In this document: piece after piece, positions 1 to 30,717 of the stretch
Position numbering within the stretch: the stretch's first letter is position 1
Layout of the letters: each line of letters opens with the position of its first letter
IMG/VR virus record: IMGVR_UViG_3300023049_000124
Span: 1-30,717 of that record
DNA from: a virus
DNA length: 30,717 bases
Direction: 5' to 3' (one strand)
Translations under genes and position numbers: made by a program
The notes under the pieces: model-generated
Told to the model about the DNA's origin: nothing
The model's input: the letters and a program-made list of their open reading frames with translations, nothing else
Database searches by the model: none

Positions 1-114
1 GGAAACGGGATTGATCCATTCACGCGGCAGGACTTCAGCGGCGGACGCTGTAATATTTACATGCTGGAGGCGGCGGATATGGAACTGATCAGAGGAATAG
101 AGGTGGCATTTTGA
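1..114 (+). CDS. Baseplate plug-like protein, C-terminal part cut by window edge
   Basis: This is the last 37 codons of the gene that is complete at 30366-30704. Base 1 is already in that gene's reading frame and the sequence is identical. It ends in TGA within a TTGA overlap with the TTG start of the hub gene. It should not be counted as a second gene. It shows that the circle runs straight from the plug-like gene into the hub gene. Confidence 0.9.
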   Translation, partial: GNGIDPFTRQDFSGGRCNIYMLEAADMELIRGIEVAF

Positions 115-127
115 CAACGCCAAGATT
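1..127. repeat. Left copy of 127-bp terminal direct repeat
   Basis: Bases 1-127 are identical to 30591-30717. Repeats of this kind are produced when an assembler closes a circular or terminally redundant molecule, and 127 is a common maximum assembly word length. I therefore read it as an assembly overlap rather than a biological terminal repeat. The start point lies inside a baseplate gene, which no packaging enzyme would be expected to choose. Confidence 0.95.
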
Positions 128-941
128 TAGCCGTAATTATGTTTTAGTCATCACCGCCGATGGCCGGAACGTGTTAATAAAACCACCGATGCATATTGTC
201 TTTGAAGTGACAAAATCTATTCGCGGTGGTCTGAATAAGATGAATGTCCAGATCACCAACTTGGCCGAGAGCAAACGCCTGTCGCTTGTCAAAGATGCCG
301 AGCAGCGGAAGATAATGCCTATCGGTCTATCAGTGGGCTATCAGGATCGCATCGAGCTTATTTTCAAGGGCACCATCCACACCGGCAGTAACTCACGACA
401 AGGCCCGGATCTTTTAACGTCCCTCGAATGTCTTGACGGTGGGGAAGATTTCCTGCACAGCTTTACGGCCCGTACGGTCGAGGGTGGTCGCAGGGCGATA
501 GATGCCGCGCTTGAAGATATGCCAAACACCGGCACTGGGAAGATCACTGATAGACCGGTACTGACCAGGCCTAAAGTGCTTGTCGGCAATAGCGCCCGCT
601 TGATTGATGACATGGTGGAACCTGACGAGACGTGGTATATTGACAACGAGCAACTGTACGTCATCAAAGATAATGAAGTTACGAGCGGGCTAAAGCCGGT
701 TGTGAGTGCCGCCACCGGGCTTATCAGCACACCAACACGGGACAGCAAACTGGTGACTTTTGAAACGCTGATGAATCCGACCGTTAAAATCGGAGGGCTT
801 GCGAGTCTCAAAAGCTCAACAGCCCCACACTTGGACGGGATATATCGCATTGAGACAATCGCATACAGCGGCGACAACTACGGCGGCGCATGGACGCAGA
901 CATGCACTGGAACCCTCGCTACAGGGACTAAAACGATATGA
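111..941 (+). CDS. Baseplate hub protein
   Basis: This 276-residue protein lies between the plug-like gene and the spike gene, where small contractile phages encode the central hub that links the tail tube to the spike. Its first third (FEVTKSIRGGLNKMNVQITN, residues about 28-47) resembles the beta-rich start of phage hub proteins related to gpD and gp27. The start is TTG at 111, in a TTGA overlap with the previous stop, and no better in-frame ATG exists near the N-terminus. The stop overlaps the spike start as ATGA. The family call rests on gene order and N-terminal resemblance, and no catalytic motif is expected or seen. Confidence 0.7.
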   Translation: MTTPRFSRNYVLVITADGRNVLIKPPMHIVFEVTKSIRGGLNKMNVQITNLAESKRLSLVKDAEQRKIMPIGLSVGYQDRIELIFKGTIHTGSNSRQGPDLLTSLECLDGGEDFLHSFTARTVEGGRRAIDAALEDMPNTGTGKITDRPVLTRPKVLVGNSARLIDDMVEPDETWYIDNEQLYVIKDNEVTSGLKPVVSAATGLISTPTRDSKLVTFETLMNPTVKIGGLASLKSSTAPHLDGIYRIETIAYSGDNYGGAWTQTCTGTLATGTKTI

Positions 942-1651
942 ATGAAAAACGACAGCTAATCGACATCCTTAATTCCGCAATCGGAGAGGCGCTGTCTAAT
1001 CTCCACACTGCGACCATTGCAAAAGTAACAGGAGTTCAGGCTAAAACGATCAGCGTGCAGCCAGTGATTAACCGCGTGGTAGATGGTAAGTCGATCAAGC
1101 TGCCACAATTTACAAAAGTACCCCCTCTTTTTATGCAGGGGGGTGGTAGTTATACAGCGCACCCGATAGCCGTCGGCGATTACTGCCTGCTGATATTCAC
1201 CGAGCGATGCTTTGACCGATGGTACTCCGGGTCAGACTTTCAAGACCCGGCAGAATTCAGAATGCACGACTACAGCGACGGGATTGCCCTTGTTGGGGTC
1301 AATCCACAAGCCGGGGCGCTTACAATACCGGACGTTATCCAGCAGACCGGAGACACGAACCAGGACGGGGACTATACCCACCAAGGGGACCGGACGCAGA
1401 TTGGCAATTTAACCATCACTGGCGATATACAGCACACCGGCAACACGAATCATGACGGGGATTATACCCACCAGGGCGACACTACGCAGATTGGCAATTT
1501 AACCATCACTGGCAATATACAGGTTAACGGTAACATAACATGCACGGGAAAACTCACGGTGGCATCGGCTACAATCGGTGGCATCGACTTCGGTACCCAC
1601 ACCCACGACGGAGTCCAGCCAGGTGCTGGGAACACAGGAGAGCCACAATAA
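938..1651 (+). CDS. Baseplate spike protein (gpV / Gp138 N-terminal type)
   Basis: This 237-residue protein forms the membrane-piercing tip of the contractile tail. Residues about 1-125 fit the Gp138-type OB-fold that sits under the hub, including FTERCFDRWYSG and HDYSDGIALVG. Residues about 135-215 are repeated short beta strands (two 30-residue repeats rich in T, G, D and N), as in the triple beta-helix needle of gpV-like spikes. The C-terminus has a His-x-His motif (H221, H223, in THTHDGVQPG), which coordinates an iron ion at the tip in known spikes. The ATG overlaps the hub stop (ATGA) and the TAA overlaps the next ATG. Confidence 0.85.
   Translation: MNEKRQLIDILNSAIGEALSNLHTATIAKVTGVQAKTISVQPVINRVVDGKSIKLPQFTKVPPLFMQGGGSYTAHPIAVGDYCLLIFTERCFDRWYSGSDFQDPAEFRMHDYSDGIALVGVNPQAGALTIPDVIQQTGDTNQDGDYTHQGDRTQIGNLTITGDIQHTGNTNHDGDYTHQGDTTQIGNLTITGNIQVNGNITCTGKLTVASATIGGIDFGTHTHDGVQPGAGNTGEPQ
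1340..1519 (+). repeat. Two 90-bp tandem repeats in the spike needle
   Basis: Units at 1340-1429 and 1430-1519 encode 30 residues each and share a long identical core around GCAGATTGGCAATTTAACC. They build the beta-helical shaft. The number of copies would set needle length in steps of 30 residues without changing the reading frame. Confidence 0.85.
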
Positions 1652-2010
1652 TGAGAGTTTCAGGACTAGACAGCAACCGTGATTGGAGATTTGGGAAAGG
1701 TCGCGCCGCGTACAAAACAAACGCGAAAGCGATTGAGCAAAACGTGCAGACGCGGTTACGATCATTCCGGGCAGACTGGTATCTGGACGTTGACGCGGGA
1801 GTAAACTGGATCGAATTGTTGGGCAACCCTGGCACTGAAAAGCGCATCATTCGGGCTGTGGAATCAACCGTGCTGCAAACCGAGGGCGTGATTTCAATCC
1901 AAGATTTAAACATAGTTGGACGAGACAGTAACCGAGGTGTTAAAATCCGCATCAGATATACAGACGTGTTCGGCGCGTCCAATCCTCAGACATTGGAGAT
2001 CCCCGCGTGA
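1651..2010 (+). CDS. gpW/gp25-like baseplate wedge (sheath initiator)
   Basis: This 119-residue protein has the gp25 / Mu gp46 pattern: NVQTRLRSFRADWYLDVDAGV, a short loop, then EKRIIRAVESTVLQTEGV and a C-terminal beta strand pair. The family member joins the wedge to the first sheath ring in contractile tails. The ATG at 1651 is chosen because it overlaps the spike stop as TAATG. A longer in-frame start at 1540 would overlap the spike gene by over 100 bases and is unlikely. The gene lies directly before the gpJ-like gene, the standard order. Confidence 0.85.
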   Translation: MRVSGLDSNRDWRFGKGRAAYKTNAKAIEQNVQTRLRSFRADWYLDVDAGVNWIELLGNPGTEKRIIRAVESTVLQTEGVISIQDLNIVGRDSNRGVKIRIRYTDVFGASNPQTLEIPA

Positions 2011-3185
2011 CGCTTCCAAAATTCACCCCAGAAGGCATACAGGTTCAGACGTTTCAGGAAATTTATGATGAGCTGGCGGCGGGCTACCGGGATATTTATG
2101 GCGAGGATATCAACCTTGACCCCGACAGTCCCGACGGGCAGCGCGTAGCAATCGAGACGCAGCTTGTTCTTGATGCTCAATCATTCGGCGCACTCGAATA
2201 CAACCAGCGCGATCCTGATTTTGCCCTCGGACAATCCCTCAATAGTATCATTAAATTGGCCGGTATATCCCGCAGGCCAGCCACGCGCTCGCAAGTCGAC
2301 GTTGTGGTAACGACCGACCGACCGCTTACGCTTCCTCCGGATTATGCCGTCGAGGATGATTTAGGGCAGGCATGGACTACGCTCAATGCTATCGATATCC
2401 CGCCAGGCGCAACAACCGTAACACTTTTTGCGGAAAACTTCGGGGCGGTTGAAGCTGACCCGGCCACAATAGTAAACCCCGTGACAGTGGTTATCGGGGT
2501 GCTGTCTGTCACAAACCCCCTGGCTGCCGTTGTTGGCATCGATGAAGAGACAGACCAGGAGCTGCGCGTTCGGCGGAATCGATCACTCGAAACCCCGCAA
2601 TCATCCAGCACCGGCCGAATGTTTACAGCATTGGCGAGTTTGCCAAATGTTACTGATGTTGCGGTATACGAAAACGACACGGATATTACAGACGCGGACG
2701 GCATACCGGCTCACAGCCTATGGGTGGTGGTCGAAGGCGGAGCGGTATCTGATATTGTCGAGTCGATGGTTAAAAACAAGACCGGCGGAAAAGGGATTGT
2801 TGGCGCAGTAACTGGAACATTTAGTGAAGATGTCCTGAGGCCGGACGGGTCTACCTTTACCATCGTGCACAGCATGACCTTTGACAGACCGTCTCTTGTG
2901 CCTGTTTTGGTGCGACTGACCGCGACACGAAAGGATGCGGCTAATCCTGTCGATGAAGCACTTATCGCGCAGGAAATAGCGAAGCGCGTTTTTGTGATCG
3001 GAGAAAATCTCCTGGCAAACGACCTCTACCGGCTGGTATTTAATGCCGGTGATAATTTTATACCGACGGTCCTTGAAGTCAGCATAGACGCGGGAGTATC
3101 ATGGACAGATGGAAGCGTCCTATCAGCCCCAAACGAGAAGTTTACACTTGACGCCGCAGACGTTACCGTGACGGAGATTATCTAG
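2007..3185 (+). CDS. Baseplate J-like wedge protein
   Basis: This 392-residue protein matches the baseplate_J family (P2 gpJ, Mu gp47). The N-terminus (residues about 15-65) has the typical YRDIYGEDINLDPDSPDGQ pattern. The middle carries GVLSVTNPLAAVVGIDEETD followed by the ELRVRRNRSLE motif, the hallmark of the family. It forms the wedge ring of the baseplate. It starts with GTG in a GTGA overlap with the preceding stop, and its TAG overlaps the next GTG. Confidence 0.92.
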   Translation: MTLPKFTPEGIQVQTFQEIYDELAAGYRDIYGEDINLDPDSPDGQRVAIETQLVLDAQSFGALEYNQRDPDFALGQSLNSIIKLAGISRRPATRSQVDVVVTTDRPLTLPPDYAVEDDLGQAWTTLNAIDIPPGATTVTLFAENFGAVEADPATIVNPVTVVIGVLSVTNPLAAVVGIDEETDQELRVRRNRSLETPQSSSTGRMFTALASLPNVTDVAVYENDTDITDADGIPAHSLWVVVEGGAVSDIVESMVKNKTGGKGIVGAVTGTFSEDVLRPDGSTFTIVHSMTFDRPSLVPVLVRLTATRKDAANPVDEALIAQEIAKRVFVIGENLLANDLYRLVFNAGDNFIPTVLEVSIDAGVSWTDGSVLSAPNEKFTLDAADVTVTEII

Positions 3186-3907
3186 TGAGCTTTGAGTCTG
3201 AATACGTCAACCTCCTGATTAAGCAATACTGGGAGAAGCCGAAAGCCGCCGCAGAGATCGAAATGATGGCTGGAACCTGGCGCAGGACATTCGAATGGAT
3301 TGACTCGTTCAGCGATGAGTTTGACCTTGATAATGCTACTGGCGACCGGCTGGATATCATCGGTCGCATTGTTGGTATAAAACGAATAGTGCCCTTTGTG
3401 GTGCCGAAAATCGCTTTCGGGTTTGACGAGAATCCAAACGCACGCGGCTTTGACGATAAGTTTTCTCCGCTGGCAGACCGTGCACCATTTCAGGACAAGT
3501 TTGAACGGGCCTATACAAGTTTGCAGCTTGACGATACAGCCTACCGTTTCTTTATTCGCGCTCGTATTGCCAAAAATGTCGGAGGCCCATACCTTGTAGA
3601 CGATCAAGGGCTCGCGATACAGACGGCTATTAACACCCTGTTCGATGGTCTGGCTTACGTACTCGATAAAAAAGATATGACAATGACGCTTTACGTGTCG
3701 CCTCAATACAATCTCGACAACCTACGAGCAATAATTAAGCTTGACTTGTTGCCGAAACCGCAAGGAGTGAGGTATGGTGTTGTTATCCAAGCTGGCCCGG
3801 GAGAAACATTCGGGTTTGCGGATAACGTGGATTCTCTACCTTTCGCAGACAAATTTGACTCAATCAACCAGCCAGGAGGCCGGTTAGCTAACAAGGTGAT
3901 TATCTAA
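3185..3907 (+). CDS. DUF2612-type baseplate/tail protein
   Basis: This 240-residue protein sits between gpJ and the fibre, the position of gpI-type proteins that attach fibres to the wedge. The N-terminus (EYVNLLIKQYWEKPKAAAEI, then LDNATGDRLDIIGRIVG at about 48-64) is the pattern of DUF2612 proteins of small myophages. The C-terminus ends in a glycine- and phenylalanine-rich stretch (FGFADNVDSLPFADKFD) that repeats a motif seen near residues 80-105, so it may contact the fibre. Start GTG, with a TAGTG overlap upstream and a TAATG overlap downstream. Confidence 0.75.
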   Translation: MSFESEYVNLLIKQYWEKPKAAAEIEMMAGTWRRTFEWIDSFSDEFDLDNATGDRLDIIGRIVGIKRIVPFVVPKIAFGFDENPNARGFDDKFSPLADRAPFQDKFERAYTSLQLDDTAYRFFIRARIAKNVGGPYLVDDQGLAIQTAINTLFDGLAYVLDKKDMTMTLYVSPQYNLDNLRAIIKLDLLPKPQGVRYGVVIQAGPGETFGFADNVDSLPFADKFDSINQPGGRLANKVII

Positions 3908-5382
3908 TGGCAAAAATCGATAGATACAACGGAAACATGGAAGCGTTTGCGGCAGATGCGCTAAGTACTGAACGAACAATTTTTGGAGATACTGCGCAGT
4001 CCGACACGCTTGACGCCAACATTACGGCAGACTTTCTGCGCGGCTGGGGCATTGTCGGCGCAAATGAAAACCCGACCAAGCAGGATTTTAACGGCCTTGC
4101 ATTTACGCTCGGGCAGCTGATTGCGTATTTGCATCAGAGGGGAATTGCCGAATGGAATACGAATCAGGAGTATTTCGAGGGCTCAGTGGTCACTACACTG
4201 GCCGGGATTTACCGGTTGACTTCTGGCGGTGACGGAAGTTCTGACCCTGACACTGACGGCGGGGTAAACTGGGAGCTTGCACCTACGCGGGCGGAAGTGG
4301 ACGCCAAAGCAGACCAGGCCACGACCTACACAGAGACGGAAGTTGATGACCTGCTCGACGCCAAAGCAGACCAGGCCACGACCTACACAGAGACGGAAGT
4401 TGATGACCTGCTCGACGCCAAAGCAGACCAGGCCACGACCTACACAGAGACGGAAGTTGATGACCTGCTCGACGACAAAGCCAGCCTGCAAGTTGCTGGG
4501 CTCACAGTAACTGTCGGCACCGGCGGAGACTATCCGACAATCAACGCCGCTCTTGAGTATCTGAGCAAGCTACAGCCGGTCTATGCCAGTGCAGGTATCA
4601 CAGCAACAATCAATCTGCTAACCGGATTCACAATGGCGGAGCAGGTTCTTGTCCGTGGTCTCGATATGGGGTGGGTAACTATAACGGGTGCGGATGCTGA
4701 AACCACAATTACTCATACTGCGCTAACTACAGACTTCACAACAGCGGATTATGGTTTCGACTCGTATCCCGCTTTCGGTGTTTCCAAAGGCGGCGTTCTC
4801 CCCCGTATTGATCAGTTGTTTCGGTTTAATGTCTCGAACGTAGGCGGCAATAAGCACGGCATTATGACTATAGGCGCTGGGAGCTCAGCAGATGTTTTGG
4901 CTGGGGCAGGAGTAAATGATGCCGGAACATATGGCTTCGTCGCGGCCAGAGGCTCAAACATCAATGCGGAAGGAGCCAACGCATCAGATGCCGGAACACA
5001 TGGCATCTACGCGTTTAGAGGCTCAAACATCAATGCGGATGGAGCCGACGCCTCAGGTGCCGGAACCAATTGCTTCGTCGCGTTCAGAGGCTCAAACATC
5101 AATGCAGATGGAGCCAACGCATCAGGTGCCGGAACCCGTGGCATCTACGCGGCCAGAGGCTCAACAATCAATGCGGAAGGAGCAGACGCCTCAGGTGCAG
5201 GAATCTATGGCATTGATGCGTCCCAAGGCTCAACCGTCAATGCGAAAGGAGCAGACGCCTCAGGTGCAGGAACATACGGCTTCGTCGCGTTCGGAGGCTC
5301 AACAATCAATGCGGAAGGAGCAACGGGCACACTATCTCAGACAATAAATACTGTCACCGCTAGTGGTATAATATTCCAATAA
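3907..5382 (+). CDS. Tail fibre with tandem linker and beta-helix repeats
   Basis: This 491-residue protein has three regions. Residues about 1-130 are the conserved baseplate-binding start (NITADFLRGWGIVGANENPT, then WNTNQEYFEGSVVTTLAGIYRLTS) found in many phage fibres. Residues about 131-195 are three perfect 19-residue repeats of a coiled, trimer-type linker (ATTYTETEVDDLLDAK). After a globular part (about 196-345), residues about 346-475 are 23-residue repeats with the core GSNINADGADASGAGT, expected to stack as a right-handed beta-helix that contacts the host surface. The ATG overlaps the previous stop (TAATG). Receptor binding is inferred from position and architecture. Confidence 0.85.
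   Translation: MAKIDRYNGNMEAFAADALSTERTIFGDTAQSDTLDANITADFLRGWGIVGANENPTKQDFNGLAFTLGQLIAYLHQRGIAEWNTNQEYFEGSVVTTLAGIYRLTSGGDGSSDPDTDGGVNWELAPTRAEVDAKADQATTYTETEVDDLLDAKADQATTYTETEVDDLLDAKADQATTYTETEVDDLLDDKASLQVAGLTVTVGTGGDYPTINAALEYLSKLQPVYASAGITATINLLTGFTMAEQVLVRGLDMGWVTITGADAETTITHTALTTDFTTADYGFDSYPAFGVSKGGVLPRIDQLFRFNVSNVGGNKHGIMTIGAGSSADVLAGAGVNDAGTYGFVAARGSNINAEGANASDAGTHGIYAFRGSNINADGADASGAGTNCFVAFRGSNINADGANASGAGTRGIYAARGSTINAEGADASGAGIYGIDASQGSTVNAKGADASGAGTYGFVAFGGSTINAEGATGTLSQTINTVTASGIIFQ
4300..4470 (+). repeat. Three perfect 57-bp tandem repeats in the fibre linker
   Basis: Copies at 4300-4356, 4357-4413 and 4414-4470 are identical, followed by the start of a fourth (GACGACAAAG). 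Each encodes 19 residues, so gain or loss of units keeps the frame. Perfect identity at third codon positions points to recent duplication or continuing homogenisation. Confidence 0.95.
4942..5325 (+). repeat. About 5.5 diverged 69-bp repeats in the fibre tip
   Basis: Units start at 4942, 5011, 5080, 5149, 5218 and 5287 (the last partial). Each encodes 23 residues. The GSxxNAxGAxASGAG core is conserved, while the last few residues of each unit vary (HGIYAF, NCFVAF, RGIYAA, YGIDAS, YGFVAF). That pattern suits a beta-helix with a conserved core and exposed variable loops. Confidence 0.9.
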
Positions 5383-5392
5383 GGATAAAATA

Positions 5393-5899
5393 ATGAGACT
5401 ATTAACAGTTATTAAAAACGGAAAATTCACTGGCACGCAATACGAGCAGGACAGCGATGCCATCCGCGCTCACCACGCCTCGCAGGGCGAAACGCTTGTA
5501 TTTCTGGACTATCGGCTAATTGCCGACGAAGATAGAGATTATGGTGTGCCGTCAGTTGTTGAGATTAGGCAGGCGTTGATTACCCAGCTAACAGCCGCCC
5601 GCAAAGAGCAAGAACAGCAGGGCGTAGTTATCAACGGCATCCGCTACGCAGGCGACCCCGGCAACCGACAGGCGCTGCAAGAGGCAATCGCGTTTATGGA
5701 TGATGCTGTGCTAACAGAGTTCCTGAGCTGGAAAGACTCAGACAACGTATTTCACCCAAGTCACCCACTCGTCGATGTTGTAGATGCTTACCGGGCCATA
5801 GGAGCCCGCCGCGCGCAACTCATCGCAACCGAGGGTGAGTACGCTGCACAGATCACCGGCGGCACATTTACTGATCTGAGCTTGGTAACATGGCCATGA
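5393..5899 (+). CDS. DUF4376-type fibre-associated (assembly) protein
   Basis: This 168-residue protein directly follows the fibre gene with a 10-base gap and an AAGGATAAAATAATG start context. The C-terminal half (residues about 55-168) fits DUF4376: a helical region, GIRYAGDPGNRQALQEAIAF, and a final DLSLVTWP tryptophan-proline end. Such proteins commonly follow tail fibres and are taken to help fibre folding or to be fibre components. The chemistry is unknown. Its TGA is in an ATGA overlap with a short reading frame interrupted by two TAG codons. Confidence 0.75.
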   Translation: MRLLTVIKNGKFTGTQYEQDSDAIRAHHASQGETLVFLDYRLIADEDRDYGVPSVVEIRQALITQLTAARKEQEQQGVVINGIRYAGDPGNRQALQEAIAFMDDAVLTEFLSWKDSDNVFHPSHPLVDVVDAYRAIGARRAQLIATEGEYAAQITGGTFTDLSLVTWP

Positions 5900-6087
5900 C
5901 ATTGATGTGTGCCAAAAAGCAAGAAAGATAGCTCCGAAACAGGACACCAACTATGACCGACTTCATGCAAACGCACCCCGGCGTCACATTTTGGATGCAG
6001 TAGCAGAAAGAATCGTTGTTGGGATTCTTAACTATTTTGTCCATGTGGATATCCGCGCCCGCGGGGCAAGTTAGCATGGCGCTGTGA
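5896..6087 (+). pseudogene. Short frame interrupted by two in-frame TAG codons
   Basis: An ATG at 5896 is coupled (ATGA) to the stop of the preceding gene. The same frame runs to TGA at 6085-6087 and is broken only by two TAG codons, at 5929-5931 and 6001-6003. An internal ATG at 5953 opens MTDFMQTHPGVTFWMQ before the second TAG. The last segment (SLLGFLTILSMWISAPAG) is hydrophobic, like a membrane segment. Composition is still that of the structural block. I read it as a decayed small membrane gene at the mosaic border. Amber readthrough is a less likely alternative, because several other genes here end normally in TAG. Confidence 0.4.
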
Positions 6088-6272
6088 AATCATCTTAGAA
6101 TGCTGTAGGTATAGGATTTGAATATCCAGTATATAACTTTATTTATGTTATAAGTGAAGTGTATGCTTATAGATAATGGATTGAGTATACAACTATATTA
6201 TTTTCTGAACCGGTATTTTTAGCGTAATTACCGACCTTGATAGCTGTTTCAGTATACAACTTTATTATTCTC
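6088..6272. other. AT-rich gene-free gap between converging operons
   Basis: Composition drops sharply to AT-rich at about 6090-6110. The stretch holds an inverted repeat TATAAC/GTTATA (6132-6137 with 6147-6152), three variants of AGTATACAAC, and the left copy of a 65-bp duplication. I see no convincing gene and no classic stem plus T-run terminator, although this is where transcripts from both sides should end. Confidence 0.6.
6196..6260. repeat. 65-bp direct repeat, left copy
   Basis: Identical to 6552-6616. On the minus strand it encodes TAIKVGNYAKNTGSEN, the C-terminal part of the small membrane-protein gene at 6535-6651, but here it lacks that gene's start and membrane segment. It is therefore a duplicated gene fragment. 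The two copies flank the 80-residue gene at 6273-6515. Confidence 0.95.
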
Positions 6273-6515
6273 TTACAAAAACACGTTATATCTTGCGAAT
6301 AAACCTGCATCTTTTTGCTCATCTGCGGATGCAACAAGACGATAAATATAATCAATTCCGTATTTACTTTTAACTGAAATGTCTTCAACAGCAAGCGTTG
6401 CCGCGCCTATTTCTAATCCATCGCTATTCTCATCTATGAGAATTTTACATTTTTTAGTGCCAGTTTTTGCAGCAAAGTATTTCCTTTTTTTCTTAATTAT
6501 TTCAAACTCAATCAT
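6273..6515 (-). CDS. Hypothetical 80-residue protein between 65-bp repeats
   Basis: I do not recognise a family. The protein starts with a strongly basic stretch (EIIKKKRKYFAAKTGTKKCK) and then has a mixed alpha/beta-like sequence, with no signal peptide or membrane segment. A GAGGAAT ribosome site lies a few bases upstream of the ATG, so it is probably expressed. It is the last gene of the leftward early operon and sits exactly between two identical 65-bp repeats, which suggests it arrived as a small cassette (a moron) or was trapped by a local duplication. Confidence 0.6.
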   Translation of the reverse strand: MIEFEIIKKKRKYFAAKTGTKKCKILIDENSDGLEIGAATLAVEDISVKSKYGIDYIYRLVASADEQKDAGLFARYNVFL

Positions 6516-6534
6516 TTAGTAATTCCTCGTGTTA

Positions 6535-6651
6535 TTAGTTAAAAATTCTCTTATTATTTTCTGAACCGGTATTTTTAGCGTAATTACCGACCTTGATAGC
6601 TGTTTCAGTATACAACCATAAAATAATGAATAGAAGAACTTTTGCTATCAT
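6535..6651 (-). CDS. Small single-pass membrane protein, 38 residues
   Basis: The ATG at 6651 overlaps the stop of the exonuclease gene as ATGA, typical of translational coupling in this phage. Residues about 2-14 (IAKVLLFIILWLY) are a short membrane segment. The remainder (ETAIKVGNYAKNTGSEN, then KRIFN) is polar. I know no family for it. The C-terminal two thirds are the right copy of the 65-bp duplication. The coupling and clean membrane/polar split support a real gene, and its function is unknown. Confidence 0.55.
   Translation of the reverse strand: MIAKVLLFIILWLYTETAIKVGNYAKNTGSENNKRIFN
6552..6616. repeat. 65-bp direct repeat, right copy (inside small membrane gene)
   Basis: Identical to 6196-6260. 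This copy lies inside an intact reading frame and is therefore the likely parent. The left copy is a truncated duplicate. The copies are 356 bp apart, close enough for homologous deletion of the intervening 80-residue gene by the phage's own Bet/Exo pair. Confidence 0.95.
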
Positions 6652-7292
6652 TTCTCATCCAATTCTATAACTGCATCAGCAACTCTATTCCTGATTTGGT
6701 CAATCATAGATTTATCACTTTTAACTCTGTAAATATGAAAATCTCTGTAATAACCACTGCTAGGGTACATATCGTTATAAAGAATATAATCACACCATTT
6801 GCGATCACTGATAAACATCAAAAATTGCATTTGCCACATGTATTGTTTATCAATGCCTGTTTTAATATCCTTATTGCAGGCCTTAACAGATAGGTAATGA
6901 TTACTGTTTGATTTGCACTTGATTTCTATCAACCCATCATTATCAACAAGACCATCAGGTGACCCACCGACAAACTCTGAATAATCAATGAAGCCACATT
7001 CTTCAACGGTTGAAAATGTTTCTTCTTCATAGCGTTGGCGTGCTATGGGTTCAAACTCAACACCACGCTGAATGTGATAATTATTATCAAGGTTAAGATC
7101 ATCATTCACGCCTGTTATTATTTCAGCTTTGATCTTGGCAAGCATTTTAATAGCTGTTAAACCTAGACCATTTCCAGAGCGATCATTAGTCATTAAATCT
7201 GCAATGCGTGAGCTGGTGATCCTCCCCAGTCTAGCCTCTTGCCAATCAATAGAACGCTGGTCAATATGTAGAATTTTTGCTGTTGCTTCCAT
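6648..7292 (-). CDS. exo: YqaJ/lambda-type exonuclease
   Basis: This 214-residue protein is a 5'-3' double-strand DNA exonuclease that makes 3' single strands for annealing by its partner Bet. The YqaJ signature is clear: QRSIDWQEARLGRITSSRIA (residues 12-31), RGVEFEPIARQRYE (76-89, with E79), the metal-binding GSPDGLVD (110-117) and IEIKCK (122-127), then KQYMWQMQFLMFIS (149-162). The catalytic Glu, Asp, Glu and Lys positions are all present, so it is probably active. The ATG overlaps the bet stop (TAATG), fixing the start. It resembles lambda red organisation with bet upstream of exo. Confidence 0.93.
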   Translation of the reverse strand: MEATAKILHIDQRSIDWQEARLGRITSSRIADLMTNDRSGNGLGLTAIKMLAKIKAEIITGVNDDLNLDNNYHIQRGVEFEPIARQRYEEETFSTVEECGFIDYSEFVGGSPDGLVDNDGLIEIKCKSNSNHYLSVKACNKDIKTGIDKQYMWQMQFLMFISDRKWCDYILYNDMYPSSGYYRDFHIYRVKSDKSMIDQIRNRVADAVIELDEK

Positions 7293-7996
7293 TATGCTTC
7301 CTCTTTTGCTTCTAAGTAATTATCAAAATAATGGTCAAAGTCTGAAACAAGTTTTAATATATGTTCAGGTGTTGATTCACGAGTAATTTTATAAAAACCA
7401 GCAAAGTCTTTTTTGTCAGCTTGCTTTGATTCAAGTAATGCATGTAGTTGCTGGCTAGGGGTTAATTCTTTTGCTTTTGGCTGTGATGGTGTTACATACT
7501 TTTCCATTGGTATTTCTTCACCAACATAAGGCAAACCACCAAGCTCAACAGGAAAAGCCATTCTAAAGCTTTGAGCAATACAAACTTTTTTTAACATTGT
7601 TCGTGGCTTAGATTTCCACATGGTATTATTTTGATTGTACTCATCTAGATAAACTTCATGGTAAAAAGGGTCAGACCAATCCTTACGCTTGATTTCAATG
7701 CAAGCTTTTAAGTCATTGCCTGCACCCTCAGTCCAGCACTTCCAACCTGATAATTGCTGGCTCATTTCAGCACGCTTTAAAAACACTTCATAACCAATGA
7801 TGATATTGAAGTTATTGCCATATTTTATTGCATGAATTTCTTTTCGAAGTGGGTTTAAGTTTAAGGATTGAGCTATATTGATAAATTGATTCGCATGAGC
7901 ATCACTAACATTCAATCCTAATGATCTAAGATAATCTATACATATTTGATTGGTAATTTCATTTGATAATAGTGCTATATTGTTTTCTTTGCCCAT
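7292..7996 (-). CDS. bet: Bet/RecT-type single-strand annealing protein
   Basis: This 234-residue protein anneals complementary single strands made by the neighbouring exonuclease. It has the Bet family N-terminal core: NPLRKEIHAIKYGNNFNIII (residues about 52-71), GYEVFLKRAEMSQQLSGW, CIEIKRKDW (about 98-106), and WKSKPRTMLKKVCIAQSFRM-AFP (about 128-150). The C-terminal part is charged and variable, as is usual. A GGAGG site 8 bases upstream of the ATG supports the start. It is the first gene downstream of the relic-rich stretch 8000-8490 in the leftward operon. Confidence 0.93.
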   Translation of the reverse strand: MGKENNIALLSNEITNQICIDYLRSLGLNVSDAHANQFINIAQSLNLNPLRKEIHAIKYGNNFNIIIGYEVFLKRAEMSQQLSGWKCWTEGAGNDLKACIEIKRKDWSDPFYHEVYLDEYNQNNTMWKSKPRTMLKKVCIAQSFRMAFPVELGGLPYVGEEIPMEKYVTPSQPKAKELTPSQQLHALLESKQADKKDFAGFYKITRESTPEHILKLVSDFDHYFDNYLEAKEEA

Positions 7997-8057
7997 CTTC
8001 TCGGCCTCCTATTGTTATTGTTTATTTTTCTTGTAGTCCATCTCTTGATTAAAACCG

Positions 8058-8078
8058 CAACGAACGCAACATTCGTTG
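8058..8078. other. 7-bp perfect hairpin downstream of TnpB relic
   Basis: CAACGAA (8058-8064) pairs with TTCGTTG (8072-8078) around a 7-base loop. On the minus strand it lies a few bases after the TnpB relic's stop, where the right end and the 3' part of the guide RNA lie in IS200/IS605 and IS607 elements. There is no T-run, so a terminator role is less likely. The transposon origin is inferred. Confidence 0.5.
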
Positions 8079-8090
8079 TATGATTAAGGT

Positions 8091-8231
8091 TCAAACTACC
8101 TTTGTTAAACATTTTAAAAATATCGATCTTGCGCCATTAATATCGCGATCAACCTTGATTCCATCGGCTTTTAATGTTTTTTTAGAGCCAACATTGTCGT
8201 CAATTACACCGCTCCAAGATCTTGTTTTATT
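8091..8231 (-). pseudogene. TnpB (IS200/IS605-IS607) C-terminal relic
   Basis: The minus-strand frame, open from 8231 to TGA at 8091-8093, encodes the end of a TnpB-type RNA-guided nuclease. DGIKVDRDINGARSIFLK is the RuvC-III motif (DRDxNGAR) with the catalytic Asp. The preceding zinc ribbon is recognisable (TRSWSGVIDDNVGSKKTLKA), but the metal-binding cysteines have become W, V and A. The frame has no start codon and stops lie directly upstream (TAA TGA). Next to it is a well-formed unrelated start at 8242. This is a dead or repurposed tail fragment of about 46 codons, far short of a complete TnpB. Confidence 0.75.
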
Positions 8232-8242
8232 TCATTACTCAT
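8204..8242 (-). pseudogene. Truncated gene start (12 codons) with strong ribosome site
   Basis: On the minus strand AAGGAG (8254-8249) lies 6 bases before an ATG at 8242, an excellent start. The frame reads MSNEIKQDLGAV and stops at 8204-8206. It overlaps the TnpB relic in another frame. A slip of -1 at the run of four A would fuse the leader to the relic. The simplest reading is a phage gene whose body was lost when the TnpB fragment landed. A leader peptide or a small fusion protein is possible. Confidence 0.35.
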
Positions 8243-8314
8243 TGGATTCTCCTTGAAACTAACCCCACCCAGAACACAAAGGAATCACTCAAACTGGGTA
8301 GGGAACTTTTAAAC

Positions 8315-8433
8315 TGGGGGCAGGTGACAGGATTCGAACCTGCATAGTGACCTTATAGTAGTTTTGCGCAACTCTTGTCTGCTACGTGTCACTCACGTTA
8401 AACGCTGTGGCTTGCCAATGCTCCACACCTGCC
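8315..8433 (-). tRNA. tRNA-like element with canonical ends and aberrant centre
   Basis: Minus strand. GGCAGGTG (from 8433) pairs perfectly with CACCTGCC, giving an 8-bp acceptor stem. The T arm is canonical (GCAGG-TTCGAAT-CCTGT) and an encoded CCA can be read at 8317-8315. T8, G9, A14, GG and A21 of a D arm are present, but only its inner two pairs form. No 5-bp anticodon stem with a 7-base loop is found. Instead the middle has a long stem AGTGAC/GTCACT enclosing a GTAG/CTAC stem. At about 115 bases it is longer than normal tRNAs. The 8+5 arm resembles tRNA-Sec geometry, but a UCA anticodon loop is not visible. It could be a decayed tRNA, an interrupted tRNA or a structural tRNA mimic. Confidence 0.5.
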
Positions 8434-8492
8434 ATTAATTCTGGGCTTAATATCCATTCGTGCTATCGGTTGAACATGTACCCAGAAACTTT

Positions 8493-8657
8493 CTAGGCTT
8501 GTCGCCTTAATAAATTTGCACTTGATAAAACACCATCCATCTTTGGTGCAGAAGAAGCAGGGAACTTAATTTTACCCTCTGACTTCATAATGCTATATAA
8601 AATCGATGACCTGTTATCATCATCAAAACTTGCTATTAATTTATCTTTCAAAGTCAT
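8493..8657 (-). CDS. Hypothetical 54-residue protein
   Basis: This is a short early gene of unknown function. The start at 8657 is chosen because GAGGG lies 8 bases upstream, and the ATG begins one base after the stop of the preceding gene. A longer start at 8690 lies inside that gene without a ribosome site. The sequence (MTLKDKLIASFDDDNRSSIL) is acidic and helical at the start. It has no membrane segment and no family I recognise. Confidence 0.55.
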   Translation of the reverse strand: MTLKDKLIASFDDDNRSSILYSIMKSEGKIKFPASSAPKMDGVLSSANLLRRQA

Positions 8658-8658
8658 C

Positions 8659-8826
8659 TTATGCGCCCTCAGTTGATTCAATTTCTTCAATTAGCTCTAA
8701 ATTAACCAGAGTATTCATACAGAAAACTAAGCGTTTTTTGTCTTCCAAATTGTACGTACTGGACACGACTTCACTCAGCTTTTTAACCATTTCATTTACC
8801 ATGTAATCTTTAACTATATACTTCAT
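8659..8826 (-). CDS. Hypothetical 55-residue protein
   Basis: The minus-strand ATG at 8826 follows the upstream gene by 9 bases, with an AAGGAATC ribosome site inside that gap. The product (MKYIVKDYMVNEMVKKLSEV to the end IEEIESTEGA) is predicted mostly helical with an acidic tail. It has no recognised family. It is packed between two other short genes with one to nine bases between them, the usual layout of early phage operons. Confidence 0.55.
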   Translation of the reverse strand: MKYIVKDYMVNEMVKKLSEVVSSTYNLEDKKRLVFCMNTLVNLELIEEIESTEGA

Positions 8827-8835
8827 GTTGATTCC

Positions 8836-9231
8836 TTATGCTTGTAATTTGGTGAAAAATTTACTTAATTGACTGTGTGAATATATATCGCTGAAATTAG
8901 CGAATTCATACATCATTCTGATCACGTTTTCCGGCACATCATCACAGTAAGCATCTATTGCGCTGTATTCTTCAACAGCGTCTATCTCACCGTGATAATT
9001 GATAGCGATACCACCAAGACCGTTGGCCAGTAACTCAGTGTGAAAGCGTTTTAACTGGTTGTATGTAAGCTCGATGTTACTATCAAAACATATAGCCTGG
9101 TGTATGTTTTTCTCTGCGTTATCTTCAACATGTCTTTTGTGTGACATATCGCCTTTAACTAGCTCAACTTGTAGTAATTTATATTCATCGTCAGTGATCT
9201 TTTCTGATTGAGTGATTACCGTGTATTCCAT
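8836..9231 (-). CDS. First gene of the leftward operon, hypothetical 131 residues
   Basis: I recognise no family. The protein is acidic, without signal or membrane segments, and contains a cluster EIDAVEEYSAIDAYCDDVPE (residues about 82-101). Such acidic early proteins are often DNA mimics or host-factor inhibitors, but nothing here proves that. It is the gene immediately downstream of the leftward promoter and operator pair, the place of lambda N or of anti-host genes. ACGGAGCAAGAAA precedes the ATG as a ribosome site. It has no helix-turn-helix pattern, so it is not an obvious repressor. Confidence 0.6.
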   Translation of the reverse strand: MEYTVITQSEKITDDEYKLLQVELVKGDMSHKRHVEDNAEKNIHQAICFDSNIELTYNQLKRFHTELLANGLGGIAINYHGEIDAVEEYSAIDAYCDDVPENVIRMMYEFANFSDIYSHSQLSKFFTKLQA

Positions 9232-9259
9232 TTTCTTGCTCCGTTGTGTTGATGAATAA

Positions 9260-9288
9260 AGTATAATTAATTATACACAACTATGCAA
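9260..9288 (-). promoter_or_regulatory. Leftward early promoter (PL-like)
   Basis: On the minus strand TTGCAT (9288-9283) is followed after 17 bases by TATACT (9265-9260), a good sigma70 pair. The -10 and spacer overlap the perfect 16-bp palindrome at 9261-9276, so a protein bound there would block polymerase. It would drive the operon 9231 to 6273. Confidence 0.6.
9261..9276. promoter_or_regulatory. Operator-like palindrome 1 (left pair, outer)
   Basis: GTATAATTAATTATAC is a perfect 16-bp palindrome, GTATAA-TTAA-TTATAC. It is the best of four sites of the same form in this 340-bp region and overlaps the leftward promoter. The likely ligand is the Cro-like protein encoded at 9623 and, formerly, a lysogenic repressor. 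Confidence 0.7.
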
Positions 9289-9307
9289 TACTATTTACAC
9301 ACTATTT

Positions 9308-9323
9308 GTATAATAATTTATAC
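9308..9323. promoter_or_regulatory. Operator-like palindrome 2 (left pair, inner)
   Basis: GTATAATAATTTATAC has both perfect half-sites, GTATAA and TTATAC, around TAAT. Its start lies exactly 47 bp from site 1, the same distance that separates sites 3 and 4. Confidence 0.7.
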
Positions 9324-9363
9324 ATTTATGATTTATAAGAATAATTTATATGCGAAAATAATT

Positions 9364-9432
9364 AAAAAAAGTTACACCTCAGAATTCAAAGCAAAAGTTG
9401 CTTTGGAAGCCATTAAAGGTGATCAAACAATT
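9364..9432 (+). pseudogene. IS3-family OrfA transposase N-terminal fragment
   Basis: TSEFKAKVALEAIKGDQTI, preceded by KKSY, is the conserved start of IS3-family OrfA (xEFKxKVALEAxKGxxT). The similarity stops after about 23 codons and the continuing frame is low-complexity, so the helix-turn-helix and all of OrfB are missing. It sits between the two operator pairs, where a lambda-type phage would carry its repressor gene. It is a relic of an insertion, probably linked to loss of the repressor. Confidence 0.7.
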
Positions 9433-9530
9433 GGTTATAACCACTATAGGCATCTGTTTGTACATAACCATTGTAAGCTTCATTGTCATAACCCCGTATT
9501 CAGTATTAGTATATCCATAAAAAAGTACAT

Positions 9531-9546
9531 GTATAAAAATTTATAC
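9531..9546. promoter_or_regulatory. Operator-like palindrome 3 (right pair, inner)
   Basis: GTATAAAAATTTATAC contains GTATAA and TTATAC with a 4-base centre AAAT. It lies just upstream of the -35 box of the rightward promoter and could serve repression or activation. Confidence 0.7.
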
Positions 9547-9556
9547 TGACAATGTA

Positions 9557-9584
9557 TTGATATATTTTACATACTATGTATAAT
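9557..9584 (+). promoter_or_regulatory. Rightward early promoter (PR-like)
   Basis: TTGATA (9557-9562), a 16-base spacer and TATAAT (9579-9584) form a strong sigma70 promoter about 40 bases before the Cro-like gene. The -10 box lies inside operator-like site 4, so the promoter should be repressible. It would drive the replication operon. Confidence 0.75.
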
Positions 9585-9593
9585 TAAATTTAC
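9578..9593. promoter_or_regulatory. Operator-like palindrome 4 (right pair, outer)
   Basis: GTATAATTAAATTTAC has a perfect left half and a right half (ATTTAC) with two mismatches to TTATAC. It is the weakest of the four, overlaps the rightward -10 box, and lies 47 bp from site 3. The order of site strength could set the order of binding, as in lambda. Confidence 0.6.
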
Positions 9594-9622
9594 AAACATT
9601 AAACTTGTAAAGAGAATTATGC

Positions 9623-9838
9623 ATGACTACTGAGGAAGGACGTAATTATTTTGGATCATATTCATTACTGTCTAAATTCTGCGGATTGTCTCCAAGGGCT
9701 AGTTGCTATTGGGGCAAATATCCATCACCAAGCCATCAGGCATTCTTAGAGTCAGGAACCAATCAACAGCTAAAAGCAGAGGATTGGGTTTTTAGCCCCA
9801 AGTCCAAAGAGATTAGAAAAGCTTTGAATAAAAAATAA
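9623..9838 (+). CDS. Cro-like helix-turn-helix regulator
   Basis: This 71-residue protein has the Cro/YdaS-type pattern: YFGSYSLLSKFCGLSPRASC-YWGKYPSPS (residues 9-37), a helix-turn-helix followed by the conserved tryptophan, then QAFLESGTNQQLKAED, matching the usual xxLTxGxLKAED end. It is the first gene after the rightward promoter, as cro is in lambdoid phages. It probably binds the GTATAA-N4-TTATAC sites and lowers early transcription. AGAGAA precedes the start, with a weaker out-of-frame ATG at 9619. Confidence 0.75.
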   Translation: MTTEEGRNYFGSYSLLSKFCGLSPRASCYWGKYPSPSHQAFLESGTNQQLKAEDWVFSPKSKEIRKALNKK

Positions 9839-9846
9839 GGTTTTAT

Positions 9847-10635
9847 ATGAAATGGTTTAAACACGATTCAGATGCAAATCAGGATGCGAAGCTTAAAAAA
9901 CTGCGATTAAAATACGGTGCGCAGGGCTATGGAATTTACTGGTACTGCCTTGAATTAATCGCCAGAAATGTTGAAAAACATAATCTTACATTTGAGTTAG
10001 AACACGATGCAGAGCTTATTGCTCATGATTTTAGTCTTTCAAGCGAACTAGTCCAAGATATGATGACATATATGGTCGATCTTGATCTGTTTGAAAATAA
10101 CAGAGGGGCGATAACTTGCCTTAAAATGTCTAAAAGAACCGATGAATATACCCAGAAAGTTCTTAAAAGTATGGACAATATCGGGATAGTGTCGGGAGAT
10201 AATCCGAAAAAGTCCGAATTAAGAGAAGAGAAGAGAAGAGAAGAGAATAGAAGAGAAGAGAATATAAATAGTCGTGCAAGCAGCGACAACACACCTAAAA
10301 ATTATTCTTACTCTGAAATAATTGATTACTTAAACACTAGAGCTGGTACTCAGTACAAAGCATCTACTAAGAAAACTCAACAGCTTATTAATGCACGCTA
10401 CCAAGATGGTTGCACTTTAGAAGACTTTAAAAAATGCATAGATAACAAAGTTAACGAATGGGTTGATGATCCTGAATTCTCTAAATATCTAAGACCTGAA
10501 ACCTTATTCGGTACAAAAATGGAAAGTTATTACAACTGTAATACACCACCAGCCAGCCAGAAAAACATGTCAAAGCTGGAACGTGAATTATATCTAATCA
10601 ATAACACTGAACCACTTATAAACCATCAAAGGTAA
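9847..10635 (+). CDS. Replication initiation protein (DUF4373 / Lin1244-like)
   Basis: This 262-residue protein has residues 1-90 matching the DUF4373 / Lin1244-Lin1753 start (MKWFKHDSDANQDAKLKKLR, then YGAQGYGIYWYCLELIARN), a winged-helix domain found in phage replication initiators. Residues about 160-230 fit the phage conserved C-terminal domain (YSEIIDYLNTRAGTQYKAST, KYLRPETLFG). The linker (about 121-140) is a highly charged EEKRREENRREEN run encoded by a 5-bp DNA repeat. It is followed by the helicase loader and DnaB helicase, so it probably binds the origin, which may lie inside or next to this gene. Confidence 0.85.
   Translation: MKWFKHDSDANQDAKLKKLRLKYGAQGYGIYWYCLELIARNVEKHNLTFELEHDAELIAHDFSLSSELVQDMMTYMVDLDLFENNRGAITCLKMSKRTDEYTQKVLKSMDNIGIVSGDNPKKSELREEKRREENRREENINSRASSDNTPKNYSYSEIIDYLNTRAGTQYKASTKKTQQLINARYQDGCTLEDFKKCIDNKVNEWVDDPEFSKYLRPETLFGTKMESYYNCNTPPASQKNMSKLERELYLINNTEPLINHQR
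10221..10263 (+). repeat. Pentanucleotide AAGAG microsatellite inside replication gene
   Basis: Five AAGAG units (10221-10245), one AATAG, two more AAGAG, then AATA. The unit is 5 bp, so gain or loss of one unit shifts the reading frame and would remove the C-terminal domain of the initiator. It falls in the linker between the two domains and reads EEKRREENRREEN. Confidence 0.9.
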
Positions 10636-10640
10636 TGCAG

Positions 10641-10913
10641 ATGAACAGTAAAGAAATAGGTCAATTAGTCACTTTAGCATTTGGGTGTTTTCAGAATCAA
10701 AATGCATCACCTAGCTTAACTAAAAAATCATGGGAATTTTTAATATCAGACTTACATTATGAATTAGCACTGGAAGCACTGAAATGCGTTTTAAACAAAT
10801 CAAAGTTTTTCCCAACGGTTGCAGAAATTAGAGAGGAAGTTAAAAAAATAGAAAGCATTAGGCCGATAGGAATTCCAATTGAATTTTTAGAAGATAATGG
10901 TGATAAGAAATGA
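10641..10913 (+). CDS. Helicase loader (G39P-like)
   Basis: This 90-residue protein follows the initiator and overlaps the DnaB-type helicase start, the place of helicase loaders. Its pattern fits the phage SPP1 G39P loader family: LVTLAFGCFQNQ, WEFLISDLHYELALEALKCV, then KSKFFPTVAEIREEV, where the Phe-Phe-Pro-Thr-xx-Glu-Ile motif is typical. It would bring the helicase to the initiator complex. AAAGG lies 8 bases before the ATG at 10641, which I prefer to the ATG at 10635 in the TAATG overlap, which would sit too close to it. Confidence 0.7.
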   Translation: MNSKEIGQLVTLAFGCFQNQNASPSLTKKSWEFLISDLHYELALEALKCVLNKSKFFPTVAEIREEVKKIESIRPIGIPIEFLEDNGDKK

Positions 10914-12175
10914 ATCAACTAGAAAATCATAATTGTGAAGCTGCCGTTTTGGTTGTCATGTTTGATAAAAAGAAATATCAGCAAATAGGTGTCAGCCAAT
11001 TAAAACTATCATGTTTCACTAACCCATCGCATATAAAAATATTTCAAGCATTCAAAAAGGCTACGACTGAAAACTTAAATATTGACGAAGTTATGTTGTC
11101 TGACTTATCCAGCGTGAGCATGGAAGAGATAGAAGCTTTCAGGGGCTACAACGTATCAGTGCCAGAAAACTTTAACACTAGGGTAAAAGCATTGCTGGAT
11201 TTAGATAAAAAGCGTAAGCTAATCAATTACATTAAAACCGATCTATTTAATTCATTAAGTAATAATTTTAATGATCTGGCTAATAATTTAAACGCTGAAA
11301 TAACAAAACTACACCAGGATAAACAAAGCGAAATATCAAAACCGATTTGTGATAATGCCGATTATTGGACTGATATTTTATTTCAGAACATCGAGCAAAG
11401 TGCACATAAGCCAATGCCAATTGAGAGATTTAAGTTATTAAATTCAATCTTAAACGGCATTCAAAAAGGCAGGCTTTATGTTTTAGCTGGTGAGTCTGGA
11501 TTAGGCAAAACAGCACTAGCGATCAACATAGCTGTAAATTTAGCCAAGAATTACAACGTATATTTCAACTGTCTTGAGATGCCATCTGTTAGCTTGCTAG
11601 AGCGTGCTATTGCTGATGAATGTAATTTAGATTCTTACACAATACAAAAAAGACGTATTAATCCAGAACATAAAGAAAACATCAGGAAGACAATCAAATC
11701 ACTTAGAATTACATTTGAAGATAGCAATGATACAAACATAGATAATTTATTGCTTTCACTTCAATCGATGCATTCAGTAGACCCATTTGATGCCATATTT
11801 TTAGATTACTTAAATTTATTCAACGATAAATCCAAAAAGCACGACAGCAACGCTTATGAAATTGCAGAGATTACCCAAAAGTTAAAAGTCTTTGCAGTTG
11901 AAAATAATATAGCAGTTGTCTTATTGGCGCAGTTCAACGCCAGCAAGAAGTCAGACATTAGGGCAGAAGCTACAGCGTTAAAAGGTTCAACATCAATCAG
12001 GCAAGACGCTGACGTTATTTTGTTAATTGATAAAGAAAAACCAGACCCAAGGCCAACCGAAGATATGTTGCTAATCATCGAAAAAAACAGAGCTGGCAAG
12101 CGTGCAGATATTCGAATGACCTATGAGGGCAACCATTTGAGATTTATTGAAAAGGTGAATCAATATGCAAACTGA
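10910..12175 (+). CDS. dnaB: DnaB-type replicative DNA helicase
   Basis: This 421-residue protein is the hexameric 5'-3' fork helicase. It has a Walker A GESGLGKT (residues 194-201), the catalytic Glu in NCLEMP (E223), Walker B AIFLDYLNL (295-303), the sensor VVLLAQFN (336-343) and the DnaB motif LKGSTSIRQDADVIL (357-371). The N-terminal part (about 1-140) is the DnaB N-terminal domain in weaker form. The length is a little shorter than cellular DnaB (about 470), as is usual for phage versions. The start overlaps the loader stop by 4 bases. Confidence 0.93.
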   Translation: MNQLENHNCEAAVLVVMFDKKKYQQIGVSQLKLSCFTNPSHIKIFQAFKKATTENLNIDEVMLSDLSSVSMEEIEAFRGYNVSVPENFNTRVKALLDLDKKRKLINYIKTDLFNSLSNNFNDLANNLNAEITKLHQDKQSEISKPICDNADYWTDILFQNIEQSAHKPMPIERFKLLNSILNGIQKGRLYVLAGESGLGKTALAINIAVNLAKNYNVYFNCLEMPSVSLLERAIADECNLDSYTIQKRRINPEHKENIRKTIKSLRITFEDSNDTNIDNLLLSLQSMHSVDPFDAIFLDYLNLFNDKSKKHDSNAYEIAEITQKLKVFAVENNIAVVLLAQFNASKKSDIRAEATALKGSTSIRQDADVILLIDKEKPDPRPTEDMLLIIEKNRAGKRADIRMTYEGNHLRFIEKVNQYAN

Positions 12176-12560
12176 TATTTCTAATTTCAAGGCTGATGCT
12201 TTCAAGCCGAGCGATAAAGCTCCAAGGGAATTAATAAACAATGTGATTGATATTTACCGACTGCACGCAGGCATTAAACAGTTCGATGAAAGTTTTGAAA
12301 GCTCATACCCATTTTTAAATATGTGTTATAGCGTTGTGTCAATGGCCAAAGATGAACATGGCGATAATTTGCCAAAAGTAACAGAACTTGCATTAGAAAT
12401 TCTTGAAGAAGAATACGAGCAAGATATCTGTCAATTATTTGTCGCAAACGTGCTATGCATGGGAATGAATGAACACCTAAAAACACAAAAAATTATAAAG
12501 ATTTTAAGGCAGCAAGAATTAGACGAAGCAATGGCACAGCAATTGGAGCAGGCATCGTGA
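12165..12560 (+). CDS. Hypothetical 131-residue protein of the replication operon
   Basis: No recognised family. The sequence is mostly helical and acidic, ending in a glutamine-rich helix (DEAMAQQLEQAS). It has no membrane segments. Its start lies 11 bases inside the helicase gene and its stop overlaps the next start (GTGA), so it is translated with the replication genes. A role in replication or control of host functions is only a guess from position. Confidence 0.6.
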   Translation: MQTDISNFKADAFKPSDKAPRELINNVIDIYRLHAGIKQFDESFESSYPFLNMCYSVVSMAKDEHGDNLPKVTELALEILEEEYEQDICQLFVANVLCMGMNEHLKTQKIIKILRQQELDEAMAQQLEQAS

Positions 12561-12742
12561 GTTTAACTATCCAGCAACTTGAGGAAAGAAAAAGGCTACA
12601 GCTTGAAGCAATAAGCTTAAAAATAAACCACCAGAAGATTGTAAACATTATCGCAGCAGCAAAGGAAAGAAGCCTAACTGTTTGTGAACTCGAAACAGTC
12701 AGAAACTTACAGCAAATCAGCGCAGACATGGGGGAGGTATGA
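12557..12742 (+). CDS. Hypothetical 61-residue coiled-coil protein
   Basis: The start is GTG, in a GTGA overlap with the previous stop. The product is almost entirely helical with a heptad-like pattern of leucine and isoleucine and no cysteine pair or membrane segment. No family is recognised. The stop overlaps the ATG of the damaged winged-helix gene as ATGA, so three genes are translationally linked here. Confidence 0.55.
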   Translation: MSLTIQQLEERKRLQLEAISLKINHQKIVNIIAAAKERSLTVCELETVRNLQQISADMGEV

Positions 12743-12961
12743 GCCAAGAATCAATGATATTAAATCACTTACAACAACACGGCAGCATTACTCCATTGCA
12801 GGCGTTGACTGATCTTGGTTGTTACAGACTATCAGCGAGAATTTTAGAACTCAGCGAGAATTTTAGAACTCAGGGAGAAAGGGCATAAAATCAAAACGAA
12901 TTTGCAAGAGAAGAACGGCAAGCGTTTTGCGGAATATCAACTAGAACAGGGAGCAAGATAG
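12739..12961 (+). pseudogene. Winged-helix DNA-binding gene broken by a 19-bp tandem duplication
   Basis: The gene starts at ATG 12739 (ATGA coupling) and begins like small phage HTH proteins: SITPLQALTDLGCYRLSARI. After ILEL a second copy of a 19-bp segment shifts the frame and the protein ends at 12886-12888 (49 residues). Removing one copy restores the usual family end (LREKGHKIKTNLQEKNGKRF, then AEYQLEQGAR) up to TAG 12959-12961, directly before the next ATG. The intact form would be about 67 residues. Either the gene is recently inactivated or it switches by slippage. Confidence 0.85.
12836..12873 (+). repeat. Perfect 19-bp tandem duplication
   Basis: CGAGAATTTTAGAACTCAG occurs at 12836-12854 and again at 12855-12873 without a gap or mismatch. 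The unit length is not a multiple of three, so copy number sets the frame of the winged-helix gene. Confidence 0.95.
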
Positions 12962-13285
12962 ATGGGTAAATTATACGACGTAGTAGCGACAACAGGCACA
13001 TACGAAAAAGATGGTGAGAAGAAATATCTCAATAAAAATATCGGTGCAGTAATTTTAGACAGAAATGGCAAACACAGACTTACGCTTGATGCGAGCTTCA
13101 ATTTAGCAGCACTGGACAAAGACGAGCAAGGCAAAGTCTGGTTAGCGTTATTTGAGCCAAAACCCAAATATCAACAATCAGCACCTCCAGCAATGGCGCA
13201 ATCATCTGGTAGTTATGCAAAGGCTAAAGGTCAACCGACACAGTTTGACGCAGCTCAGGTTAATGAAGACGAGATTTCATTTTGA
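12962..13285 (+). CDS. SSB-like single-strand DNA-binding protein
   Basis: This 107-residue protein has a compact beta-rich N-terminal part (MGKLYDVVATTGTYEKDGEK, NIGAVILDRNGKHRLTLDAS, ending in a LALFEPKPK strand at about 61-69). A flexible Gln/Ala/Pro/Ser linker follows and it ends in the acidic tip NEDEISF. The same plan, an OB-like domain plus a disordered linker and an acidic tail ending in Phe, is found in bacterial SSB (DDDIPF) and in small phage SSB-like proteins. It likely coats single strands for the nearby helicase, Bet and nuclease. The ATG immediately follows the upstream TAG. Confidence 0.55.
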   Translation: MGKLYDVVATTGTYEKDGEKKYLNKNIGAVILDRNGKHRLTLDASFNLAALDKDEQGKVWLALFEPKPKYQQSAPPAMAQSSGSYAKAKGQPTQFDAAQVNEDEISF

Positions 13286-13647
13286 CAACAATAACAACAG
13301 AACATCAAGAACAATGCGCAGTGTGCCAGTACCTAGATTTAAACAAATATTTGTACTGTGCAATACCTAATGCCAATGCTTTGAGCGCATTAAATCGCAA
13401 CATTGCAATGAGGGTAATGGCAAAGCTAAAAAAAGAGGGTTTGAAGAAAGGTGTTAGTGATCTAGTTATATTTGAGGCTAGAAAAGGCTTTCACGCACTC
13501 GCTATTGAGATGAAAAGAAAAAAAGGTAGTACGGTAGCACTTGAACAAAAAGAATGGCGTGATGAGCTTTTAAAGCGCAATTATAAAGCCGTGATCTGTA
13601 AAGGTGCTGATGAAGCAATAAAACAAGTGCAGGAGTACATGCAATGA
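13282..13647 (+). CDS. VRR-NUC domain nuclease
   Basis: This 121-residue protein consists of a single VRR-NUC (PD-D/ExK) domain. The motifs are KKGVSDLVIF (residues 55-64, catalytic D60), LAIEMKRKKG (73-82, E76 and K78) and the LEQKEWRDELL helix (87-97) with the usual Gln and Trp. Phage versions are thought to act as junction-resolving or structure-specific nucleases in replication and recombination. The start is TTG, in a TTGA overlap with the SSB-like stop, the same unusual start as the hub gene. The stop overlaps the next ATG. Confidence 0.85.
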   Translation: MTTITTEHQEQCAVCQYLDLNKYLYCAIPNANALSALNRNIAMRVMAKLKKEGLKKGVSDLVIFEARKGFHALAIEMKRKKGSTVALEQKEWRDELLKRNYKAVICKGADEAIKQVQEYMQ

Positions 13648-13805
13648 CAAAACGTGAAAGACAAAAAGAGCTAACGATGATCAAGAAGTTTGTCAGGTTC
13701 ATTTTACTGTCAGAAAGCACACTGGAAATGTTAAGGCGCATGGGAATGATTCCAAGTGCTTTGCAAGTGCCTGTGTGGGCTTTGGTTGTTGAGGGGGGTA
13801 AGTGA
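13644..13805 (+). CDS. Hypothetical 53-residue protein
   Basis: The ATG at 13644 is coupled (ATGA) to the nuclease stop, and the TGA directly touches the next ATG. The product begins basic (MTKRERQKELTMIKKFVRF) and has a helical middle with LLSESTLEMLRRMGMIPSAL. The spacing of SESTLEMLRRMGMIPSAL could be part of a small helical DNA-binding fold, but I recognise no family. Confidence 0.55.
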   Translation: MTKRERQKELTMIKKFVRFILLSESTLEMLRRMGMIPSALQVPVWALVVEGGK

Positions 13806-14057
13806 ATGAGCAAAGGAAGAACACTATGCAGATTAGCAAGAAAAAAAACAGGAATGAATATGTCAGACTTTGCCAGTTTTTGCGGTTACAAGTCATATAA
13901 AAACATATCAGGAATAGAGCAAAGCAAGACATACCCAAGCCCTCAAGCAAATTTATTGTTTAAGTTGATTATTAATTCTGACCAAGCACTTGAGTTATTA
14001 ATCAGAAACTTTATTGAGAACAAAATCGGAGTGTCAACTAAATGCTCAAAAAACTAA
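13806..14057 (+). CDS. Small XRE/Cro-C1-type helix-turn-helix protein
   Basis: This 83-residue protein has an HTH-like stretch at residues about 5-55: LCRLARKKTGMNMSDFASFC, then GYKSYKNISGIEQSKTYPSP, with the Ile-x-x-x-Glu-x-x-x-x-x-Pro-Ser pattern common in XRE proteins. It begins directly after the previous stop. With the Cro-like protein at 9623 it is the second candidate regulator of the right operon, possibly controlling late genes. The HTH assignment is by eye. Confidence 0.55.
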   Translation: MSKGRTLCRLARKKTGMNMSDFASFCGYKSYKNISGIEQSKTYPSPQANLLFKLIINSDQALELLIRNFIENKIGVSTKCSKN

Positions 14058-14143
14058 CTAAATACCTCATTTACAGCTTTGCTGGCGTGCTATGTGCATC
14101 GGCAATGTTGTTAATTCCGCTTTGTTTAATGGTTGTAAGTTAA
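14042..14143 (+). CDS. Small membrane peptide, 33 residues
   Basis: The frame MLKKLTKYLIYSFAGVLCAS continues to a TAA at 14141. It is one basic start followed by a single hydrophobic segment (about 9-32). It overlaps the HTH gene by 16 bases, with GGAG 10 bases upstream. Short membrane peptides of this kind are common before lysis clusters and the basic N-terminus fits an inner-membrane insertion. No family is recognised. Confidence 0.4.
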   Translation: MLKKLTKYLIYSFAGVLCASAMLLIPLCLMVVS

Positions 14144-14153
14144 AGGAGATAGC

Positions 14154-14708
14154 ATGAATAGTTTGTTTAAGGATGAAGATTTTTACCAGACTATTCAGAT
14201 ACCCAGGGATTCGGTTTTATGTAACGGCAGACTGCATAAGTACACGTATTTCCTTAATACGAAAATATATAAATATGACAGAAATAACTTTGATATTATT
14301 GATCAGTTTAAGCGTGGCACAGATGTAACCCAATCATACAAAGAGTATGACAAAGCAAGGCGTATTGTTTATGACTTTAATTGGCAGCATCCAGAAGATG
14401 TGGCAAAGGTATTACATACCACTGTTGAACACGTTATAAGGCTTTCAGGCGCAGAGGAATTAAACAGGTATCAAACTTATATCGATAACAAAAGCAACAA
14501 ACAGAGATATCTTAAATTTGATTCTATGCGCTTTGATGAGCTTGTCAAACTCAAGGTTGATATATTTCAGATACACGAAAAACGGCACTTATATTGCGAC
14601 ACCGAAGAAGCTATTGAGCTGATGAAGTCACCACATGTTTATCATGATTTGTTTTTGTATAAGATGCCGCACGGATTGTTAAAACCCCGCTTTATATCTA
14701 AAATCTAA
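14154..14708 (+). CDS. Hypothetical 184-residue protein
   Basis: A strong AAAGGAG lies 8 bases before the ATG. The protein is rich in Tyr, Asp and Lys with alternating hydrophobic and charged residues and no membrane segment. A possible helix-turn-helix occurs at about 76-100 (NWQHPEDVAKVLHTTVEHVI), where VAKVLHTTVEHVIRL is similar to recognition helices of sigma-like or antitermination proteins. Its place, after replication and before lysis, is where late regulators such as Q lie, but I cannot confirm such a role. Confidence 0.6.
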   Translation: MNSLFKDEDFYQTIQIPRDSVLCNGRLHKYTYFLNTKIYKYDRNNFDIIDQFKRGTDVTQSYKEYDKARRIVYDFNWQHPEDVAKVLHTTVEHVIRLSGAEELNRYQTYIDNKSNKQRYLKFDSMRFDELVKLKVDIFQIHEKRHLYCDTEEAIELMKSPHVYHDLFLYKMPHGLLKPRFISKI

Positions 14709-14748
14709 TCTATGAAACAATAACACAAAGTATTTTATCTGATGTGTT

Positions 14749-15273
14749 ATGAAGTCATATATCGACAAAGAATTAGTTAAAGGTTTTGGCATTCAATGCC
14801 AGCAAATTACGCCCTATCTAGCTTTATCTCTTGGTATCAACCAAAAGCATTATTTCAGATTTACAAAAAAATATCGCATTATTCACGGTGATTATGAATT
14901 CATTGCTAAGCCTGGTTTTATTATTGACTTTGCCAGTGTTCCAAAAATACTAAAACCTTTATTCAGAGAAGTGAGATTAACAGATAAAGCATTCGTAATG
15001 CATGACATCGGGTTTTGTTTAAAAACATTACCAATGGAATTGCTTAATGATTACTTGCTCGAAATGCTTCTAGAGGAAGGATATTCAGCATTCAAATCAG
15101 AAATTATTTATATATCAGTCGATTGGTTCGGTAAATACTCATACAACGATGTCAGTCGATTAGATACTTATAATCGTGGCTTTTGTGAGATTAACAAGCT
15201 TCAAGATAGCACTAAAAAGGATTATGCAGACAAGCCTAGCAATTTTACTATTCATCCGAAGGTCATGACGTGA
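14749..15273 (+). CDS. DUF1353 family protein in the lysis region
   Basis: This 174-residue protein contains the DUF1353 signature GFIIDFASVPKILKPLF (residues 56-72) followed by DKAFVMHDIGF (79-89), with the invariant Asp, Ser-Val-Pro and His-Asp, and a later YISVDWFG. DUF1353 genes are frequent near holin and spanin genes. The conserved His and Asp suggest a hydrolase, but no reaction is established to my knowledge. No standard lysozyme or amidase is visible anywhere in the genome, so this is the leading candidate for a wall-active function. Its GTGA junction leads into a membrane gene. Confidence 0.75.
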   Translation: MKSYIDKELVKGFGIQCQQITPYLALSLGINQKHYFRFTKKYRIIHGDYEFIAKPGFIIDFASVPKILKPLFREVRLTDKAFVMHDIGFCLKTLPMELLNDYLLEMLLEEGYSAFKSEIIYISVDWFGKYSYNDVSRLDTYNRGFCEINKLQDSTKKDYADKPSNFTIHPKVMT

Positions 15274-15527
15274 AATCTTTACTTCAATTTGCAGGATTCA
15301 TAAGTCTTATATTGGCCGTAACAGGTATCAATAAATGGCAAATAGAATCTTATGGCTATATCAATAACGATAAGATGCAGATAGTCATAAGCGAAGAGAT
15401 TAAAAAGCAATTAGCTCCCATAAAAATCAAACTTGACAGTGTTGATGAAAATTCAGAAGAAGCTAATTCAAATATCAAAGAGCTGAATCGTCATTTTATT
15501 AATTATTTAAGGAACTCTAATGGTTAG
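15270..15527 (+). CDS. Membrane protein with coiled-coil tail (spanin- or holin-like)
   Basis: This 85-residue protein has an N-terminal membrane segment (residues about 4-19, LLQFAGFISLILAVTG) and then a helical, charged domain (SEEIKKQLAPIKIKLDSVDE, NSNIKELNRHFINYL) with coiled-coil character. The plan of one N-terminal anchor plus a periplasmic coiled coil is that of an inner-membrane spanin. The next gene, which has a lipobox, overlaps its end. Start GTG, coupled to the DUF1353 stop. Confidence 0.5.
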   Translation: MKSLLQFAGFISLILAVTGINKWQIESYGYINNDKMQIVISEEIKKQLAPIKIKLDSVDENSEEANSNIKELNRHFINYLRNSNG

Positions 15528-15840
15528 TATCATTAAATACTCATTTTTTAGTGTTGTATTATTCTTATTGCCAGGTTGCTTTATGGAGCAAAATGCAAAA
15601 GCAGAAAATAAAGCTATTGCTGAAAATGCTGATACTCAGATCAATCACTTTCAAACAATTATTCAACAGCAACAACAGCAAATAGATATGCAACAATTCT
15701 ATCTGATGCTTTTTGGCTGTGGTGTGTTTCTATACATTGCGATTGATGGATTTGAATATAAATACAAGTTCTTATTTATTGCAAAGTGGGCGTATGTGAT
15801 TGGGTTGATACTGTTGATTCTGTTTAAGGTGTTTTTATGA
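15520..15840 (+). CDS. Lipobox protein with C-terminal membrane segments
   Basis: This 106-residue protein has a lipoprotein signal: basic start, hydrophobic FFSVVLFLLPGC with the lipobox LPGC and cysteine at residue 20. A short helical, glutamine-rich stretch follows (QQQQQQIDMQQ, about 49-59), then two hydrophobic segments (about 62-76 and 86-105). An outer-membrane spanin would have the lipobox but not two terminal membrane segments, so this may be an unusual spanin, a holin with a misleading lipobox, or a fusion. It overlaps the previous and next genes, consistent with a lysis cassette. Confidence 0.5.
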   Translation: MVSIIKYSFFSVVLFLLPGCFMEQNAKAENKAIAENADTQINHFQTIIQQQQQQIDMQQFYLMLFGCGVFLYIAIDGFEYKYKFLFIAKWAYVIGLILLILFKVFL

Positions 15841-16013
15841 AACTACTAGAAAAAATATACATATACATCGTTTTGATACTGCTTGTTTTAATGATCATGG
15901 TTGCAGGCTTCCAGCAGGCAGAGATAAATAGGCAACGGAAAATAGCAGAGACTGCACGAATTAAGATGGTTAATTTTGCGGATGACTATAGGGCATGTTT
16001 GAATGATAGATAA
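15837..16013 (+). CDS. Small membrane protein, 58 residues (lysis cluster)
   Basis: The ATG at 15837 overlaps the preceding stop (ATGA) and the TAA lies inside the start of terS. Residues about 7-25 (IYIYIVLILLVLMIMVAGF) are a strong membrane segment, followed by a basic helical tail (QQAEINRQRKIAETARIK). This is holin- or inner-spanin-like in plan. It is the last gene before packaging, so lysis and late genes are probably on one transcript. Confidence 0.5.
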   Translation: MKLLEKIYIYIVLILLVLMIMVAGFQQAEINRQRKIAETARIKMVNFADDYRACLNDR

Positions 16014-16437
16014 CGATAAGCATATTGGAAGACCAGGCATTTATAATGATGAATTTCAGCATAAAGCTGATGAATATATTTTCAAATATAAAGAGCTAGG
16101 AAATGCTGTTCCTAGTCTTGCTGGTTTAGCTTGTTACTTAGGAATCACAAGAGAGACAGTTTATGATTTTAGAAGAAAATACACAGACTTTTCTGACACG
16201 TGCATGAACATTCTAACTTTACAAGAAATGGTAACGCTTGATAATGGGTTATTAGGAAAGTTCAATCCAACAATAACTAAGCTTGTTTTAGCAAATCATG
16301 GCTACTCAGACAAACAAGACCTCAACCACACGAGCGAGGATGGCAGCATGACACCCAAGGCGGGAATAGATACCAGCAAGCTATCCACCGAAGCCCTGGC
16401 TGAGATCATGGCGTTACACGATGACCAAAACTCATGA
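16003..16437 (+). CDS. terS: Terminase small subunit (GP3-type)
   Basis: This 144-residue protein recognises phage DNA for packaging. The N-terminal part (GRPGIYNDEFQHKADEYI, then VPSLAGLACYLGITRETVYD at about 36-55) is the DNA-binding helix-turn-helix. FNPTITKLVLANHGYSDKQD (about 87-106) is the conserved oligomer/TerL contact region, followed by the typical HTSEDGSMTPKAG. Composition changes inside the gene: the 5' part is AT-rich, and from about 16310 it matches the GC-richer structural genes. The coding frame is intact, so this looks like a functional chimera. Confidence 0.9.
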   Translation: MIDNDKHIGRPGIYNDEFQHKADEYIFKYKELGNAVPSLAGLACYLGITRETVYDFRRKYTDFSDTCMNILTLQEMVTLDNGLLGKFNPTITKLVLANHGYSDKQDLNHTSEDGSMTPKAGIDTSKLSTEALAEIMALHDDQNS

Positions 16438-17860
16438 CATCGATGTTAAGGCCGTTGAGCGCGAATTGTGCCAGCGGTCTTTTTCTCATTTTATCAGGCG
16501 TGCATGGCCGCACATCATAACAGACAGATACATCCACAACTGGCACGTTGACGCAATGGCCGAACATTTTGAGGCTGTAGCCGACGGACAGATAAGCCGA
16601 CTACTCATCAACGTACCCCCGGGGACCAGCAAATCAACTATCGCAGGGATAATGTACCCGGCATGGCTATGGGGCCCGAAAGGACAACCTCAGCATAAGT
16701 TCATCGGAGCCGCACACGAGCAAGGTCTAGCAGTTAGAGACAGTCGAATGATGAGAGAGCTTGTCACCTCTGAATGGTTCCAGTCTTTGTGGCCACTGAT
16801 GCTAGCCGGGGACCAGAACGAAAAGTTGTTTTTTGAAAATGAGAAGAGAGGTTTTCGTCAGGCATGCGCCGTTGCATCTATGACTGGCCGCCGCGCCCAT
16901 ACAATTGCATGGGACGATCCTTTAAGCCCGGAAAAAGCTCATAGCGACACGCACAGGGAGACCGCCATTAGGGTTTTAAGGGAGACGCTTCCGACCCGCC
17001 TAAGCGATCCTGGGAAGTCTTCAATCATCATCGTTATGCAAAGGTTGCACGAGAACGACCCCAGCGGGTATATTCTGGCGAATGAATCCGGTTACGAACA
17101 CCTCTGCCTGCCGATGGAGTTTGACCCTACCCGAAGATGTGTAACGTCTCTAGGCTGGCAAGACCCCAGAACAGAAGATGGCGAGTTGTTATTTCCTGGC
17201 CGGTTCCCGCGCGAAGTGGTGGAGCGTGATAAAAATGCCATGGGAGAGTACGGCACAGCCGGACAGTTTCAGCAGTTACCCTCACCACTTGGCGGCGGCA
17301 TATTCAAGGATGAATGGTGGCAGTATTATACGGTGATGCCAAAGATCAAGTACCGGATGATCTACGCCGACACCGCGCAGAAAACCAAAGAGCAGAATGA
17401 CTACTCTGTTTTTCAGTGCTGGGGTAAGGGAGATGATGGCCGGATATACCTAATTGACATGGTACGCGGGAAGTGGGAAGCGCCGGAGCTATTGGTTACC
17501 GCTAAGGCGTTCTGGGATAAACACAAGGCCGCTCCAAGGACATTGGGTACGCTGAGACAGATCAAACCAGAGGACAAGTCAAGCGGTACCGGTCTAATTC
17601 AGCAACTAGCGAAACAGCGAATCCCCGTTGTGGGGATACAAAGAGGGACGGACAAGGTCACGCGCGCCATGGATGTCGTTCCGCAGATCCAAGCCGGAAA
17701 CGTCATGCTACCAGAATCAGCGCCATGGTTGTCTGATCTACTGTCAGAGGCAACGGGCTTTCCTAACGCAACGCACGATGATATATTGGATCCGCTTATG
17801 GACGCTATAAGTGATATGTTGATCGAGAACCAGCGGCCTAGTTACGCTGATATTTTATAG
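16421..17860 (+). CDS. terL: Terminase large subunit
   Basis: This 479-residue protein is the packaging motor and headful nuclease. Walker A NVPPGTSKST (residues 64-73), Walker B TIAWDD (161-166), a C-motif-like IIIVMQRLHENDPS (202-215), and the RNase-H-type nuclease acids YADTAQ (D317), QNDYSVF (D327) and THDDILDPLMDA (D453/D454) are all present. The length is normal. The start overlaps terS by 17 bases. The TAG stop is followed by a hairpin and then the portal. Packaging strategy cannot be read from the sequence alone. Confidence 0.95.
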   Translation: MTKTHDIDVKAVERELCQRSFSHFIRRAWPHIITDRYIHNWHVDAMAEHFEAVADGQISRLLINVPPGTSKSTIAGIMYPAWLWGPKGQPQHKFIGAAHEQGLAVRDSRMMRELVTSEWFQSLWPLMLAGDQNEKLFFENEKRGFRQACAVASMTGRRAHTIAWDDPLSPEKAHSDTHRETAIRVLRETLPTRLSDPGKSSIIIVMQRLHENDPSGYILANESGYEHLCLPMEFDPTRRCVTSLGWQDPRTEDGELLFPGRFPREVVERDKNAMGEYGTAGQFQQLPSPLGGGIFKDEWWQYYTVMPKIKYRMIYADTAQKTKEQNDYSVFQCWGKGDDGRIYLIDMVRGKWEAPELLVTAKAFWDKHKAAPRTLGTLRQIKPEDKSSGTGLIQQLAKQRIPVVGIQRGTDKVTRAMDVVPQIQAGNVMLPESAPWLSDLLSEATGFPNATHDDILDPLMDAISDMLIENQRPSYADIL

Positions 17861-17872
17861 TCTAACTATGAA

Positions 17873-17895
17873 TCCCCTTCCTTTAGGTGGGGGAG
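17873..17895. other. Hairpin between terL and portal, IS200/IS605-end-like
   Basis: CCCC (17874-17877) pairs with GGGG (17889-17892) and CC with GG around a TTTA loop. The surrounding sequence, CCCCTTCCTTTAGG and then GGGGGAGAATGTCAA, resembles right ends of IS200/IS605 elements as I remember them. It sits in one of the few gaps of the structural block. It could also be an mRNA-processing or stability hairpin just upstream of the portal ribosome site. Confidence 0.45.
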
Positions 17896-17913
17896 AATGT
17901 CAAAGGAGACCAC

Positions 17914-19170
17914 ATGACCATCCAAAAACTATTCACCGACGGCCTCACCAGCCTAACAAGCAAACTCGCCAACCGCCGCAACGCCCACGCCACCAACCGC
18001 ATGACAACTACCCGGGTAGACTGGGGCGAGCTGCGGGCGATCTATAAGACCGGCGTCGGCAGTAAGATCATCCGCACAAAATCAGGGATGGCTCTCAATG
18101 GCACGCTCCAGTTTAAGAGCAAGGGTGACAAGGACTTTTACGAGGCACGATTACAGCAACACGTCAAGGACGCCTGCAAGTTCATGCTGGCCTTCGGGCG
18201 GGGATTGATAGTAGTCCAAGAGCCCGGCGCAGATATGAGTCAACCGCTACCGACTATCAATGACTGGTCAAAGGTACGGTTCCAGGTATTCAGCGGCGAC
18301 ATGGTTTATGTTCAGTCAGTCGAGTACAACCTAAGCAGCCCGAACTACTTCAAACCCAAGGCTTACTCAGTGCGGGGTTTCACCCTTCACCCGAGCCGCG
18401 TTATTGATATGACATACGTCAAGCCGGTCGAGTTCGACGCGCCGGAATACTTCTTTGGCGGTATCTCCGAATTTGAGCTGATCCGCAACGAGTTGGTCGG
18501 CGATCAGATCGTTCAACGGGCAGTACCGGCCATGCTCGAAAAGTCGTCTACCGTATTTTATAAGATTAAAGGGTTTAAGGAATTGCTTGCAGACAAGCAA
18601 GAGTCAACCCTGATTCAGTATTTCTCAGAACTTGAAAACCTGCGATCGATCTACGGCGCTGGCATCGTGGATGAAGAGGACGCGATCGAAAGCATCACCC
18701 AGTCGCTAACCAACCTGGCCGAGTCGGACATGATAACCCTGCGCCGTCTGGCAATGGTGACCGGCCTATCCCTCTCAACGCTGGTCGGAGAGCCGCCGAA
18801 AGGCATAAGCTCTACCGGTGAAGGCGACCGGCAGGTTGACATGCAGACAATCAAAGCCCTGCAGTCCGAATATTTGCTAGATAATATAAACCGGCTGATG
18901 CAGAAGTGCGGGCGTGGTGCCGTTTGGTTCAAGGAGAATCAGGGCCAGAGCGACAAAGACCGGGTGGCGCAGGAGACTGAGGTTATCAAGAGCGCACTTG
19001 TGTTGTGGCAGATGGGTCAGGATTACGAGAAATATCTTGAGAAGCATGGCGTGATCGAGGTTGACGCATTCGACGAGATGTTTGGCAAGCCGGACGATGA
19101 ACCCGAGCCTAAGCCTGAGCAGGGCGCTATGAGTCTTGAGCAGTTGATGGGTGGCGACGGTGAGGCGTGA
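17914..19170 (+). CDS. Portal protein (DUF1073-like)
   Basis: This 418-residue protein forms the dodecameric DNA gate in the head. The pattern fits DUF1073 portals: an N-terminal IYKTGVGSKIIRTKSGMALN, the central HPSRVIDMTYVKP (residues about 159-171) followed by EYFFGGISEFELIRN, then LSLSTLVGEPPKGISSTGEG (about 288-307). The latter is the conserved loop TLVGxPPxGxxxTGEGD of such portals. An acidic Pro-rich tail follows. The start at 17914 is chosen because AAAGGAG lies 5 bases before it. A GTG at 17887 lacks such a site. Confidence 0.85.
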   Translation: MTIQKLFTDGLTSLTSKLANRRNAHATNRMTTTRVDWGELRAIYKTGVGSKIIRTKSGMALNGTLQFKSKGDKDFYEARLQQHVKDACKFMLAFGRGLIVVQEPGADMSQPLPTINDWSKVRFQVFSGDMVYVQSVEYNLSSPNYFKPKAYSVRGFTLHPSRVIDMTYVKPVEFDAPEYFFGGISEFELIRNELVGDQIVQRAVPAMLEKSSTVFYKIKGFKELLADKQESTLIQYFSELENLRSIYGAGIVDEEDAIESITQSLTNLAESDMITLRRLAMVTGLSLSTLVGEPPKGISSTGEGDRQVDMQTIKALQSEYLLDNINRLMQKCGRGAVWFKENQGQSDKDRVAQETEVIKSALVLWQMGQDYEKYLEKHGVIEVDAFDEMFGKPDDEPEPKPEQGAMSLEQLMGGDGEA

Positions 19171-19984
19171 AGTAAGCGCCCCCAAAGGCGCAACTATCAA
19201 AGCACCCGAGCCGCCTAAATCCGAGATCCGTCAGTTCGGCAACGCCATAGAATACATGGTTGATCAGATGGCGCAACGATGGCGGACTCAGATATTCAAG
19301 GAGCTAAACCAAGACACTATAGAAAAGTTCACGGACGCTAAGCAATCCGGCAACTTTGCCAAAGTATTCTTGACCATGGCCGCACGTGTACAGCGCAAGC
19401 TATTAAAGCAGTTCGACGGCGAACGTCTGGACAAAATGGTTGACAAGTACACTGGTAAAGTCGACAAGCGCAACAAGGCGGAGTTCTACCGGCGCGCTGA
19501 AAAGAGCGTCGGCATTAGCCGTGAAGAGCTGGAGGATACCGAGGGTTTGACTTTTCAGATCAATGCTTTCAAGGCCGAAACCCAGCAGTGGGTCAAGAAA
19601 ATGCGCGACGATACACTGCAACAGTGGACGAGCAACACGCTGCGGCAGATGGCAGAGGGTAAGGGCTTACCGGAGATTTTGAAGCAGTTTGACGGCATGG
19701 TCGAGCAGCGGCGTGGTCACGCGAAAATGATTGCTCGAACTCAAATCAGCACGTTTAACAGTTTGACGAGCAAGATCAGGGCACAGAATCTTGGGATTAC
19801 GAAAGCAATATGGGTCAGCTCGCGAGATGAGAGGGTCCGAGACAGTCACCAAGCAAGGGACGGAAAAGAATTTAACCTTAGCGAGGGACTATATTCAGCC
19901 TCTGACGGTAAAACATTGCTCCCAGGTACAGTTCCGAATTGCCGCTGCGATTACATTATGAAAATTCCTGAGATGGAGGACTAA
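19151..19984 (+). CDS. Minor head / head morphogenesis protein (Mu gpF-like)
   Basis: This 277-residue protein has the classic C-terminal signature: IARTQISTFNSLTSKIRAQN (residues about 196-215), IWVSSRDERVRDSHQARDG and the Cys-containing LPGTVPNCRCDY near the end. The family helps early prohead assembly and is injected in some phages. The N-terminal half is long helical and charged. It starts with GTG 20 bases inside the portal gene. The next gene is separated by a 100-base gap with a promoter. Confidence 0.88.
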   Translation: MATVRREVSAPKGATIKAPEPPKSEIRQFGNAIEYMVDQMAQRWRTQIFKELNQDTIEKFTDAKQSGNFAKVFLTMAARVQRKLLKQFDGERLDKMVDKYTGKVDKRNKAEFYRRAEKSVGISREELEDTEGLTFQINAFKAETQQWVKKMRDDTLQQWTSNTLRQMAEGKGLPEILKQFDGMVEQRRGHAKMIARTQISTFNSLTSKIRAQNLGITKAIWVSSRDERVRDSHQARDGKEFNLSEGLYSASDGKTLLPGTVPNCRCDYIMKIPEMED

Positions 19985-20033
19985 ACAACGGTCCGCTTTT
20001 CTCGGCAGACACTAACTGATAAATAATTTGACA

Positions 20034-20062
20034 TTGACATTGACTTGACAAGGTTACATAAT
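20034..20062 (+). promoter_or_regulatory. Sigma70 promoter before protease/scaffold gene, with TTGACA repeats
   Basis: TTGACA (20034-20039), a 17-base spacer and CATAAT (20057-20062) give a near-consensus promoter in an AT-rich gap. TTGACA also occurs at 20028 and 20045, with TTGACT at 20040, so four -35-like hexamers stand in tandem. It could boost capsid expression independently of upstream packaging genes. Confidence 0.65.
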
Positions 20063-20087
20063 AACTAAATAAGCATAGGTGGGTAAC

Positions 20088-21224
20088 ATGACAGCAAAGC
20101 TTCATAGACAATTTGCCGACATAACAACATACTCAGACACCGAGCGCACAGCTGTATCTATTAGAGATGGTGTGCTTGAGTATCTAGGCGCTGAAATCGG
20201 CCTAGAACCACTCGACAAGATTTACACCGTCTACCGCTCCCCCGCAACAATCGCAAACGCCGCTTACGCAATGGCGGGCATCCCCCTGACCGGCAATCAT
20301 GTTAGTCTTGACGGCCCTGCTCCGAGCGACGGCGGGCGAGTTGAGTCGTCTACCGTCATCGATCAAATTGATGAGCCTACCCATTCACGCCTTGCTGTCA
20401 AGAACAAACTGACAGTAAGCGACGCACTACAAATCACGCTTAAAGACAAACGGCAATTATCCTTAGGATACGAAGCCGACCTTGTTCCTCACTCAAAATG
20501 GGACTACGAGCAAGTTAACATTGTCCCGCATCACCTAGCGGCTGTATCGGATGGACGTTGTGGCCCGTTATGCAGTTTCCTGGATCGGAAGCCGGAAAAA
20601 ACAAAAACAGAGGAGAAAAACATGCCAGAAAAGGTAAAATTATTTTTAGACACTGAAGGCCAGGTCAACCTGGAGCAGGTCGTGGAGATCGCCACGGCAC
20701 TTCCCGAGGCTATCAAGAAAGTTCCTGTTGACCAGCTGAAGAAAATTATGCCGTCGCTGCAACAAATCATGATGTATGCCAAAGAGCAGGGAGCTGTTGA
20801 AGAAGCTCCGGCTGAAGGCATGAAAGATGAAGAGCTGACCGACGAAGAGGCAGCCGCCAAAAAAGAAGCCGAGGGCAAGGAAGGCGATAATCCGAAGGAA
20901 AACTTTGCCGACTCCAAAGCATTCAAGGACGCGGTAGAAGCCAAGTCCAAGAAGTTTGCAGACTCCGAGGTCAAGCGGTACGCGCAGGTCGTTACCAAGG
21001 CTCGCAACTTCCTTGATGCTGATTACGATTTCAGCGACAAGAGCGCAAACAAAGTTATGGCTGATTCACTGGCAACTCAGAGCACCGACAAGTTTGAAGA
21101 CTCCGAATTGCCGGTAGCGTTCAAGCTGTTACGGAAACCAAACACCGACTATTCACAATTTGGCGACACCAAGCCCGATACGGGTCTTGAATCTCGCATC
21201 AATGCCGACTTAGGGGAGAAATAA
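20088..21224 (+). CDS. DUF2213 prohead protease-like protein with scaffold C-terminus
   Basis: This 378-residue protein has residues about 1-165 in the DUF2213 pattern: RTAVSIRDGVLEYLGAEIG, IPLTGNHVS with the conserved Gly-Asn-His, and KRQLSLGYEADLV, then IVPHHLAAVSDGRCGP. This last part resembles the Ser/His region of U35-type prohead proteases. Residues about 178-378 are acidic and helical, as in scaffolds, with a Glu/Lys-rich stretch. The start at ATG 20088 follows AGGTGG; a GTG at 20079 is less likely. An internal in-frame start with a strong ribosome site separates the two parts. Confidence 0.8.
   Translation: MTAKLHRQFADITTYSDTERTAVSIRDGVLEYLGAEIGLEPLDKIYTVYRSPATIANAAYAMAGIPLTGNHVSLDGPAPSDGGRVESSTVIDQIDEPTHSRLAVKNKLTVSDALQITLKDKRQLSLGYEADLVPHSKWDYEQVNIVPHHLAAVSDGRCGPLCSFLDRKPEKTKTEEKNMPEKVKLFLDTEGQVNLEQVVEIATALPEAIKKVPVDQLKKIMPSLQQIMMYAKEQGAVEEAPAEGMKDEELTDEEAAAKKEAEGKEGDNPKENFADSKAFKDAVEAKSKKFADSEVKRYAQVVTKARNFLDADYDFSDKSANKVMADSLATQSTDKFEDSELPVAFKLLRKPNTDYSQFGDTKPDTGLESRINADLGEK
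20622..21224 (+). CDS. Nested scaffolding protein from an internal start
   Basis: Inside the DUF2213 gene, GAGGAG lies about 7 bases before an in-frame ATG at 20622, exactly where the protease domain ends and the acidic helical part begins. The product would be 200 residues (MPEKVKLFLDTEGQVNLEQV onward), a typical scaffold size. Lambda C/Nu3 and other phages make protease and free scaffold from the same nested arrangement. I infer the same here. The ribosome site and domain border are seen directly. Confidence 0.65.
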   Translation: MPEKVKLFLDTEGQVNLEQVVEIATALPEAIKKVPVDQLKKIMPSLQQIMMYAKEQGAVEEAPAEGMKDEELTDEEAAAKKEAEGKEGDNPKENFADSKAFKDAVEAKSKKFADSEVKRYAQVVTKARNFLDADYDFSDKSANKVMADSLATQSTDKFEDSELPVAFKLLRKPNTDYSQFGDTKPDTGLESRINADLGEK

Positions 21225-21227
21225 ACC

Positions 21228-22070
21228 ATGGCCTTTAAAGACACCACACTACAAAACAACCCGGATCTGGGCGCAGGCGAGGTCATTAAGGCCAGCCCCT
21301 ACAATATTTCCGCATTCGAGATCTTCGAGGATGGACTGATTGAGGGACGCTTCTGCAAATACGACACAGGAAGCATCGACAACCTGGACGCGTCAGGTAC
21401 CCCGGTTATCGCGGGTATCGTAAAGCGCAAGATCACCGGCGAGATCGGCACCGGCATTTACAGCACCGCCGGCCAAGAGATTGACCAGGTGGCCGAGGTT
21501 ATTAACTTCGGCTTTGCAACTGTCACAGTTACAGACACTGCTGATCCGGCCAAGTACGATCAGGTTTATACCGTAAACGCTGATTCTGTTGACGCGGGCA
21601 AAGCCACTGAATCGTCAGCCGAGACCATTGTCAATGGTGCCGTTTTCTGGGAAGAAAAGAAAGCCGGTGTTTGGCTAGTTCGTGTAATGATGGGGGTCGA
21701 GACCTCAACGTCTTACGTTGCAGCGCCTTCCAGCCTTGAGATTGCTGCCGTTGACGGAACAGACGGCACGGCAGCTGTCAGCATTCAGGCGAAATCAGCC
21801 GACGGCACCGACTACGCTGAAAACGTATATACGCGGGTTTGGCTGGGAACATCAGACAATTTTACAGCTGTTGCTATCACCGACCTGGCGGTTAGCACGG
21901 GCACGGTAAAGGAAATCGTTACCGCCGAAGCTGAAAATATCCTGATTTCAGATGCGACAGGCTTGATTGAGTTGACTCTGGATAATAATGGTGCGGGTTC
22001 ACTTTATTTGTGGGCCGAAATTTCCGGTAATATCTACGCCTCTGGCGAAATCGTAATCACATCAGTATAA
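21228..22070 (+). CDS. Head decoration / structural cement protein with C-terminal Ig-like domain
   Basis: This 280-residue protein starts 3 bases after the scaffold stop. Residues about 1-155 have the cement-type beta layout (MAFKDTTLQNNPDLGAGEVI, GRFCKYDTGSIDN, VIAGIVKRKI) that binds the capsid surface. Residues about 160-280 (APSSLEIAAVDGTDGTAAVS to ASGEIVITSV) look like an immunoglobulin-like beta-sandwich, as often added to phage surface proteins for weak attachment to mucus or cells. The position between scaffold and major capsid is standard. Confidence 0.75.
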   Translation: MAFKDTTLQNNPDLGAGEVIKASPYNISAFEIFEDGLIEGRFCKYDTGSIDNLDASGTPVIAGIVKRKITGEIGTGIYSTAGQEIDQVAEVINFGFATVTVTDTADPAKYDQVYTVNADSVDAGKATESSAETIVNGAVFWEEKKAGVWLVRVMMGVETSTSYVAAPSSLEIAAVDGTDGTAAVSIQAKSADGTDYAENVYTRVWLGTSDNFTAVAITDLAVSTGTVKEIVTAEAENILISDATGLIELTLDNNGAGSLYLWAEISGNIYASGEIVITSV

Positions 22071-22080
22071 GGGGTAAAAA

Positions 22081-23058
22081 ATGAAACCTAATATTAAACG
22101 AGTAAAATCCCTTTACGGGGTGCAGTCTTTCGATGCTGCAGCGAACTACGCCAAGAAGAACTTTAGGGACGCGGGTGGCATCATCCTTGCGCGGAACTTG
22201 GAGCACGTTAGCGCCGAGATCTTCACGCAGGAGTTCGCCGGCCTGACGTTCTTGCAGCAAGGAATCGAGGTAAACAACGAGGGCGGGTATGCCACTAGCA
22301 TCCGCAAGCTCAAACTGCGCACTGAGGGCGGCTTTCGCGAATCCGGCAGCAACACCAATACCACCGGCAAGATCACTTTGTCTGGCGAAGACGACAGCAT
22401 CCCGGTGTTCACAATGGAAGGCGAGTCTGATTGGTCTGAGATCGAGTTGAAGCAGGCCGAGCTTGAGAACATCAACCTTCCCAGCCGGTTTTTCGAAGGT
22501 CATGCGGAACTTTACAACCGCAAGATCGACGATCTTGGCTTTCTTGGTCAAGTCCGTACCGATGGCAGCCAGAAAACCACCGGCCTTTTGAATTATGCTG
22601 GGTTTACCAGCGGCGCCTCGGTAACAACTGCGGTACTGTCAACAGGCCAAGAGCTTTACGACGAGATTGCAGAGTTGATTACCGCTCAATGGACTGGCGT
22701 GCTGAACGTGGACAGCTACAAAGCTGACCGTGTGACTATGCCCGCGAGCGTTTACAATATCTGCTCCACCAAGATCCTCAACAGCGCCGGGTCTGAAATG
22801 TCCGTGCTTAGGGCTCTTCAAAGCAACTTCCCAACCGTAACTTTCGGACTGACGACAAAAGCTGAAGACGTTGGCGGTAATTCTGTAACAGTGGCATTCT
22901 CTTCAAACCGAAGAGCATTGCAGTTCCGCCTTCCTGTTCCATTGAATGTTTCCAGCGTCGATCAGCGCGGCTTTAAGTATTATGTCGAGTCTTATTTTGG
23001 AGTTGCTGGTCTGGACGTTATCGAGGACGACGCAGCTCAGATCCTGACAGGGCTCTAG
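22081..23058 (+). CDS. Major capsid protein (DUF2184-like)
   Basis: This 325-residue HK97-fold shell protein fits the DUF2184 family: RNLEHVSAEIFTQEFAGLTF (residues about 39-58), SDWSEIELKQAELENINLPS, DLGFLGQ with a glycine-rich TTGLLNYAGF loop, KADRVTMPASVYNICSTKIL, and a C-terminal RFKxxxR-like FRLPVPLNVSSVDQRGFKYY. A conserved start directly after the cement protein and a strong AGGGGTAAAA ribosome region support it. Ends in TAG. Confidence 0.85.
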   Translation: MKPNIKRVKSLYGVQSFDAAANYAKKNFRDAGGIILARNLEHVSAEIFTQEFAGLTFLQQGIEVNNEGGYATSIRKLKLRTEGGFRESGSNTNTTGKITLSGEDDSIPVFTMEGESDWSEIELKQAELENINLPSRFFEGHAELYNRKIDDLGFLGQVRTDGSQKTTGLLNYAGFTSGASVTTAVLSTGQELYDEIAELITAQWTGVLNVDSYKADRVTMPASVYNICSTKILNSAGSEMSVLRALQSNFPTVTFGLTTKAEDVGGNSVTVAFSSNRRALQFRLPVPLNVSSVDQRGFKYYVESYFGVAGLDVIEDDAAQILTGL

Positions 23059-23069
23059 GAGGTTGACCC

Positions 23070-23300
23070 ATGGAAGAATATAATTTTCCAGATAAAGTTG
23101 AACCGAAGAAGGCTGTACCGAAGAAACCGAGGAAAGCGGACAAAGTTATCCGAAATATTTCCAGGGTACGCTTCAAAGTGTATGGCCGAATCGTTCAGCC
23201 TGGGGGCGAGTACACCCCGACTGCTGCCGACCTAAAAGACGAAAAAGGAGGCAAGCGGATCGAGAACGCAATTAAAAAAGGGTATCTGGAGCGAGGCTAA
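23070..23300 (+). CDS. Small basic protein after capsid (head-associated)
   Basis: This 76-residue protein is very rich in Lys and Pro in its first 30 residues (VEPKKAVPKKPRKADK), followed by a compact beta segment (RVRFKVYGRIVQPGGEYTPT) and a helix ending KKGYLERG. AGGAGG is directly upstream of the ATG. Small basic proteins here are usually head-completion or decoration parts. I know no exact family. Confidence 0.6.
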   Translation: MEEYNFPDKVEPKKAVPKKPRKADKVIRNISRVRFKVYGRIVQPGGEYTPTAADLKDEKGGKRIENAIKKGYLERG

Positions 23301-23303
23301 GCA

Positions 23304-23657
23304 ATGGCAGTTTCAACAGATTTCAAAACCCGCTTCCCAGAGTTCGAGACGACAATTGTCGATCAGTATATCCCGATTCTGGAACCTGTCTGGCCGTGCT
23401 ATTGGGGCGGGGATTATGCTGCCGCTTGCGGTCAGGAGATCGTTCTGAATCTGCTAGCTCACTTGATAACGGTAGAAATTTCAGCGGGTAGCGAGAACGT
23501 CAAAACAGCACAATCCAAATCCGTGGGTAACGTGTCGATTTCTTATAGTCAGGGTTACGCTCCGACCAGCGAGCGTAATGCCTGGTTGAAGACGACAAAG
23601 TACGGGTCTCGTTATTTATGGCTGACATCTCGAAACGCGGGAGGGTTTTTCGTATGA
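23304..23657 (+). CDS. Head-tail connector / adaptor (DUF4054-like)
   Basis: This 117-residue protein has the adaptor pattern: FKTRFPEFETTIVDQYIPIL (residues 7-26), then EIVLNLLAHLITVE, and a SVGNVSISYSQGY strand (73-85) near the end, followed by TTKYGSRYLWLTSRN. These proteins form the ring under the portal. It sits between capsid and neck genes. The stop overlaps the next ATG as ATGA. Confidence 0.75.
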   Translation: MAVSTDFKTRFPEFETTIVDQYIPILEPVWPCYWGGDYAAACGQEIVLNLLAHLITVEISAGSENVKTAQSKSVGNVSISYSQGYAPTSERNAWLKTTKYGSRYLWLTSRNAGGFFV

Positions 23658-24118
23658 CACCTGAACAAATGCTTGAAAACACCGGTGCTTATCTCAAGAA
23701 TCTTGAGAAAGCAAAGCGCGGATATATCGCCGTCGGCCTTCCCTCTGAGGAAGTTGGCGGTACTGTTTACGATGATGGACAAACCGTTGTCCAAGTCGGC
23801 GCGCAACATGAATTCGGTGCAGGTGTTCCCCGTCGATCATTTCTCAGGACTCCATTTGATATAAAAAAAGATGACCTTGACAAAGCTATCGCAAAACAGT
23901 TTGAAGATGTATTCAAGCGCGGCAAGAAAGCAGAGCAGGCGCTAGGATTAATTGGCACCGTCGCTGTCAATATCAGCAAGGGTGCGTTCACGTCACGCGG
24001 CTATGGTGAGTGGCCGGACATTACGCAAGCGACTAAAGACGCTAAGGGTAGTAGCCAGGTGTTGATCGATACCGGCACTCTACGCAACTCGATTACTTAC
24101 GTGGTGCGCGGGATATGA
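23654..24118 (+). CDS. Neck / tail-completion protein (gp10/virion-morphogenesis-like)
   Basis: This 154-residue protein has the layout of small neck proteins: KRGYIAVGLPSEEVGGTVYD (residues about 22-41), AQHEFGAGVPRRSFLRTPFD (about 54-73, conserved His-Glu-Phe-Gly plus Pro-Arg-Ser-Phe-Leu-Arg) and a C-terminal SSQVLIDTGTLRNSITYVV. That last motif (LIDTGxLRxSIT) is typical of phage virion morphogenesis / HK97 gp10-type proteins. The start at 23654 is chosen for the ATGA overlap and GGAGGG upstream, not the overlapping start at 23618. Confidence 0.75.
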   Translation: MTPEQMLENTGAYLKNLEKAKRGYIAVGLPSEEVGGTVYDDGQTVVQVGAQHEFGAGVPRRSFLRTPFDIKKDDLDKAIAKQFEDVFKRGKKAEQALGLIGTVAVNISKGAFTSRGYGEWPDITQATKDAKGSSQVLIDTGTLRNSITYVVRGI

Positions 24119-24462
24119 ATATTCTTGACGTATCAGACGCACTCACAGAATGGGAGCGGCCAACAGTTATCAAGACAGTCACCGAGACAACGGAAGACTT
24201 TCAGCCGGTTGAGACGGTCACATCGCGCACCAAGAATTGCGTTATCCAAGTTGCCGAAAAAGAAAAGCTCAACCCGGCAACCATCGACTGGTCGCTTGAA
24301 TATCTAATGATCCACAGCAAGTCAGATATCGATATCGACGAGCTGATCGAGTATGAAGGCATGGATTATATAGTCATCGAGCGCGGCCCTTGGCGCGGGT
24401 ACGGGTACACTGATGTTGTTGCGGTCGAAACAAAACGGCCACTGGTAACGGTGACACCATGA
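24115..24462 (+). CDS. Head-tail joining protein, 115 residues
   Basis: No exact family is recognised. The protein is beta-rich (VIKTVTETTEDFQPVETVTS, NCVIQVAEKEKLN, WSLEYLMIHSKSD, EYEGMDYIVIERGPWRGYGY), like small stopper or head-closure proteins that follow gp10-like genes. It is coupled to both neighbours by 4-base overlaps. Function is inferred from place and fold-like pattern. Confidence 0.55.
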   Translation: MNILDVSDALTEWERPTVIKTVTETTEDFQPVETVTSRTKNCVIQVAEKEKLNPATIDWSLEYLMIHSKSDIDIDELIEYEGMDYIVIERGPWRGYGYTDVVAVETKRPLVTVTP

Positions 24463-24941
24463 ACGAACCTCTCAGACTTACAGCCCTGTTTATTCGTGAC
24501 CTGCTAGGATACAACGAGCAGCTAATCCGCATCGGCCGTCAGAATTATGACATCACAGATTTTACCATCGGATACATAGGCGTTGATTCCCTCGGCGCGG
24601 CAAGACGATTAGCCAGCGGCGAGCAATACGACGGCACCCTTGAGCAGATGACATACCAGCAACAGTGGATCGCACCCGTCACAATTTCATTTTATGGATC
24701 CGACGCGTGGGCCACAGCAACAACTTTTGCCTTGTTTATTCAATCGCAAAAAGCCCTTGAGCTTCAGGAGTCGTTGGAGATTGGTGTTTTTCAGGCGTCC
24801 GGCCTCACAGATGTTAAAATGCTCACCGGCCAGCAATACGGCGAGCGGCAAGAGCTAACCCTGAATGTACGATATGCAACGTCTGCAAATGTTGATACAC
24901 TCAGAATAGACACAGCAATAACAGACATATCAACTGATTAG
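24459..24941 (+). CDS. Tail/neck terminator-like protein
   Basis: This 160-residue protein lies directly before the sheath gene, where the tail terminator (completion) ring of contractile phages is encoded. The sequence YDGTLEQMTYQQQWIAPVTI (residues about 53-72), then DAWATATTFALFIQSQKALE, and a final beta strand REQELTLNVRYA-like segment are consistent with phage gp12-like neck terminators. A 4-base overlap couples it to the preceding gene. Confidence 0.65.
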   Translation: MNEPLRLTALFIRDLLGYNEQLIRIGRQNYDITDFTIGYIGVDSLGAARRLASGEQYDGTLEQMTYQQQWIAPVTISFYGSDAWATATTFALFIQSQKALELQESLEIGVFQASGLTDVKMLTGQQYGERQELTLNVRYATSANVDTLRIDTAITDISTD

Positions 24942-24952
24942 GAGATTAACCA

Positions 24953-26452
24953 ATGAGCGTAAGTATTAAAAATGTCGTAACTGTCACCCTCTTGCAAGGC
25001 GGTGCCCTTGCGATGGCGGACAATCCTAACGTTGTCGCAATGATGACCAGCGAACAGCAAGGCCCACTTTCGTCAGCAAGTCGATACCGTATTTATTCAG
25101 AGGCGGCAAGTGTGGCGGCAGACTTTGGCACAGCAAGCCAAGCGTATGATTTCGCGTTATCGTTTTTTGCAACCCAACCCAACCCAACCAACGCAGGCGG
25201 ATTCCTGGTTATCGGATTCTGGCGCGGCGCTGATGAGGAAGTGGCAGCAACCGCAGCAAGCTTAAACGGTGCTCAGTTGTCCGAGGCCACGGTAGTGAGT
25301 GCATTGCAGCAAGTCGCAGACGGGGCGTTTGATGTTGACATTGACGGCGTAACCGAAAACCTGACAGCTCTGGACTTCCAAGCAACAACTACGCTGGATG
25401 AAATTGCGGTTGTTATCGACACGGCATTGACCGGCGGCACGGCAGCGGTGGTTGATCAACGCATTGTCATCACCAGCTCGACCACAGGAGCGACAAGCCT
25501 GATTACGTTCGCCACCGACCCCGGCACCGGAACATTCATCGGCCAGACTTTGGCACTGACAACCGGTTCAGGTGGCTTCCTGACTCAAGGCGCGGCGGCT
25601 GAAACGCTAAGCGCCGAAACCAAACTTGAGGGAATCACGGAACTGCGCGGCCAAGTTAAGTTCCGAGGCGCAATGTTCATCGACAATCCAACGGACGAAG
25701 AGTCTAAGACGCTTGCAGAATGGGGGCAAGCAAACGACGTGCTTCAGTATGACGTTTTCGAAAGTCCAACCAACTTGCTTGTTGATCCAACCAACGTGGT
25801 CTGGGATATCAAGCTGTCGAGCCTGACCAACTACCGGATGCTGTACAGCAAGGCGGGCAACCGCAAACTGGCGGCTTCGTACATGGCTCGGGCGCACACG
25901 GTTAATTTTGCGGCTGAGAACTCAGCGTTGACCATGCACCTCAAAGAGCTCTCTGTTGCGGCGGAAGAATACAGCCAGACGGAAGTCAACAACGCAAAGA
26001 CCGTTGGCCTTGACTTATACACCACGATCAAATTAACACCGGCTATCCTGACCAGCGGGGCGAATAATTTCACTGATGAGCGCTATAATCTCATTGCGTA
26101 TGTGGATTTCTTGCAAATCGACATGTACAACCTGCTCAAGCTGACAGGCACCAAGATTCCGCAAACACGAAGAGGCGTTAATCAACTGATCGATCAGGCC
26201 GAGAAAACAACCCGGCAGTTTGTCCGGGCAGGAGTAGCAGCCCCAGGAACATGGTCCAGCCCTGATTACTTCGGCAACCGCGAGACGTTCGAGCAGAGCA
26301 TCATCAATAACGGCTTCTACTGGTTGGCCGGATCTTTGGCTGACCAGGCGCAGAACTCACGAGAGGCCCGCGAGAGCCCAGTTTTGCAAGGAGCTGTAAA
26401 AATGGCGGGCGCTATTCACTCGGTCGATCTTATCGTTGTCGTTAACCGATAA
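24953..26452 (+). CDS. Contractile tail sheath protein (DUF3383-like)
   Basis: This 499-residue protein resembles the DUF3383 sheath family of small myophages. The N-terminus (MSVSIKNVVTVTLLQGGALA and YRIYSEAASVAADFGTASQA-YDFALSFFATQP) is the characteristic part. The middle (residues about 90-215) is a Gly/Thr-rich insertion exposed on the outside, and the C-terminal half (YNLIAYVDFLQIDMYNLLKL, then IDQAEKTTRQFVRAGVAAPG) makes the contractile core. A strong ribosome site (AGGAGATTAACC) precedes the start. The presence of a sheath fixes the myovirus form. Confidence 0.88.
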   Translation: MSVSIKNVVTVTLLQGGALAMADNPNVVAMMTSEQQGPLSSASRYRIYSEAASVAADFGTASQAYDFALSFFATQPNPTNAGGFLVIGFWRGADEEVAATAASLNGAQLSEATVVSALQQVADGAFDVDIDGVTENLTALDFQATTTLDEIAVVIDTALTGGTAAVVDQRIVITSSTTGATSLITFATDPGTGTFIGQTLALTTGSGGFLTQGAAAETLSAETKLEGITELRGQVKFRGAMFIDNPTDEESKTLAEWGQANDVLQYDVFESPTNLLVDPTNVVWDIKLSSLTNYRMLYSKAGNRKLAASYMARAHTVNFAAENSALTMHLKELSVAAEEYSQTEVNNAKTVGLDLYTTIKLTPAILTSGANNFTDERYNLIAYVDFLQIDMYNLLKLTGTKIPQTRRGVNQLIDQAEKTTRQFVRAGVAAPGTWSSPDYFGNRETFEQSIINNGFYWLAGSLADQAQNSREARESPVLQGAVKMAGAIHSVDLIVVVNR

Positions 26453-26481
26453 TTTGCAACATTTAAACAGGAGGTAAAACC

Positions 26482-26913
26482 ATGGCAGGAATAACATTAG
26501 CAGCAGACAGTACAACGGTCGTTCTCAACGGCACGGCCATTGTCGATTTGGCAGAAGGGGATTACATAGTCCTTGCTCCGGTCAATCCAGCCACATCGCA
26601 TATCAATAGCACCAACGGTGGTGTAAATATCAATGAGCGTTCGGATCGTGGCGTCCATGACCTGACTCTCCGTGTCCAGCGTTACAGCGAGTCGGACGGG
26701 TTTCTGAACAACCTGCTCAGGCAGTCGCCCCCTGTTGTTGTCAACGGGAGCCTAAAGGAAAATTTCAATCGTGATGGGATCGATGGCGTGGAATCTTGGA
26801 GCTTGGAGCTTGGCAGCGTAACGACTCAGCCGACAAGCACAAAATCAGGCACTGACGGCAACGCTCTTCAGGAGTACATGATTCGATTCCGCAACGCATC
26901 TCGCAATCTGTAA
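26482..26913 (+). CDS. Tail tube protein
   Basis: This 143-residue protein directly follows the sheath, with AGGAGG before the ATG. It is beta-rich: AGITLAADSTTVVLNGTAIV, DYIVLAPVNPATSHINSTNG-GVNINERSDRGVHDLTLRV, QRYSESDGFLNNLLRQ and GVESWSLELGSVTTQPTSTK. This is the pattern of small DUF3277-like tube proteins. It polymerises inside the sheath. Length and order are as expected. Confidence 0.85.
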   Translation: MAGITLAADSTTVVLNGTAIVDLAEGDYIVLAPVNPATSHINSTNGGVNINERSDRGVHDLTLRVQRYSESDGFLNNLLRQSPPVVVNGSLKENFNRDGIDGVESWSLELGSVTTQPTSTKSGTDGNALQEYMIRFRNASRNL

Positions 26914-26928
26914 GAAATGGAGAACAAT

Positions 26929-27300
26929 ATGACTGAACCACAATCAGAAAGAACGCAAGCACTTTCAATGCTCAAAGCAGTGCATGATGATCAGTCGGCA
27001 ACGCTCCCGAGCGGACGAGAATATAAGTTGACTAAGATGACGCATAAGCAGCGGCGTCGTGTCTTTGCATTTTTTACTAAGAAACAAAAGGAGATCCAGA
27101 ACGGCGATTTTTCCTTTCTCGACTCCGCGGAGTTTGAGCCGGTGGAAAAAGTCATCATGGATACGGTGCTTTTCGAGGGTGCGCAGATCAGCAAGATTCC
27201 GAACATTTGGGATGATCAGCCAGAGGACTACGTTATTTTTATCACCACCATGCTCGGCGCGATTTCATACCCGTTTTTGGGCGGAGGCAGTGGCGGCTAA
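26929..27300 (+). CDS. Tail assembly chaperone, upstream frame
   Basis: This 123-residue protein lies between tube and tape measure, the place of gpG-like tail chaperones. The sequence is KLTKMTHKQRRRVFAFFTKK then VEKVIMDTVLFEGAQISKIP. The start at 26929 is chosen because GGAG lies 6 bases before it. An ATG at 26917 covers that site. It ends in a Gly-rich FLGGGSGG. A -1 frame continues into a second part that reaches the tape-measure start, which predicts a programmed frameshift as in many phages. Confidence 0.75.
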   Translation: MTEPQSERTQALSMLKAVHDDQSATLPSGREYKLTKMTHKQRRRVFAFFTKKQKEIQNGDFSFLDSAEFEPVEKVIMDTVLFEGAQISKIPNIWDDQPEDYVIFITTMLGAISYPFLGGGSGG

Positions 27301-27515
27301 CGGTCCAAGCGCCCCTGTCTGAACCGAGCCTTATTGCATACAGCAATTTGTCGAATGAATCAATGATAGAACATGCCTTGGTGCGATACGGATACGGGAC
27401 GTTGGATCAAGTCAGAGATATGGACACGGAAGATTTCCTTGACGCAGTAGAATACCAGGAAATTTCATCGTCCATTGAACAATATCGAATGGAACAAGCG
27501 CAGAGGGAGCGATAA
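27279..27515 (+). CDS. Tail assembly chaperone, downstream part reached by -1 frameshift
   Basis: The -1 frame is open from inside the first chaperone frame to TAA 27513-27515 and has no start codon with a ribosome site. A candidate slip site GTTTTTG is at 27273-27279. The resulting fused protein would be about 195 residues. The 78-residue extension (ALVRYGYGTLDQVRDMDTED, FLDAVEYQEISSSIEQYRME) looks like the second half of gpGT-type chaperones that bind the tape measure. The stop overlaps the tape-measure ATG as TAATG. Confidence 0.65.
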   Translation, partial: GRRQWRLTVQAPLSEPSLIAYSNLSNESMIEHALVRYGYGTLDQVRDMDTEDFLDAVEYQEISSSIEQYRMEQAQRER

Positions 27516-29554
27516 TGGCCGCAGTATCAGAAATTATCACAAAATTTTCGTTCGAGGGGTCTACCAAACCTCTCATAGACTATAACTCTGCCCTCGGCAA
27601 AAGCGTCAAACTTCTCGGTGCGATGGGAGTGGCGCTCGGGGCAGCGGCGTTCGGTGTTGCAAAGTGGGCATCAGGGGTCAGTCAGGCACTTCAACCTCTT
27701 TTTGACCTCAGCTCGCAAACCGGCGTGGCTGTCGCATCCCTCCAAGAGTTGTCCTTTGCCGCTGAACAATCCAATTCATCATCACAAGCGCTGGAATCTT
27801 CCATTGGCAGTCTATCCGCAAAGATAGGTGAGGCCGCACAAAAGGGAAGTGAAGAGTTTTCACGCCTCGGGATTAGTGTCCGGGATGCTAACGGCAACGT
27901 TAAAGACGCCGATGCAATCCTGGGAGAGGTCGGCAACAGCTTTAGGCGACTCGGTCTGTCGATGGCTGAGCAGCAAGGATTTGCGGAAGCGCTAGGTATT
28001 GATTCGAGCCTGATAACCATGCTCGGAAAAACAGGCGCAGAGATTGACGCTCTGAAAGAAAGGGCGCGTGATTTAGGGATAACACTATCCCCGAAAGACC
28101 AAAAGGCGCTCGAAGAATATAACGGATCCATTGCTGAGATGGACGCGGCAATGAGCGGCCTGAAAAACAAAATAGCCGTTGCTATTGTGCCTGAGCTTGA
28201 AGACCTGGCTGAAGGATTCAGCGATTTGCTCGCCAAAAACAACGAGTGGATTGTTGATGGCGTGAAGGCAACCGTAGAGTTTGTCGTCGACTTGGTTGAC
28301 GCGCTCAAAAGACTGGCTCCATTTATCTTGGCTTCTGGCGCGGCGTTTGCGATAGCGACAATCGGCACATCTGGATTCGCAGCAGCGCTTGGTTTTGTAC
28401 TTTCTCCTGCCGTTTTAATTACCGCCGGGATTTTAGCTATCGCACTCGTGCTCGACGATCTTATTGTGGCGTTCCGGGGCGGGGAGTCGGTTATTGCAGA
28501 CTTCTTCGGGGAGTTCTTCGGGTGGGATATACGGCCATTACTTGAGGGTATTGTTGTGGTCTTTAAAGAGGTCGTCGGCGGGATACTTGGCGGCGCAAAA
28601 ATCATATTCGATGCCTTGAAACCTATAGCTCCGTTGATTGCCGTTGTGGGTGCCGCGTTCGTTGCGGCTACTGTTGGCCCTGCTCTCTTTGCAGGAGCGC
28701 TTGCCCTGATAACCTCACCGATCACATTAATAATTGCCGGGGTGGCTGGCATATTATGGGCAGTTAACGACTTGTCGAAAGCGTTTCGAGGCGGTGAGTC
28801 TGTCATTGCAAACTTCTTCGAGGAGTTCCTAGGATTCGATATCCGGCCGGTTTTGGTCGGCATTGTTGAAGGATTCAAGGCAGCGTTTGCAACAGTGACT
28901 AACCTGGTTTCTGGATTGTTTGGCGGAATGGTAAAAATATTCTCAGGCATTGGTGATATTTTGTCTGGTAATTTTTCGGAGGGTTTTGAGAAAATCGGCG
29001 AAGGCTTCATGGAAATCATCGACTCGTGGGCCGAAGCATTTAGAAGTATTTTTGGAGGAGTGTTCGATTGGCTGAAGCAAAAGGCTCTGGATATCCTGCC
29101 GGACTGGGCCGTAAAACTTATCGGCGGAGTAGGCGACGTGGCGTCGGGCGCTGCGGATATAGTGGGTGACGTGGCATCGGGCGCTGCAAATATAGCGGGT
29201 GACGTGGCATCGGGCGCTGCAAATATAGCGGGTGACGTGGCATCGGGCGCTGCAAATATAGCGGGTGACGTGGGCAACTGGGTCGGGGGGCTTTTCGGCG
29301 GTAAAGAATCCGGTGAAGATGGAGCTCCAATGCCAACACCAGTACCCGATCCAACATCCCAGTCTCATTCGCAAGCTCTGCAGCCGGGCGGCGCTGTGAC
29401 GAACGTCGGTGGCGCATCGAGCAGAGTAGAGCAGACTGTCAATATGGAGATCCGCACGTCTGACCCAGAGCGGGCAGGTAAGGCGGCGTCCGACGGACTA
29501 CAGCGGCAGCTTGAAGATGCGCGCACCCAGACACGTGGCAGGGGAGGCAGATAA
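27515..29554 (+). CDS. Tail tape measure protein
   Basis: This 679-residue protein sets tail length. The N-terminal half is helical, with GTKPLIDYNSALGKS-type and VASLQELSFAAEQSNSSSQA segments and LGISVRDANGNVKDADAILG. Residues about 265-420 hold several hydrophobic segments, two copies of a LxDLxxAFRGGESVIADFF-type block (about 310-335 and 420-440), and the tail has 11-residue GDVASGAANIA repeats (about 540-583). By the usual relation of about 0.15 nm per residue, the tail would be near 100 nm. A TAATG overlap links it to the Dit-like gene. Confidence 0.9.
   Translation: MAAVSEIITKFSFEGSTKPLIDYNSALGKSVKLLGAMGVALGAAAFGVAKWASGVSQALQPLFDLSSQTGVAVASLQELSFAAEQSNSSSQALESSIGSLSAKIGEAAQKGSEEFSRLGISVRDANGNVKDADAILGEVGNSFRRLGLSMAEQQGFAEALGIDSSLITMLGKTGAEIDALKERARDLGITLSPKDQKALEEYNGSIAEMDAAMSGLKNKIAVAIVPELEDLAEGFSDLLAKNNEWIVDGVKATVEFVVDLVDALKRLAPFILASGAAFAIATIGTSGFAAALGFVLSPAVLITAGILAIALVLDDLIVAFRGGESVIADFFGEFFGWDIRPLLEGIVVVFKEVVGGILGGAKIIFDALKPIAPLIAVVGAAFVAATVGPALFAGALALITSPITLIIAGVAGILWAVNDLSKAFRGGESVIANFFEEFLGFDIRPVLVGIVEGFKAAFATVTNLVSGLFGGMVKIFSGIGDILSGNFSEGFEKIGEGFMEIIDSWAEAFRSIFGGVFDWLKQKALDILPDWAVKLIGGVGDVASGAADIVGDVASGAANIAGDVASGAANIAGDVASGAANIAGDVGNWVGGLFGGKESGEDGAPMPTPVPDPTSQSHSQALQPGGAVTNVGGASSRVEQTVNMEIRTSDPERAGKAASDGLQRQLEDARTQTRGRGGR
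29132..29263 (+). repeat. Four 33-bp tandem repeats in the tape measure
   Basis: Units begin at 29132, 29165, 29198 and 29231. The last three are identical and the first is diverged. Each encodes 11 residues, GDVASGAANIA, in frame, before the C-terminal part. Copy-number change would lengthen or shorten the tail slightly. Confidence 0.92.
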
Positions 29555-30369
29555 TGGCGCTAATCGGAGAGTTGACAGACTACGTAAAAAACACCGGCGG
29601 CATCCGCGACTACATAAACGGCCAGTTTGAGAACGACGGCAAGGACGGCGAAGAGGTCGGCATTGGCGGCTTTACGGCCTTTGCGCAGATAAGCGAAAAA
29701 TTCACGCGCAGCGCATCCGTCCCGGTCACGTATCTTGAGAACGGCAGCCACATTAATGACCACATCATTCGCGAGCCTATCACCCTCAGCATCGAGGGGA
29801 ACGTCTCTGACCTTTTTGTGCTACCGAGTGAGCAAGTTGCGATATTGCAGGAACATCAAGCGCAGATCGGTAACATCACGCAGTATGCCCCTGCCAGAAC
29901 CCAGGCACAACTCAGCAGGGTTTCCGGCCTTGTCAACGATTTTACAAGCGCTATCGACAAAGCCGACGCTCTGATCGATGCAGCACAAGGAGAGGCAAAG
30001 TACCTCGGACTCCAAGACAGCGAAGCCCAAAGCAATATCGAGAGTTTTCTAAAAGCAATGGCCGGCCTACAGGCATCTGACAAGAGAATAAAAATCAGCT
30101 CCTCGTTGGGGTCTTTTGCAAATATGTATATCACATATCTTGAAGTCACTCGCGACAATCAAAACCGAGCAATTAACTTTACCCTCGAAGCGCAAGAGAT
30201 CAGAACTGCTGATACCTTTTCAATGGCAACCAGCGCCGCTCAGAACGCGGCCATTGCCACGGCTGGGCAGACAGACGGGGAAACTGACAAAGGGACGCAG
30301 GAAGGTGAGGAAGTGGGAGAGAGCTTGGCTACCAATTTTGGGCAACTGTTTGGGTGGATTCCAGAATGA
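29554..30369 (+). CDS. Dit-like baseplate/tail protein
   Basis: This 271-residue protein directly follows the tape measure. FTAFAQISEKFTRSASVPVT, then YLENGSHINDHIIREPITLS and IEGNVSDLFV (residues about 37-90) is the pattern of Dit-like proteins of small myophages, where they form the first ring below the tube. The middle (about 110-180) is helical. The end is acidic (DGETDKGTQEGEEVGESL). Start by TAATG overlap, stop by ATGA overlap with the plug-like gene. Confidence 0.72.
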   Translation: MALIGELTDYVKNTGGIRDYINGQFENDGKDGEEVGIGGFTAFAQISEKFTRSASVPVTYLENGSHINDHIIREPITLSIEGNVSDLFVLPSEQVAILQEHQAQIGNITQYAPARTQAQLSRVSGLVNDFTSAIDKADALIDAAQGEAKYLGLQDSEAQSNIESFLKAMAGLQASDKRIKISSSLGSFANMYITYLEVTRDNQNRAINFTLEAQEIRTADTFSMATSAAQNAAIATAGQTDGETDKGTQEGEEVGESLATNFGQLFGWIPE

Positions 30370-30704
30370 GACGAATACAGAACATAACAGATGAGCCTAT
30401 CCAGCGACACACGATCCTGTTTGAAAAGTCGGAGATCATTTTTACACTGAGATTCTATCCGCGCACACAAATATGGATGTTTGATGCTGAGTTTGGTGAT
30501 AAGAAGGTTTACGGTCTCAAGCTGTCCGTTGGCGTATTACACATGCTAAGCCAGAATCAGCCCTTTGATTTTATCTGTATTGACCGCAGCGGAAACGGGA
30601 TTGATCCATTCACGCGGCAGGACTTCAGCGGCGGACGCTGTAATATTTACATGCTGGAGGCGGCGGATATGGAACTGATCAGAGGAATAGAGGTGGCATT
30701 TTGA
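30366..30704 (+). CDS. Baseplate plug-like protein
   Basis: This 112-residue protein is MRRIQNITDEPIQRHTILFE, then IIFTLRFYPRTQIWMFDAEF, FDFICIDRSGNGIDPFTRQD, and NIYMLEAADMELIRGIEVAF at the end. The pattern (LRFYPRTQIWxFD and the GxDPFxxxDF loop) matches the small plug family of minimal myophages, which closes the central channel between Dit-like and hub proteins. The ATG at 30366 overlaps the previous stop (ATGA), so I prefer it to a GTG at 30354. It overlaps the hub gene by TTGA across the circle junction. Confidence 0.75.
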   Translation: MRRIQNITDEPIQRHTILFEKSEIIFTLRFYPRTQIWMFDAEFGDKKVYGLKLSVGVLHMLSQNQPFDFICIDRSGNGIDPFTRQDFSGGRCNIYMLEAADMELIRGIEVAF

Positions 30705-30717
30705 CAACGCCAAGATT
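30591..30717. repeat. Right copy of 127-bp terminal direct repeat
   Basis: Identical to 1-127. Joining the two copies restores the plug-like gene and its TTGA overlap with the hub gene without any break, showing that the contig closes into a circle. Confidence 0.95.

Follow-up and report, generated by a model that had tools for sequence, protein, structure and literature searches.

How are the early genes of a phage controlled when their control region has the layout of a lambdoid immunity region and holds no repressor gene? The question is raised by the window (the whole stretch of DNA analyzed here, 30,717 bases), in which a leftward and a rightward early operon diverge from two pairs of operators and a Cro-like gene heads the rightward operon. 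Our answer is that the region probably serves the early genes of a phage unable to keep the prophage state, and that it derives from a CI/Cro immunity region.

The window represents a closed genome, given that it starts and ends with the same 127 bases (leaving a unit of 30,590 bp) and that, in the ORF list, the tail gene order runs on across both ends. Because of this exact terminal repeat and the continuous tail gene order, genes that are absent from the record can be taken as meaningfully absent. The features of the early region are listed here (those with no strand are operators and the spacer).

6648–7292, minus strand: YqaJ exonuclease, leftward operon (Pfam)
7292–7996, minus strand: RecT-type annealing protein, leftward operon (Pfam)
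8836–9231, minus strand: first gene of the leftward early operon, 131 aa (ORF list; no Pfam or phrog family found)
9261–9276: outer left operator, GTATAATTAATTATAC, a perfect palindrome that contains a leftward TATAAT
9308–9323: inner left operator, GTATAATAATTTATAC, exact fit to GTATA-N6-TATAC
9324–9530: spacer, 207 bp, with no repressor-size ORF; the place of the CI-type gene in the temperate type
9364–9435, plus strand: IS3-family OrfA-like fragment, 24 codons, approximately the first quarter, KKSYTSEFKAKVALEAIKGDQTIG (tblastn, DNA identity, profile)
9531–9546: inner right operator, GTATAAAAATTTATAC, exact fit to GTATA-N6-TATAC
9557–9584, plus strand: predicted rightward promoter-like site, TTGATA-16-TATAAT, 11 of 12 consensus bases
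9578–9593: outer right operator, GTATAATTAAATTTAC, near-palindromic, one arm imperfect
9623–9838, plus strand: P22/N15-type Cro-like gene, 71 aa
9847–12175, plus strand: rightward early operon downstream of cro, comprising the next three genes
9847–10635, plus strand: DUF4373/Phg_2220_C replication gene
10635–10913, plus strand: helicase-loader-like gene
10910–12175, plus strand: DnaB-like helicase

The original prediction placed operator pairs on both sides of the diverging operons, and this part of it holds: there are four sites, and they are unique in the genome. The pattern GTATAAWWWWTTATAC, which is close to the consensus of the four, has four matches in 30.7 kb when up to two mismatches are allowed, all of them within 9261–9593, compared with a mean of 0.14 and a maximum of 2 in 100 shuffles of the window. 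The stricter form GTATA-N6-TATAC fits three of the four sites exactly (those at 9261, 9308, and 9531) and the site at 9578 nearly so. Only 0.01 exact occurrences are expected in the window, and 0.005 if the local AT-rich composition is used, in which case three were never reached in 20,000 simulations. The geometry is regular, with a start-to-start spacing of 47 bp in the left pair as well as in the right pair, and 29 bp from the outer operator to the start codon both of the left gene and of cro. On the right, the −10 of the promoter-like site sits inside the outer operator; on the left, the TATAAT within the outer operator is not accompanied by a good −35. Palindromic operators thus appear to lie at two divergent early promoters, as is expected of lambdoid phages, with a promoter-like site on the right and a weak one on the left. 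The immunity regions of lambda, P22, and N15 are similar in having palindromic operators at divergent early promoters and a Cro-type protein, whereas the window differs from them in having no CI and in having its operators arranged as two mirror pairs, with a 47-bp spacing, in place of close triplets. The related Cro of PY54 binds a 16-bp palindrome (PMC4488713), in line with the length of the operators in the window.

The gene to the right of the operators had been called Cro-like, and the assignment survives closer scrutiny. By sequence and profile, its product belongs to the P22/N15-type Cro proteins: it matches phrog_409 (E 1.5e-5), and a profile built from four proteins (the window Cro plus three relatives) matches, among PDB sequences, P22 Cro (E 2.4e-12) as well as Xylella Cro and N15 Cro. 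The Pfam family P22_Cro falls below its cut-off (E 0.16), and the protein on its own has no phmmer matches in the PDB. The predicted structure is helical and of modest confidence (pLDDT 68), and the best PDB folds are those of N15 and P22 Cro, at E values (0.06–0.07) that are not significant. We accept the product as a putative, diverged P22/N15-type Cro. The window Cro, RecT, first leftward, and DnaB genes have no close relatives in IMG/VR, and the cro gene has none in genome collections either. Because the early region, its replication gene excepted, lacks close relatives in the collections, the genome is considered mosaic. At 30.6 kb, it is also clearly shorter than the longer of its capsid relatives (36–46 kb).

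No repressor gene lies between the inner operators, as had been predicted. Within 9324–9530, there is no ORF of the size of a repressor (the longest on the minus strand is 36 aa), and no cI remnant is visible. Neither a CI-type HTH (HTH_3) nor an S24 peptidase was found in the closed genome, and the claim that there is no integrase anywhere is borne out by the absence of tyrosine integrase (PF00589) and serine recombinase (PF00239). The window is accordingly without the CI-type gene between operators that defines a lambdoid immunity region, and without the integrase or serine recombinase of an integrating temperate phage. What the spacer does contain, again as had been claimed, is a fragment of IS3 OrfA, 24 codons long. 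A tblastn search of plasmids with KKSYTSEFKAKVALEAIKGDQTIG gave E 2e-3, the best matches being annotated IS3 transposases, and the DNA of 9364–9435 is 75%–81% identical to the starts of IS3 orfA genes. An OrfA profile run against the six-frame translation of the window gave E 2.4e-10, a value that is partly circular because the profile was built from such matches. Pfam HTH_Tnp_1 did not detect the piece, which is very short, and the exact peptide does not occur in representative genomes. An IS3 element would have OrfA and OrfB between terminal inverted repeats; here, there are only about 24 codons from the OrfA start, so 9364–9435 is a scrap of IS3 OrfA and there is no element.

The strongest pointer to the history of the region is a temperate phage type that uses the same operator code. 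The check proposed with the original prediction, for relatives in which such operators enclose a CI-type gene, came out positive in G066 (IMGVR_UViG_3300017598_000429, locus L063) and L307 (IMGVR_UViG_3300025133_007499), two contigs that represent one phage type. In L063, GTATA-N6-TATAC occurs exactly three times (0.02 expected), and the order is one operator beside the leftward operon, the CI-type HTH gene, two operators, and a P22-type Cro. The arrangement of operators, HTH repressor, and cro is the same in L307, where the arms of the operators are kept and the middle six bases differ from those of L063 in two of the three. G066 carries a tyrosine integrase. The genes of L307 include DUF4224 (excisionase-like), a weak integrase-like gene, the HTH repressor, Erf, and a YqaJ exonuclease, and its Cro is above the P22_Cro cut-off. 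The repressors of the two loci (within L063 3122–3924 and L307 1567–2369) are 147–149 aa long, with no S24 domain recognized.

Among the 219 loci compared, the exact GTATA-N6-TATAC was present only in the window and in the G066 contig. It should be noted that the relaxed operator pattern was picked after L063 had been seen. As a check on this choice, we counted, with no word preset, every combination of palindromic 5-mer core and spacing that the gaps contain, and the top repeated word was GTATA with a spacing of 6, three times, in both the window and the L063 gap (0.005–0.0065 expected from the local composition; three never in 20,000 simulations). When IMG/VR was scanned for pairs of such sites 37–66 bp apart, 87 contigs were returned, and a clear Cro-like gene is nearby only in that of G066 and in L307. 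Because most of the 87 have no Cro-like gene nearby, a pair of such sites is by itself no evidence of a switch.

The window and the temperate type share GTATA-N6-TATAC beside the left operon and cro, a P22-type Cro at the head of the rightward operon, and a YqaJ exonuclease in a like-placed left operon (32% identical between the window and L307). The distance from the outer operator to the flanking gene is 29 bp on either side in the window; on the left and right, respectively, it is 29 and 35 bp in L063 and 41 and 35 bp in L307. The right operator pair is spaced at 47 bp in the window versus 51 bp in L063. Unlike the window, the temperate type has the repressor gene between its operators as well as integration genes; it has one left operator where the window has two, and its virion genes are different. 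The Cro proteins are 23% identical. Homology of the control DNA outside the operators was considered and rejected: three-way alignments of the control regions, which are AT-rich, look suggestive, but local alignments of the window arms with L063 and L307 are no better than those of shuffled sequences (P ∼0.09–0.23). The link between the window and the temperate type rests on the operator code, the placement of the operators, and the gene order.

A second group of relatives has Cro and no CI. Searches of IMG/VR gave 111 relatives by the replication gene (80 kept) and 75 by the capsid gene, and an S24-type CI occurs in just two of 47 of these relative records (G069 and G070). A CI-type gene adjoins cro or the replication gene in three contigs (G066, G069, and G070), all of which have a tyrosine integrase. 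In five others (G043, G027, G067, G063, and G068), a P22/phrog_409-type Cro stands at the divergence of the left and right operons, and no CI, tyrosine integrase, or serine recombinase was found. Two of these five contigs share the capsid type of the window; one of the two, G027, is closed (123-bp terminal repeat), whereas the other CI-less contigs may be fragments. Pantoea phage PdC23 (OL396571) likewise resembles the window in its leftward recombination operon, Cro-like regulator, and DUF4373 gene, with no CI in its 450-bp gap and no integrase found; it differs in having an unrelated virion and no repeated GTATA-N6-TATAC sites. Cro without CI is therefore a common state in the neighborhood of the window phage. 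Repeated operators were also sought in the gaps of the five CI-less contigs, and were rejected: single palindromes occur in four of the five (P ∼0.05–0.11), none of them repeated. As a separate observation, the capsid relative G009 (locus L161) has a serine recombinase at 24761–25075 (E 3e-23), the sole integration-type gene among the capsid relatives tested.

From these CI-less relatives, it could be argued that control by Cro alone is long-standing or original, that the phage is one of a broad class with no recognized integrase in which a Cro-like autorepressor sits where the early operons diverge, that no cI was ever lost, that the IS3 piece in the spacer is later debris, and that the operator code is merely a shared type of Cro site. 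The five contigs and PdC23 all fit this account, as does the fact that tyrosine integrase was found in none of 44 capsid relatives, the group to which the closed genome of G027 belongs. However, PdC23 excepted, the gaps of the CI-less relatives are short (15–141 bp) and, unlike the window, none of these relatives repeats the operator; two operator pairs that stand 207 bp apart fit the arrangement expected where a gene was formerly present; and, among the 219 loci, the operator code is shared with the CI-bearing type only. The CI-less relatives taken by themselves suggest that no gene was lost; the operator match with G066 and L307 speaks against this view, which we regard as unlikely. A loss of cI, whether or not an IS3-like element took part, accounts for the scrap and for the two spaced pairs of operators, and acquisition of a module that already lacked CI would explain the CI-less relatives. 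Given how many CI-less Cro phages are nearby, the loss need not be recent in the lineage of the window: an old loss is possible, as is arrival of the module without cI. Overall, the data favor, with moderate confidence, derivation from a CI/Cro region, and neither the date nor the agent of the loss follows from them.

Two further accounts would remove the puzzle altogether. The phage might still be temperate, with a repressor encoded elsewhere that binds the operators and a prophage that is maintained although the phage itself has no integrase. A candidate would be the HTH-like protein at 13806–14057 (phrog_2104, E 3.4e-4; HTH_3, E 0.036), but it has only 83 aa and no recognized dimerization domain, is encoded far from the operators with no operator-type sites near it, and has weak matches; no S24, integrase, or resolvase accompanies it in the genome. 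We judged it unlikely to be a hidden repressor, and consider a still-temperate phage very improbable. Alternatively, cI could have been dropped, or the gap made chimeric, during metagenome assembly. No sister record crosses this junction in the collections searched, and 127, the length of the terminal repeat, is a common assembler word length. Against an artefact, the positions of the operators relative to their genes are preserved on both sides, and an unbroken order of tail genes closes the genome, so we give this explanation hardly any weight.

Under the preferred reading, in which the region derives from a CI/Cro immunity region, each of the two divergent early promoters would carry a pair of 16-bp GTATA-N6-TATAC operators, and Cro made from the rightward operon would probably bind these and turn down both early operons in lytic growth. 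The CI-type HTH repressor gene of the temperate form would be the gene now absent from between the inner operators, with the IS3 OrfA scrap in its place, and presumably the prophage state cannot be held without CI. We infer from the sequence that the sites are bound, that the promoters are active, and that the phage is sensitive to CI; with its operators intact, it should remain subject to shut-off by a related CI. The original prediction went further, and saw a natural change from temperate to virulent life through insertion and deletion. Such a change gains from the existence of a temperate type with the same operator code; that it happened in this phage itself is unproven, and CI-less relatives are abundant. 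The OrfA scrap agrees with the route, whereas there is no trace of cI and the flanks cannot be significantly aligned. The old operators are indeed still in place, although it is more likely that they are in use by Cro than that they are mere relics. That the repressor was lost via IS damage and deletion with the operators still working, so that the phage is lytic on Cro alone and yet repressible by the CI of its temperate relatives, is possible, if doubtful. If true, the phage would be nature's equivalent of a lambda clear mutant, maintained as a free lineage.

Temperate phages are known to become virulent by losing lysogeny, but what then becomes of their operators is rarely visible; here, it can be read. 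Lactobacillus phage phiFSW turned virulent by IS insertion. Phages that form no lysogens and yet have parts of a lysogeny module are already known, and what the window adds is unusually readable operators. Staphylococcus aureus phage SA97 forms no lysogens, is related to temperate phages, and lacks cI; unlike the window, it is also missing cro and has kept its integrase (PMC4632378). O. oeni phage OE33PA, again related to temperate phages and without lysogens, differs from the window in having kept both repressor and integrase (PMC6256464). For neither of these is there a comparison of operators with a temperate relative, as there is for the window. Remnants of the lysogeny module occur in S. 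thermophilus pac phages (PMC6213268). The match of the operator code to that of a temperate relative leads to a prediction, namely that the repressor of this relative still acts on the window phage. In addition, the comparison suggests that Cro without CI or a recognized integrase is frequent in related environmental phages, so that Cro may serve lytic growth in its own right.

Some other features of the window deserve mention. The small HTH gene at 13806–14057 lies toward the end of the rightward early operon, and its product is possibly a late regulator. A tRNA-like element of ∼114–118 nt lies on the minus strand at 8316–8433, with a 7-bp acceptor-like stem, a T-arm-like GGTTCGAATCC, and a CCA-like end; it scores 24.7 bits with the Rfam tRNA model (cut-off 29) and is not called by ARAGORN. 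Lastly, an exact 65-bp direct repeat (6196–6260 and 6552–6616) flanks a small leftward ORF (6273–6515), and the repeats and the ORF could be a mobile or excisable cassette.
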